Source: Nautiliaceae bacterium (GTDB lineage Bacteria > Campylobacterota > Campylobacteria > Campylobacterales > Nautiliaceae). Taken from it: 57,383 nucleotides of DNA. The notes beneath the pieces were generated by a model. The model did no database searches. It was not told where the DNA came from and saw only the letters and a program-made list of their open reading frames with translations. Positions within the stretch are counted from its first letter, which is position 1, and every line of letters starts with the position of its first letter. The translations under genes were made by a program, and so were the position numbers. This document shows, one piece after another, positions 1 to 57,383 of the stretch. The stretch spans positions 1 to 57,383 of the forward strand of contig JAMOSZ010000008.1 of the NCBI GenBank assembly GCA_027062625.1, read 5' to 3'.

Positions 1-1086
1 TTAATAAAAAATTGCTATTACTGCATAACTTAAAAATAGCATTATGTGAGATAAACCTTCAAGATAATTTGTCTCCCCATCTTCTGTTGTTTTCCACACA
101 AGTAAAATTGTAAGAAGCAATGCTCCAACTTGTAAAGGAGTAAAATCAAGAGATAAATTAATTCCCACTAACAAAGACAAAAACACAAGAGCTGGAACCG
201 TTAAAAGAATTGAAACTGTGCTTGCTCCCATTGCAATATTAACAACCCTTTGCATCTCATCATTTTTTGCAGCTTTAATAGCCGTAAAAAGTTCAGGAGC
301 TACCGTCACAAATGCAATCAAAATCCCAACAAACCCTGGCGTTAATCCAAACTCATTAAAAACAACAACTCCATCTTTTGCAAAGACCTCTGATAAAATT
401 CCAATTAAAACTAAAAGTAAAATTAAAACTACTACATTAAAAAGGTTGGATTTTTTATCAAAAAAATAATTATTCTCTTCAACTTTTTTAACTCTACTTC
501 TTTTCTTAAACCTAAAAAAGTGCACATGGGTATCGGTTTGAAACCTAAATATAAAAAAGTAAAAAATTGCAAGTAAAAATGCAATAATCAAACTCGCTCT
601 AAACAAAGACTCACTATCTGAATGAAGTGAGATTGTAGTTGGCACAAGAAGCATAGCTGCTGCAACAAACAAAACGGTAGTATAACTTGCTGATGTATCT
701 TCATTATGGACTTGTTCTTTAAAACTAAGCCCTCCAACAAAAACTGCAAGCCCAAGAAGGGCATTCAAATCAACAATGACCGTTGCAATAATCCCATTTT
801 TTACCCCATCAAGTGCTTCTGGATGTTCTTTTGCTTCTAATAACACCATAAACAAAATTAAAATTTCAACCAACACTGCACTAAAAGTTAATATCATACT
901 TCCATAAGGCTCACCAAACCTTTCAGCCAAAATCTCTGCAATTTCTGAAATTGTAACTGCAAGTGCTCCAATTCCAACCGCAGCAAATGCCAAAGCTAAA
1001 AAGTTAAATCCTAAAAAATGAAATATAATTGCTAAGGGAAAAACCAATATACCAACAATAATATCCCAATACTCTCTAAATTCCAA
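1..1086 (-). CDS. Calcium/proton (cation) antiporter, CaCA family
   Basis: Multi-TM protein with duplicated alpha-repeat-like motifs (ALAVTISEIAEILAERFGEPYGSMILTFSAVLVEI; IAFVTVAPELFTAIKAAKNDEMQRVVNIAMGAS); stop codon at the window edge. Confidence 0.85.
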   Translation of the reverse strand: MEFREYWDIIVGILVFPLAIIFHFLGFNFLALAFAAVGIGALAVTISEIAEILAERFGEPYGSMILTFSAVLVEILILFMVLLEAKEHPEALDGVKNGIIATVIVDLNALLGLAVFVGGLSFKEQVHNEDTSASYTTVLFVAAAMLLVPTTISLHSDSESLFRASLIIAFLLAIFYFFIFRFQTDTHVHFFRFKKRSRVKKVEENNYFFDKKSNLFNVVVLILLLVLIGILSEVFAKDGVVVFNEFGLTPGFVGILIAFVTVAPELFTAIKAAKNDEMQRVVNIAMGASTVSILLTVPALVFLSLLVGINLSLDFTPLQVGALLLTILLVWKTTEDGETNYLEGLSHIMLFLSYAVIAIFY

Positions 1087-1573
1087 TATCTCTCCTTAAA
1101 AAATGGTTTGCATTTTTAATATAATAAACTTCCCCCACCTCTTTAAAAAATTCATAAGCTCTTTTAACATCAATTATTCTATCTCTCTCTCCTAAGAAAA
1201 CTTCAACTTTTACATCTCTTAGCTCCTTTATTTTATTCCAATCAAAATAAAAAAGCCTTTTTAAATCTTTAAGCTCACAATCGCACAAAAACCTTTCATC
1301 CCAAAATCCAGCCTTTTTTAAAAAATTTTTAATATAACTTTTTTTATCTTTACAAAATGCTTTTATATTCATCTCAATAATTTTTTTGTGATAAGAAAAG
1401 TAAGCTGGTGAGAGGAGTTGGAGTTTGTCTACTCTATAAGGAGTATTTAACACAAATTCTACCGCCTTTTGAGCTCCATAGCTAAATCCAGCTACAACAA
1501 AGTCTCCCTCTTCTAAATACTCTCTAAAAAGTTCTTTTTCATTACACAAACAAAATCCACTAAAAAATCTCAT
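1076..1573 (-). CDS. bioV: BioV-like pimeloyl-ACP methyl ester esterase
   Basis: Small alpha/beta hydrolase with GFSYG nucleophile elbow, GERDRIIDVKRAYEFF and C-terminal ANHFL His; resembles Helicobacter BioV. Confidence 0.7.
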   Translation of the reverse strand: MRFFSGFCLCNEKELFREYLEEGDFVVAGFSYGAQKAVEFVLNTPYRVDKLQLLSPAYFSYHKKIIEMNIKAFCKDKKSYIKNFLKKAGFWDERFLCDCELKDLKRLFYFDWNKIKELRDVKVEVFLGERDRIIDVKRAYEFFKEVGEVYYIKNANHFLRRDIGI

Positions 1574-3032
1574 CTTGAAGCTTTTTAATATCTTCTTTAT
1601 GAATTACCTCATCTTTTAACATTTTTTCATAAACTTTATTAATTAATGGCAAGTTACTATCATATAAAATTTTTGTTTCTTTATAAGCTTCGTCTAAAAT
1701 CTTGCTCACTTCTCTATCATCTCCAACTAAACTCTCCCCCATTCCATACTCTTTTATCATTTTCATAGCAAGTTCTCTTGCTTTTTTAATATCTTTGTGA
1801 GCATTTGAATATTTTTCATTAAATTTCTCTTCAACTCCAACCCTACCAGCAAGTAGTGTCTCAATTTTACTCATAATCTCCGTTTTAGAAATTATCTCTT
1901 TATCTTCTTCTTTAAAATCATCTTTAACCAAACTTATTCTCTCAAAATCAACTCCAAGCCAATAAGCAATTACTGCTTTGCTAGCTTGGTAATAACTTAA
2001 AATCTCTTTTTCCTTTGTAGAGTAAGTGTTTAGTTTCTTTTTACCCATTAACACTTTATCTTTTACCGCATAAAAATCACTCTCTTCAATATATCTTTTT
2101 CCCTGTTTTAATGCATAAATACTTGCTTCATTTACCAAAGAAGCAAGTGCAGCTCCTGAAAAACCTACTGTCATTTTTGCAATATTTTCAAGATTCCCTT
2201 TAAATGGTTTACCTTTTAGATGCACTTTTAAAATCTCTATCCTCTCTTGAAGATTTGGAAGCTCTACGAAAATTCTTCTATCAAACCTTCCGGGTCTAAG
2301 AAGTGCTTCATCAAGAAGCTCTACTTTATTTGTCGCACCAATAACAATAACTCCCTCACTCCCTTCAAATCCATCCATTTCAGTTAAAAGTTGATTTAAA
2401 GTTGCCTCTCTTTCATCATTTCTTAAATTCCCTCTGGCTTTCCCAATTGCATCAATTTCATCAATAAAAATAATACTTGGAGCTTGGGCTTTTGCTTTGC
2501 TAAAAAGGTCTCTAACTCTTTTTGCACCAACTCCAACATACATTTGCACAAAACTACTCCCACTTTGATAAAAAAACGGCACCCCAGCTTCACCAGCTAA
2601 TGCTTTTGCAATTAAAGTCTTCCCAACCCCAGGAGGACCAACCAATAAAACCCCCTTTGGAAGCTTTATACCAAAATCCCTATATTTTTGAGGATTTTTT
2701 AAAAAATCAACTATTTCAATAAGCTCTTCTTTAACTTCATTAATCCCAGCTACATCTTTAAAAGTAACATTTGAAGTAATTGGTCTGATTATAAAATCTT
2801 TCTCAATTCCTGTATTCATCTCTACTTGAATTTGTTGTTGATTTGGTTGAGGAGCTATCCTTTTTAAAAGCAAAATAAACCCTATAAAAAGTGCAAAAAT
2901 AATAACAACCGCAATCAACTGAGAAACTATCATATTCCCATTTAAAGTACCACTTTTAAATCCAGCTATTAACAACAAAACAATTAAAATCCCAACTAAC
3001 CCAAAAATTATTCCTCCATTATTCTTTGACAT
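1560..3032 (-). CDS. FtsH-like membrane AAA ATPase with degenerate protease domain
   Basis: Two N-terminal TM segments; Walker A GPPGVGKT, Walker B IIFIDEID, SRH TNKVELLDEALLRPGRFDRR; M41 position reads YYQASKAV instead of HEAGHA. Confidence 0.9.
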   Translation of the reverse strand: MSKNNGGIIFGLVGILIVLLLIAGFKSGTLNGNMIVSQLIAVVIIFALFIGFILLLKRIAPQPNQQQIQVEMNTGIEKDFIIRPITSNVTFKDVAGINEVKEELIEIVDFLKNPQKYRDFGIKLPKGVLLVGPPGVGKTLIAKALAGEAGVPFFYQSGSSFVQMYVGVGAKRVRDLFSKAKAQAPSIIFIDEIDAIGKARGNLRNDEREATLNQLLTEMDGFEGSEGVIVIGATNKVELLDEALLRPGRFDRRIFVELPNLQERIEILKVHLKGKPFKGNLENIAKMTVGFSGAALASLVNEASIYALKQGKRYIEESDFYAVKDKVLMGKKKLNTYSTKEKEILSYYQASKAVIAYWLGVDFERISLVKDDFKEEDKEIISKTEIMSKIETLLAGRVGVEEKFNEKYSNAHKDIKKARELAMKMIKEYGMGESLVGDDREVSKILDEAYKETKILYDSNLPLINKVYEKMLKDEVIHKEDIKKLQDEIF

Positions 3033-4233
3033 TTATCTCCTTTACTTGATAATTCTTTACTCTAACCCACTCCCCTTTACTTAGCCTTTTTTTAATCTCC
3101 ATTTTATTATAAAATTCATCATACCCAAAAGAACTCTCACCCTTAATCTCTTCAATATGCACTAAAAGTTCTTTGTCTTTATTTTTCAATCTGAAATTAT
3201 AATTATTTTTTTTAACAATGTCACTCAAAATTTTTGCTCTTTTTTTTGCAATATCTCCTCTTACATCTTGCCTCATAGTAGCTGATAGAGTTCCATCCCT
3301 TGGAGAAAAGCGAAAAATATGAATATGAGTTAGAGGATACTTCTTAAAATTCTCCAAAGCCTCTTCCCAAACCTCTTCACTCTCCCCCGGATGTCCTACA
3401 ATAAAATCGCTCCCAAGCGCAATATTCATATCAGCAAGTCTTTCAAAAAGCTTTAATGTAGGCTTTACTCTATTTCTTCTTTTCATAATTCTAAGCATCC
3501 TATCACTTGTATGCTGCAAAGCAATATGAAGATGTCTCTCTAAAATTCCATTTTGAGTAAGTTCAATAAGTCTTTTATCAATCTGACTTGGTTCTAAACT
3601 ACCAAGCCTTATTCTCTTTACTCCTCTTATTTTGCTTATTTTTTCTATAAGTTCGCTCAAAGAGCTACCAGTGTCTTTACCATAACTTCCCATATTAATT
3701 CCAGTTAAGACAAACTCACTAATTCCAATATCCCTTAAAGCCCTAACTTCATCCAAAATAATTTTCTCATCAATACTTCTTGAATATCCTCTTACTTTTG
3801 GAATAATACAATAAGCACACTCAAAATCGCATCCCTCTTGAATTTTAATAAAAGCTTTGGTAGTTGAAATTGATTTTAGGATTTTTGAATTTTTAAAATT
3901 AAAATCCCCAAGCTTAATTCCTCTAAAATCTAAAAATTTATCAATCTCCTCTTTATATTTATGCCCAAGAACTGCTTGTACTTTTTTCTCTTCAAAAAGT
4001 TTTTTACCCTGAGTATATGCACTACATCCTGTTAAAATTATCCTTTTATCTTGATGTTTATTGATATAGTTTCTAAGGTCTCTTTCTGCAAAATTTGTAA
4101 CCGCACACGAATTTACAATAATTAAATTAGCATCCTTTTCGTTATTTACTACTTTATCTTTTAAGATATTTTTCATAATCTCACTATCAAAAATATTACT
4201 TCTACATCCAAAAGTTTTAATAAAGACTCTCAT
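3019..4233 (-). CDS. mtaB: tRNA (t6A37) methylthiotransferase MtaB-type radical SAM enzyme
   Basis: MTTase N-terminal domain (KTFGCRSNIFDSE), radical SAM CDFECAYCIIPKVRG. Confidence 0.85.
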   Translation of the reverse strand: MRVFIKTFGCRSNIFDSEIMKNILKDKVVNNEKDANLIIVNSCAVTNFAERDLRNYINKHQDKRIILTGCSAYTQGKKLFEEKKVQAVLGHKYKEEIDKFLDFRGIKLGDFNFKNSKILKSISTTKAFIKIQEGCDFECAYCIIPKVRGYSRSIDEKIILDEVRALRDIGISEFVLTGINMGSYGKDTGSSLSELIEKISKIRGVKRIRLGSLEPSQIDKRLIELTQNGILERHLHIALQHTSDRMLRIMKRRNRVKPTLKLFERLADMNIALGSDFIVGHPGESEEVWEEALENFKKYPLTHIHIFRFSPRDGTLSATMRQDVRGDIAKKRAKILSDIVKKNNYNFRLKNKDKELLVHIEEIKGESSFGYDEFYNKMEIKKRLSKGEWVRVKNYQVKEINVKE

Positions 4234-7200
4234 CCCCTTCTCCTAAAAAGCCTTCTTAAAAATCCTTTTTTATTTAAAAGAGAATTTTTATTTAACACAT
4301 AATAAAAAATTGGAAGATAAAAAAGATTTAAAATCGTTCCCCAAGCAAGCCCAAAGCCAAGGGCAATAGCAAGAGGTTGTAAAATTGCACTTTGTCCATA
4401 AGGGAAAAACATCAAAGTCAAAAGTCCAAAAAAAGTTGTAATAGAAGTTAATAAAATCGGTCTTAACCTATGAGATGCAAACTCTAACAACTCTTCAACA
4501 TTTTTTGCTCTTTTAATAAAATCAATCATTACAATCCCATCATTAACAACAACCCCAGCAAGTCCAACAATTCCTATCATTCCAAGCATAGTCATATTCA
4601 TATGCATAATAAAGTTTCCAATTATCACCCCTAAAAACGAAAGAGGAATAACAGAAATAACTACAAAAGGGAGCAAAATTGAATCAAACATTAAAACCAA
4701 AACTAAGAAAATAAGAAGAATTGCTACAACCAAAGCCGCTTTCAAATCTCTCATAAACTCTTTGCTTGTCTTAGCCGCTCCTCCTATAATAACTTCAAAT
4801 CCCTCTTTTTTAAGTTTTTCTAAAAGTGGAGAAATTTTTTTATAAAACTCAGCAGTAGTAATAATTTTTTTATTTAAACTCGCATAAACACTTTTTGCTG
4901 CAACTCCATCATATTTATGAATCTTTTTAAACTGCTTTTTGATATAAAAAGAGGCTATTTTATTTAGCTCTATTAATTCATCACTATTTGGCACAGGAAG
5001 CCTAAAATATTTTAGCTCTTCTAATTTATCTTTATTTTTATCCTTTAAAATAATTTTTACAATTCCATCTTCATCAAAAGTTTTAGCCCACTCAGCCTCA
5101 GCAAAAAAACCTCTAAGCAAACTAAACACATTTTGCTCATTAAAGCCAAGCTTCTTTCCATATGAATTGATCTTTATTTTAAGCTCATCAGCTCCAAGCT
5201 CGGCATCATCATAAATATTATAAACTCCTTTTATCTTTTTCATTGCACTTTCAAGCTCCCTTATAGCTTTTAAAATTGCTTCTTGATTTTTACCACCAAT
5301 GCTAATTACAACATCACTCTTAATAACCCCAGCTTGTGGGACAATTACATTAAGCTCTTTTAATCCTGGGATTTTTATCTTTTTAAGTTCATCTTGAATT
5401 AATTTAGCAAGCTCCCAAGAAGAGTGAATTCTTGTTTGATTTGTAACTTTAATTGGCTGGAAAAGAGGGGCAATGTATTTATTGTAAAAGTCAGTTGGCT
5501 TTTTATCGTTTAAATCCACAAAAATATGAAAATAATTCTCTCCTCTATTAGCTTCTCCTTTATTATTCATTTTCATTCCAATAACGCTCGTAAATCCTTC
5601 AACATCATTTCCAAGATATTTTTTTAACACTTCTTCAACTGGTTTTATAGCTTTTGAAGTTTGAGTAATTGTATAGTTACTCTCAAAACTTCCATTTACA
5701 TAAATTTGACTTGCATCAAAAGTAGGGAAAAGTTGAAATTTCGTATGCTTCATCCCAATTCCCATTAAAATTGGCACCCCAACTAAAAAAAATCCAAGTG
5801 CCAAATATCTGAATCTAAAAAAATAAGTTAAAATTTTTTTATAAATTTTTCTAAATTTCTCCCAAAAAATCTCTTTTTTAGATGGAGTAACTTTTAATAT
5901 CTCCTTAGAATGCAAAGGTAAAAATACAAACGCTTCAAACAAAGAGCTTAAAATCAACACACTAATCATAATTGGCAAAATCTTAATAAATACTCCTATC
6001 TCTCCTTTAATAAGAAGCATCGGCAAAAACGCCAAAATAGTAGTAGTAGCAGCAGCAACAACAGGCCAAAAAACCTCCATAGTCCCATCAATTGCCGCTT
6101 GAAGTCTACTTTTACCCATTTCCATATGACGATAGATATTCTCACTAACAACAATAGCCTCATCAACAATCATCCCAAGTGCAATCAAAGCCCCAAGCAT
6201 TGATAAAAGATTTAACGATAAATCAAGATAATCAAGAGCAATTATAGCAATTGCAAAAGAGGTTGGAATTCCAAGAGAGACTACCAAAGAAATTCTAAGA
6301 TTTAAAAATAGCCACATTATAAAAAAGACTAAAATCAACCCAAAAACTATATTACTAACAACCGTATTAAAGCGGTTTCTTACCCATTTACTTGTATCAG
6401 TTGAGATACCAAACACAACTTCTGGATGTTTTCTATGATACTCTTTTAAAATTTCCCTTATTTTTTTAGATAAAGCAATAGCATCTCCACCCTCACCCTT
6501 TCTTACATCAATTGTAATATTTAAAATACCATTATATTTACCAATCTGAGTTGGAGTTGCATACTCTTTTACAACTTTTGCAACATCTCTAAGCCTTATG
6601 ACAACTCCTCTAACCTTTAAAATTGTATTGTTAAAATCCCTAACTCCTTGGGGAAACATTGAAATAAAATAGTGCTCTTTGCCTTCAATCTTCCCAACTG
6701 GAAAAATTGTATTAATTTGGCTAAGAGTATTAATAAGCAAGTTCTTATCAATTCCAAGCGCCTCAATCTTTTGATTATCCAAAATAAAATAGATATTCTT
6801 ATCGCTATCCCCTCTTATATCAATTTGACTCAAATCCTTTAATTTTGAGAGTCTCTTTTTTACCTCATCAGCTACTTTTAAAAGCTCATCCTTATTTAAC
6901 TTATCACTCGCAACTGATATAAACATCAAAGGAAAAGCTTTTTTTGCAATTGTTACAATAGGTTCATCCATATCACTTGGTAAATCTTTTTTGACATTTG
7001 CCACTACATTTTTAAAATCACTCAAAAGTTCAAGCTTATTTGCAGTTGGCTTCAAATTTGCAGTAATAACAAAACTTCCATTGCTAATCACACTCTCAAT
7101 TGATGAAACTTCTTCAAATGATTTAATCTCATCCTCAATTGGAGTTACAGCCATTTTATCCAAAGTAGCAGGACTTGCCCCTGGATATCCACCTTCAATT

Positions 7201-7340
7201 AAGATTTTATCCAAAGTTGCTGGTGGAAAAAGCTCCTTTGGAACATTTTTATATGCAATAAAGGCTGAAATTATTACAATTACAAATAAAGTATGCGTAA
7301 AAGCTGGTCTTTTTATAAAAAATTCAATAATTTTTCTCAT
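4230..7340 (-). CDS. Efflux RND transporter permease (AcrB/HAE1-like)
   Basis: 1036 aa, RND architecture (RPAFTHTLFVIVIISAFIAY, GMIVDEAIVVSENIYRH, GVVVNDGIVMIDFI). Confidence 0.9.
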   Translation of the reverse strand: MRKIIEFFIKRPAFTHTLFVIVIISAFIAYKNVPKELFPPATLDKILIEGGYPGASPATLDKMAVTPIEDEIKSFEEVSSIESVISNGSFVITANLKPTANKLELLSDFKNVVANVKKDLPSDMDEPIVTIAKKAFPLMFISVASDKLNKDELLKVADEVKKRLSKLKDLSQIDIRGDSDKNIYFILDNQKIEALGIDKNLLINTLSQINTIFPVGKIEGKEHYFISMFPQGVRDFNNTILKVRGVVIRLRDVAKVVKEYATPTQIGKYNGILNITIDVRKGEGGDAIALSKKIREILKEYHRKHPEVVFGISTDTSKWVRNRFNTVVSNIVFGLILVFFIMWLFLNLRISLVVSLGIPTSFAIAIIALDYLDLSLNLLSMLGALIALGMIVDEAIVVSENIYRHMEMGKSRLQAAIDGTMEVFWPVVAAATTTILAFLPMLLIKGEIGVFIKILPIMISVLILSSLFEAFVFLPLHSKEILKVTPSKKEIFWEKFRKIYKKILTYFFRFRYLALGFFLVGVPILMGIGMKHTKFQLFPTFDASQIYVNGSFESNYTITQTSKAIKPVEEVLKKYLGNDVEGFTSVIGMKMNNKGEANRGENYFHIFVDLNDKKPTDFYNKYIAPLFQPIKVTNQTRIHSSWELAKLIQDELKKIKIPGLKELNVIVPQAGVIKSDVVISIGGKNQEAILKAIRELESAMKKIKGVYNIYDDAELGADELKIKINSYGKKLGFNEQNVFSLLRGFFAEAEWAKTFDEDGIVKIILKDKNKDKLEELKYFRLPVPNSDELIELNKIASFYIKKQFKKIHKYDGVAAKSVYASLNKKIITTAEFYKKISPLLEKLKKEGFEVIIGGAAKTSKEFMRDLKAALVVAILLIFLVLVLMFDSILLPFVVISVIPLSFLGVIIGNFIMHMNMTMLGMIGIVGLAGVVVNDGIVMIDFIKRAKNVEELLEFASHRLRPILLTSITTFFGLLTLMFFPYGQSAILQPLAIALGFGLAWGTILNLFYLPIFYYVLNKNSLLNKKGFLRRLFRRRG

Positions 7341-7377
7341 TTTACTCCTCGTTTTTTGTTAATAATACTTAAACTTT

Positions 7378-7617
7378 TTAAAATTGATATGAATTTATCG
7401 CATTTTTAAATTTTATCTTCTCAATTTTAGACTTTAAAATAGAATTTTCTGCCTTTAAAGAGTAATATTCATTCAAAAGTTTATTTATCTTAACAGAGTT
7501 TTTATAAATCTCAATTCCTATATAAACTTTTGGCAAGGCTAAAAGAAAAATCAAAAAAATAAAAAACAAAAACTTTTTAAAGTGGATTTCTAAAAAGGAA
7601 GCCTCTAAGTTTTGCAC
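7378..7617 (-). CDS. Small single-TM coiled-coil protein, FtsL-like candidate
   Basis: 79 aa: short cytoplasmic N-terminus, one TM, heptad-like C-terminus; overlaps 3' end of rsmH, the usual ftsL position. Confidence 0.6.
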   Translation of the reverse strand: MQNLEASFLEIHFKKFLFFIFLIFLLALPKVYIGIEIYKNSVKINKLLNEYYSLKAENSILKSKIEKIKFKNAINSYQF

Positions 7618-8485
7618 TTCTACTCCTTGGATTGTTTTTAATCTCTTCTTTTGATGGAGTAATTGGCTTTTTAGTAAGAATTATACCTTTTTGATTATTA
7701 CCTCCACACTCGCACCTTATAGCATCACTTGGACATATACATTTTCTTGCCCATTCTTTAAACTTATTCTTAACTATTCTATCTTCCAAGGAATGAAAAG
7801 TAATGACTCCAAGAATGGTTCCATCTTTTGCAATCTCTTTTGAATAATCAAGGATTTTATTAAGCTCATCAAGCTCATTATTAACTTCAATCCTAATAGC
7901 TTGGAAAATAGGGGCTAAACTCTTTTTATCTTTTAGTCCAGCTCTCATCAAAACTTCGCTAAGTTCTCTATTGGAATTAATTGGTCTATTTTTTATAATA
8001 AAATCGGCTATTTTCTTATATCTCCTATCTTCTGAATACTCCCTAATAACTCTTTTAAGTGATTCTTTATCATAAAAATTAACAACATCTTTGGCACTAA
8101 ACTCTTGGTCTTTGTTCATCCTCATATCAAGCTCATCACTATCAAATGTAAATCCTCTTTTTTTATTATCAAGCTGATAACTACTAACCCCAACATCAGC
8201 CAAAATGCCACTTATATTAAGCCCTTTTAATTCTTTTAAAGCTTCACTCGCTCTTTTGTTTATAAATTCAACTCTATTTGAATACTTTGAGAGTCTTTTT
8301 TTAGCAAACTCCATAGCCTCTTTATCTTGGTCAATTCCAATAAGCTTAATATTTGGAAATTTCTCTAAAATAGCCTCACTATGTCCTCCAAAACCAAGAG
8401 TACAATCCACAAAATAACCATCTTTTATACCATTAAACAATTCCAAAGTCTCATTAAGTAAAACGGGGATATGAGGAGTGTCCAA
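7577..8485 (-). CDS. rsmH: 16S rRNA (cytosine1402-N4)-methyltransferase RsmH (TTG start)
   Basis: HIPVLLNETLELF, DCTLGFGGHSEAIL, GILADVGVSSYQLD; SD AAAAAAGGA before TTG. Confidence 0.95.
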   Translation of the reverse strand: MDTPHIPVLLNETLELFNGIKDGYFVDCTLGFGGHSEAILEKFPNIKLIGIDQDKEAMEFAKKRLSKYSNRVEFINKRASEALKELKGLNISGILADVGVSSYQLDNKKRGFTFDSDELDMRMNKDQEFSAKDVVNFYDKESLKRVIREYSEDRRYKKIADFIIKNRPINSNRELSEVLMRAGLKDKKSLAPIFQAIRIEVNNELDELNKILDYSKEIAKDGTILGVITFHSLEDRIVKNKFKEWARKCICPSDAIRCECGGNNQKGIILTKKPITPSKEEIKNNPRSRSAKLRGFLFRNPL

Positions 8486-8501
8486 ACTTATCCTTTTTTG
8501 T

Positions 8502-8511
8502 TATAATTGTA
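8502..8511. promoter_or_regulatory. Overlapping divergent -10 boxes (rsmH on - strand / class II aldolase-like on + strand)
   Basis: + TATAAT 8502-8507; - strand TACAAT (ATTGTA 8506-8511); AAAAAAGG SD on each side. Confidence 0.6.
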
Positions 8512-8527
8512 TCAAAAAAGGGATAAT

Positions 8528-9085
8528 TTGATTGTTAATACTTTACTAAAAGAGTATAAATTAATTACAAAAGAGCTTTTTGATAAAAGTTTTTTATCAA
8601 TTGGACTTGGAAGTATCTCTATGAAATTAAAAGAAGATTTAATGCTTATTAACAAACACAACAAACACTACTTAGAAGAAGATTTTATTAAAAAGGTGCA
8701 TATTTTAAGAGAGGATATCTCTTGGAAAGAGATAAATCCAGATATAAAGCTTCATTCAGAAATCTACAAACACCACTCAAACGCAAAAGCCATAGCTCAT
8801 ATTTTTCCCATAAATACAATGACTCTCTCCCAAACTCAAAGTTTTATAAACCCTATTGATTTTATTGGAAAATCAACTCTTAATAAAGTAAAAATTATTG
8901 ATATCCCATCAAAAACCGAATGGAATGAAAATAAAAGCTTTATAATTTCAAAAAATCTTTTTCAAAGAGATACGATTATCATAAGAGGTTTTGGAGTTTT
9001 TATTTGTGCAAGAGATTTAAGAGAGCTTTTAAAAAAAGCTATCGTTTTAGAAAATAGCTCATATATTATCTTAAATTCACAATAA
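8528..9085 (+). CDS. Class II aldolase/adducin-fold protein, Zn site degenerate
   Basis: HSEIYKHHSNAKAIAHIFPINTMTLS and C-terminal RGFGVFICARDLRELLKKAIVLENSSYIIL match the fold; likely start TTG 8528 after AAAAAAGGGA, since the track start 8507 lies in the -10 box. Confidence 0.75.
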   Translation: MIVNTLLKEYKLITKELFDKSFLSIGLGSISMKLKEDLMLINKHNKHYLEEDFIKKVHILREDISWKEINPDIKLHSEIYKHHSNAKAIAHIFPINTMTLSQTQSFINPIDFIGKSTLNKVKIIDIPSKTEWNENKSFIISKNLFQRDTIIIRGFGVFICARDLRELLKKAIVLENSSYIILNSQ

Positions 9086-9094
9086 AGGAAAAGG

Positions 9095-10228
9095 ATGCAC
9101 ACAATTTACGAAAAAGACAATATAGGAAGAACTTTTGTTGAGTTAATATTCAAAAACACCGGCAGCATCTACTCAAAAGATTCAGTTGCTTATACGCTTA
9201 TGCATATGCTAATGAATAGAGGAACTCTAAAAGATAAAGAGAAATTTTATTCAAAGCTTGAAGAAAAAGCAATAAATTTATCAACTCATACAAGTTATGC
9301 AAACACATCAATATCCCTAACTTTTTTAAATGAAAAATCCCACCAAGCTATGCAATACTTAAAAGAGCTTCTTTCAAATCCAAACTTCACAAAAGAAGCC
9401 CTTTTAAAAAGTAAAGAAGAAATAAAAGCTAAAAAAGAGACTCTAAAAAACAACCACGACTACACAGCAAGCAAAAATTTATTTAAGGTTATGTTTAAAA
9501 ATACTCCTCTTGAAATTTCAGAAATTGGAGAAGAGATTGAAAGTGTAAGTTTAGAAGATATAAAAAATCATTTTCAAACCTTATCAAAAGAGTCTCTAAT
9601 TGCATTAATTGGAGGCAAAAAGATAGATATCTCTTTGCCCCTCCCATCAAATCCTCCTAAAAAGAACCTATTTTTCACTCCAAAGCAAGGAGAAATTATT
9701 GAAAAAAAAGATGTAAAACAAAGCTATATCTACTTTGGAAGTCCTTTTAATGTAAGCAAAGATAAATGGCACTTAGCCAAAGTAGCTACTTTTATCTTAG
9801 GTGCTGGTGGATTTGGAAGTAGGATAATGGAAGAGGTTAGAGTAAAAAGAGGATATGCTTATTCTGCATACGCTTTTAATCAATTTAGCAAAAATTTTCA
9901 AATCCTAAAAGGATTTTTACAAACAAAACTTCAAAATACCCAAGATGCAAAAAATTTAATTATTGAATTAATAGAAAACTTTACTCAAAAAGGGGTTAGT
10001 AAAGAAGAGTTAGAGAGCGCAAAGAAATTTTTAATTGGAAGCGAACCTTTAAGAGAAGAGACAACTCCCCAAAGATTAAAAAGAAAATTTGAAGAATATT
10101 ACTTTGGAATAGAAGATAAAAACTCAGAACTTGACAAAATAAAAAATCTCTCACTTGATGAGATAAACGACTTTATTAAAAATCACAAAGAGATAACAAA
10201 TTTAAGCTTCTCTATAATTACCAAATGA
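9095..10228 (+). CDS. M16 (insulinase-type) peptidase homologue lacking HxxEH
   Basis: M16 fold signatures incl. GGFGSRIMEEVRVKRGYAYSAYAF; expected HFLEHM reads YTLMHM. Confidence 0.8.
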   Translation: MHTIYEKDNIGRTFVELIFKNTGSIYSKDSVAYTLMHMLMNRGTLKDKEKFYSKLEEKAINLSTHTSYANTSISLTFLNEKSHQAMQYLKELLSNPNFTKEALLKSKEEIKAKKETLKNNHDYTASKNLFKVMFKNTPLEISEIGEEIESVSLEDIKNHFQTLSKESLIALIGGKKIDISLPLPSNPPKKNLFFTPKQGEIIEKKDVKQSYIYFGSPFNVSKDKWHLAKVATFILGAGGFGSRIMEEVRVKRGYAYSAYAFNQFSKNFQILKGFLQTKLQNTQDAKNLIIELIENFTQKGVSKEELESAKKFLIGSEPLREETTPQRLKRKFEEYYFGIEDKNSELDKIKNLSLDEINDFIKNHKEITNLSFSIITK

Positions 10229-11940
10229 ACCCAATAGAAATTGCTCTAAACAAGCCAAAAGAGTGGGAAGATAACACTCTTTACCCCTTTATTACCAACA
10301 AACCACAAGCCTTTGAAGCCGAAATTTTAGAAGTTTACCAATCAAACAAAGTAACAAGAGTAAAACTTTATTTAAAAAATGTCCAAACAATAATTTGGGG
10401 AGTTTTTTTTGTTTTTACAAAATGGCACAAAATGCTCTTTTTTAAAGGAAATAGAATTTATATAAGAGGAGAGGTAAAAGAATACCAAATCATCCAACCA
10501 AAACCAATAGATAGTAAAAAAATCAATAAGATTATCCCTCTTTACAAAAACAAAAGCATAAAAAAAGAGATTCAAAAACTCTCTTTAAAAGATTTATCAT
10601 TGCTTCCTACTCACATAGCAAAAACTCTTTATTATATGCACTTTCCACGCTCAATAGAAGATATAAATTTAAAAAAAATCGAGTACGCACTAAAATGGGC
10701 AGAAATTTTTAATTACCTTTATAAAATGCAAAGCAAAAAAAAATACTATCCTTCAAAACCCATAATTGCAAACCCAACTCCATTTATAAACTCCCTACCC
10801 TTTAAACTAACAAACGATCAATTAAAAGCTATAAAAGATATCCAAAATGACATATCCAAAAATATCCAAGCAAGAAGAGTAATTATTGGAGATGTGGGAA
10901 GTGGAAAGACTATTGTAATGTTAGCTGCTGCATTTATGGCAAACAAAAGCATAATAATGGCACCAACTTCAATTTTAGCAAACCAAATCTATCAAGAAGC
11001 AAAAAAATTCCTAAAAAACAAAAAAATTTTACTCATTACTCAAAAAACTTCTCCATCAAAAAAAGAGATACAAGAAGCTAACTTATTAATTGGGACTCAC
11101 GCTTTATTATACAAAGAGTTGCCAAATGTTGATATTATTATGGTAGATGAGCAACACAGATTTGGAACAAATCAAAGAAACAAACTTGAAAAAATTGTAA
11201 GTAATAAAAAAGTTTTACCACATTATTTTCAATTTAGCGCAACTCCAATTCCAAGAACCCAAGCACTTATAATGAGTAGCTTTGTAAATGTAACTTTGAT
11301 AAAAGAGCTTCCGTTTAAAAAAGAGATTGAGACTAAAATTATTTCAAAAGAGGATTTTAAAAAGCTTATTTTTCATATCCAATCTCAAATCTCAAAAGGG
11401 TATCAAGTTGCAATTGTCTATCCATTAGTAGAAGATTCGGATAAATTCAAATACCAAAGCTTAGAGAGTGGAAAAGAGTTTTGGCTAAAACACTTTAAAA
11501 ATGTTTACATAACTCATGGAAAAGATAAAAATAAAGAAGAAGTATTAATGGAATTTAAGGATAAAGGCGATATTTTAGTAACAACAACAATAATTGAAGT
11601 TGGCATCTCTCTTCCTCGTCTTAACACAATAGTAATCGTAGGAGCTGAGAGACTGGGACTTGCTACTTTACATCAATTAAGAGGAAGAGTTGGAAGATAT
11701 GGAGATAAGGGGTATTGCTTTTTATATACCAACGACAAAAATAACCCAAGACTAAAAGCTTTTGCTTCTACACTTGATGGATTTAAGATAGCCGAGCTTG
11801 ATTTAAAATTTAGAAAAAGCGGAGATTTATTAGATGGCAAAGTTCAAAGCGGAGAGAGTTTTAAATACTTTGATGAGACAAAAGATATAAAAATTTTAGA
11901 AGAAGTTAAAGAGTATCTTAACCTCTTAGCTGATAAGTAA
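10225..11940 (+). CDS. recG: ATP-dependent DNA helicase RecG
   Basis: IGDVGSGKT, DEQHRFG, SATPIPRT, TIIEVGISLP, ERLGLATLHQLRGRVGR. Confidence 0.9.
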   Translation: MNPIEIALNKPKEWEDNTLYPFITNKPQAFEAEILEVYQSNKVTRVKLYLKNVQTIIWGVFFVFTKWHKMLFFKGNRIYIRGEVKEYQIIQPKPIDSKKINKIIPLYKNKSIKKEIQKLSLKDLSLLPTHIAKTLYYMHFPRSIEDINLKKIEYALKWAEIFNYLYKMQSKKKYYPSKPIIANPTPFINSLPFKLTNDQLKAIKDIQNDISKNIQARRVIIGDVGSGKTIVMLAAAFMANKSIIMAPTSILANQIYQEAKKFLKNKKILLITQKTSPSKKEIQEANLLIGTHALLYKELPNVDIIMVDEQHRFGTNQRNKLEKIVSNKKVLPHYFQFSATPIPRTQALIMSSFVNVTLIKELPFKKEIETKIISKEDFKKLIFHIQSQISKGYQVAIVYPLVEDSDKFKYQSLESGKEFWLKHFKNVYITHGKDKNKEEVLMEFKDKGDILVTTTIIEVGISLPRLNTIVIVGAERLGLATLHQLRGRVGRYGDKGYCFLYTNDKNNPRLKAFASTLDGFKIAELDLKFRKSGDLLDGKVQSGESFKYFDETKDIKILEEVKEYLNLLADK

Positions 11941-13216
11941 TATCCCCTGCCCCAAATCCAATAACAAGTCCTTTGTTTATGGTTTTTAAAATTTTATCAT
12001 CTTTAATTAACATAATATTATCTCCATCTCTTTGAACCCTATCAGCAAAGACTGGATTATACTTTTTAAAATGTTTTTTAAAATCAATCTCTCTTTTCTC
12101 CTCCCCAGCACTCCAAACTGGCAAAATCACAAGCTCATCAATCCCATCAAAACACTCAACAAATCCCTCTAAATTATCAATTGTTCTACTATATTTATGA
12201 GGTTGCCAAATTGCAATTATCTTATCTACTCCATTTAATTTTGCATACTCTTTTGCAGCATTTAGAGTTGCTTTTATTTCTGTTGGATGATGACCATAAT
12301 CATCAATTAAAATAAAATCATCCTCTTTAATTAAAACATCAAATCTCTTTTTTATTCCTCTAAAATCTCTTATATTTTTTGCTATCTCTTCAAGGCTTAA
12401 AAATTCACTTGCCGCTTCAATTGCAAGCATAGCATCTAAGATTAAATGCTCTCCAAACCCATAAACTTCAAACTCCACTCCCTTATACTCAAAAACACTT
12501 TTTGGCAAAAAGTCCCTAATTTCAAATCTTACATTCTTAGCATCTTTTAGATAAACTCTTTTCATAGGAATATCAAGACTTTTTATAAATTCATCATCTC
12601 CATTTACAACTCTTATTTTTGCCTTTTTCAAAAACTCTTCATAATGAGCATAAAACTTATCAAAATCATACTCATAAAACTCCATATGCTCAGGCTCAGT
12701 ATTTGTCACAATTGCTACAAAAGGATTAGAATCAACAAAGCTACCATCACTCTCATCCGCTTCAAAAACAAGCATATCACTATCACTTACCCTTGCATTA
12801 CTATTAAACTCTTTACTCTCAGCACCAATTAAAGCATTTGCATCTTTTAAAATAGAAGCCAAAATTGCAGTTGTTGTGCTTTTACCATGAGCCCCGCAAA
12901 CTGATAGGACTTTCTTATCATTAACTATAAAGGGTAAAAATTCTCTCCTACTAAACGTTTTAATATTTTTCCTCTTTGCCTCTTTTAACTCTTCATTATC
13001 ATCTTTTACTACCGCGGTATAAACAACTGCATCTGGGGTTTTGATATTTTCTTTTTTTTGAGGAATAAAAACTTCTATCCCTTCTTTACTAAGAGCCAAG
13101 GTTAGGGAAGTCTTTGCAACATCGCTCCCACTAACCTTAAATCCTTTTTGATTTAAATATCTTGCAATCGCGCTAAGCCCAATTCCTCCAATCCCAATAA
13201 AATGGATTTTATGCAT
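11918..13216 (-). CDS. murC: UDP-N-acetylmuramate--L-alanine ligase
   Basis: HFIGIGGIGLSAIARYL, GAHGKSTTTAI, DDYGHHPTEI. Confidence 0.95.
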   Translation of the reverse strand: MHKIHFIGIGGIGLSAIARYLNQKGFKVSGSDVAKTSLTLALSKEGIEVFIPQKKENIKTPDAVVYTAVVKDDNEELKEAKRKNIKTFSRREFLPFIVNDKKVLSVCGAHGKSTTTAILASILKDANALIGAESKEFNSNARVSDSDMLVFEADESDGSFVDSNPFVAIVTNTEPEHMEFYEYDFDKFYAHYEEFLKKAKIRVVNGDDEFIKSLDIPMKRVYLKDAKNVRFEIRDFLPKSVFEYKGVEFEVYGFGEHLILDAMLAIEAASEFLSLEEIAKNIRDFRGIKKRFDVLIKEDDFILIDDYGHHPTEIKATLNAAKEYAKLNGVDKIIAIWQPHKYSRTIDNLEGFVECFDGIDELVILPVWSAGEEKREIDFKKHFKKYNPVFADRVQRDGDNIMLIKDDKILKTINKGLVIGFGAGDITYQLRG

Positions 13217-13676
13217 CTTTGCTAAACTCTTCTTGAAATTTCTTTTTATATTTAATTACAAGCTCATCAATCCTATCATCAAAATCGGTAAAAAATGTAT
13301 CCTTATAAACTTTATTAGTATTTACATATTTTTCAAAAAATTCATCCAAGCTAAGCCCAGCAAGCATTCCTATTACAAACATACTAAACATCTCTTTTAA
13401 TTTAGGGTCTTTTACAAGATATGCCATATCATATCCAACCTCTTTTGCTTCATCAATCGCACCTTCATCCCAAAGTTCTAACATATACTCAAACATTGCT
13501 CTAATTGCCGCTGCTTCTTCTTTATCATTTACATCTAAACTCTCACCTTTTTCTATTTTTGAATTAACCAAATCAAATGTCTCTTTTAAAATTTCTCTAA
13601 AAACTTCATTAATCTCATCTTCTCTATTTTGATAAATCAATTTATCAAGTTTTTCATACTTTTTAACTAAACTCAT
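13209..13676 (-). CDS. Conserved hypothetical acidic alpha-helical protein
   Basis: 155 aa ORF tightly packed between murC and an aminotransferase gene; no motif recognised. Confidence 0.7.
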   Translation of the reverse strand: MSLVKKYEKLDKLIYQNREDEINEVFREILKETFDLVNSKIEKGESLDVNDKEEAAAIRAMFEYMLELWDEGAIDEAKEVGYDMAYLVKDPKLKEMFSMFVIGMLAGLSLDEFFEKYVNTNKVYKDTFFTDFDDRIDELVIKYKKKFQEEFSKDA

Positions 13677-14767
13677 AATAACTCCTTTAATATTTTAAGT
13701 GCTCTTTTTGTTTTATCTTCATCATAAACCAACGCAACCCTTACATACCCCTCACCAATACCACCTCTTCCCATAAAGCGACCAGGCATTACTTTAACTC
13801 CTCTTCTATACGCTTCTTTTGTAAATTCAATATCATCTCCTACTTCAAGCCAAATATAAAAAGTAGCTTGTGGAATTTTAACTCCTAAAATCTCTTTTGC
13901 AATTTCAAAATTTTTTTTGTATTTTTCTCTAAAAACCTCTACATGAATATCATCTTCCCACGCTACCTTAGCTGCAAACTGCAAAGGAAGTGGACTTGCA
14001 CATCCAACATATGTTCTAAATTGAAGATATTTTTTTAAAATTTCACTATCACCTGCAATAAATCCACTTCTAAGCCCAGGTGCTGAGCTTCTTTTTGAAA
14101 TTGAATTAACTGCTAAAACATTTTTAAAATCCCTATTCCCTACTCTTATGCATGCTTCTAATATACTTGGCGGCTTTTTATCAAAGTAAATTTCACTATA
14201 ACACTCATCGCTTAAAATTACAATATCTTTACTTAATGCATACTCAACCCATTCGCTAAGTTCATCCAAACTCATCACACTTGCTGTTGGATTATTTGGG
14301 GAATTTAAAATAATTAAATCCTCATCTCCATCAAGCTGAGTGAGTTTTGGCTTAAAATCATTCTTTTTTATCAAAGGAAGATAGTTAATCTCACTCCCAG
14401 CCGCAATTGCCGCACCTTCATAAATTTGATAAAAAGGATTTGGAAAAGCCATCTTTTTTGGTCTTAAAAACAAAGGGAAATTAAACAAAAGCTCCCTTGT
14501 ACCAAAAGTAGGAAGTAACTGGTCTTTTTTAAGCTCAACTTGAAATCTTCTTTTTACAAAATTCCTTTGTGCCTCTTTTAAAACCTCTTCACCTGCTGTT
14601 TTTGGGTATTTATTTAGGTATTTTGAATTATCACAAAGTGCTTTTTGAATAAAAGAAGGAGTCTCAAATTGAGGCTCTCCAATAGTTAAAGAGATAATCT
14701 CTTTTGGATGGGGAATATCTTCTAATAGTTCGTTTAACTTCTCAAAAGGATACTTCTCAAACATCAC
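13673..14767 (-). CDS. PLP aminotransferase class I/II, succinyldiaminopimelate aminotransferase (DapC)-like
   Basis: NSPNNPTASVMSLDEL, SDECYSEIYF, NSISKRSSAPGLRSGFIAG. Confidence 0.8.
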   Translation of the reverse strand: MMFEKYPFEKLNELLEDIPHPKEIISLTIGEPQFETPSFIQKALCDNSKYLNKYPKTAGEEVLKEAQRNFVKRRFQVELKKDQLLPTFGTRELLFNFPLFLRPKKMAFPNPFYQIYEGAAIAAGSEINYLPLIKKNDFKPKLTQLDGDEDLIILNSPNNPTASVMSLDELSEWVEYALSKDIVILSDECYSEIYFDKKPPSILEACIRVGNRDFKNVLAVNSISKRSSAPGLRSGFIAGDSEILKKYLQFRTYVGCASPLPLQFAAKVAWEDDIHVEVFREKYKKNFEIAKEILGVKIPQATFYIWLEVGDDIEFTKEAYRRGVKVMPGRFMGRGGIGEGYVRVALVYDEDKTKRALKILKELL

Positions 14768-16932
14768 TCCTCCACCAATGCAAGTTCTATTTTAAATCCA
14801 CTCTGAGATAAAACTTTTACTTTAATTTTTTGTCCTTCCTCAAACTCATCTAAACTATGCCCATTAAGTTTACTAACATGCAAAAGCCCCTCAACCTCTG
14901 GTGCCACTTCAATAAACATTCCAAAAGGCACTTTTCTTTTTACTACTCCCTCTAAAATTTCTCCTATCTTAAATTGAGGAATTTTTAGAGTATCATCTTT
15001 ACAAACAACATTTAAAATATAATCTTTTGCAGCGTGCATATCTTCATAATTATCACCATAAATTTTTACTTTTCCAGTCTCTTTGTCCAAATCAATAGTA
15101 ATACCAAATTTAGCAATAATCTCTTTTACAGTCTTACCAGCAGTTCCGATAATATCAATAATTTTTTCAGGCTCAACTTTAAAACTAACGCTTTTTGGAA
15201 GAATGTCTTCATTATACTTAATATTCTTAGCCGCATTTTCCATTTTTTCTAAAATAAACGCTCTTGCTTCTCTTGCTTGATAGAGTGCTTCTTTTAAAAT
15301 ATCAAGAGAAATTCCACCAAGCTTAATATCCATTTGCATTGCAGTAATTCCATCAAAAGTTCCAGCTACTTTAAAATCCATATCCCCATCGTGGTCTTCA
15401 AGCCCCATAATATCGGTTAATATCGCATATTTTTCACCCTCACTTACCATTCCCATTGCAACCCCAGCAGCCATTTTAAGAAGTGGTACTTTTGCAGCTT
15501 TGAGTGCCAAAGATGCCGCACAAACAGTTGCCATTGAAGAGCTTCCATTGCTTTCAAGAATTTCACTAACAACTCTTACAGTCTCATCAAACTCTGGGTC
15601 AATTAAAGGCTCAATAGCTCTTTTTGCAAGATTTCCGTGTCCAAGTTCGCGTCTACTTGGAGGTCCAAGTCTTACAGCTTCACCAACTGCGAATGCTGGG
15701 AAATTGTAATGGAGCATAAATTTTTCAAGCTTCTCTTCTTTATCCGTTAGATTTGCATAAACCTGAGCATCCATATCTCCTCCTCGCGTAGCTACTGCAA
15801 GTGCTTGGGTTTGCCCTCTGGTAAATAGACAACTACCATGAGCTCTTGGGAGAATATTTGTCTCAATTGTAATTGGTCTAATCTCATCAAGTTTTCTCCC
15901 ATCAGCTCTTATACCCTCATACAAAATCATACCTCTTACAATCTCTCTTTTAACTTCTTTTACTGCTTTTAAAATTACATCAAACTTATCCTCTTCTCCT
16001 AAGGCCTTAGCAATTTTTTTTGCAAACTGCTTTAAAAGATAATCCCTCTCACTCTTGCTAAGATGTTTGATGATTTCTCTAAGCTCATCAACATACTTCT
16101 CTTTAATAATTTTTACATATGGAGTAATGTCTACTTCTTCCCTTTGCTCAAAATTAATTTTCTCTTTTACAAAACTCTCCAACGCTTTTTCATAAATCTC
16201 TGCTCCCTTTTTAATTTTCTCTTTTGCTTTTTTCAAAATATCAATAAGCTCATCTTCACTTATCTCATTAGTACGATACTTTACAATAGTATTCTCAACA
16301 GGAGCTCCATCAAGCAATACATCCTCAACTGGAATAATCTCTATCTCCTCTTGCCCTTGACTTGCATACTCAATCATCAAAAGCTCATCTTTTGTCCCAG
16401 TTACAAAAAGGTTAAAATCTCCCTTTTCAAGTTGAGATAAAGTAGGATTGAATATAATCTCTCCATCAATTCTTGTTACCCTAACTCCATGAACCATTTT
16501 TGCAAACGGCAAAGAGCTAAGATACATACAAGCAGCAGCAGCATTCATAGCCGCAACTTGCAAGTCACTATCTTCATCAGCACTTAGTGCCATAATGGTA
16601 ATAATAGTATCATACCCATAATCTTTTGGGAAAAGAGGTCTTAGCGATCTATCTACAATTCTTGCAGTTAAAGTTTCAAAATCCCCAGGTTTTTGTTCTC
16701 TTTTTACAAACCCAGCCGGAATCTTACCAACTGCATAAGCCCTCTCTACATATTGAACTACTAACGGTACAAAATCTTCTTCAATCACTTCATCTGGATT
16801 ATAAGTCAAAGTAGCAAGCATAACCGTATTTCCTTCTTGCCACCAAATAGAACTATCTGCCTGCCTTGCAACTTTATTTAAAATAAACTTTTGCTCTTTA
16901 CCATTAATTTTAATATCTACTTCGCAACTCAT
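14764..16932 (-). CDS. pnp: Polyribonucleotide nucleotidyltransferase
   Basis: Duplicated RNase PH cores (GSCLFTRGQTQALAV, LGHGNLAKRAIEP), KH and S1 domains. Confidence 0.97.
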   Translation of the reverse strand: MSCEVDIKINGKEQKFILNKVARQADSSIWWQEGNTVMLATLTYNPDEVIEEDFVPLVVQYVERAYAVGKIPAGFVKREQKPGDFETLTARIVDRSLRPLFPKDYGYDTIITIMALSADEDSDLQVAAMNAAAACMYLSSLPFAKMVHGVRVTRIDGEIIFNPTLSQLEKGDFNLFVTGTKDELLMIEYASQGQEEIEIIPVEDVLLDGAPVENTIVKYRTNEISEDELIDILKKAKEKIKKGAEIYEKALESFVKEKINFEQREEVDITPYVKIIKEKYVDELREIIKHLSKSERDYLLKQFAKKIAKALGEEDKFDVILKAVKEVKREIVRGMILYEGIRADGRKLDEIRPITIETNILPRAHGSCLFTRGQTQALAVATRGGDMDAQVYANLTDKEEKLEKFMLHYNFPAFAVGEAVRLGPPSRRELGHGNLAKRAIEPLIDPEFDETVRVVSEILESNGSSSMATVCAASLALKAAKVPLLKMAAGVAMGMVSEGEKYAILTDIMGLEDHDGDMDFKVAGTFDGITAMQMDIKLGGISLDILKEALYQAREARAFILEKMENAAKNIKYNEDILPKSVSFKVEPEKIIDIIGTAGKTVKEIIAKFGITIDLDKETGKVKIYGDNYEDMHAAKDYILNVVCKDDTLKIPQFKIGEILEGVVKRKVPFGMFIEVAPEVEGLLHVSKLNGHSLDEFEEGQKIKVKVLSQSGFKIELALVEE

Positions 16933-17510
16933 TTACTCTCCTTAATATAAAATTCTGTTGAAACATAATCTTCAATTACTTTGCCAAAATAGACCTTATC
17001 GACAATTTTTTCTATCATTTCAGCCGTCTCTTTTGCAATTACTCCAACTCCAACTTTAATAAAATTTGCACCTTGATTAATACAACTCTTAATCGCACAA
17101 AGCAAAGTTAGCCCAGTATTTGCTGCAACATCTACTAGTAAAACACTCTTATCCTTAATTGAAATAAGTCCTTCCCCTTTTCTAAATTGATGAATATCTT
17201 CTAAAATTTTCTCTTCATAAACTCTCTCAATTTCATTAAACAAAAAATCATCTGTAATCTCAAAACTTCTAACAAGCTCTTCTATTATCACATAATCTCT
17301 ACTCTCACTAACACTTGCCAAAGATACTTCTTTATTTATTGGAGATTTCACTTCTTCAATAAATAAAATATCGCATTCTAAATTATACTTTGACGCAATA
17401 CTTTTAGCCAAATCCTTAGCTCTTTTACTAATCGCTAAAACAATCAAATCCTCAGCTTCTTTTAAATCTAAAAAGAGTTCTTCATCAAGTCTTACTAAAA
17501 TATCATCCAT
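16929..17510 (-). CDS. Phosphoribosyltransferase-like protein
   Basis: PRPP-loop-like VLLVDVAANTGLT in a PRTase-like fold; located between pnp and a J-like ORF. Confidence 0.6.
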   Translation of the reverse strand: MDDILVRLDEELFLDLKEAEDLIVLAISKRAKDLAKSIASKYNLECDILFIEEVKSPINKEVSLASVSESRDYVIIEELVRSFEITDDFLFNEIERVYEEKILEDIHQFRKGEGLISIKDKSVLLVDVAANTGLTLLCAIKSCINQGANFIKVGVGVIAKETAEMIEKIVDKVYFGKVIEDYVSTEFYIKESK

Positions 17511-17761
17511 TAATTAAACCTTTTAAAAAATTCATCTGGATATTGACTCTCAATTTCGTTTTTGCTAAAAGTAAATTTATAATTTAGCATATAATTTTTT
17601 AATATATCATATGCCCAATTAAGTTCTTGCATCAAAATTTTATCATCTTTTCGCCGTTTTGCTAACTTTTTATAATTTTTTTTTACATCTTCAAAAGAGC
17701 TAAGAGGCGGAATTTCTAAAATCTCTCTTGCTTTTTTTATCTCCTCTATTTTAGAAACGAT
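17510..17761 (-). CDS. J-domain-like small protein (not in ORF track; non-canonical start proposed)
   Basis: Hand translation: (I)VSKIEEIKKAREILEIPPLSSFEDVKKNYKKLAKRRKDDKILMQELNWAYDILKNYMLNYKFTFSKNEIESQYPDEFFKRFN*; stop overlaps PRTase start as TAATG; GGAGG lies 6 nt before in-frame ATC. Confidence 0.6.
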   Translation of the reverse strand: MVSKIEEIKKAREILEIPPLSSFEDVKKNYKKLAKRRKDDKILMQELNWAYDILKNYMLNYKFTFSKNEIESQYPDEFFKRFN

Positions 17762-19137
17762 GTCGCACCTCCCCCCATTAAAGTTTTTAAATCATTGTCT
17801 TTAAATTTGATACCAACTCCTAAAAAGAAGTTTCTTGCATTAGTATTTAAAATATTGTCAACTCCGGCTAAGAATTGGATATGTTTTAAATAAAGATATG
17901 AAACTCTTGCATTTAAGTGAGGCTTATCCCCTCTTGGGTCATTTTCGCTATTAAAATCATAAATTTCCGTTGAATAGACTACTTTATCGCTATTTGTAAA
18001 GTAATCCATTCCAACTCCACCTGTACTCTCAATAATACCCCCTCTTAATAAGACATTATTATATCTTTTTCCAATTTCAGCATTTATATAAAGCTTACTT
18101 TTATCCCCAGGACCAGTATAAAGATAATCTTTTCTTGACGTTATCCCAAGGATATAATATTTAGTTGGATTTGGAAGATAAGCTATATTTGCTGTTGTAA
18201 GATAAGTTGAATCGTTTAAGAGATAAGAACTTGAAATATCTACTAAAATTTGAGAACGATTAAGAGAAGCTAAAAAATTATCAATCTTTTTAAAGCTACT
18301 ACTTCCATTTGCAAAAAAGTCTTTTGCTTTTACAATAGTTTCATTAAGAGGTTTTTTATTACTTTCTAAAATATCATTTGCATTCTCTCCAACCTTAATA
18401 TATTCATCAGCAAGTTTAGATACTTTTATCTTTAATGTATTAACTAATTCATTTGAAGAAGCAACAAGCTTATCTACTTTATTAAGAATTTTTGGAACTT
18501 TTCTTTTTAAACTATCTCCTGTTGCTTTATATGAAAGAATTAAAGCATTTGTATTATCTAAAATCTTTGGCAGTTTATTTTGAGTCGTAGCAAGTATATT
18601 ATCAAGTTTTTTACTTGCAAGTTTTACATTCCTTAGTGTTTTTTGAATATTTTCAATTGCTTCTTGATTTAAAGTAGTATTTAATTTTTTAATTAAAACT
18701 CTTACATCATCAACCGCTTTATTAATATTACTCATTACATCATCCATTGAAGGAGTTTGAACAAATTTTGAAATTACATCTCCTGGTTTTAGATACTCTT
18801 TTGAATTTGACGGAATAATCTTTAAATATTTCCCACCTAAAACATTATCTTGTGCAAGAGTAACTTCTGAACCAACTGGAATTTTTACTCCTTTTTTGAT
18901 AAGAAGCTTTAACTTAACCCCATTATCTAAAAGCTGCATATTATCAACAGCTCCAACCTTCACTCCTCTTAATTTTACCTTTGATTTTTTACTAAGCCCA
19001 CTTGCATCATTTACAATTGCATAAATTACATATCCTCTCTCTTTTAAAGATTCCAATGTCTTTATCTGAAAAGTCATAAAAATCAATGATATAAGCCCTA
19101 AAAATATAAAAAGTCCTACTTTTAATTCTGTTTTCAT
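17746..19137 (-). CDS. MCE/MlaD family protein with long helical region and C-terminal beta-barrel-like domain
   Basis: N-terminal TM + MCE domain (ASGLSKKSKVKLRGVKVGAVDNM...LAQDNVLGGKYLKI), long helical segment, then alternating aromatic/hydrophobic strands ending FFLGVGIKF. Confidence 0.85.
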   Translation of the reverse strand: MKTELKVGLFIFLGLISLIFMTFQIKTLESLKERGYVIYAIVNDASGLSKKSKVKLRGVKVGAVDNMQLLDNGVKLKLLIKKGVKIPVGSEVTLAQDNVLGGKYLKIIPSNSKEYLKPGDVISKFVQTPSMDDVMSNINKAVDDVRVLIKKLNTTLNQEAIENIQKTLRNVKLASKKLDNILATTQNKLPKILDNTNALILSYKATGDSLKRKVPKILNKVDKLVASSNELVNTLKIKVSKLADEYIKVGENANDILESNKKPLNETIVKAKDFFANGSSSFKKIDNFLASLNRSQILVDISSSYLLNDSTYLTTANIAYLPNPTKYYILGITSRKDYLYTGPGDKSKLYINAEIGKRYNNVLLRGGIIESTGGVGMDYFTNSDKVVYSTEIYDFNSENDPRGDKPHLNARVSYLYLKHIQFLAGVDNILNTNARNFFLGVGIKFKDNDLKTLMGGGATSFLK

Positions 19138-19140
19138 TTG

Positions 19141-21132
19141 CTACTCCACTTGAATACTCTGTTTTATACCTCCAATTGGGTAAAAATTGATATTAAACTT
19201 TACCAAATAATTCTTAAAATAAGAAATTCCATTCTCTTTTAAAACCGGAGTTCTCATCTCTTTTACTTCAAAATTATATTGCCAACATCTTTTTTTTAAA
19301 CTAACTCCAACTAAAAAATATTTATAATAACTATTCTCTAAGTCGTAATTATACTCAAAATAGTATTTTTTATAAGCCGAGATTCTTTTTGAAAGCCTAA
19401 GAGTATAAGATGAAGATGTCTTTTCTTTATCAAAAGAGTAAAAATGAGATAATTTCATCTCAAAACTTCCAAGCAAAAAATCTATAAAAAAACTATTATA
19501 AGTTGTTCGTTTTAAATACCAATTAAACCTATTTCTATCACTTATTTTTACATCGCCTTTTTTTAAATTAACACTATTTTCCATAACTTCACTCTTACCC
19601 TTAAAATCAAAATTTTCATTAAAAGTATGTTCTAAGGTAAAATCTTCTTTACTAAACATCTGATATAAAAATAGATTAACTGAATTATCCATCTTTGTAT
19701 AATTAAAAAGAGTAGTGTTATTTTCGCTCTCTTTTAAATATTGCTTAAAATTAATAGAGAGTGCTGGATTTATAATATGAATATAATTTTTACCCTCTTT
19801 TGCAAGAGAGTTATATACCTTAAAAGTCCCAAAAAATTGATAAAAGTATTGAGGAGGAATATTTGAATTATAATAATTTCCTCCAACATAATTAAAAGTC
19901 TCATCATACTTAAATTTTAAATACCCATCAAAAAGAGTCTTATAATAAGAAATAGGCATATTCAAAGAAACTTGATAAAACTTTTGAGGTTTTGAGTAGT
20001 AATTATAATAATTTACATCAAAAGAGTTTAAAAAATAACCACTCTTACTCTCAAACTTATGAAAATTTAGTTGAGGTAAAAGTTGAAGGGTATCATTATT
20101 TGAGATTTTCGTAGTATCAAGAAAATATTTATTATAAATACCAAAAAAGTATTTCTTACCAATAGGAGTTATATAATTTATTTTAGAAGTTACAATTTTA
20201 TCAACAAGATAAGAAGTATCAAAAGTGTAATTATAAGCATTAAGGTAAAAATAATCTACATCATTGGCATACTTAACATTAGCATATAACTTATCTTTAT
20301 CATTTAAAATATGGCTTCTTTTATATAAAATTTCAAACCCATAGTGCTTTTTGTGAGCTAAATTATATTTATAATAAAATTTATCAAAATCAATAAACTC
20401 CCCAAATCTAATCTCTCCAAAGTCATAAGGAGATGTTAAAAATCTAAATGTATTATAAACTCCCCTACCTCTAAATGTCCTAATTGTTGGAGTTATCTCA
20501 AAATCTGCGTGAGGACCAAGAACAAAATAGATAGGTTGAGAGTATAAGAATCCTTCTCTTCCAGAAAATCCAACATAAGGTCTTAAAAATCCGCTTCTTC
20601 TATGCTTATCCAAAGAGTTTGTATAAAATGGCCAATAAAAAATAGGCACATTATGAAGATATAAAACTACATTATAAAGTTTCATATACTTTGTTTTTTT
20701 ATTATAACTACCACTACTACTTTTTAAATACCAATCAGGATTTTCTATACAACAACTTGAAAAAATTATATTTTTTAATTTAACTTTATCCTTTTTAAAC
20801 TTACCCCTTAAAGCCTTAAACCACATCTCATTTGAAGTATCAACTAAAAATATACTATTTAAAACACTTTTCTTTGCAAAATAAATCTCAGCCCTATTTG
20901 CTAAGATAGAAACATTTTTATAAAAAACAACCACATCCTTTTCTAAAATCGCTTTTTTTTGATTTTTATAGATTATAGCTTTTTTAGCTTCAATAATATA
21001 ATTCTTATAAAAAATAACCGGCTTATCAAGGTAGATAGTTGAATTTTTATCTATTGCTTTGGTAGCAAAAATAATTGCACTCTTTGCAAACAAAAAAGAA
21101 GTAAAAAAAAGAAAACTAATTATCCTCAACAA
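19141..21132 (-). CDS. lptD: LPS-assembly protein LptD (OstA)
   Basis: Signal peptide, OstA-like N-domain, YKKAILEKDVVVFY, HRRSGFLRPYVGFSGREGF, beta-barrel C-terminus. Confidence 0.85.
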   Translation of the reverse strand: MLRIISFLFFTSFLFAKSAIIFATKAIDKNSTIYLDKPVIFYKNYIIEAKKAIIYKNQKKAILEKDVVVFYKNVSILANRAEIYFAKKSVLNSIFLVDTSNEMWFKALRGKFKKDKVKLKNIIFSSCCIENPDWYLKSSSGSYNKKTKYMKLYNVVLYLHNVPIFYWPFYTNSLDKHRRSGFLRPYVGFSGREGFLYSQPIYFVLGPHADFEITPTIRTFRGRGVYNTFRFLTSPYDFGEIRFGEFIDFDKFYYKYNLAHKKHYGFEILYKRSHILNDKDKLYANVKYANDVDYFYLNAYNYTFDTSYLVDKIVTSKINYITPIGKKYFFGIYNKYFLDTTKISNNDTLQLLPQLNFHKFESKSGYFLNSFDVNYYNYYSKPQKFYQVSLNMPISYYKTLFDGYLKFKYDETFNYVGGNYYNSNIPPQYFYQFFGTFKVYNSLAKEGKNYIHIINPALSINFKQYLKESENNTTLFNYTKMDNSVNLFLYQMFSKEDFTLEHTFNENFDFKGKSEVMENSVNLKKGDVKISDRNRFNWYLKRTTYNSFFIDFLLGSFEMKLSHFYSFDKEKTSSSYTLRLSKRISAYKKYYFEYNYDLENSYYKYFLVGVSLKKRCWQYNFEVKEMRTPVLKENGISYFKNYLVKFNINFYPIGGIKQSIQVE

Positions 21133-21562
21133 CTACACATCTCCCAGCTATATCATGAATTGCTCTATTAAAAGGGTCAAAAATCGCATACATCACCCCA
21201 AGATATAAAAACATCTCATCAAAGTTTCTAATCAAACTCCTAACAAAAGCACTACTCCAAGAAGGCGTACTTAGAGTCTTAATATCAACTACTTTTATTT
21301 TTGTAATCATTTTACCAATTGTTTTACCATATAACGCTACAAAAATCCAATGATAAAGGGTATAAGCAATAAACACATAAACAAAAAGAGAATCAATAAG
21401 CACAATCATTTCATCATAAGTTTTAATTTGGCTAAACGAATCAATAAACGCCAAAAATATAATTAAACTAACAAGAAAATCATCTATACTCATTGAAATA
21501 ATTCTTTTAGTAAGAGAAGCGACTCTAAGCCCCTCTCTTTTTAGCCTAACTTCTAAATCCAT
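21116..21562 (-). CDS. RDD family membrane protein
   Basis: RIISMSIDDFLVSLI, GKTIGKMITKIKVVD, RSLIRNFDEMF. Confidence 0.8.
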   Translation of the reverse strand: MDLEVRLKREGLRVASLTKRIISMSIDDFLVSLIIFLAFIDSFSQIKTYDEMIVLIDSLFVYVFIAYTLYHWIFVALYGKTIGKMITKIKVVDIKTLSTPSWSSAFVRSLIRNFDEMFLYLGVMYAIFDPFNRAIHDIAGRCVVVEDN

Positions 21563-22818
21563 TACTTCTCCAAAGCTTGATATGCTATATCACGTCTATA
21601 TTTTTTCCCATCAAAATGAACTCTATCTACAATCTTATAAGCTTCATCCCTTGCCTCTTTTACATCTTTTCCAAATCCAACGCAAACTAAAACTCTACCA
21701 CCCGTTGCCATTAATTTTCCATCAATCTTTTTAACTCCGGCATATGCTATATATCCATTACAATCACTTAAATCATCTACTTTAATTTCAGCTGGTTCAC
21801 TGCTTGAATACGGATAATTTTTGCTCGCACAAACAACCCCGACTGCTACCATATCCTTTATTTTTACATCAATTTTATCAAGCTGTTTTGTAGCTGCGTT
21901 TTTAAACATATCATATAAACTGCTATCAATTAAAGCCATAAGCTCCTCACACTCTGGGTCTCCAAATCTTACATTATATTCAAGTACATACGGCTCATTA
22001 TCCACAATCATAAGTCCTATAAACAATACTCCCTCAAACGGAGCTTTTTCTTCTTGCATTCCTTTTAAGGTTGGGCGAATAATTTTTGTCTTTACCTTTT
22101 CATAAATTTCTGGCGTTGCAAGAGGCGTTGGTGCATATGCTCCCATTCCACCGGTATTTGGTCCTCTGTCTCCATCAAGAAGTCTTTTGTGGTCTTGGGC
22201 TGCTGGAAGCAAAACAAAATCCTCGCCATCACAAATTGCAAACATACTAAGCTCATACCCATCTAAAAACTCTTCTATAATTACCCTCTTACCAGCTTCA
22301 CCAAACATCTCACCGCTAAGCATCCCATCAACCGCTTTTTTAGCATCTTCTTTTGACTCAGCAATAATCACTCCTTTTCCCGCACAAAGTCCATCAGCCT
22401 TTATTACAATAGGAGTCTTTTTACACTCATCTATAAATTTATACGCCTCTTCTTTATTTGAAGTTTCAATATATTTTGCAGTAGGGATATTATATTTTTT
22501 TAAAAAGTTTTTCATATAAACTTTACTACCTTCAAGCTGCGCAGCCTTTTTACTTGGACCAAAAATTGTAAGCCCTTCTTCTTTAAAAACATCAACAATT
22601 CCTCTAACCAACGGGTCTTCTGGACCAACAATCGTAAGGTCAATACTGTTTTCTTTTGCCCACTTTGCTAATTCTTTAAAATCTTTTATATCAATATTTG
22701 TAGCAAACTCTTCTGTTGCCCCATTTCCTGGTGCATAAAAAATTTCTGCCTCATCTTTTAAAAAATATCCAATACTATACTCTCTTCCACCACTTCCTAT
22801 AATTAAAACTCTTTTCAT
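21562..22818 (-). CDS. purD: Phosphoribosylamine--glycine ligase
   Basis: [58 protein letters not shown]. Confidence 0.97.
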
Positions 22819-22843
22819 TATCTCCCTTTTTAATGAAATTATA

Positions 22844-23320
22844 TCATTTTAATTTTGCTCCACTAACCAATGCAAATATCCAAGGCCAAATTAAAAATAA
22901 AATAATCAAAATAGCTAAAATAACCGGCCAAAGTTTTGGCTTTGCTCTACTTTTTAAACACTCAATATCATCCTTGCAATAATCCCTATCCCTATCAAAC
23001 TTATTTAAATATAAAAAATAGTAACAAAACCCGCTAAGCAACGAATTTATCAAAAAAATAACTCCCAATACAATCAAAGGATGAAATTTTGCATAAGCTA
23101 AAATATAGCCAACCATCAAAGAAGCAACCAAAACCCCCATTGCTTCAATGCTCATTCTTCTATACAAAAGATAAAACCACCCAAACAAAAACGCAAACAT
23201 ATTAAAAACTATCTTACACTTCCCAAGTCCATCATCTCTTATAATCTTACTAAACGCCTCTTCATCCTTTAAAGATAAATTAAAATAACTCTTCTTCAAA
23301 AGAGTCAAAACTCTATTCAT
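22844..23320 (-). CDS. DUF2628-like membrane protein
   Basis: [22 protein letters not shown] motif followed by TM helices. Confidence 0.65.
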
Positions 23321-23493
23321 CTATATCCTTTTATAAAAGTTTTATAATAATCCCAAGTAGCAAGGCTCAAAAGCCCAATTACAGGGGAGAACAATACCGA
23401 AATTAACAAAAACACCCACGGATTATAATTTAACCTAAACGCAAGATAAGCAATCGCACTTGCCATAACCATCCAAATTAAAATCCAACCCAT
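23317..23493 (-). CDS. Small membrane protein, 58 aa (below ORF-track cutoff)
   Basis: [62 protein letters not shown] overlap with next gene; SD AAAAAAGGAAAAG upstream. Confidence 0.7.
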   Translation of the reverse strand: MGWILIWMVMASAIAYLAFRLNYNPWVFLLISVLFSPVIGLLSLATWDYYKTFIKGYR

Positions 23494-23537
23494 TCTTTTC
23501 CTTTTTTAGTTAAAATTATATTTAAAAAAGGCTGATT

Positions 23538-24527
23538 ATGAGAATACAAGTGCCAAAAAGTTTTGATTTAAACATAAAAAACTCAGAAAGCGTAGGAAGA
23601 ATAGCAGCAGCTGCAAGAAACGGAGGAGTTGAGGCTGCTTTAATGATACCAAAACATAAACCAATCTATGACAAACTCCACTTAGCTTACAATCTAAAAA
23701 GGGCAAACGAAGAAAATTTCAATCTTTTTGTAGCAATTGAAGGGATACACGAAAACAGACTTAGCGAGATTTCAGTTTTAAAAAGTAAAGGTGCAAGTGC
23801 AATTTATATAAACTCAGATGAAGATATGAACTTAATAAAAAGGATTTTTGAATATGGAGAGTTTCTTAATATCCCAATTTTTGTAAACTGTAATAATAAA
23901 TCATTAAGTAGTGGAGTTATGAATGATAGTGAAGTTGCTTATCTGCTTGGGGTTAGTGGCATACCAAATTATGCTGAGAGTATTGAAGTAGCAAAAATTT
24001 ATGAATTATCAAAACATTTTAATACAAAAGTAGTCTTTCAAAGTATAACAACAAAAGAGTCTCTTGAAATATTAAAAAATAAACCATCAAACATCTTTAT
24101 AGATATATGTATTGATAATTTATACTTTACAGATGAAAACCTAAAAGAGTTCAATACTCTTTATAAAACTTTTCCTCCTCTAAGAAGCAAAGAAGATAAA
24201 GAAGCGTTACTTAAAGCTTGCCAAGAAGAGCTTATTGATTTCATCTCTTCAAACCATATCGCTACAAATCAAAAAGATATCCCTTTTGAAGAAGCTGAAT
24301 TTGGAATTAGCAAACTTGACATTTTTACTCAACTTGCCTACTCCCTCCCAATAGACCATAAAATTATTACTAAATTAATCTCAACAAACCCAGCTAAACT
24401 TTTTGGATACAAAATAAAAGAAAAAATTACCCTTGAATTCAAAGAAGAAGAAGAAATAAATCCTCAAAACTTCGCAAGCAAAGGTAAAAACTGCCCATAT
24501 AAAAAAGTAAAAGTTAAAATAGTTTAG
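23538..24527 (+). CDS. Dihydroorotase-like protein lacking metal ligands
   Basis: DHOase C-terminal signatures (FPPLRSKEDKEALLKACQEELIDFISSNHIATNQKDIPFEEAEFGISKL) but no HxH and no SDHAPH. Confidence 0.75.
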   Translation: MRIQVPKSFDLNIKNSESVGRIAAAARNGGVEAALMIPKHKPIYDKLHLAYNLKRANEENFNLFVAIEGIHENRLSEISVLKSKGASAIYINSDEDMNLIKRIFEYGEFLNIPIFVNCNNKSLSSGVMNDSEVAYLLGVSGIPNYAESIEVAKIYELSKHFNTKVVFQSITTKESLEILKNKPSNIFIDICIDNLYFTDENLKEFNTLYKTFPPLRSKEDKEALLKACQEELIDFISSNHIATNQKDIPFEEAEFGISKLDIFTQLAYSLPIDHKIITKLISTNPAKLFGYKIKEKITLEFKEEEEINPQNFASKGKNCPYKKVKVKIV

Positions 24528-24582
24528 CCAACTTCTATCAAGTCACTTTATAATTTTTATTTACTTTTTCTCTTCTTTGTGC

Positions 24583-24588
24583 TATAAT
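24583..24588 (+). promoter_or_regulatory. -10 of amrS-amrB
   Basis: TGTGCTATAATAG, 23 nt before ATG, with AAGGAGGGGG SD. Confidence 0.65.
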
Positions 24589-24611
24589 AGTCAAAATTTT
24601 AAGGAGGGGGA

Positions 24612-25613
24612 ATGCAATATTATGAACCACTTGAAAATGGAAAAATAAGATGTCTTTTGTGTCGTCACCATTGTATTTTAAAAGAAGGTCAAGTTGGAAT
24701 TTGTGGAGTTAATAAAAACGAAGGTGGTAAACTTGTAAATTTAGTATATGGACATCCAAGCTCAATTAATGTTGATCCAATTGAGAAAAAACCACTTTTT
24801 CACTTCTTACCGGGAAGTGCTGTGCTTAGTTTTGGGACTGTTGGATGTAACTTTAAATGCCCATTTTGTCAAAACTGGCAAATAGCTCATACCAATAGAG
24901 TAAATAATTCTATTTATGTATCGCCTAAGGAGATGGTGAATTTAGCAATAAAATATAACTGCAAATCAATTGCTTATACCTATAATGAACCAAGTATTTT
25001 TTATCCATATGCAAGAGATGTTGGAATTTTAGCCAAAGAAAAAGGCTTAAAAAATGTATTTGTAACAAATGGATTTGAAAGCGTTTATGAAATTGAGGAT
25101 ATGAAAAATTGGGTAGACGCTTGCAATGTGGATTTAAAAAGTTTTAAACCTGAATACTATAAAAAAGTACTAAAAGGGAATCTTGAAGATGTCCTTGATA
25201 CAATAAAAAGATTACATAAGGTAGGAATTTGGCAAGAGATTACAACTCTTATAGTCCCAAATGATAATGACAGTGATGAAGAGTTAACCCAAATAGCTAC
25301 GTTTATTGCAAGTGTAGGCAAAGAGATTCCTTGGCATATTACACGATTTCATCCAGATTACAAAGTCCAAGACAAACCCCCAACTCCAATTGAGACTATG
25401 ATAAAAGCATACGAAATTGGAAAAAAAGCGGGGCTTAAATATGTATATTTTGGAAACATTGCAGCACCCGTTGTAACCTATTGTCCAAAATGCAATGAAG
25501 AGCTTATTGTTCGCTCAATTTACAAAGTAGAAAAAAACATCCTTGAAATTGATGAAAATGGAATAGCAAGATGTCCAAAATGTAAAGAAATTATTGAAGG
25601 AGTATGGAAATGA
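24612..25613 (+). CDS. amrS: AmmeMemoRadiSam system radical SAM enzyme
   Basis: GCNFKCPFCQNWQIAH radical SAM motif, N-terminal CLLCRHHCILKEGQVGICGVN, C-terminal CPKC...CPKC. Confidence 0.9.
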   Translation: MQYYEPLENGKIRCLLCRHHCILKEGQVGICGVNKNEGGKLVNLVYGHPSSINVDPIEKKPLFHFLPGSAVLSFGTVGCNFKCPFCQNWQIAHTNRVNNSIYVSPKEMVNLAIKYNCKSIAYTYNEPSIFYPYARDVGILAKEKGLKNVFVTNGFESVYEIEDMKNWVDACNVDLKSFKPEYYKKVLKGNLEDVLDTIKRLHKVGIWQEITTLIVPNDNDSDEELTQIATFIASVGKEIPWHITRFHPDYKVQDKPPTPIETMIKAYEIGKKAGLKYVYFGNIAAPVVTYCPKCNEELIVRSIYKVEKNILEIDENGIARCPKCKEIIEGVWK

Positions 25614-26401
25614 GAAAAGCATATTTTAAAGATTGGTATGGAGGAACTTGTGATAATGTAAAAGCATACATTGCTCACTTTAATAAAATAATTGATGAAA
25701 ATGTTGACCCTCAAAAAGCAAAAGAAGTTTTTTCTTTAATTCCAAAAGCCCTAATAGCACCACACGCTGGCTGGATGTATAGTGGATTTACTGCAAATTT
25801 TGCTTATAGAATCGCCCAAAACGCAAATCCAAAAAGAGTTGTAGTCATTGGACCAAGCCATAGAGTCCCTTTTAGAGGAATTTCCACAACTCTTGAAGAT
25901 AAATATGAGACCCCTTGTGGATTCTTGCCAATTGATAGGGCATTTGCGGCTGAGCTTATTGATAAATTTGGAGTAGTAAATTTTGAAGAAGTACATCAAG
26001 AACACTCAACAGAGGTTCAAATGCCTTTTATCCATCATTACTTTGGAGAAATTCCAGTAGTAGAGTTAATATATGGAGAGTACAAACCAGAGAAATTAAA
26101 AGATATTATTGAGTATGCAATTGAAAATAACTCCTTAGTAGTAATCTCAACTGACCTTAGTCACTATTACGATTTAAAAACGGCAAATGCACTTGATTAT
26201 AACTGCTTAGAAGCAGTCCAAAACCTTGATTTAGGAGCACTTGAAAAATGTGAAGCGTGTGGGAAAATAGGAATTGGAGGAATGATTATTGCCGCAAGTG
26301 AAATGGGACTTACTCCATTTATTGTAGATTATAGAACAAGTGCCGATGTTAGCGGAGATACAAAACAGGTTGTAGGATATATGAGTGCAATTTTTGTTTA
26401 A
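25610..26401 (+). CDS. amrB: AmmeMemoRadiSam system protein B (MEMO1 family)
   Basis: APHAGWMYSG, IGPSHRVPFRG, STDLSHYYD, CGKIGIGGMI. Confidence 0.9.
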   Translation: MRKAYFKDWYGGTCDNVKAYIAHFNKIIDENVDPQKAKEVFSLIPKALIAPHAGWMYSGFTANFAYRIAQNANPKRVVVIGPSHRVPFRGISTTLEDKYETPCGFLPIDRAFAAELIDKFGVVNFEEVHQEHSTEVQMPFIHHYFGEIPVVELIYGEYKPEKLKDIIEYAIENNSLVVISTDLSHYYDLKTANALDYNCLEAVQNLDLGALEKCEACGKIGIGGMIIAASEMGLTPFIVDYRTSADVSGDTKQVVGYMSAIFV

Positions 26402-26407
26402 TTTTGA

Positions 26408-26413
26408 TATAAT
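26408..26413 (+). promoter_or_regulatory. -10 of the 19-codon microgene
   Basis: TGATATAATTTCACTA then AGGAGG. Confidence 0.6.
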
Positions 26414-26441
26414 TTCACTACTTTCATTATAGGAGGTAAGA

Positions 26442-26501
26442 ATGCCAAGAGGAAAATTTAGACTAAAAAGAAAAAGAAGAAGAGTTTTATACTCAAAATA
26501 A
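26442..26501 (+). CDS. 19-aa highly basic microprotein candidate MPRGKFRLKRKRRRVLYSK
   Basis: ATG 26442 preceded by AGGAGG (26431-26436) and TATAAT (26408-26413); TAA at 26499-26501. Confidence 0.6.
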   Translation: MPRGKFRLKRKRRRVLYSK

Positions 26502-26520
26502 ATTCTCTTCTCCGTTTTTT
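26476..26520 (+). terminator. Possible intrinsic terminator of the 19-codon microgene
   Basis: AGAAGAG...CTCTTCT stem followed by CCGTTTTTT; 5' arm lies within the coding sequence. Confidence 0.45.
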
Positions 26521-26708
26521 ACCACTTACTTTAAAAGCTAATTTTTATCAATACTTACGCTAAAAAAATAAATTTTATTTGAGCCTTTAAAACGAATAAA
26601 ACAAATTTTTAATTAAAATGTAAATTCATAATAGAGCTTAACATAATATTATTTCTAACTTTTTTATAATTCTTATCACAAATTTACCTTCTACTAATTG
26701 CTAAAACA

Positions 26709-26730
26709 AAAAAGCCCTTAAAGGCTTTTT
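26709..26730. terminator. Bidirectional intrinsic terminator overlapping the yqeY stop codon
   Basis: AAAAAGCC-CTTAAA-GGCTTTTT perfect 8-bp stem with A/T flanks. Confidence 0.8.
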
Positions 26731-27110
26731 ATAATTTTGCTTGCAAGACCTAAATCTACATCTCCTCTTTGTTTAAGTCGTTTCATAATCTCTCCCATAT
26801 TCTTAGAGCCAATTTCATTAATTATTTCTTGAATAACCTTTTTAGTCTCTTCTTCACTTAACATTTGTGGCAAAAACTCTTTATAAACTTCAAGCTCTTT
26901 TTTAGCTTCTTTAATTCCAGCCTCAATTGACTCTTTTGCCATTTTAGTTAGTTTTTTAGCAGCCTCACCAATTATTTTCTCATCAACCTCAACACCTCTC
27001 TCTTTTGCAATCTTTTGAGCGGTATCAACAAGCATCATAAGTGCGTTTGCTTTTGTTTTATCCTCTCTTTTTGCCTTCATCATCATTTTTTTAAGTTCAA
27101 GTAGTGTCAT
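26718..27110 (-). CDS. GatB/YqeY domain protein
   Basis: MTLLELKKMMMKAKREDKTKANALMML...EFLPQMLSEEE; start moved to ATG after AAAGGAGGTAAA. Confidence 0.9.
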   Translation of the reverse strand: MTLLELKKMMMKAKREDKTKANALMMLVDTAQKIAKERGVEVDEKIIGEAAKKLTKMAKESIEAGIKEAKKELEVYKEFLPQMLSEEETKKVIQEIINEIGSKNMGEIMKRLKQRGDVDLGLASKIIKSL

Positions 27111-27124
27111 TTTACCTCCTTTAT

Positions 27125-28456
27125 CTATTTTCCAACACAAAAACTACCAAACATCTTATCAAGCATCTCATCATATTCAAAAGGCTTTGTAATCTCACTG
27201 ATTGCCCTTATTGCATCTTGAATATTATAACTAAAAAGTTCAAGCTCACCTGTTGTTAAAAACTCTTCTGCTTCGTTTATAGCTTCCAAAGCCCTCTTAA
27301 CAGCCTCAATCTGACGAGTTGATATAAGAATATGTTCATTCTCTCCTGAGAAACTATCAAGCACTCTTTCAAGCTCCCTTAATAAAGGGGAAATATCCTC
27401 TTTTGCGGAAATTTTAACAATCCTAAATCCTTCAAATTTTCCTAAATCAATATCTATCCCTCTATCAACCTTATTAATTACAACTATCACCTCTTTATCG
27501 CTTTTTTTTATAAGTTCTAAAATCTCTTCATCTTCTTTCGTAAACTCCCCAGCATCAAAAACCGCCAAAACAATATCAGCTTCTTTAATTGCTTCTTTAC
27601 TTCTTTTTACACCAATTTTTTCAATTTCATCCTTTGCTTCCCTAATTCCAGCGGTATCTACTATCCTTATTAAATGTGAGCCAATTTGAATATCTTCTTC
27701 AATCGTATCCCTAGTAGTCCCTGCTATATCGCTAACAATTGCTCTTTGTTTGTTTAAAAGAGCGTTTAAAATTGAGCTTTTACCAACATTTGGTTTACCA
27801 ACAATTGCTACTTTATATCCGCTAAGAAGCGCTTCTCTTCTTTTTGAAGATTCAAGGGTTTTATTTAAAATCTCCCTAACTTCACTTAATTTTCTTTTAA
27901 TATCCTCTCCAAGACTATCTGGCAAATCCTCCTCGGCATAATCAATAAACACCTCACTATAAGCCATAATTTCAATTAATCTCTCTCTTATCTCCTCTAC
28001 AAATTTAGCCAAATCCCCTTCAAGCTGACGCGATAATATTTTTGCCCCCTCGCGTGAGCGAGTCTCAATTAGCTTCGCAATAGCCTCTGCCTGAGATGCG
28101 TCAATTTTGCCGTTTAAAAAGGCTCTTTTGGTAAATTCCCCAGGATTTGCAACTCTTGCACCAAGTTTTAATATCTCTTCTAAAATCATTCTACTAACAA
28201 CCACACCTCCATGACACTGAAACTCTACAACATCCTCCCCTGTAAAAGAGTAAGGTGCTTTGAAATAAAGAACCAGAGCTATGTCAATTAATTCTCCATT
28301 AGAGTCATATATTTTTGAAAGCTTAGCAACGCGCGGAGGAAAGTCATCTTTTTTTGTAAGCTTTTTTGCAATCTCTTTGGCTTTATCTCCACTAACCCTT
28401 ACAATTGAAATAGCCCCAACCCCATTAGGAGTTGCTATTGCCGCTATTGTCTCCAT
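27125..28456 (-). CDS. mnmE: tRNA modification GTPase MnmE
   Basis: ETIAAIATPNGVGAISIVRVSG, GKPNVGKSSILNALL, C-terminal FGSFCVGK; start refined to the second Met. Confidence 0.95.
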   Translation of the reverse strand: METIAAIATPNGVGAISIVRVSGDKAKEIAKKLTKKDDFPPRVAKLSKIYDSNGELIDIALVLYFKAPYSFTGEDVVEFQCHGGVVVSRMILEEILKLGARVANPGEFTKRAFLNGKIDASQAEAIAKLIETRSREGAKILSRQLEGDLAKFVEEIRERLIEIMAYSEVFIDYAEEDLPDSLGEDIKRKLSEVREILNKTLESSKRREALLSGYKVAIVGKPNVGKSSILNALLNKQRAIVSDIAGTTRDTIEEDIQIGSHLIRIVDTAGIREAKDEIEKIGVKRSKEAIKEADIVLAVFDAGEFTKEDEEILELIKKSDKEVIVVINKVDRGIDIDLGKFEGFRIVKISAKEDISPLLRELERVLDSFSGENEHILISTRQIEAVKRALEAINEAEEFLTTGELELFSYNIQDAIRAISEITKPFEYDEMLDKMFGSFCVGK

Positions 28457-29075
28457 ATCTCTCTCCAATAACTACAAATTTCTCTCCATCTTTTTCTCTA
28501 ACTGCTACATATTTATTAGGAAAAGCCTCTCTTAAAATCTCTAACGCTAAAAAAACTAAAATCCCATCAAATGGCTTAGTCTTACCATAACCTCTATTCT
28601 TTACTTTTTCAATAAAAGGAGCTAAAAAACTCCTTAACATCTCCTCTTGCTTTTTAAGAAACTCTGCAATTTCAAGTCTTACTTTATATCCATACTTTTG
28701 ATAAATCCAGTTATACATCATAAAGTTTAAGGCATTATACCTATACCCCTCTTTACCTATTAACAAAGGAGCATCTTCACCATCAAGCCTAATATAAACA
28801 ACATCATCTTTAATATCAATACTAACTAAATCAATATTAAAACAACTTTTACTAAAAAGTTTTTTTATTCCCTCTTTAATCTCTCCTAAAACCTCTTCTT
28901 TACTTTTTTCATAAAATTTTTTATTAACTTCAATAATAGCTGGTTTTGAAAAAAGTCCCAAAAAGCCTTTTGATGGATGCTGTATTATCTTAACATCTAA
29001 ATCTTTAACGGAGCAGTTAAGCTCCTTTGCCGCTTTTAAATATGCATCTTCAAGACTTTTAGCCTCTATCCTCAC
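28425..29075 (-). CDS. Jag/KhpB (R3H/KH domain) RNA-binding protein
   Basis: Jag_N-like N-terminus (AKSLEDAYLKAAKELNC), KH-like LIGKEGYRYNALNFM; between yidC and mnmE. Confidence 0.85.
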   Translation of the reverse strand: MRIEAKSLEDAYLKAAKELNCSVKDLDVKIIQHPSKGFLGLFSKPAIIEVNKKFYEKSKEEVLGEIKEGIKKLFSKSCFNIDLVSIDIKDDVVYIRLDGEDAPLLIGKEGYRYNALNFMMYNWIYQKYGYKVRLEIAEFLKKQEEMLRSFLAPFIEKVKNRGYGKTKPFDGILVFLALEILREAFPNKYVAVREKDGEKFVVIGERYGDNSGNSNS

Positions 29076-30577
29076 TTTTTAGCCTTTAAGAGTTTCTTCC
29101 CTTCCATTACTTTATTAATAATCCATTGTTGAAGAATTGAGAGAATATTATTTGTTGTCCAGTATAATACAAGCCCTGCTGGGAATGTTGCCATCATAAT
29201 AGTAAAGATAACTGGTAAGAACTTAAATACTTTCTCTTGCATAGGATCTTGGAAATTTGTAGGAGTTAATTTTTGATGGATATACATTGTAATACCCATT
29301 AAAACCGGTAAAATAAAATATGGGTCCATCTCGCTCAAATCTTTTATCCATAAGAAATGAGCTCCTTTTAGCTCAATTGAGTATAATAAAAGCTTATAAA
29401 TTCCATAAAAGATAGGAATTTGAAGTAAAAGAGGCAAACATCCTCCAAGAGGATTTACATTATGGTCTTTGTAAAGTTTCATCATATGCATTTGAAGTTT
29501 TTGAGGGTCATTTTTATATCTTTCTTGAATTTGCTTCATTTTTGGTGCAAGCTCTTTTAGCTTATACATACTAACCATTCCTCTAAACGTAAGAGGAAAC
29601 AATAAAAGTCTAACAAGTATAACAAGTAAAATAATAGCAACTCCCCAGTTTCCAACTAACTTATAAAGAAAATCAAGCACTAAGAAAAGATTTCTTGCAA
29701 AAAATGTCCCAACTCCATACTGCACTACATCCACAAGCTCTGAATCAATACTTCTTAGAGTATCAACATACTTTGGACCAATGTATCCAATAAGATTTAA
29801 GTTTTTATCACTTTTTATAAAAAGAATTGGATTCTTATTATCATCAGGAGTAACAATTGCTTCAAAAGGAGTTTTTGAGAAAAATAAAGTTGTATAATAC
29901 CTATCAAATCCCGCCGTAACAATAGCGTTATTAATATTTTCAACCTTAGCATCCCCATCTTCAATAATTTCCAAAGTTCCATCAGCCTTTTTAATCAATG
30001 CTCCATGAATTGTAAGAGAATCAACCGCTACATTTGGTCTATACCCAGGAGAGATATAATAAATTGTAGGCTTTGTTAAAATAACTTTTATATCATATCT
30101 TCCATTTGGATAAAAAGTAACTATCTTTTTTACTACCTCATCACCTAAATTTTGAGTAATCGTAAGAGTTTTTTTGGTACCACTTAACTTAATATAACTT
30201 TTATCCACACTAACTTTTGTAGAAAAAGCCTTTTTATTTAATTCTTTATTCTCAAACCTAACTTCAAGTGGTTTTGGAAGCTTTGGAGGAATAAGTTCTA
30301 AATGTTTTCCATTTTCATTAAACTTATTTTGCTTTAAGATAAAACTATTAATCCTACCAAGCTCATCAATCTTTACCTCATAATTTTTTGCCTCAATAGT
30401 AGCTACTATCTCTTGTTTTAGAGTACTTTTAGTAGTTTTTACTTCTTTTGTTTCATTTTTCTTAATAGGAGCATTTTTTATTGAAGGCTGCAAAACAAAA
30501 AAGTCATACGCAAAGAAAAAGATAAAAGAGATAGCCGTAGCTATTATAATTCTTCTTAAATTGTCTTTATTATTCAT
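29072..30577 (-). CDS. yidC: Membrane protein insertase YidC
   Basis: Full-length with C-terminal [55 protein letters not shown]. Confidence 0.97.
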   Translation of the reverse strand: [501 protein letters not shown]

Positions 30578-30888
30578 CTATCTACCTTTATTACAATAAA
30601 TTTATTCTTTTTGATAGGGATATACCAATAATTAACTTCTCTTTTCTCTCCAAATTTAACACTTCCTAACTTTTTAGATACTACTGGATAATCAATCCCA
30701 CCTTTAAAAAACTGATTACATCTTAATATTCTTAAAAAACTCTTAAAAAAAGCAATTATAAAATTATCGTTTTCAAATTCCCAAATCGCATAAGTGCTAC
30801 AAGTTGGATAATATCTACATTTATTTCCAAAAAGAGGGCTTATAAACTTATAAGCATTTATTAATTTTATTACGATTTTTCTTAACAT
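30574..30888 (-). CDS. yidD: Membrane protein insertion efficiency factor YidD
   Basis: [46 protein letters not shown]. Confidence 0.95.
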   Translation of the reverse strand: MLRKIVIKLINAYKFISPLFGNKCRYYPTCSTYAIWEFENDNFIIAFFKSFLRILRCNQFFKGGIDYPVVSKKLGSVKFGEKREVNYWYIPIKKNKFIVIKVDR

Positions 30889-31156
30889 CTTCTACTAATT
30901 CATTAAAATCAATTGCTGAAATATCACAAAGCGCAACAACTACAAATTTACCCGAGTCAAAATGCATTGCAATCAAATGTCTAATTCTTCTTTTAATCTT
31001 ATTTCTTACAACTGCTTTTTTTGAAATTTTTTTGGAAACAACGGGTGAAACTTTCAAAGAGTCAGAAGAGAGGCAATATATTTTAAAAAATTTAGTAGAA
31101 ATTTTTTTGCCTCTTTTATAAATTAACTCTATCTCCTTAGAATTTAAACCGCTAAT
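30848..31156 (-). CDS. rnpA: Ribonuclease P protein component; 5' end extended to a non-canonical start
   Basis: [17 protein letters not shown] RNase P signature; the conserved N-terminal [26 protein letters not shown] region lies upstream of the track's TTG (31057) and is reachable only from ATT 31156 or ATA. Confidence 0.8.
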
Positions 31157-31278
31157 CTTTTTCTACCTTTTGCTCTTCTTCTTGCAAGAACTTTTCTACC
31201 ACCTTTTGTTTTCATTCTTGCTCTAAATCCGTGAGTTCTTTTTCTTCTTATATTACTTGGTTGGTAAGTTCTCTTCAT
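31144..31278 (-). CDS. rpmH: 50S ribosomal protein L34
   Basis: Translation [44 protein letters not shown], 44 aa, not in track. Confidence 0.97.
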
Positions 31279-31341
31279 TCTAACTCCTTTAAAAATTTTG
31301 TATGAAATTCTACTAAAAAAAGAGAAATTATCAAAGAAATC

Positions 31342-31749
31342 TTATGGATTTTGCAAAGTTACCCTAACTTTTCTAATATGAAAATCTGGATTTTTACTTT
31401 TTACAACCGCATAAATTAATACACTCATATTCGTATCTCCTGTATCAATCAAAGAGACATTTTCATCTGATGTGCATCCTTTGCAAAAATAGTGAAATTT
31501 AACATCAGCATCAAAAGCCGGGTAAGAAATTTTTATCTCATTTAACTTACCTTGGGAAAAGTCGTGCCCTTGAAGAGCTAAAATAGCATACTCAGTAGCT
31601 GAGCGTAAAGCCAAATCAGCTTGCGTATCTAAATAACTTCTTGCTGCGTGTTTTGAGGCATAAGAAGTAAAAGAGATAATCATACTTCCAACCAATGCCA
31701 TCACAAGCAAAAAAATTATTGTCATAAATAAAGCCATTCCTTTTTTCAT
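31342..31749 (-). CDS. PilX-like pilin-assembly/minor pilin protein
   Basis: MKKGMALFMTIIFLLVMALVGSMI N-terminus resembles PilX-type proteins; adjacent to two prepilins. Confidence 0.6.
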   Translation of the reverse strand: MKKGMALFMTIIFLLVMALVGSMIISFTSYASKHAARSYLDTQADLALRSATEYAILALQGHDFSQGKLNEIKISYPAFDADVKFHYFCKGCTSDENVSLIDTGDTNMSVLIYAVVKSKNPDFHIRKVRVTLQNP

Positions 31750-32777
31750 CAGAATACCACCTTTTCTTTACAAATTGAAACATTCTCCCTACCAACTTTT
31801 ATTTTTGGATCTTGAATACAAATATAAATTCTTAAAATCCCTCCATCCTCTCTAAACTTAAATTGAGTTACATGAGTTGCAATTGTAGTATGATTTGCAT
31901 CTTTATTATTTACATTAAAATACTTCTCTTTTTTCCAAGGATGATAGTTAAAAAATAGAGTTAAGTTAAAATCCTTATCTTTTTCGTTATAACTTGGGAC
32001 TACTGCATAAGCTGAATTTAGTATAAAATATCCTTCATAAGGAGTAGTTGTCTCACTTTTAGTAATTGCTTTTATATGCAAAATGGTTTTTGAATTATTA
32101 TCTCCAAAGCTTGAACCCTTTTTATCAATACTAAAAATTTGAGTAGCTGGTGTTTCATAATAGCCATAAGAGTTATTAATTTCCAAAAAAGCTCCTCTAT
32201 CATTACTTCCAGAAAATAGTAATACTGAATAGTTATTATCAAAAATATCTCCTTGTATTCCCCACTCTTTTGTCCAATTACTATCAATCATCTCCACTAC
32301 TTTAAAATTTGAATATGGGGTAGTAATATTATATTCATCCTCCCCAATAACTGCTGTATCAATCAAATCAGTAAATCCACTATATCCTGGTAAGAGTCTT
32401 TTTGCACTATCACTCCAAATTCCTCTTTTTGCATAAATATCTTTACCAATCCACTCCAAAACCGGATATTTATCAGCTTCATTTGAAGCAATATCAGCAA
32501 CGGCTTTAAAACTTGGATTATCCGATGGATTTTTATTTATACAAGTATTAGCACTTACATTACACTCAACCCCTATTACACTATTTTTAACTCTATTTTG
32601 AAGTTTTACCGCTAAAAGATTAATCACTTTATCAGTTTCATATGAGAGTTTATTAAGAGCCCTTGCGTAATAATACTGCTTATAAACCTTTATTAAAATC
32701 TTAGTCGTAATAGTCCCAACAATTCCTAAAATTATAATTACAACAATAATTTCTATTAATGTAAACGCTCTTTTCAT
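31749..32777 (-). CDS. Type II/IV pseudopilin (prepilin N-methylation signal)
   Basis: MKRAFTLIEIIVVIIILGIVG. Confidence 0.8.
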   Translation of the reverse strand: MKRAFTLIEIIVVIIILGIVGTITTKILIKVYKQYYYARALNKLSYETDKVINLLAVKLQNRVKNSVIGVECNVSANTCINKNPSDNPSFKAVADIASNEADKYPVLEWIGKDIYAKRGIWSDSAKRLLPGYSGFTDLIDTAVIGEDEYNITTPYSNFKVVEMIDSNWTKEWGIQGDIFDNNYSVLLFSGSNDRGAFLEINNSYGYYETPATQIFSIDKKGSSFGDNNSKTILHIKAITKSETTTPYEGYFILNSAYAVVPSYNEKDKDFNLTLFFNYHPWKKEKYFNVNNKDANHTTIATHVTQFKFREDGGILRIYICIQDPKIKVGRENVSICKEKVVF

Positions 32778-32778
32778 T

Positions 32779-33456
32779 TTACTTTCCTGTTATATCACTT
32801 AAAGATAACAATTTACTCGCTCCTATATTACAAATAGGATAATAAAGCACAACTTCTTTACCATTAACTTTTGTATAAATTTTAATTACTTTAATATTCG
32901 TTTGGTCTTTTTTAGTCTTAAAATCAAATTTAAAATTAATTACATTATCATCATAATTTGTCTCATCTGAGATATAGTAAACATTTACCTTTAAATCAAT
33001 CCCTTTTGAAGTTAGCATATAAATATGCTCAATATACCCGTTAAAATCATCAATATCATCATAATCATCCACACTACTCTCCCCTCCGTCTGGACCAATT
33101 ACGCTTGTTGTATATTTACTACCACTTCTATATATATTATTATTAATTTGCTCTTTTCCAAGCCTATTTAAGTTCTTATTCCAATTTTCAATAAGAAGTT
33201 GAGTATCTCCTCTTGTAGCATTTAAATCTTTGTAGTAATTATCATCTAGTGTATTATTCTCATCAAAATAGCGACCTGCTATTAAATTCAATAAAGAAAA
33301 CTCGCTATAAAAAGCCTCTTCTGTCATATTTGTCTTTGCTCCACCCTTAAAAACATCCATCAATACTGGCAAAGTAGCCATTACAATCCCAACAACTAAC
33401 AAAGAAACTATAATCTCTATAAGAGTAAAAGCTTTATATTTTTTTGGACTTTTCAT
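32779..33456 (-). CDS. Type II/IV pseudopilin (prepilin N-methylation signal)
   Basis: MKSPKKYKAFTLIEIIVSLLVVGIV. Confidence 0.8.
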   Translation of the reverse strand: MKSPKKYKAFTLIEIIVSLLVVGIVMATLPVLMDVFKGGAKTNMTEEAFYSEFSLLNLIAGRYFDENNTLDDNYYKDLNATRGDTQLLIENWNKNLNRLGKEQINNNIYRSGSKYTTSVIGPDGGESSVDDYDDIDDFNGYIEHIYMLTSKGIDLKVNVYYISDETNYDDNVINFKFDFKTKKDQTNIKVIKIYTKVNGKEVVLYYPICNIGASKLLSLSDITGK

Positions 33457-34180
33457 AAGTTTTTATAATTCCTTTCATTACTTCTCCTCTAACTCCATCC
33501 TCTTCTAAACTTCTAATTCCCTCAGCCGTTGTTCCTTTTGGAGACATAACTTCGTTTTTAATTGTAGCAAAATCCTCTTTTAAAGCGGCAAAACTCTTAA
33601 AAAGCCCTCTTGTTAATCTCTCACTAAGTTCCCTTTTTAATCCAATATAAACTCCCCCATCGCTTATAGCCTCGGCAATTAAAGCTAAAAATGCCGGTCC
33701 ACTTCCTATAATAGCAGTTGCCATATCTACTTCATCATCACTATCAACCCAAACAACTTCCCCTATTTTACCAAAAATTCTAAGCCCAATATCTTTAATC
33801 TCTTTATCTCCTGTTACAACACTCATAGAAGCTTGGTATTTAGCCGCTATATTTGGCATTGCACGAAGATAATACTTTGCTTTTATATGCTTTTTAAGCT
33901 CTTTAAGTGGTATCCCAGCTAAAATAGAAATTACGATATTTGCCTCTTTTTCAAAATTTTTAGCAACCTCTCTTAGGGCATAAGGTTTTATAGCCAAAAA
34001 CAAAATTTTATAATCACTATCAAAATTATCAAGCGTTGTATAATCACAATTAAACTCTTCGGCAAATTTTTTTAATTTCTCTTCATCTCTTCCAACTACT
34101 TCAAAGTCAACATGCCCTTTTTTTAATCCATTAGCAACAGCCTTTGCCATCTTTCCATAACCAATAATGCTTATTTTCAC
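33434..34180 (-). CDS. proC: Pyrroline-5-carboxylate reductase
   Basis: ISIIGYGKMAKAVANGL, LRAMPNIAAKYQASMS, GSGPAFLALIAEAISDGGV. Confidence 0.93.
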   Translation of the reverse strand: MKISIIGYGKMAKAVANGLKKGHVDFEVVGRDEEKLKKFAEEFNCDYTTLDNFDSDYKILFLAIKPYALREVAKNFEKEANIVISILAGIPLKELKKHIKAKYYLRAMPNIAAKYQASMSVVTGDKEIKDIGLRIFGKIGEVVWVDSDDEVDMATAIIGSGPAFLALIAEAISDGGVYIGLKRELSERLTRGLFKSFAALKEDFATIKNEVMSPKGTTAEGIRSLEEDGVRGEVMKGIIKTYEKSKKI

Positions 34181-34220
34181 CCTCTTTTCCTTTTTTAAAT
34201 AATTATATCACATTTCTTGG

Positions 34221-34242
34221 TATAATTGCACAAAAAAAGGAT
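34221..34242 (+). promoter_or_regulatory. valS promoter/SD module
   Basis: TATAATTGCACAAAAAAAGGAT immediately upstream of ATG 34247. Confidence 0.7.
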
Positions 34243-34246
34243 TTTA

Positions 34247-36823
34247 ATGAAAGAATATAATCCTAAGAAATTTGAAAAAAATACTTATAAGATATGGGAG
34301 GAGAGAGGCTTTTTTGAAGTAGATTATTCAAAGAAGAAAAATTTTTGTATTATGATGCCTCCACCAAATGTAACTGGAAGTCTTCACATAGGACACGCAC
34401 TAACTTTTACACTTCAAGATATTATGGTTAGATATAAAAGAATGGATGGATACGCTACTCTTTGGCAACCAGGAACAGACCATGCAGGAATTGCGACTCA
34501 AAATGTAGTAGAAAAACAAATCTTAGCAGAAGGTAAAACAAAAGAAGAGCTTGGCAGAGCTGAATTTTTAAAAAGAGTTTGGGAGTGGAAAGAGTATAGC
34601 GGTGGAACTATCACAACACAATTAAGAAGACTTGGAGCAAGCCCTGCTTGGAGTAGAGAAAGATTTACAATGGATGAAGGACTTCAAAGAGCTGTTAGGG
34701 TTGCTTTTAAAAAACTTTATGATGAGGGGTATATCGTAAAAGGTAATTATATGGTTAACTGGTGCGTTAAAGATGGAGCACTAAGTGATATTGAAGTTGA
34801 ATATGAGACACATGAAGGTGAGCTTGTTTATATCAAATACCCTATTGTTGATAGTGATGAAGTAATTGTAGTAGCAACCACAAGACCTGAGACTTTCTTT
34901 GGGGATACTGCTGTTATGGTAAATCCAGAAGATAAAAGATATAAACATCTAATCGGCAAAAAAGTAAGACTTCCATTAATTAATAGAGAAATTCCAATTA
35001 TTGCAGATGAGTATGTAGACAAAGAATTTGGAACAGGTGCAGTAAAAGTTACCCCAGCTCACGACCCAAATGACTATGAAGTAGGACTTAGACATAATCT
35101 TCCTATGATAAAAGTATTTGATGAAAAAGGTATCTTAAATGAAAATGCCGGTGAATTTAAAGGACTTGATAGACTTCAAGCACGCCCTAAAATAGTAGAA
35201 AAACTTGAAAAAGAGGGATTTATTGAAAAAAGAGAAAAACACACTCATCAAGTTGGACATTGTTACAGATGTAAAAGCGTAATTGAGCCATATGTTTCAA
35301 CCCAGTGGTTTTTGAAAAAAGAAGTTGCACGTGATGCTATTGAAGCGGTAAATAGAGGTGAAACAAAATTCCATCCGCCTCAATGGAAAAACAATTATGA
35401 CGCTTGGATGAGGGAGCTAAGAGATTGGTGTATTAGCCGCCAGCTTTGGTGGGGACATCAAATTCCTGTATATTATTGCGATGAGTGTGGAAATGAGTGG
35501 GTAAGTGTTGATGAGCCAGATGAATGTCCAAAATGTCACTCTAAAAACTTCCACCAAGACCCAGATGTACTTGATACTTGGTTTAGTAGTGCACTTTGGC
35601 CATTTTCTACTCTTGGATGGGAAAATGGTGATTGGGGCAAAGGCATTAAATGGCAAGAAGAAGATTTAAAAAGATTTTATCCAAACAACTTGCTTATTAC
35701 AGGATTTGATATCCTATTTTTCTGGGTTGCAAGAATGCTTATGATGGGAGTGCATTTCTTAAAAGAAGTGCCATTTAAAGATGTTTATCTTCACGCACTT
35801 GTTAGAGATGAGCACGGACAAAAAATGAGCAAAAGTAAAGGAAATGTAATTGACCCACTTGAAATTATTGAAAAATACTCAGCCGATGCACTGCGCTTTA
35901 CCCTTGCAATCTTAGCGGTTCAAGGAAGAGATATTAAGCTTAGTGAAAATAAAATAATTGAATCAAGAAACTTTACAAATAAACTCTACAACGCTGCAAG
36001 ATATTTAAAGATGCAAAAAGAGCATTTTCCTGATTTAGAAGAAATAGAAGTAAAAACAGAGCTTGGTAAATGGATGCTTTATAAATTAAATGAAGCTATT
36101 AAAAATGTAAGAAGTGAGCTTGATGAGTATAGATTTAATGATGCGGCTATGACACTTTATAGATTCTTATGGCAAGATTTTTGCGACTGGGGGATTGAGC
36201 TAAGTAAAGTTAGCAAAGAGTCAATTACTGAGCTTGGTGCAATTTTTAAAGAAGCTATGAAACTGCTTCATCCATTTATGCCATTTATCACAGAGTTTTT
36301 ATATCAAGAATTAAGCTCTAACCCTTCAATTGAAAAAAATACAATTATGCTAAAAGAGTATCCAAAAGTAAAAGAAATTAGTAAACCTGCTGATTTTGAC
36401 TTAATTATTGAAGCAATTGTAAGCCTTAGAAGAATAAAGGCTCTTACTCAAAGTAACTTTAAAAAAGCGTATGTTCTAGCAAAACTGCCTGAGATGGCAA
36501 AAGAGTATATTAAGAAATTAGCTCGTGTTGAAGAAGTAGAATTTGTAGATAAACCAATTGAGAATGCAATAAGAGATATTTCTGATAATCTTGAAACAAT
36601 GGTAAGTAAAGATGAAATTGATATTAAGCCTTTGCTTGATAGATTAAACAAACAAAAAACAAAACTAAATAAAGAGATTGAAAAACTTGATAAAAAACTA
36701 TCAAACAAAAACTTTATTGAAAGAGCACCAAAAGAGATAGTAGAGAAAAATCAAAATGAGCTAAATGAACTTAAAGAAAAATTAAATAAAGTTGAGGATG
36801 AATTAAGGAAATTAAATGCGTAA
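34247..36823 (+). CDS. valS: Valine--tRNA ligase
   Basis: PPPNVTGSLHIGHAL, QPGTDHAGIATQ, KMSKSKGNVIDPL; start refined to MKEYNPKKFEKN. Confidence 0.98.
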   Translation: MKEYNPKKFEKNTYKIWEERGFFEVDYSKKKNFCIMMPPPNVTGSLHIGHALTFTLQDIMVRYKRMDGYATLWQPGTDHAGIATQNVVEKQILAEGKTKEELGRAEFLKRVWEWKEYSGGTITTQLRRLGASPAWSRERFTMDEGLQRAVRVAFKKLYDEGYIVKGNYMVNWCVKDGALSDIEVEYETHEGELVYIKYPIVDSDEVIVVATTRPETFFGDTAVMVNPEDKRYKHLIGKKVRLPLINREIPIIADEYVDKEFGTGAVKVTPAHDPNDYEVGLRHNLPMIKVFDEKGILNENAGEFKGLDRLQARPKIVEKLEKEGFIEKREKHTHQVGHCYRCKSVIEPYVSTQWFLKKEVARDAIEAVNRGETKFHPPQWKNNYDAWMRELRDWCISRQLWWGHQIPVYYCDECGNEWVSVDEPDECPKCHSKNFHQDPDVLDTWFSSALWPFSTLGWENGDWGKGIKWQEEDLKRFYPNNLLITGFDILFFWVARMLMMGVHFLKEVPFKDVYLHALVRDEHGQKMSKSKGNVIDPLEIIEKYSADALRFTLAILAVQGRDIKLSENKIIESRNFTNKLYNAARYLKMQKEHFPDLEEIEVKTELGKWMLYKLNEAIKNVRSELDEYRFNDAAMTLYRFLWQDFCDWGIELSKVSKESITELGAIFKEAMKLLHPFMPFITEFLYQELSSNPSIEKNTIMLKEYPKVKEISKPADFDLIIEAIVSLRRIKALTQSNFKKAYVLAKLPEMAKEYIKKLARVEEVEFVDKPIENAIRDISDNLETMVSKDEIDIKPLLDRLNKQKTKLNKEIEKLDKKLSNKNFIERAPKEIVEKNQNELNELKEKLNKVEDELRKLNA

Positions 36824-37436
36824 AATCATTCTCCCTCTTCTCCTTGGGGCTTTATTTTTTGGATGTAGCTCAAAAAACGAAAATTTATCAAATCTTAGTG
36901 CAAATGCCATTCATAAAAAATTCATTCAAGCGATTAGATACAAAAATATAGATAAAGCAGATAATATCTATTTAGAGCTTGAAGCTCAATATCCAGGCTC
37001 TATGTATATAAAAACCGAGCTTTTAATTTTATATTATGCTCATCTTAAAAATGAAGAGTTTGAACTTGCAAAGTTTTATCTTAATCAGTATGAAAAGAGA
37101 TATGCAAGCATAAAAGAGATTCCTTGGTGCGAATATGAAAAAATAAGAGTAGATTTTCTCTCTTATCAAAATGCTTATACCAATGAAGGAAAAATTTTAG
37201 ATATTATCAAAGAGTGCAAAAAATTTAACTTAAATTATAAAGACTCAACTTTTATATATGAAGTTAACACAATTTATGTAAAAGCGCTCTTGACAAAATT
37301 ATATTTAGATGATAAAATATATCACCTCTACAAAAAAGAGGGAAAAATTAAAGCTGCACAAAAATACAGAGTAAAAATCCCAAAAGATTCTATATCACCA
37401 AAAGTCCCTTGGTATAAAAAAATATTTTATTGGTAA
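36816..37436 (+). CDS. bamD: Outer membrane assembly lipoprotein BamD
   Basis: Lipobox [15 protein letters not shown]-like repeats. Confidence 0.75.
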
Positions 37437-37444
37437 GGAGTAAT

Positions 37445-39769
37445 ATGAAATTAGAAAATTATAGCCAATTGCCATCTAAGATGCCTGTTTTAAAAAGAGA
37501 TGAAATAATCTATCCATTTATGATTATACCTATCTTTTTAGAAACAAAAGAGGAAAAAGAAGCTATCTCAAATGCAATTAAAGACCACTCTTTAATCTTT
37601 GTATCAATAAGTGATGAAATTGGCACATATGGAACTATTGGAACTATTATAAGAAAAGTGCCTTTACCTGATGGAAAAATAAAAATCCTTTTTCAAGGAC
37701 TTGCAAGAGGAAAAATTATTGAAATTGTAGATAAAGACCCAACTATTGTAGTTGTTGATGAAGTAAAAACTCAAAAACCAAATGCAGAAGAGATTAATAT
37801 CTTACTTCAAACTCTAAAAGAGCACTTATCAACTCTAAGTGAGTTAAATCCATATTTTCCAAAAGATTTCGTAAAAATAGTAGATTCAAATTCAGATATT
37901 GATAGAATAATAGATATTATTGCAAGCTCTTTAAAATTACCAAAAGAAAAAGCTTATGAGCTTTTTAAAGAGACAGATGTAAAAGAAAAACTTATAAAAC
38001 TTATTCACTTTATTTTAGAAGAAATCGAGTCTATAAGACTTAAAAATGAACTAAACAAAAAAGTAATGGAGCAAGTCCAAGAGATAAACAGAGAACATCT
38101 ACTAAAACAGCAATTAAAACTTATCCAAGAAGAGCTTGGAATGACAAATGAGATTGAAGAAGAGATAAGAGAGTATAGAGAAAAGCTTGAAAAATTAAAA
38201 CCATGTATGAGAGAAGATGCTTATAAAGAGATAAAAAAACAAATTGATAGATTAAGCAGAATGCATCCAGACTCAGCCGAAGCAACAACTACTCAAAACT
38301 ATATTGAATGGGCACTTGAAGTGCCATTTTGTAGCTATGCAAAAGAGGATTTTGATATAAAAGAGTTAAAAGAACGCCTTGATAAAGACCACTATGGACT
38401 TAAAAAACCAAAAGAGAGAATTATTGAATATTTTGGGGCAAAAGAACTTGCAAAAAAAAGAAATCAAGAATTTAGTGGAGCAATTATCTGTTTTGTAGGA
38501 CCTCCTGGGGTTGGAAAAACAAGTCTTGCAAACTCAATCGCAAAATCTCTTGATAGAAACTTAGTAAGAATTGCACTTGGAGGGCTTGAAGATGTAAATG
38601 AACTAAGAGGTCACAGAAGAACATACATTGGAGCAATGCCAGGGCGTATTGCCCAAGGCTTAATTAACGCAAAACAGATGAACCCAGTAATTGTGCTTGA
38701 TGAGATTGATAAGATTTCTAGATTCAAAGGCGACCCAACAGCAGTATTACTTGAAGTACTTGACCCAGAACAAAACGCTCATTTTAGAGACCTTTATTTA
38801 AATTTTGATTTAGATTTGTCTAAGGTGCTATTTATCGCAACGGCAAATGACCCAAGCACAATTCCAACGCCTCTTAGAGATAGAATGGAGATGATTTTTG
38901 TAGGAAGTTATACGCCTCAGGAAAAATTTGAGATTGCAAAAAGATACTTAATACCACAAGAAGCAAAAAAACACTCACTAAAAGAGAACGAAATTAAAAT
39001 AACAGACGCCGCTTTAAAAGAAATAATAGATAAATATACAAAAGAAGCAGGAGTTAGAAATTTAAGAAGAGTTATTGCAAAAATTATGAGAAAAGCAGCC
39101 ATTAAAATTTTAGAAGGAGAAAAAGAAGTTAAAGTTACAATCAAAAACCTTCAAGAATTTTTAGACAAACCTCTATTTGAACTTGAAGCAGTAGATAAAA
39201 AAGATAAAGTAGGAGTAGTAAATGGACTTGCTTGGACTCCGGTTGGAGGAGATGTATTAAAAGTAGAAGCGGTTAAATACAAAGGGAAAGGGCAAGTAAT
39301 CTTAACTGGTCAACTTGGAGATGTAATGAAAGAATCAGCTCATATTGCGTTTACTTTAATAAAAACATTAATTGATAATAAAAAAATCAAACCAAAAGAA
39401 CGCTCAAAAGAGCCAATTTATTATAAATACAACATTCACATCCATGTTCCAGAAGGAGCTATCCCAAAAGATGGTCCAAGTGCTGGAATTACAATGGCAA
39501 CGGCTATTGCAAGTATTTTTAGTGATAAAAAAGTAAAAGCAGACGTAGCGATGACAGGAGAGATTACTCTAACAGGAGAAGTATTACCTATTGGAGGACT
39601 TAAAGAAAAATTAATCGCAGCTTATAAAGCAAAAATCAAAAAAGTCTTAATTCCAGAAAAAAATTATAAAAGAGATTTAGACGACGTCCCACAAGAAGTT
39701 AAAGAGGGATTAGAAATCGTACCGGTTAAAAGGATTGAAGAAGTGTTAGAAAACGCTCTTGTAAAATGA
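37445..39769 (+). CDS. lon: ATP-dependent protease Lon
   Basis: [38 protein letters not shown]; start refined to MKLENYS. Confidence 0.97.
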
Positions 39770-40284
39770 AAGTTTTAGTATGTATAAGCGGGGCAAGTGG
39801 AGCAAGTCTTGGACTTAAACTCTATTCTCTTATCCCCCCTTCTTATCAAAGATTTTTAGTAGTAAGCGAGAGTGCAAAAGTCGTATTGCAAAAAGAAGAA
39901 AATATTTTCTTAAACGACGATATCTCAGCTCCTGTGGCAAGTGGAAGTTTTGGAGTGGATATTACCTTTATAGTTCCTTGTAGTATGAATACCTTAGCTA
40001 AAATCTCACTTGGAATTGCTGATAACCTCATAACCAGATCAGCCCAAGTAGCTATAAAAGAGAAAAAAAAGTTAATACTTGCTCCAAGAGAGATGCCACT
40101 TAGCCAGATACATTTAGAGCATATGCTAAAACTCTCACGCATTCAAAATGTTATAATTGCACCTCCAATTTTTGGCTATTATAATAAACCAAAAACAATT
40201 AAAGATATTGAGATGTTTTTAATAGGAAAATGGTTTGATTTAGCAGGAATTAAAAACGATTTTTTTAAAAGGTGGGGAGAATGA
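39766..40284 (+). CDS. ubiX: UbiX family flavin prenyltransferase
   Basis: [47 protein letters not shown]. Confidence 0.9.
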
Positions 40285-40754
40285 AAGCAATATACCCAGG
40301 AACCTTTGATCCTGTAACAAACGGGCATTTAGACATTATAAAAAGAGCGTGTAAAATTTTTGATAAAGTAATTGTAGCGGTGGCTGATAATAAAGACAAA
40401 AAGACTATGTTTAATTTAGAAAAAAGAGTAGAAATGATGAAAAAAGCCACTAAAAATCTAAAAAAAATAGAAGTTAAAAGTTTTAATTCTTTATTAGTTG
40501 ACTTTGCAAAAAAAGAAAACTCAAACATAATAATAAGAGGACTAAGGGCTGTTAGCGATTTTGAATATGAACTTCAAATGGGATATGCAAACAAATCTCT
40601 AAATCCAGAAATTGATATACTCTATCTTATGCCAAATTTACAAAACGCTTTTATCTCTTCAAGTGTTGTTAGAAGCATACTAAAATATAAAGGAGATGTA
40701 AGTCATCTTGTGCCAAAAGAGATTTTAGGAGATTTGAATGTATATAGCAATTGA
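40281..40754 (+). CDS. coaD: Phosphopantetheine adenylyltransferase
   Basis: [47 protein letters not shown]. Confidence 0.97.
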
Positions 40755-41319
40755 AGGAATAGACACCGCCGGAAAAAGCACCCAAATAGAGCTTTTAAAA
40801 AGCGATTTTAAAAATGCAATTTTTATTAAAGAACCAGGCTTTACAATGCTTGGCAAAAAGATAAGAGAGATTTTATTAAATGATGAAATCTCTAAAAAGG
40901 CTGAATTGTTTTTGTTTTTAGCAGATAGGGCTGAGACTATTAAAAAAGTAGTAAAGCCAAATTATAACAGATTAATAATTTCAGACAGAAGTGTTATAAG
41001 CGGAATTGCTTATGGGATGGAATGGTTTGATTTTGATATGCTTGTAAATTTAAACCGCTTTGCAACTGATTCAATCTTTCCTCAGTTTGTAATTATCCTC
41101 TATCTAAACAAAGAGGAACTTCAAAAAAGACTCTTAAAAAAAAGCCGCGATAAAATAGAAAAAAGAGGAGTTGAATATCTACTTAAAATCCAGAATAATT
41201 TAATAACAACTTGCAAACGATTAGAAATCCCTCATCTTATAATTGACGCTTCAAAAGAGATAAAAGAGATTAATTTTAGAATCAAAAAGGCAATAGATGG
41301 GCTTGTTAAAGCAGATTAA
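40738..41319 (+). CDS. tmk: Thymidylate kinase
   Basis: [30 protein letters not shown]. Confidence 0.95.
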
Positions 41320-41998
41320 AAGCGACTTTTTAGCAGTTACAAAAAGAGACCCAGCCTTTAAAAATAAAATAGAACTTCTTTATGCATATCCAGGGGTTTG
41401 GGCAATTGTATTTTATAGAATTGCAAATGCAATTTATAAAAAAGGCTTTAAAAAAACGGCAAGATTTATTATGGCTATTAATCAATTTCTAACAAACATT
41501 GATATCCACCCAGCATGTAAAATCGGAGAAAATGTTTTTATTGACCACGGAATTGGAGTGGTAATTGGAGAGACCGCAATTATTGGAAACAATGTAACAA
41601 TTTACCAAGGGGTAACTCTTGGAGGGGTTAGCTTAAATCCAGGCAAAAGACATCCTACAATTGAAGATGAGTGCATTATAGGAGCTGGGGCTAAGGTGCT
41701 TGGAGATATAACAATTGGCAAAGGAAGTAAAATCGGAGCAAATTCAGTTGTGATAAAAGATGTGCCGCCATTTTCAACCGTTGTTGGAGTGCCTGGAAAA
41801 GTTATAAAAAGAAAAGATTACTCTCCACTAAATCACAACAAACTCCCAGATATTGAGAAAGAGCTTATAAAATACTTAATCCAAAGAATTGCCATTTTAG
41901 AAGAAGCAATAATTAGTGAGAATAAAGAAATAATCAAAAAAGATGAAGAATTGGAACAAATTTATAAAGAATACCTTGAAACCTTAAAGCAAAAATAG
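41297..41998 (+). CDS. cysE: Serine O-acetyltransferase
   Basis: Hexapeptide repeats: DIHPACKIGENVFIDHGIGVVIGETAIIG, GVTLGG. Confidence 0.92.
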   Translation: MGLLKQIKSDFLAVTKRDPAFKNKIELLYAYPGVWAIVFYRIANAIYKKGFKKTARFIMAINQFLTNIDIHPACKIGENVFIDHGIGVVIGETAIIGNNVTIYQGVTLGGVSLNPGKRHPTIEDECIIGAGAKVLGDITIGKGSKIGANSVVIKDVPPFSTVVGVPGKVIKRKDYSPLNHNKLPDIEKELIKYLIQRIAILEEAIISENKEIIKKDEELEQIYKEYLETLKQK

Positions 41999-42008
41999 AA
42001 AAATTTAT

Positions 42009-42014
42009 TATAAT
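42009..42014 (+). promoter_or_regulatory. -10 of the aspC-like gene
   Basis: TTATTATAATTC followed by AAAAAGGA. Confidence 0.55.
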
Positions 42015-42033
42015 TCTTTCAAAAAGGACTCAT

Positions 42034-43191
42034 ATGTTTAGCAAAAGAATTGACAAACTCTCTCCATCTCTTACAATTGCAATCTCCCAAAAAGCAAGGG
42101 AGCTTAAATCAAAAGGAAAAGATGTATTGGCATTTAGTGCCGGTGAGCCTGATTTTGATACGCCTGAGGTGATTAAAAAAGCCGCTATTAAAGCCATTGA
42201 AGATGGATTTACAAAATATACAGCAGTTGCCGGAATTCCAGAACTTTTAGAAGCAATTAAGATAAAACTAAAAAGAGATAATAATCTTGAATATGAAACG
42301 GATGAAATTATTGTAAGTAACGGAGCAAAACAGAGCCTTTTTAACACAATGGCGTGTTTGATTGATGAAGGGGATGAAGTAATTATCCCAAGTCCATATT
42401 GGGTAACCTACCCAGAACTTGTAAAATACCACGACGGAGTGCCAGTGAGCATAAAAACTGATGAGAGCACAAACTTTAAAATAACTCCTGATATGCTTAA
42501 AAAAGCTATAACTCCAAAAACAAAAATGTTAATCCTAACAACCCCAAGCAATCCAACTGGTGCAATCTATTCAAAAGAGGAGCTAAAAGCCTTAGCGGAA
42601 GTTTTAAAAGATACAGATATTTGGGTGGTAAGCGATGAGATGTATGAGAAATTAGTTTATGATGGAGAATTTACATCAACAGCAAGCATAAATGAAGATA
42701 TGCTAAACCGCACAATCACAGTAAACGGACTTAGCAAATCTCACGCAATGACGGGTTGGAGGTTTGGATATTTAGCAAGCAAAAATAAAGAACTTATAAA
42801 AAATATGATAAAACTCCAATCTCAAAGCACTTCAAACATAAACTCAATCACTCAAAAAGCGGCAATCCCAGCACTTCTTGGAGAAGCTGATAGTGATGTT
42901 GAGATGATGAGAAGGGAGTTTGAGAAAAGAAGAGACTTTGTATATCAAGCCTTTAACAAAATCCCGGGACTCTCAGCCGCAAAACCAGCCGGGGCTTTTT
43001 ATATTTTTGTAAATCATAAAGAAATTATGGAAGATTCTATGAAGTTTGCTTTAAGATTGCTTGAAGAAAAAGGGGTTGCAGTAGTGCCTGGAATTGGGTT
43101 TGGAAGTGAAGGATATTTTAGATTTTCATTTGCAACCGACCTTGAAACTATAAAAGAGGGAATAAAAAGAATTGAGGAGTTTGTAAAATGA
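42034..43191 (+). CDS. aspC: Aspartate aminotransferase-family PLP enzyme
   Basis: FSAGEPDFDTPEVI, NPTGAIYSKEEL, NGLSKSHAMTGWRFGY. Confidence 0.9.
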   Translation: MFSKRIDKLSPSLTIAISQKARELKSKGKDVLAFSAGEPDFDTPEVIKKAAIKAIEDGFTKYTAVAGIPELLEAIKIKLKRDNNLEYETDEIIVSNGAKQSLFNTMACLIDEGDEVIIPSPYWVTYPELVKYHDGVPVSIKTDESTNFKITPDMLKKAITPKTKMLILTTPSNPTGAIYSKEELKALAEVLKDTDIWVVSDEMYEKLVYDGEFTSTASINEDMLNRTITVNGLSKSHAMTGWRFGYLASKNKELIKNMIKLQSQSTSNINSITQKAAIPALLGEADSDVEMMRREFEKRRDFVYQAFNKIPGLSAAKPAGAFYIFVNHKEIMEDSMKFALRLLEEKGVAVVPGIGFGSEGYFRFSFATDLETIKEGIKRIEEFVK

Positions 43192-43469
43192 TAAGACACA
43201 TAGTCCTTTGCAAAACAAAACCCTATTCTCCTCTTTTAGAGATAAAGCAAAAAATTGAAAATTTAAAGAATGAAATTGATGTTATCAAGCACATTGAAGT
43301 TGGAATTGACATAAAATTTGATAAAGCTTCAAGCGATTTTGCAATTATTACAGAAGTTGAAAGTTTAGAAGATTTAAAAACATATGCAACCCATCCAAAA
43401 CATCTTGAAGTAATTGAATACCTAAAAAACTACCTAACAGAAAGAAGAGTAGTTGATTATAAGACTTAA
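43188..43469 (+). CDS. Dabb (stress-responsive A/B barrel) family protein
   Basis: MIRHIVLCKTKP...DFAIITEVESLEDLKTYATHPKHLEV. Confidence 0.85.
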   Translation: MIRHIVLCKTKPYSPLLEIKQKIENLKNEIDVIKHIEVGIDIKFDKASSDFAIITEVESLEDLKTYATHPKHLEVIEYLKNYLTERRVVDYKT

Positions 43470-44044
43470 ACTCTCTCTTTTCTCATCTCTTTCATTACAT
43501 AAATACTTGCAATTAAAATAACCCCACCAAGCAATACAAGGCTACCATAAACTGCACCTTTGTGAGCTTTATCCCCTACTCCAAATATATACCCTATCAT
43601 TATCAAAAAACCAGTCCAGATTAAATTTGCACTAAATGTAAGAGGAATAAACCAACGAAGCGGCATATGAGAGAGTCCAGCTGGAATTGAGATATATTGT
43701 CCAAGTCCAGGAGTCAAAGGAGCTAAAAAAGCTGAAATCTTGCCGTGATGCTCCCAAAATTTTTGGACTTTTTTTATAACGGGCTTATCTTTTAAGAGCT
43801 TATTTACTAAATACTTTGCCAAAAAATAGTTAATCAAAGCCCCGCTTAAACTCCCAAGTGCCGCACAAATCCAAACTAAAAAGAGATTCATCTCTCCTTT
43901 TGCCGCTAAATAACCAGCCGGAAGCAAAACAAGTTCACTTGGCACCGGAATAAAAGTCCCAACCAATACCATATAAAAATAAATCCCAACATACCCAAGC
44001 ATTTGAGCAAAATGGACCAAAGCATTTACAATATCGTGTAGCAT
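43466..44044 (-). CDS. DedA family membrane protein
   Basis: GTFIPVPSELVLLPAGYLAAKG, TPGLGQYISIPAGLSHMPLRWF. Confidence 0.9.
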   Translation of the reverse strand: MLHDIVNALVHFAQMLGYVGIYFYMVLVGTFIPVPSELVLLPAGYLAAKGEMNLFLVWICAALGSLSGALINYFLAKYLVNKLLKDKPVIKKVQKFWEHHGKISAFLAPLTPGLGQYISIPAGLSHMPLRWFIPLTFSANLIWTGFLIMIGYIFGVGDKAHKGAVYGSLVLLGGVILIASIYVMKEMRKERV

Positions 44045-44052
44045 CCCTCCCC

Positions 44053-44811
44053 TTATAAGTCAAACTCAACTACCACTGGCACATGGTCTGATGGAGTTGG
44101 TTTTCTTTTTCTTCTAATTGATGTTAAAATCTCAACTTCTCTTACCTTCTCAAACAAAGGTTTACTAACTAAGACATAATCAAGCCTTAATCCTTCCTTT
44201 TTATAAACAGCCCCTCCTCTGTAATCATAAAAAGTAAAAACTTTTTTATCCGGATAAAACTCCCTTATCACATCAATAAAACCCATATCAAGAAGCTTAC
44301 CCATAATAGCCCTCTCTTCTGGCAAATGAGTAACTTCCCCATCCCATATAAACTCATCCCATACATCAAGAGAGGTAAAAGAGATATTAAAATCTCCACA
44401 AATTACTACTTTATTCTTTGTTAAATCAAACCTTTTTAGCCACTCAAAAAGCTTATCATAAAAATAAATCTTATACTCAAACCTCTCCCCGTAATTATCC
44501 CCAAGAGGAGCGTAAATGTTGATAATATGAATTTTATTTATAAGAGTATACAAAAACCTAGCCTCCCCAAGCTCCCCATCAAACCCTCTCTCAAACTCTT
44601 CAATTGGATACTTACTGCAAGTCGCAACCCCATTTAGCCTCTTTTGTCCATGAACAACACACTCAAAATCTTCACTCATTAAAGGAAATTTATCACTCTC
44701 AACTTTAATCTCTTGCATACACAAAACATCAATCCCCCACTCTTCAACTAAATTCTTAACAATTTCAAGCCGAGAGCGGATTGAGTTTACATTAAAAGTG
44801 CAAAGTCTCAT
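44053..44811 (-). CDS. xth: Exodeoxyribonuclease III
   Basis: TFNVNSIRSRLE, CMQEIKVESDKFP, NIYAPLGD, PSDHVPVVVEF. Confidence 0.93.
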   Translation of the reverse strand: MRLCTFNVNSIRSRLEIVKNLVEEWGIDVLCMQEIKVESDKFPLMSEDFECVVHGQKRLNGVATCSKYPIEEFERGFDGELGEARFLYTLINKIHIINIYAPLGDNYGERFEYKIYFYDKLFEWLKRFDLTKNKVVICGDFNISFTSLDVWDEFIWDGEVTHLPEERAIMGKLLDMGFIDVIREFYPDKKVFTFYDYRGGAVYKKEGLRLDYVLVSKPLFEKVREVEILTSIRRKRKPTPSDHVPVVVEFDL

Positions 44812-46190
44812 AGTCCCATTTTCCCGGGATTAAGGATATTGTTTGGATCAAAAGCTTTCTTTATCCTTTTAAAAAGCTCAATCTCAGCATCACTAAACGC
44901 TATCTTCATAAAAGGCGCCTTACTAAGCCCAATTCCATGTTCCCCGCTTAAAGTCCCCCCCATCTCTACAACAGCTCTAAATATCTCTTCAACTGCTTTG
45001 TATCCTTTTTTTACCTCTTCTTCGTTGTTTTTATCCTTTACCATTACATTTACATGTATATTCCCATCACCAGCGTGTCCAAAACACGGCACCTCAAAAC
45101 CATACTTTCTGCCAATTTCATAAATCCTATTCAAAGCCTCAGGGAGCTTACTTCTTGGAACTGAAATATCCTCATTTAACTTCTTATTCCCATAAATAGT
45201 AATAGCCTGACTTGCATTTCTTCTTGCATACCAAATCTCTTTTGACTCTTCTTCATCTTTTGCAATTTTAAACTCTTTGCACCCATTATCTTCAAAACTC
45301 TCTTTTAAAATCTTTAACTGATAATCAATCTCCTCTTCAACATTCCCATCAACATCCCCAATAAGCAAAGCCCCAGCCCACTGAGGCAAATTTACATTAA
45401 GTTTTTCTCTGAGCGCCTTTACAACCAAACTATCCATAAACTCCATTGCAACTGGCATTGCTCCACTTGCAAGAGATTTATAAACAGCATTCATCGCATC
45501 TTCAACACTCTCAAAAATTCCCATATAAGTTTTTTTTAGTTTTGGTTTTGGAAGAAGTTTTAGAGTAATTTCGGTAATTACAGCCAAAGTCCCCTCACTC
45601 CCGACCAAAATTCCAGCTACATTATACCCAGCAACATCTTTTATAGTCCTTTTTCCAGCCCTTATTATCTCCCCATTTGGAAGGACTGCTCTAAGGCTCA
45701 TAACATAATCTTTTGTAATCCCATATTTTGCCGCTCTCATTCCACCTGCATTCTCACTCACATTCCCGCCTATTGTAGAATAATCCATACTTGCTGGGTC
45801 TGGCGGATAGAAAAGCCCTCTTTTTTCAACCTCTCTTTGCAAATGGGCGTTTACAACTCCTGGCTGCACAACTGCTACCATATCCTTCTCATCAATTTCA
45901 AGTATTTTATTCATATACTTCTCAAACGCCAAAACTATCCCTCCATTTACCGGCAACGCCCCGCCTGTAAAGCCGCTCCCAGCTCCTCTTGGTATAATTG
46001 CAATTTTATTTTCATTACAGTATTTTAAGATTTTGCTAATTTCTTCTTCATTTTCCGGAAACAAAACCGCATCTGGATAGTAGTGCTCTCTTGTAGCATC
46101 GTATGAATAGGCACGAAGGTGGATTTTATCAGTTTTTATATCATCTTCACCCACTATCTTTTTTAACTCTTCAATATGTTTAGTCATCAA
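44808..46190 (-). CDS. FAD-binding oxidase, GlcD-like (glycolate/lactate dehydrogenase family)
   Basis: IIPRGAGSGFTGGALP, STIGGNVSENAGGMRAAKYG, CFGHAGDGNIHVN, LSGEHGIGLSK. Confidence 0.92.
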   Translation of the reverse strand: MMTKHIEELKKIVGEDDIKTDKIHLRAYSYDATREHYYPDAVLFPENEEEISKILKYCNENKIAIIPRGAGSGFTGGALPVNGGIVLAFEKYMNKILEIDEKDMVAVVQPGVVNAHLQREVEKRGLFYPPDPASMDYSTIGGNVSENAGGMRAAKYGITKDYVMSLRAVLPNGEIIRAGKRTIKDVAGYNVAGILVGSEGTLAVITEITLKLLPKPKLKKTYMGIFESVEDAMNAVYKSLASGAMPVAMEFMDSLVVKALREKLNVNLPQWAGALLIGDVDGNVEEEIDYQLKILKESFEDNGCKEFKIAKDEEESKEIWYARRNASQAITIYGNKKLNEDISVPRSKLPEALNRIYEIGRKYGFEVPCFGHAGDGNIHVNVMVKDKNNEEEVKKGYKAVEEIFRAVVEMGGTLSGEHGIGLSKAPFMKIAFSDAEIELFKRIKKAFDPNNILNPGKMGL

Positions 46191-46809
46191 TTCCCTTTAT
46201 GAGAGATTTGTAATACTTTATCAAATTTTTATTAACTTTTAGAGAGTAAGCATAATTAAAAAACGGCAATTTATACTCAACCTCTTCAAAAGGCTTTTTC
46301 TTTATCGCATAAAAACTAAAACTATCCACTTCATAAATATTATCCAAAACAAATATATACTTACCTATATTAAACTCAGCCGCAAATTTTTTAAGCTCCT
46401 CTTTTGTTGGCAATTCATCATCCATAAAAGCCGCTAAAACATCCGGAGATATAACAATACTCTTTTTATACATATTTTTAACTCTTAAATAACTATCCTG
46501 ATTTGGAGCAATAATCAAAATCCTATCATAATCTTTCCCAAAAATAATCTTATCACCACTCTTTGGCACTACAACTGGCAAAGCAAAAGCATCGTTTTTT
46601 AAAACCTTATAAGGATAAAATTTGGCTTCCTCTCCAAAAGCCACAGCTCTTGCACAAATTATCTCTTTTTCCATATAAGGGCATATCACATATCCACTAA
46701 CCCCTTTTTGTATCTTCTTATCAAGCAGTGCACTATTCTTATTAACTTTAACAATCAAAGCTTCACCCGCAAAAAGTAAAACTCCAATAAACAAAATAAA
46801 AAATCTCAA
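46180..46809 (-). CDS. Plasminogen-binding protein PgbA N-terminal-domain-like exported protein
   Basis: Signal peptide; [62 protein letters not shown]. Confidence 0.7.
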
Positions 46810-47759
46810 CTCCTCTCCTTTAAAAGTCTATTTAAAATCCCTTGAAGTTTTAGCCACATTTTATGAGGCATAAGAGGAAATCCGCTATAAACCCCAGGAG
46901 TTTTTATAGACTTTGTAACCCCTCCTCTTGCCGCTATTGTGGTAAATGGGGCTATTTCAAGATGTCCAGCAGTTGCACTCTGTCCTCCCATTACCACATT
47001 TCTGCCAAGCTTAGTAGAGCCAGATAATCCAACTTGGGAGACTAAAATAGAATTCTCTCCTATCTCGCAATTATGACCAACTTGAACCAAGTTATCAATT
47101 TTACTACCTTTTTTAATAATAGTCTTACCAAACACAGCCCTATCTATTGTAGTATTTGCCCCAATTTCAACCTCATCTTCAATCAAAACTCTCCCTAAAT
47201 GGTAAATCTTAATATGTCTTCCATCTTTTGTATGGGCATATCCAAACCCATCACTTCCTATTACACTGCCTGAGTGGATAATTACATTTTTACCAATTTT
47301 TGTATCCCTATAAATAGAGACATTTGGATAAATAACACTCCCCTCATCAATTTCAACAAAAGGAGCAATAGTAACATTTGGCATAACTACCACATTTTTG
47401 CCAATTTTTGCACCTTTTCCAATTCTAACGCTTTTATCCACTTTTGCACTACTATCAACATAAAACTCCCCATCGACCCAAGGCTCTTTTGCAAAAGATT
47501 TACTAAGAATTGCAACCTTTAAATATGGCTCATCGGTAAAAAGGGGAACTACCCCTTTTGGAAGTTTATCTTTATACTCTTTACTTAAAATTACGGCACT
47601 CGCCTTTGTAGTGGGCAAAAATTTTGCGTATTTTGGATTATGCAAAAAAGAAATTTCCCCTTTTTTTGCATCTTGAAGGGTATTTATCCCCTTAATTTCT
47701 ATATCGCTTTTTAAATCACAATCTATCTTTAAAACTTTGCAAATCTCACTAAGTCTCAT
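46806..47759 (-). CDS. lpxD: UDP-3-O-acylglucosamine N-acyltransferase
   Basis: Left-handed beta-helix repeats; [45 protein letters not shown]. Confidence 0.96.
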
Positions 47760-47762
47760 CCC

Positions 47763-48236
47763 CTACCTTTCAATCACACTCACTCCACTTCTTACTATTT
47801 CTAAATTTTTATACTTTGCTTGCATTGCTTTTAAAAAGTTATCAATTCTATTTGGTCTATCTACTACACTAACAACAACACTTTTATCATTAACATTACT
47901 TATCTTTCCATTGTAACATCTCGCAAGAGCGTCAATATCTGCAAGATTATCTTTTACATCTTTTAGAGGAAACTTAACCATTGCCATCTCTTTTTCAATA
48001 AAATCATCACTCTCAATTACTTTATAAACTGGAATTAGCTTATAAAGTTGCTTTACAATCTGCTCAAAAATCTTAGGGTCCCCTTCACTCATTATAGTCA
48101 TTCTTGAAAATTCACTATTTGGAATTGGAGCAACAGTTAAAGAGGTAATATTATACCCTCTTGCGGCAAACATATTTACAACCCTTGCTAAGACTCCGTG
48201 CTCATTTTCTACAATAACAGAAATTATCTTTCTCAT
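47763..48236 (-). CDS. ilvH: Acetolactate synthase small subunit
   Basis: VIVENEHGVLARVVNMFAARGYNITSLTV. Confidence 0.95.
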   Translation of the reverse strand: MRKIISVIVENEHGVLARVVNMFAARGYNITSLTVAPIPNSEFSRMTIMSEGDPKIFEQIVKQLYKLIPVYKVIESDDFIEKEMAMVKFPLKDVKDNLADIDALARCYNGKISNVNDKSVVVSVVDRPNRIDNFLKAMQAKYKNLEIVRSGVSVIER

Positions 48237-49930
48237 TTCTCATCCTTAAACACAAGCATATTTTTAAGAGGGGAATTTGGCGGAACCATTGGTAAAACGT
48301 CCTCTCTTCTATCAACCGCAACATTTATAAAAGCAACCTTATTTGAATTTAGCGCCTCTTTAAAAGCATCTTCAAACTCATCTTTTGTTTTTACATTAAA
48401 TCCAACCCCTCCCATACTCTCAGCAAGCTTTATAAAATCTGGCTGCACATCACTAAGGTCAGTCTCACTTAATCTATCTTCATAAAACATTGTCTGCCAT
48501 TGTCTAACCATTCCAAGATAGTTATTATTTAAAATGATATTAATCACAGGGAGTTTATATTTATAACCAGTTAAAACCTCTTGAATATTCATCATAATAC
48601 TTCCATCACCTGTAAAGTTAATAACTACTCTATCTTTTCTCCCTTCTTTTGCTCCAAGGGCTGCTGGAAAACCAAATCCCATAGTACCAAGTCCACCGCT
48701 TGTTAGAAGTTGTCTTGGATAAGTAAACGGATAAAACTGAGCCGTCCACATCTGATGCTGACCAACATCAGTAGAGATAATCGCATCCTCTGGTGCCATT
48801 TCTCCTGCCTTTTCAATAACCCATTGAGGCTTAATAACTTCATTACTATCTTTGTAAGTTAAAGGATAAAGCTCTTTATATCTATTTAAAATTTCTCTCC
48901 ACTCATCATATCTACTTGGATCAATATCTTCAAGTAGCATTGGCATCATATCTTCAAGTACCATTTTAACATCCCCAACAATTGGATATTTAGTAGGGAT
49001 TACTTTACCAATTTGGCTTGGGTCAATATCAATATGTACAATATCGGCATTTTTTGCAAACTCATCAATCTTACCAGTTACCCTATCATCAAATCTTGCT
49101 CCAAGAGAAATAATAAGGTCTGCATCATTCATCGCCATATTGGCAGCATAACTCCCGTGCATCCCCACCATTCCAAAAAGATAAGGACAATCATACCTTA
49201 AAACCCCTCTTGCCATTAAAGTCTCAACTGCTGGGATTTTTGTAAGTTTTACAATTTCTCTAATCAATTCATAAGCCCCACTTATTACACTACCTCCACC
49301 AATATAAAAAACAGGTCTTTTTGCTTTTTTTATAGCTTCAACCGCTCTTTTAATTGCTCTTTTGTTACCTTTGTAAGTTGGTTTATAAGTTTTTAGCTCT
49401 ATTTTTTCAGGGTATTCAAATTTTGTTTTTGCAACTGTAACATCTTTTGGTATATCTATATGAACGGGTCCAGGACGCCCACTCTTTGCAAGATAAAACG
49501 CTTCTTTAATAATATACGCCAAATCCTTTACATCTTTTACCAAAAAGTTATGCTTAGTTATTGGTCTTGTAACTCCTACCGCATCAACCTCTTGAAAAGC
49601 ATCAGTCCCTATCGCAAAAGTTGGCACTTGACCAGAAATTACCACCATTGGCACTGAATCAGTATAAGCGGTTGCAATCCCAGTTACTGCGTTTGTAAGC
49701 CCAGGTCCACTTGTAACCATCGCAACCCCAACTCTCCCAGTAGCCCTTGCATACCCATCAGCCATATGCACAGCACCCTGTTCGTGCTTTGTTAGGATAT
49801 GTTTAAATTTATCCTGCTTATAAATCTCATCATAAACATTCATAATCGCCCCACCTGGATAACCAAATACAACCTCAACATTCTCTTTAATCAAAGACTC
49901 TATTACAATTTGTGCCCCTGTCAATTTCAT
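48233..49930 (-). CDS. ilvB: Acetolactate synthase large subunit
   Basis: VFGYPGGAIMNVYDEIY, ThDP motif GDGSIMMNIQEVLTGYKYKLPVINIILNN. Confidence 0.97.
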   Translation of the reverse strand: MKLTGAQIVIESLIKENVEVVFGYPGGAIMNVYDEIYKQDKFKHILTKHEQGAVHMADGYARATGRVGVAMVTSGPGLTNAVTGIATAYTDSVPMVVISGQVPTFAIGTDAFQEVDAVGVTRPITKHNFLVKDVKDLAYIIKEAFYLAKSGRPGPVHIDIPKDVTVAKTKFEYPEKIELKTYKPTYKGNKRAIKRAVEAIKKAKRPVFYIGGGSVISGAYELIREIVKLTKIPAVETLMARGVLRYDCPYLFGMVGMHGSYAANMAMNDADLIISLGARFDDRVTGKIDEFAKNADIVHIDIDPSQIGKVIPTKYPIVGDVKMVLEDMMPMLLEDIDPSRYDEWREILNRYKELYPLTYKDSNEVIKPQWVIEKAGEMAPEDAIISTDVGQHQMWTAQFYPFTYPRQLLTSGGLGTMGFGFPAALGAKEGRKDRVVINFTGDGSIMMNIQEVLTGYKYKLPVINIILNNNYLGMVRQWQTMFYEDRLSETDLSDVQPDFIKLAESMGGVGFNVKTKDEFEDAFKEALNSNKVAFINVAVDRREDVLPMVPPNSPLKNMLVFKDEK

Positions 49931-49950
49931 ATACTACCTTTTTGCTGGAA

Positions 49951-50853
49951 TTATATCTTTTTACAAGCTTCGGTTGCAACCCCTTCTCTTACCCCATCAT
50001 CACACACTACACACTCTCTATACTTTGTTAGTTTAAAAATCTCTTTAAAAATTAAAATCCCACTTAAAATTAAATCCCCTCTACCAACTCCTACTAACTC
50101 TTCTCTTTTTTTCATCTCCATTCTCAAAAGCTTATCCATCCAATAATCTAAATCACCAGGAGTTATAATAGTACAATTTACTCTACTTGGGTCATAAGTT
50201 TTATAAGTCATCCCTTTTTTTAATGCGGCAATTGTTGTTGGAGTCCCACTACTTGCTACAAAAAGTTTTGGCTTTTTATAAGTATTAAATGCCAAATTTA
50301 TAAAAGACTTAAATTTTTTTGCTTCTTTTTTTATAGCAAACTTTATCGCTTCTGGGGTTTTATGTTTTTGAGTTAAAGTTACAATTCCTATCTTAAAACT
50401 TTTTGCAAGAATTACATCTTTGTGTTTTAAAATAAGCTCAGTACTTCCCCCTCCAATATCCACTAAAAAAAACTCTCTTGCATCATATCCACATCCACTA
50501 AGACACTCCTCAACTGCTAAGGCAGTATATTTTGCCTCTTCAAAAGGAGAGATAACCTCAATCTCAACTCCTGTTTCTTGCTTAATTTTTTCTATTACTT
50601 CTTTTTGATTTTTAGCCCTTCTTAAAGCCTCTGTTGCTACTGCCTTTATTATTTTACCTTCAAATTTCTCTTTTATCTCTTTAATAGCCTCAATTATCCT
50701 CTCAACCGCTTCATCTGAAATCTTCCCAGTTTCTACCAATTTATCAGCAGTTTTAATTATCTTCTCATATTCATCAATTTTTCTCTTACTCTCACAATCA
50801 AATTTTACCGCTCTTATGGTATTAGACCCTAAATCAATAGCTATTACTTCCAT
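49951..50853 (-). CDS. Ppx/GppA family phosphatase
   Basis: AIDLGSNTIRAVKF, VDIGGGSTELI. Confidence 0.92.
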   Translation of the reverse strand: MEVIAIDLGSNTIRAVKFDCESKRKIDEYEKIIKTADKLVETGKISDEAVERIIEAIKEIKEKFEGKIIKAVATEALRRAKNQKEVIEKIKQETGVEIEVISPFEEAKYTALAVEECLSGCGYDAREFFLVDIGGGSTELILKHKDVILAKSFKIGIVTLTQKHKTPEAIKFAIKKEAKKFKSFINLAFNTYKKPKLFVASSGTPTTIAALKKGMTYKTYDPSRVNCTIITPGDLDYWMDKLLRMEMKKREELVGVGRGDLILSGILIFKEIFKLTKYRECVVCDDGVREGVATEACKKI

Positions 50854-52088
50854 TACTCCCTCACTTGTCCATCACCTAAAATTTTATATTTATAAGTCGT
50901 CAAGTCATCAATCCCCATAGGTCCTCTTGCGTGAAGCTTGTTAGTAGAAATTCCAACCTCAGCCCCAAATCCAAACACTCCTCCATCAGTAAAGCGGGTT
51001 GAGGCATTTACATAAACACACGCACTATCAACTCTATTTAAAAACTCCTCAGCCGCTTTTAAATTTTCTGTAACTATTGCATCGCTATGTCCTGAGCCAT
51101 ACTTTTCAATATGCTCAATTGCATCGTTTAAATTATCCACAATTTTAATTGATAAAATCTTATCAAGATATTCAGTATGCCAGTCTTCTTCGGTTGCTGG
51201 TTTTATATCAATATATTCAAGAGTAATTTCACATCCTCTAAGCTCAACTCCTTCACTCTCCATCATCTCTTTAATAACTGGCAAAAACTCCCCAGCCACT
51301 TTCCTATCAACAAGCAATGTCTCCATTGCATTACAAACGCCAGGTCTTTGGATTTTTGCGTTAAGTGCGATTTTTGCGCCTTTTTTTAAATCCGCATCTT
51401 TATGGATATAAACGTGGCATAAACCTTTATCGTGCTTAATTACTGGAACTTTGCTATTTTCACTAACAAACCTAATAAGCCCCTCTCCACCTCTTGGAAT
51501 AATCAAATCTACATATTTATCCTGCTTAATAAGCCATTCAACTCCCTCTCTACTATAATCTGGAAGAAGCGTAATAATATCTGCTGGCAGTTTGTTTTTT
51601 TCAAGTACCCATCTTAAAATTTCAATAATAACAGCATTTGAATGAAACGCTTCTTTCCCTCCTTTAAGGATGCACGCATTACCGCTCATCAAACAAAGTC
51701 CAGCCGCATCGCTTGTTACATTTGGGCGAGATTCATAAATAATCCCAATAACCCCAATTGGAATTTTAACTTTTTGAATTTCAAGTCCATTATCAATTCT
51801 CCATCCATCAATTACTCTACCTACTGGGTCTTTTAGTTTTGCAATATCCCTTAAAGAAGAAGCCATATCTTTTATTCTTTTTTCATCAAGTAAAAGTCTA
51901 TCAATAAGAGCTGATGAGAGGTTTGCACTTTTTGCATATTCAAGGTCTTTTTTATTCGCCTCAATTATCTCATCTTTATATTTTTCAAGTCTATTAGCCA
52001 TTTCGTTTAAAAGTTTTCTTTTAGTCTCCCCTTTTAAAGTAGCTGCTACTTTGCTTGCTTCTTTTACGCTTTTTAAAATCTCTTCCAT
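50853..52088 (-). CDS. proA: Gamma-glutamyl phosphate reductase
   Basis: GVIGIIYESRPNVTSDAAGLCLMSGNACILKGGKEA, NASTRFTDGGVFGFGAEVGIST. Confidence 0.97.
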   Translation of the reverse strand: MEEILKSVKEASKVAATLKGETKRKLLNEMANRLEKYKDEIIEANKKDLEYAKSANLSSALIDRLLLDEKRIKDMASSLRDIAKLKDPVGRVIDGWRIDNGLEIQKVKIPIGVIGIIYESRPNVTSDAAGLCLMSGNACILKGGKEAFHSNAVIIEILRWVLEKNKLPADIITLLPDYSREGVEWLIKQDKYVDLIIPRGGEGLIRFVSENSKVPVIKHDKGLCHVYIHKDADLKKGAKIALNAKIQRPGVCNAMETLLVDRKVAGEFLPVIKEMMESEGVELRGCEITLEYIDIKPATEEDWHTEYLDKILSIKIVDNLNDAIEHIEKYGSGHSDAIVTENLKAAEEFLNRVDSACVYVNASTRFTDGGVFGFGAEVGISTNKLHARGPMGIDDLTTYKYKILGDGQVRE

Positions 52089-52113
52089 TTTCTCTCCTTA
52101 AAATTTTTAGTTA

Positions 52114-52199
52114 ATTATACTAAATTGTTACTTTCTTTCACGCCTAAACTATTGCTATTTGCAAAAAAGTAACAATCTTTCCCATCTTTAAGCTATAAT
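52114..52199. promoter_or_regulatory. Divergent proA / oxidoreductase control region with inverted repeat
   Basis: ATTATA 52114-52119 (- strand TATAAT), TATAAT 52194-52199, ATTGTTACTTT 52124-52134 and AAAGTAACAAT 52166-52176. Confidence 0.6.
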
Positions 52200-52222
52200 T
52201 CAAAGAAAAAAAAGGAGATTTT

Positions 52223-53227
52223 ATGAGTTTAGATAAAATTTTTGATATTGCAATTATTGGAGCTGGACCTGGCGGCATTGCAAGTGCAATTGAAGCTAAA
52301 CTAAAAGGAATTGAAAAAGTAATAGTTTTAGAAAAAGCTGATAATCACTCTGATATGATTAGAAAATTTTATAAACCTGGAAAAAGAGTAGATAAAGATT
52401 GGCAAGGGAAAAAATTTGAATTTGAAGGAAATGTTACTTTTGAAGAGTGTAGTAAAGAAGAGTATCTTGAACAAATTGAGAAAAAAATTCAAGATGCCGG
52501 CATTGCTGATAAATTTAAATACAATCATCACGTTTATGGAGTTAAAAAAAACAGCGACGGAATTTTTGAAATTGGAGCTGATAATGAGCTTGGAGTAATT
52601 CAAGCTAAAAATGTAATTATTGCAATTGGAAGAATGGGTAAACCAAACAAACCAAGCTATAAATTCCCTCCAAAAATTAGACCAAGACTAAACTTTAACC
52701 TTGATAAAGTAAAACCGGGTGAGAAAGTATTGGTAGTTGGTGGTGGAGATACAGCAGGTGAGTATGCATACGGACTTGTTGATATGGATATTGGATGTGA
52801 TGTAACACTAAATTACAGAAGACCAGAAATTACAAGAATGAATCCAACAAACAAAGAGATTGTAGAGAGATATATTAAAGAAGGTAAACTAAAAGCAAAA
52901 CTTGGAGTTGATATTGACCACGTTGAGCCGGTTGAAGATGATGAAGTTACTCCTCCAAGAGTAAAAATCGTTTATAAAGATGGAAGTACTGATATTTTTG
53001 ATAGAGTTGTTTACGCACTTGGTGGAACAAGCCCAGTTGACTTCCTCAAAAACTGCGGAATTGAACTTAATGAATGGGGTGAGCCAATCTACAATGAAGA
53101 AACAATGGAGACAAATATCCCTGGGCTTTATACAATTGGAGATGTTGTAACAAGCCAAGGAAGCATAGCACTTGCGTTTAACCACGCATATAGAGCTATA
53201 AAAGATATTGCTAAAAAGTCAAAATAA
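52223..53227 (+). CDS. FAD/NAD(P)-binding oxidoreductase (thioredoxin-reductase/YpdA-like fold, no CxxC)
   Basis: IIGAGPGGIASAIEAK, VLVVGGGDTAGEYA, PGLYTIGDVV. Confidence 0.85.
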   Translation: MSLDKIFDIAIIGAGPGGIASAIEAKLKGIEKVIVLEKADNHSDMIRKFYKPGKRVDKDWQGKKFEFEGNVTFEECSKEEYLEQIEKKIQDAGIADKFKYNHHVYGVKKNSDGIFEIGADNELGVIQAKNVIIAIGRMGKPNKPSYKFPPKIRPRLNFNLDKVKPGEKVLVVGGGDTAGEYAYGLVDMDIGCDVTLNYRRPEITRMNPTNKEIVERYIKEGKLKAKLGVDIDHVEPVEDDEVTPPRVKIVYKDGSTDIFDRVVYALGGTSPVDFLKNCGIELNEWGEPIYNEETMETNIPGLYTIGDVVTSQGSIALAFNHAYRAIKDIAKKSK

Positions 53228-53260
53228 GCTTAGCGGGACCCTCCCGCTTATAAGCTTTTT
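53226..53260 (+). terminator. Intrinsic terminator after the oxidoreductase gene
   Basis: AAGCTTAGCGGGA-CCC-TCCCGCTTATAAGCTTTTT; GC stem plus T tract. Confidence 0.9.
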
Positions 53261-53489
53261 ATAACTTTTATGTATCCTTTCTATCAAACCTTAAAATCCT
53301 ATTTTTGCTCCAAAAATAATTTTTAATCCATTATTTATTTTACACCCCTTACCTAACAAAACTTTATCCAAACAATCCCAAATCTCTTAGCACCTTATTT
53401 ATACTACTTTAAGGATTTTTTTATCACTTTTTAAATCAGTCAATTACAGAGCTAAGTAATCAATTGCTTACTTAAAGTTACTACCACTA

Positions 53490-53583
53490 AAATTAACATA
53501 ATATTTTCTCCAACTATCCTTTAACCAATTCAACTTTACCAAAAATCATAATAACCATAATCCAGTTAAATTAACATAATATT
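53490..53583. repeat. Two direct copies of AAATTAACATAATATT in one intergenic region
   Basis: Exact 16-mers at 53490-53505 and 53568-53583; related TTAACATAATATT near 26639 and inside murC near 12006. Confidence 0.6.
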
Positions 53584-53588
53584 CCTAC

Positions 53589-53996
53589 TCAAAATTTATT
53601 TATCCTATCAAAATCCCTCTCATCAATAACTTCAACATCAATAATCCCATCATCAACTTCTCTTTTAAAAAACTTTTTACCAACCCATTTTGCAAATGGT
53701 TCAAACAAAAACAAAAGTCCCACTAAATCACTAAACACCCCAGGAATTATCAGCAAAAACGCTCCAACAAGCCTAAAAAGTCCAGCAGCAATAAACTCTT
53801 CTTCACTAATCTCGCGCCTTAAAACCTTTTGCATCTCTTCAAACAAAGACAAATGAAGATTTTTAATAATATAAGCTCCAAGCAAAGCAGTAAATATAAC
53901 CTCCAAAAAAAGACCAAAAGGGGTAAAAACCCTTGCAAATTCATACGAAAAAAGAATTTCTAAAAAAAGATAACCCAAAAAATAGACTAATCCCAT
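53589..53996 (-). CDS. FxsA family membrane protein
   Basis: Small protein with FxsA-like layout: AAGLFRLVGAFLLIIPGVFSDLVGLLFLF. Confidence 0.85.
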   Translation of the reverse strand: MGLVYFLGYLFLEILFSYEFARVFTPFGLFLEVIFTALLGAYIIKNLHLSLFEEMQKVLRREISEEEFIAAGLFRLVGAFLLIIPGVFSDLVGLLFLFEPFAKWVGKKFFKREVDDGIIDVEVIDERDFDRINKF

Positions 53997-54047
53997 CTTC
54001 TCCTCTTTAAATATTTTTTTACCCCCAACATTCTCACTCTATATCCT

Positions 54048-55769
54048 TTATTTTCTTACCATCTCCATAACTTTTTCAAACACCTCATCTCCTCCAACCT
54101 CAAACTTCTCACCACTTTTCCTATCCCTAATCTCAACTTTCCCATCTTTTAATTTCTTTCCAACAATCACTCCAATAGGAAATCCAACAAGCTCAAAATC
54201 GGCAATTTTTGGACCAAATCTCTCTTTTCTATCATCCAAAATTACTCTAACTCCGGCTTTTTTTAACTTTTCATAAAGCTTAGTTGCAAAATTTAACTGT
54301 TCCTCTTTTTTTACATCCCCAACAATTATATCAACAACAAAAGGAGCAATCTCTTTTGGCCAAATTATCCCTTTTTCATCGTGATTTTGCTCAATTGCAG
54401 CAGCTATAAGCCTACTAACCCCAATCCCATAACATCCCATAATAAAAGGTTTAGCTTTTCCATTCTCATCAAGAAAAGTAGCATTCATAGGCTCACTATA
54501 AGCTGTGCCAAGTTTAAAAATATGCCCAACCTCAATCCCTTTTGTAATTTTTAAAGGCTTACCACATTTTGGACACTTATCCCCCTCTTTAACTGCGGCT
54601 ATATCTCTATAAAGAGTAAGATTGCCAAGTAAATTGGCATCCAAAAGCCCAGCACCTTTAATATGATAATCTTTTTTATTCGCTCCACATACAAGCTCTG
54701 TTGCCATTCTCAAATCATCATCAATTACATACTTTACATTGCTTGGAAGCCCAAAAGGTCCTATAAATCCAGGCACAAGCCCAACTTTTTCAAGCTCTTC
54801 TTCACTCACATCAACCAGCTCCAACGCTCCAACTGCATTTTTTGCTTTTGTCTCTTCAAGAGTATCAGTGCCTCTTATAAAAAAGACAACCACCTCCTCT
54901 TTATCATCAAAAACAGCCTTCTTCGCAACCGCTTTAATACTAAAATAAGGATCAACTCCTAAAAACTCGCAAACTTCTTCAATAGACTTTTTATTTGGAG
55001 TATAAACTTCTTCAATCACCTCAGTTTTTACCGGATTTTCTCTTTGTTCGTGTTTGCGAGTAGCCACTTCAATGTTTGCTGCATAATTGCACTCTGTGCA
55101 TACCACAATATCATCCTCCCCCGTATCAGCCAAAACCATAAACTCTCTACTCCCACTCCCTCCAATCGCACCGCTATCAGCCTCAACCACCCTAAAATCA
55201 AGCCCCATTTTCTTAAAGATATTTTCATAAGTCTCTTGCATTAAGTTAAATTCTCTATCCAAATCCTCCCTTGTAGCGTGAAAAGAATACGCATCCTTCA
55301 TAATAAATTCTCTCCCCCTCAAAAGCCCAAATCTTGGTCTTGCTTCATCTCTGAATTTAAGATTTATTTGATACAAATTAACCGGTAATTGCTTATAACT
55401 TTTTATCGTCCCTCTTACCAAATCAACTACGCTTTCCTCATTTGTTGGAGATAATACAAATTTTTGTCCTTTTCTATCTTCTATCCTCAAAAGTTCATCC
55501 CCATATTTTTTCGCCCTTCCAGTCTCTTCCCAAAGCTCATAAGGAGTAACGAAACTTAGCATTACCTCCTGAGCCCCGGCTTTGTCCATCTCCTCTTTGA
55601 TTATTTTTTTGATATTATCAAGCACAATTTTGCCAAGCGGCAAAAAGTTATAAATCCCAGCCGCAACTTGCTTAATGTATCCCCCTCTTATCAAATATTT
55701 ATGGCTTGCAACAACCGCATCCTTTGGTGCCTCTTTTAGAGTATATGCAAAAAAATTACTCCACCTCAT
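54048..55769 (-). CDS. proS: Proline--tRNA ligase
   Basis: MRWSNFFAYTLKEAPKDAVVASHKYLIRGGYIKQVAAGIYNFLPLG; SD AAAGGAG before ATG 55769. Confidence 0.97.
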   Translation of the reverse strand: MRWSNFFAYTLKEAPKDAVVASHKYLIRGGYIKQVAAGIYNFLPLGKIVLDNIKKIIKEEMDKAGAQEVMLSFVTPYELWEETGRAKKYGDELLRIEDRKGQKFVLSPTNEESVVDLVRGTIKSYKQLPVNLYQINLKFRDEARPRFGLLRGREFIMKDAYSFHATREDLDREFNLMQETYENIFKKMGLDFRVVEADSGAIGGSGSREFMVLADTGEDDIVVCTECNYAANIEVATRKHEQRENPVKTEVIEEVYTPNKKSIEEVCEFLGVDPYFSIKAVAKKAVFDDKEEVVVFFIRGTDTLEETKAKNAVGALELVDVSEEELEKVGLVPGFIGPFGLPSNVKYVIDDDLRMATELVCGANKKDYHIKGAGLLDANLLGNLTLYRDIAAVKEGDKCPKCGKPLKITKGIEVGHIFKLGTAYSEPMNATFLDENGKAKPFIMGCYGIGVSRLIAAAIEQNHDEKGIIWPKEIAPFVVDIIVGDVKKEEQLNFATKLYEKLKKAGVRVILDDRKERFGPKIADFELVGFPIGVIVGKKLKDGKVEIRDRKSGEKFEVGGDEVFEKVMEMVRK

Positions 55770-55819
55770 TTTAACTCCTTTAATACAATTAATCACTTTA
55801 AAAAAATACAAAATCTAAA

Positions 55820-56068
55820 TTATAAAATTTCCTTTACATATTCACTCTTTTTGCTTTTAGGAATAGTTTTAGTCTCCGGAATTTTTAAGACTTCATACTT
55901 TTTAACCCCGCTTAGATAGTGAATTTCTATAATATCTCCAACCTTTACATCCTTGCTTGGCTTTGCTTTTTTGCCATTTACAAACACCACTCCCTCTTTG
56001 CACATCTCATCGGCAATACTTCGCCTTTTTACTATATTTACCGAGTTTAAAAATTTATCCACCCTCAA
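55820..56068 (-). CDS. S4-domain RNA-binding protein (HslR/RqcP-like)
   Basis: MRVDKFLNSVNIVKRRSIADEMCKEGVVFVNGKKAKPSKDVKVGDIIEI. Confidence 0.88.
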   Translation of the reverse strand: MRVDKFLNSVNIVKRRSIADEMCKEGVVFVNGKKAKPSKDVKVGDIIEIHYLSGVKKYEVLKIPETKTIPKSKKSEYVKEIL

Positions 56069-56088
56069 ATTTAGCCTTTTTTAGCCAA

Positions 56089-56101
56089 ATTATACTATAA
56101 T
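56089..56101. promoter_or_regulatory. Head-to-head -10 boxes between the S4-domain gene and argG
   Basis: ATTATA-C-TATAAT mirror; each strand followed by an AAAAAAGG SD. Confidence 0.65.
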
Positions 56102-56121
56102 TGCACCAAAAAAGGATGCAA

Positions 56122-57324
56122 ATGAAAGTAGTTTTAGCATACAGCGGGGGACTTGATACAAGTGTTATTTTAAAATGGCTTCAAGACAAATACAACGCAG
56201 AAGTTGTAACATTTACAGCTGATATTGGACAAGGGGAAGAAGTAGAAGAAGCAAGGGAAAAAGCATTAAAACTTGGAGTAAAACCGGAAAATATCTTTAT
56301 TGAAGATTTAAGAGAAGAGTTTGTTAGGGATTATGTTTTCCCAATGTTTAGGGCAAATGCAATTTATGAAGGGGAGTATCTACTTGGAACTTCAATCGCA
56401 AGACCTTTAATAGCAAAAAGACAGATTGAAATTGCAAGACAAGTGGGAGCTGAGGCAGTAGCACACGGAGCAACCGGTAAAGGTAACGACCAAGTAAGGT
56501 TTGAGCTTGCGTATTATGCACTTAAACCTGATATTAAAGTAATTGCACCTTGGAGAGAGTGGGATTTAAACAGCCGCGAAAAACTTCTTGAATATGCAAA
56601 AAAACACGGAATTCCAATCCAAACACACGGCAAAAAATCTCCATACTCAATGGATGCAAATTTACTTCATATCTCATATGAGGGCGGTATTTTGGAAGAC
56701 CCTTGGGCTGAGCCGGAGGAGGATATGTGGAGATGGACAGTTAGCCCTGAAAAAGCCCCTGATAAGCCTGAATATATTGAAATTGAATTTGAAAAAGGGG
56801 ATGCCGTTGGAATTAACGGAAGCAGAATGACCCCAGCTCAAATACTTGAAACGCTAAATGAATATGGAAAAAAACACGGAATTGGAAGAGTTGATATAGT
56901 TGAAAATAGATTTGTTGGGATGAAGTCTCGCGGATGTTATGAGACTCCCGGCGGGACAATCCTTCTAAAAGCTCATAGAGCAATTGAATCAATTACACTT
57001 GATAAGGGCGAAGCTCACTTAAAAGATGAGATTATGCCAAAATATGCCGAGCTTATTTATAACGGATTTTGGTTCTCACCTGAGAGAGAAGCCCTTCAAG
57101 AGCTTATCAACAAAACACAAGAAAACGTAGAAGGGACTGTTAGACTTAAACTTTATAAAGGAAACGTGCAAGTAGTAGGAAGAAAATCACCAAAATCCCT
57201 ATTTAGCCCTGAATTTGCAACATTTGAAGAAGATAGCGTATACAATCAAAAAGATGCGGAAGGATTTATTAAACTCAACGCACTCAGATTTATAATTGAG
57301 GGGTATGTAAGAGGAAGAAAATAA
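56122..57324 (+). CDS. argG: Argininosuccinate synthase
   Basis: [35 protein letters not shown]; start refined from TTG 56101, which is in the -10 box. Confidence 0.98.
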
Positions 57325-57383
57325 CTTCTTCTACCCTCTAAACTCACCTTATAAATTCATAAAAAAGCTCAGTAATCACCAAG

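Follow-up and report, generated by a model that had tools for sequence, protein, structure and literature searches.

Can a reading frame of only 19 sense codons, more than half of them arginine or lysine, be a real gene, and if so, what does its product do? The question arises from the genome of a member of Nautiliaceae, a family of hydrothermal-vent bacteria, where such a frame lies in the 57,383-nucleotide stretch of DNA analysed here (hereafter, the window). The original prediction saw in it a complete tiny transcription unit. In the window sequence, the claimed -10 element, AGGAGG Shine-Dalgarno sequence (SD), ATG, 19 sense codons and TAA are each present, and 10 of the 19 residues are indeed K or R. 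No good -35 was found at the microgene, and none had been claimed. From these sequence features, we infer an autonomous transcription unit. The elements discussed below, including two hairpins, are as follows.

26408..26413, + strand: -10 hexamer TATAAT, part of the extended element TGATATAAT that starts at 26405 (sequence; similar in orthologs)
26419..26438, + strand: SD-sequestering 5' hairpin, TACTTTC (26419-26425), loop ATTATA, GGAGGTA (26432-26438) (fold, orthologs)
26431..26436, + strand: Shine-Dalgarno sequence AGGAGG (sequence; GGAG core in 16/17 orthologs)
26442..26501, + strand: 19-codon gene MPRGKFRLKRKRRRVLYSK with TAA (orthologs in five genera; purifying selection on the peptide)
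26478..26520, + strand: 3' hairpin, AGAAGAG (26478-26484) paired with CTCTTCT (26505-26511), followed by T6 (26515-26520) (orthologs, arm permutation)

The unit starts immediately past a Memo-type gene, whose stop codon lies at 26401: the extended -10 occupies 26405-26413, with the TATAAT hexamer 28 nt 5' of the ATG (26442), the SD is 5 nt from the ATG, and the sense codons (26442-26498) are followed by TAA at 26499-26501.

Using a translated search of 60 relatives, i.e., 21 Nautiliaceae genomes and 39 genomes of other families, we found ungapped matches to the peptide in 17 of the former and in none of the latter. A profile search gave E values from 7e-12 to 3e-8 in those 17 genomes; across 299 genomes of the order, no value outside the 17 was better than 0.0175. 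The 16 best weak profile matches outside Nautiliaceae (E 0.02-0.07) were each read individually and rejected: they look like chance fragments that lack a corresponding start or SD, and several are plainly shifted frames of other genes. We also scanned for a nucleotide pattern consisting of GGAGG, a spacing, ATG and then basic codons of the form xxG+x+x+++; it captured 15 Nautiliaceae copies, whereas outside the family it matched in 2 of about 278 genomes; its reversed control gave no matches in the genomes listed. Scanning a collection of 85,000 species with a loose pattern yielded nine Nautiliaceae-type contigs and two matches judged to be due to chance, in a member of Lachnospiraceae (L046) and in a Deltaproteobacteria MAG (L054). 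A phylum-wide sample of Campylobacterota contained no further copies beyond Nautiliaceae. The original prediction had staked the gene on conservation of its peptide, and within Nautiliaceae the peptide is conserved.

Intact copies are present in 16 of the 21 Nautiliaceae genomes, representing 5/5 genera. Orthologs from several genera preserve the exact 19-codon frame together with its ATG, SD and -10, the last as TATAAT or a close variant at a comparable position. The other five genomes comprise one decayed copy, one loss and three that are not assessable: the contigs of G012 and G015 end beside the radical SAM gene that precedes Memo, and the absence was traced to these contig ends, while G018 is incomplete and the microgene region was not found there. 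In G012, a short repeat, GTTAGTAGAGGTTAGTAGAAGTATTAGAAG, follows right after the radical SAM gene, in the expected place of Memo (L131, 2510-2558, at the end of contig C75). In the decayed copy (G017), the SD is deleted and charged residues are changed, resulting in the peptide MVREKFKMKGKRRRILYSK; G019 retains the end of Memo with no microgene after it, apparently a real loss. Both cases (L017 and L127, respectively) belong to genus g3, which suggests that the microgene is being lost in part of this genus. The microgene is thus dispensable, and its absence from all sampled relatives implies that ribosomes in this order can do without the peptide.

Comparison of codons indicates what is being conserved. 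Six congeneric species encode an identical peptide, with 8 of the 19 codons varying synonymously, and between the window and genus g4 copies the first 16 codons carry 13 synonymous substitutions and 0 nonsynonymous ones. Identity between genera over 16 codons is 0.87 for the peptide, compared to 0.94 for bL36, 0.93 for bL34 and 0.73 for the neighbouring Memo; synonymous divergence of the gene is low, resembling that of ribosomal proteins. The conserved residues include G4, F6, L16 and Y17, in addition to Arg/Lys. This pattern shows that strong purifying selection acts on a 19-residue protein, and the microgene, a selected frame with an SD and a start codon, belongs with the conserved bacterial small proteins. 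A chance reading frame in AT-rich, AGA/AAA-rich DNA, as the simple codon composition might lead one to suspect, has next to no probability: start, stop, length and SD are conserved across genera, the substitution ratio is 13:0, and conservation refutes this explanation. The microgene is real, as originally observed.

The neighbouring genes are named here by presumptive family, from their translations. In the window, the Memo-type gene follows its radical SAM partner, and the microgene faces a convergent block, yqeY-mnmE-jag-yidC-...-rpmH, that also contains rnpA; rpmH, encoding bL34, is 4.5-8 kb from the microgene where both share one contig. Memo is adjacent upstream in 16 of 17 loci. The genus g4 copy (L008/L130, G009:C149, PUXY01000149), MPRGKFRLKRKRRRVLGGKK, lies downstream of ABC-transporter-like genes and away from Memo, the intact microgene and Memo being on different contigs; its peptide ends in ...RVLGGKK. 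On the 3' side, a co-directional NAD-glutamate-dehydrogenase-like gene follows in eight loci (L001, L005, L009, L012-L016), whereas six loci, that of the window among them, have a convergent gene there (L003, L004, L006, L007, L010, L011); the convergent neighbour is yqeY, but in L011 a GGDEF protein. This switching points to a rearrangement hotspot just 3' of the microgene.

A hairpin that sequesters the SD was absent from the original prediction. In the window, its stem is 7 bp long (-5.9 kcal/mol, z -1.95), and the predicted transcription start at about 26419-26420, 6-7 nt past the -10, would place it at the very start of the mRNA. Of the orthologs that have the usual leader, 15/15 can form an equivalent stem with the SD: 5' arms of CUCC, CUUCC or CUUUC with their neighbours pair with GGAGG(U) across loops of 4-10 nt, and C/U changes in the 5' arm preserve pairing through G-C or G-U. 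Such a stem was found in 0/12 control genes with a GGAGG SD, taken from the window and related loci. Hairpins were tested sequence by sequence because the MAFFT alignment of the leaders misplaces the 5' arm; the shuffle p was 0.004-0.15 per sequence and 4e-10 when combined, a value that is overstated because related sequences were treated as independent. Predicted accessibility of the SD at 37 C was mostly 0-0.2, in a set that includes L007, whose -10 was mis-assigned. The hairpin is not universal, the genus g4 copy having a plain SD. The layout would suit an accessory ribosomal protein whose translation is controlled.

The 3' hairpin was described originally as terminator-like, and this holds in part: a hairpin with its 5' arm inside the coding sequence, followed by T6, is present, but what is conserved is a hairpin overlapping the coding sequence, not the GC stem plus U-tract of a classical terminator. 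In the window, the 5' arm lies within the KRKRRR codons and the 3' arm CTCTTCT is followed by CCG and then T6. Nearly all orthologs have a 3' hairpin with a coding 5' arm: the KRKRR codons, rich in purines, form a stem with a run of mostly pyrimidines that in most cases directly follows the stop codon. Pairing between the two arms of one gene is better than with permuted arms (p = 0.003, for related sequences that are not independent). The window hairpin itself is weak (-11.7 kcal/mol for coding sequence plus flank, z -0.7 relative to flank shuffles), being the weakest by z score among the copies with the usual layout; the fold of the whole window transcript has z -0.92, and a consensus terminator scan does not list the hairpin. 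The conserved structure is A-U rich, with the U-tract after the stem often missing and absent in several copies. It is a candidate weak terminator, a candidate stabiliser of the 3' end, or both.

To which family could the protein belong? The original prediction offered two comparisons, bTHX and COX24/mS38, and neither was borne out. With X added to the peptide to reach the required minimum of 20 residues, searches of Pfam and NCBIfam returned no match (positive controls matched): neither NF047430 nor PF08213 for bS22/COX24_C, both of which match a mycobacterial bS22 control, although Pfam and NCBIfam also miss a Bacteroidetes-type bS22 sequence; no PF05162 for eL41, with a matching control; and neither PF17070 nor TIGR04560 for bTHX. 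No match to Thx or COX24_C above cut-off was detected in the 21 Nautiliaceae genomes, a bS22 profile run without a positive control had no match among 120 genomes of the order, and PDB searches with the peptide also returned nothing. Since no bS22, COX24 or THX was found in Nautiliaceae, the corresponding ribosomal sites look unoccupied.

Similarity was also compared to composition-matched shuffles, which served as the null model. For M1-anchored comparison to Bacteroidetes and Borrelia bS22, p was 0.02-0.12 for the window peptide and 0.22-0.54 for the commonest form; for eL41, the lowest p was about 0.05, and the commonest form had 0.32; for bTHX, p was 0.11 or more. None of these resemblances exceeds the shuffles once the number of comparisons is taken into account. 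We considered the following relationships: (i) bS22 (NF047430; COX24_C PF08213; Bacteroidetes and Borrelia forms) is, like the peptide, tiny, very basic and usually unannotated, and the MPxGK start of 7jil and 9i5v also occurs in the genus g1/g4 form, but bS22 has 28-33 aa compared to 19, and the peptide lacks the THKRKK or NRHKK motif; (ii) eL41/aL41 (PF05162) is likewise single, short and basic, with a core RLKRKRRKM that resembles RLKRKRRRV, whereas its chains are 22-41 aa long and confined to archaea and eukaryotes; (iii) the mitochondrial mS38/AURKAIP1/COX24 occupies the pocket that bS22 and eL41 use, also as a basic helix, but is a longer protein whose family model does not match the peptide; (iv) bTHX, a ribosomal protein of thermophiles, is similarly tiny and basic, with RGK followed by a hydrophobic residue. 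Homology to eL41 (FRLKRKRRRV versus RLKRKRRKM) and the MPxGK match to bS22 as a sign of homology were both dropped because composition shuffles score equally well. Judging by sequence, the peptide is placed in none of the bS22, eL41, mS38 and bTHX families.

The broader class that the original prediction had in mind, tiny basic ribosomal or RNA-binding proteins, is still the best reading. Ten basic residues, a few conserved positions of hydrophobic or aromatic character (F6, L16 and Y17), the lack of a membrane segment and conservation resembling that of ribosomal proteins are best read as features of an RNA-binding peptide. We put the probability at about one in two that the product of this genuine microgene is an rRNA-binding accessory ribosomal protein like bS22, eL41 and mS38, which makes this the most likely of the readings. 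The peptide would form a short helix, rich in arginine, that binds structured RNA, with rRNA as the most likely partner, and, as a lineage-specific accessory protein, would plug and stiffen a pocket in the RNA and perhaps also a contact between the subunits. The 5' hairpin may limit translation, either through feedback by the unbound peptide or depending on free 30S or on temperature, and the 3' hairpin may end or protect a message of about 100 nt. Models for this action are bS22, eL41 and mS38 in the h27/h44/h45 pocket; these are very basic helices between h27, h44 and h45 near the decoding centre, and several of them came to light only through structures, having been missed by annotation (PMC10618245, PMC10085706, PMC7005279, PMC6582356). 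The basic share of the peptide (10/19) is close to that of bS22/eL41, which is 55-65% (PMC10085706). In Borrelia, bS22 was discovered as such an unannotated ribosomal microprotein, and the authors of that study expect more in other bacteria (PMC10618245). The convergent rpmH-rnpA-yidC-jag-mnmE block in the window, the bS22, COX24 and THX sites that look unoccupied, the six copies without a co-directional downstream gene and the G009 copy in another context also count in favour of the ribosomal reading. There is no sequence homology to any known ribosomal protein, which counts against it, as do the dispensability of the microgene, its absence from all sampled relatives and the fact that Arg-rich peptides bind many RNAs. 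That the protein independently fills the very pocket of eL41, bS22 and mS38, under control of the 5'-terminal SD hairpin, is a more tentative proposal, which may well be wrong.

An RNA partner outside the ribosome, i.e., a specific sRNA, mRNA or other RNP, possibly tied to radical SAM/Memo, is somewhat doubtful: the Arg-rich composition resembles known RNA-binding peptides and Memo is upstream in 16/17 loci, but the genus g4 gene is in a different context on another contig than Memo, the microgene has its own promoter-like element, and G019 kept Memo while losing the microgene. Conservation of structures at both ends could mean that the transcript of about 100 nt also acts as an RNA, with the peptide as a second product. 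This dual function is possible, although rather unlikely, and is not needed; selection acts at the level of the amino acids while synonymous changes are numerous, the leader, loops and flanks diverge freely, and there is neither a conserved single-stranded seed nor an Rfam family. The same pattern of selection speaks against a function of the RNA alone.

Two further readings are less probable still. The peptide is cationic, as a secreted antimicrobial or toxin would be, and free bS22 and eL41 inhibit translation in vitro, bS22 also inhibiting bacterial growth (PMC10085706); a toxic role is nonetheless improbable, given the lack of a signal sequence or hydrophobic stretch, the family-wide vertical conservation and the lack of a conserved adjoining immunity or antitoxin partner. 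Attenuation of a downstream gene by Arg/Lys sensing is highly improbable. A leader peptide would account for the short frame, the hairpin overlapping its 3' end and the glutamate dehydrogenase-like gene that follows in eight loci, but G4, F6, L16 and Y17 are conserved besides Arg/Lys, and a co-directional downstream gene is not conserved; this reading is disfavoured because six loci, that of the window among them, keep the peptide although a convergent gene follows.

Genes of 19 codons lie under annotation cut-offs. The microgene family is undescribed in the libraries and literature covered, having no Pfam or NCBIfam model and no occurrence of its sequence in the papers examined, and it provides a clear, cheaply testable example of a conserved bacterial microprotein. 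If the product is ribosomal, it would be among the smallest such proteins in bacteria, showing how small ribosomal proteins can be, and would provide further evidence that tiny basic helices have been recruited again and again to the pocket near the decoding centre of the small subunit.
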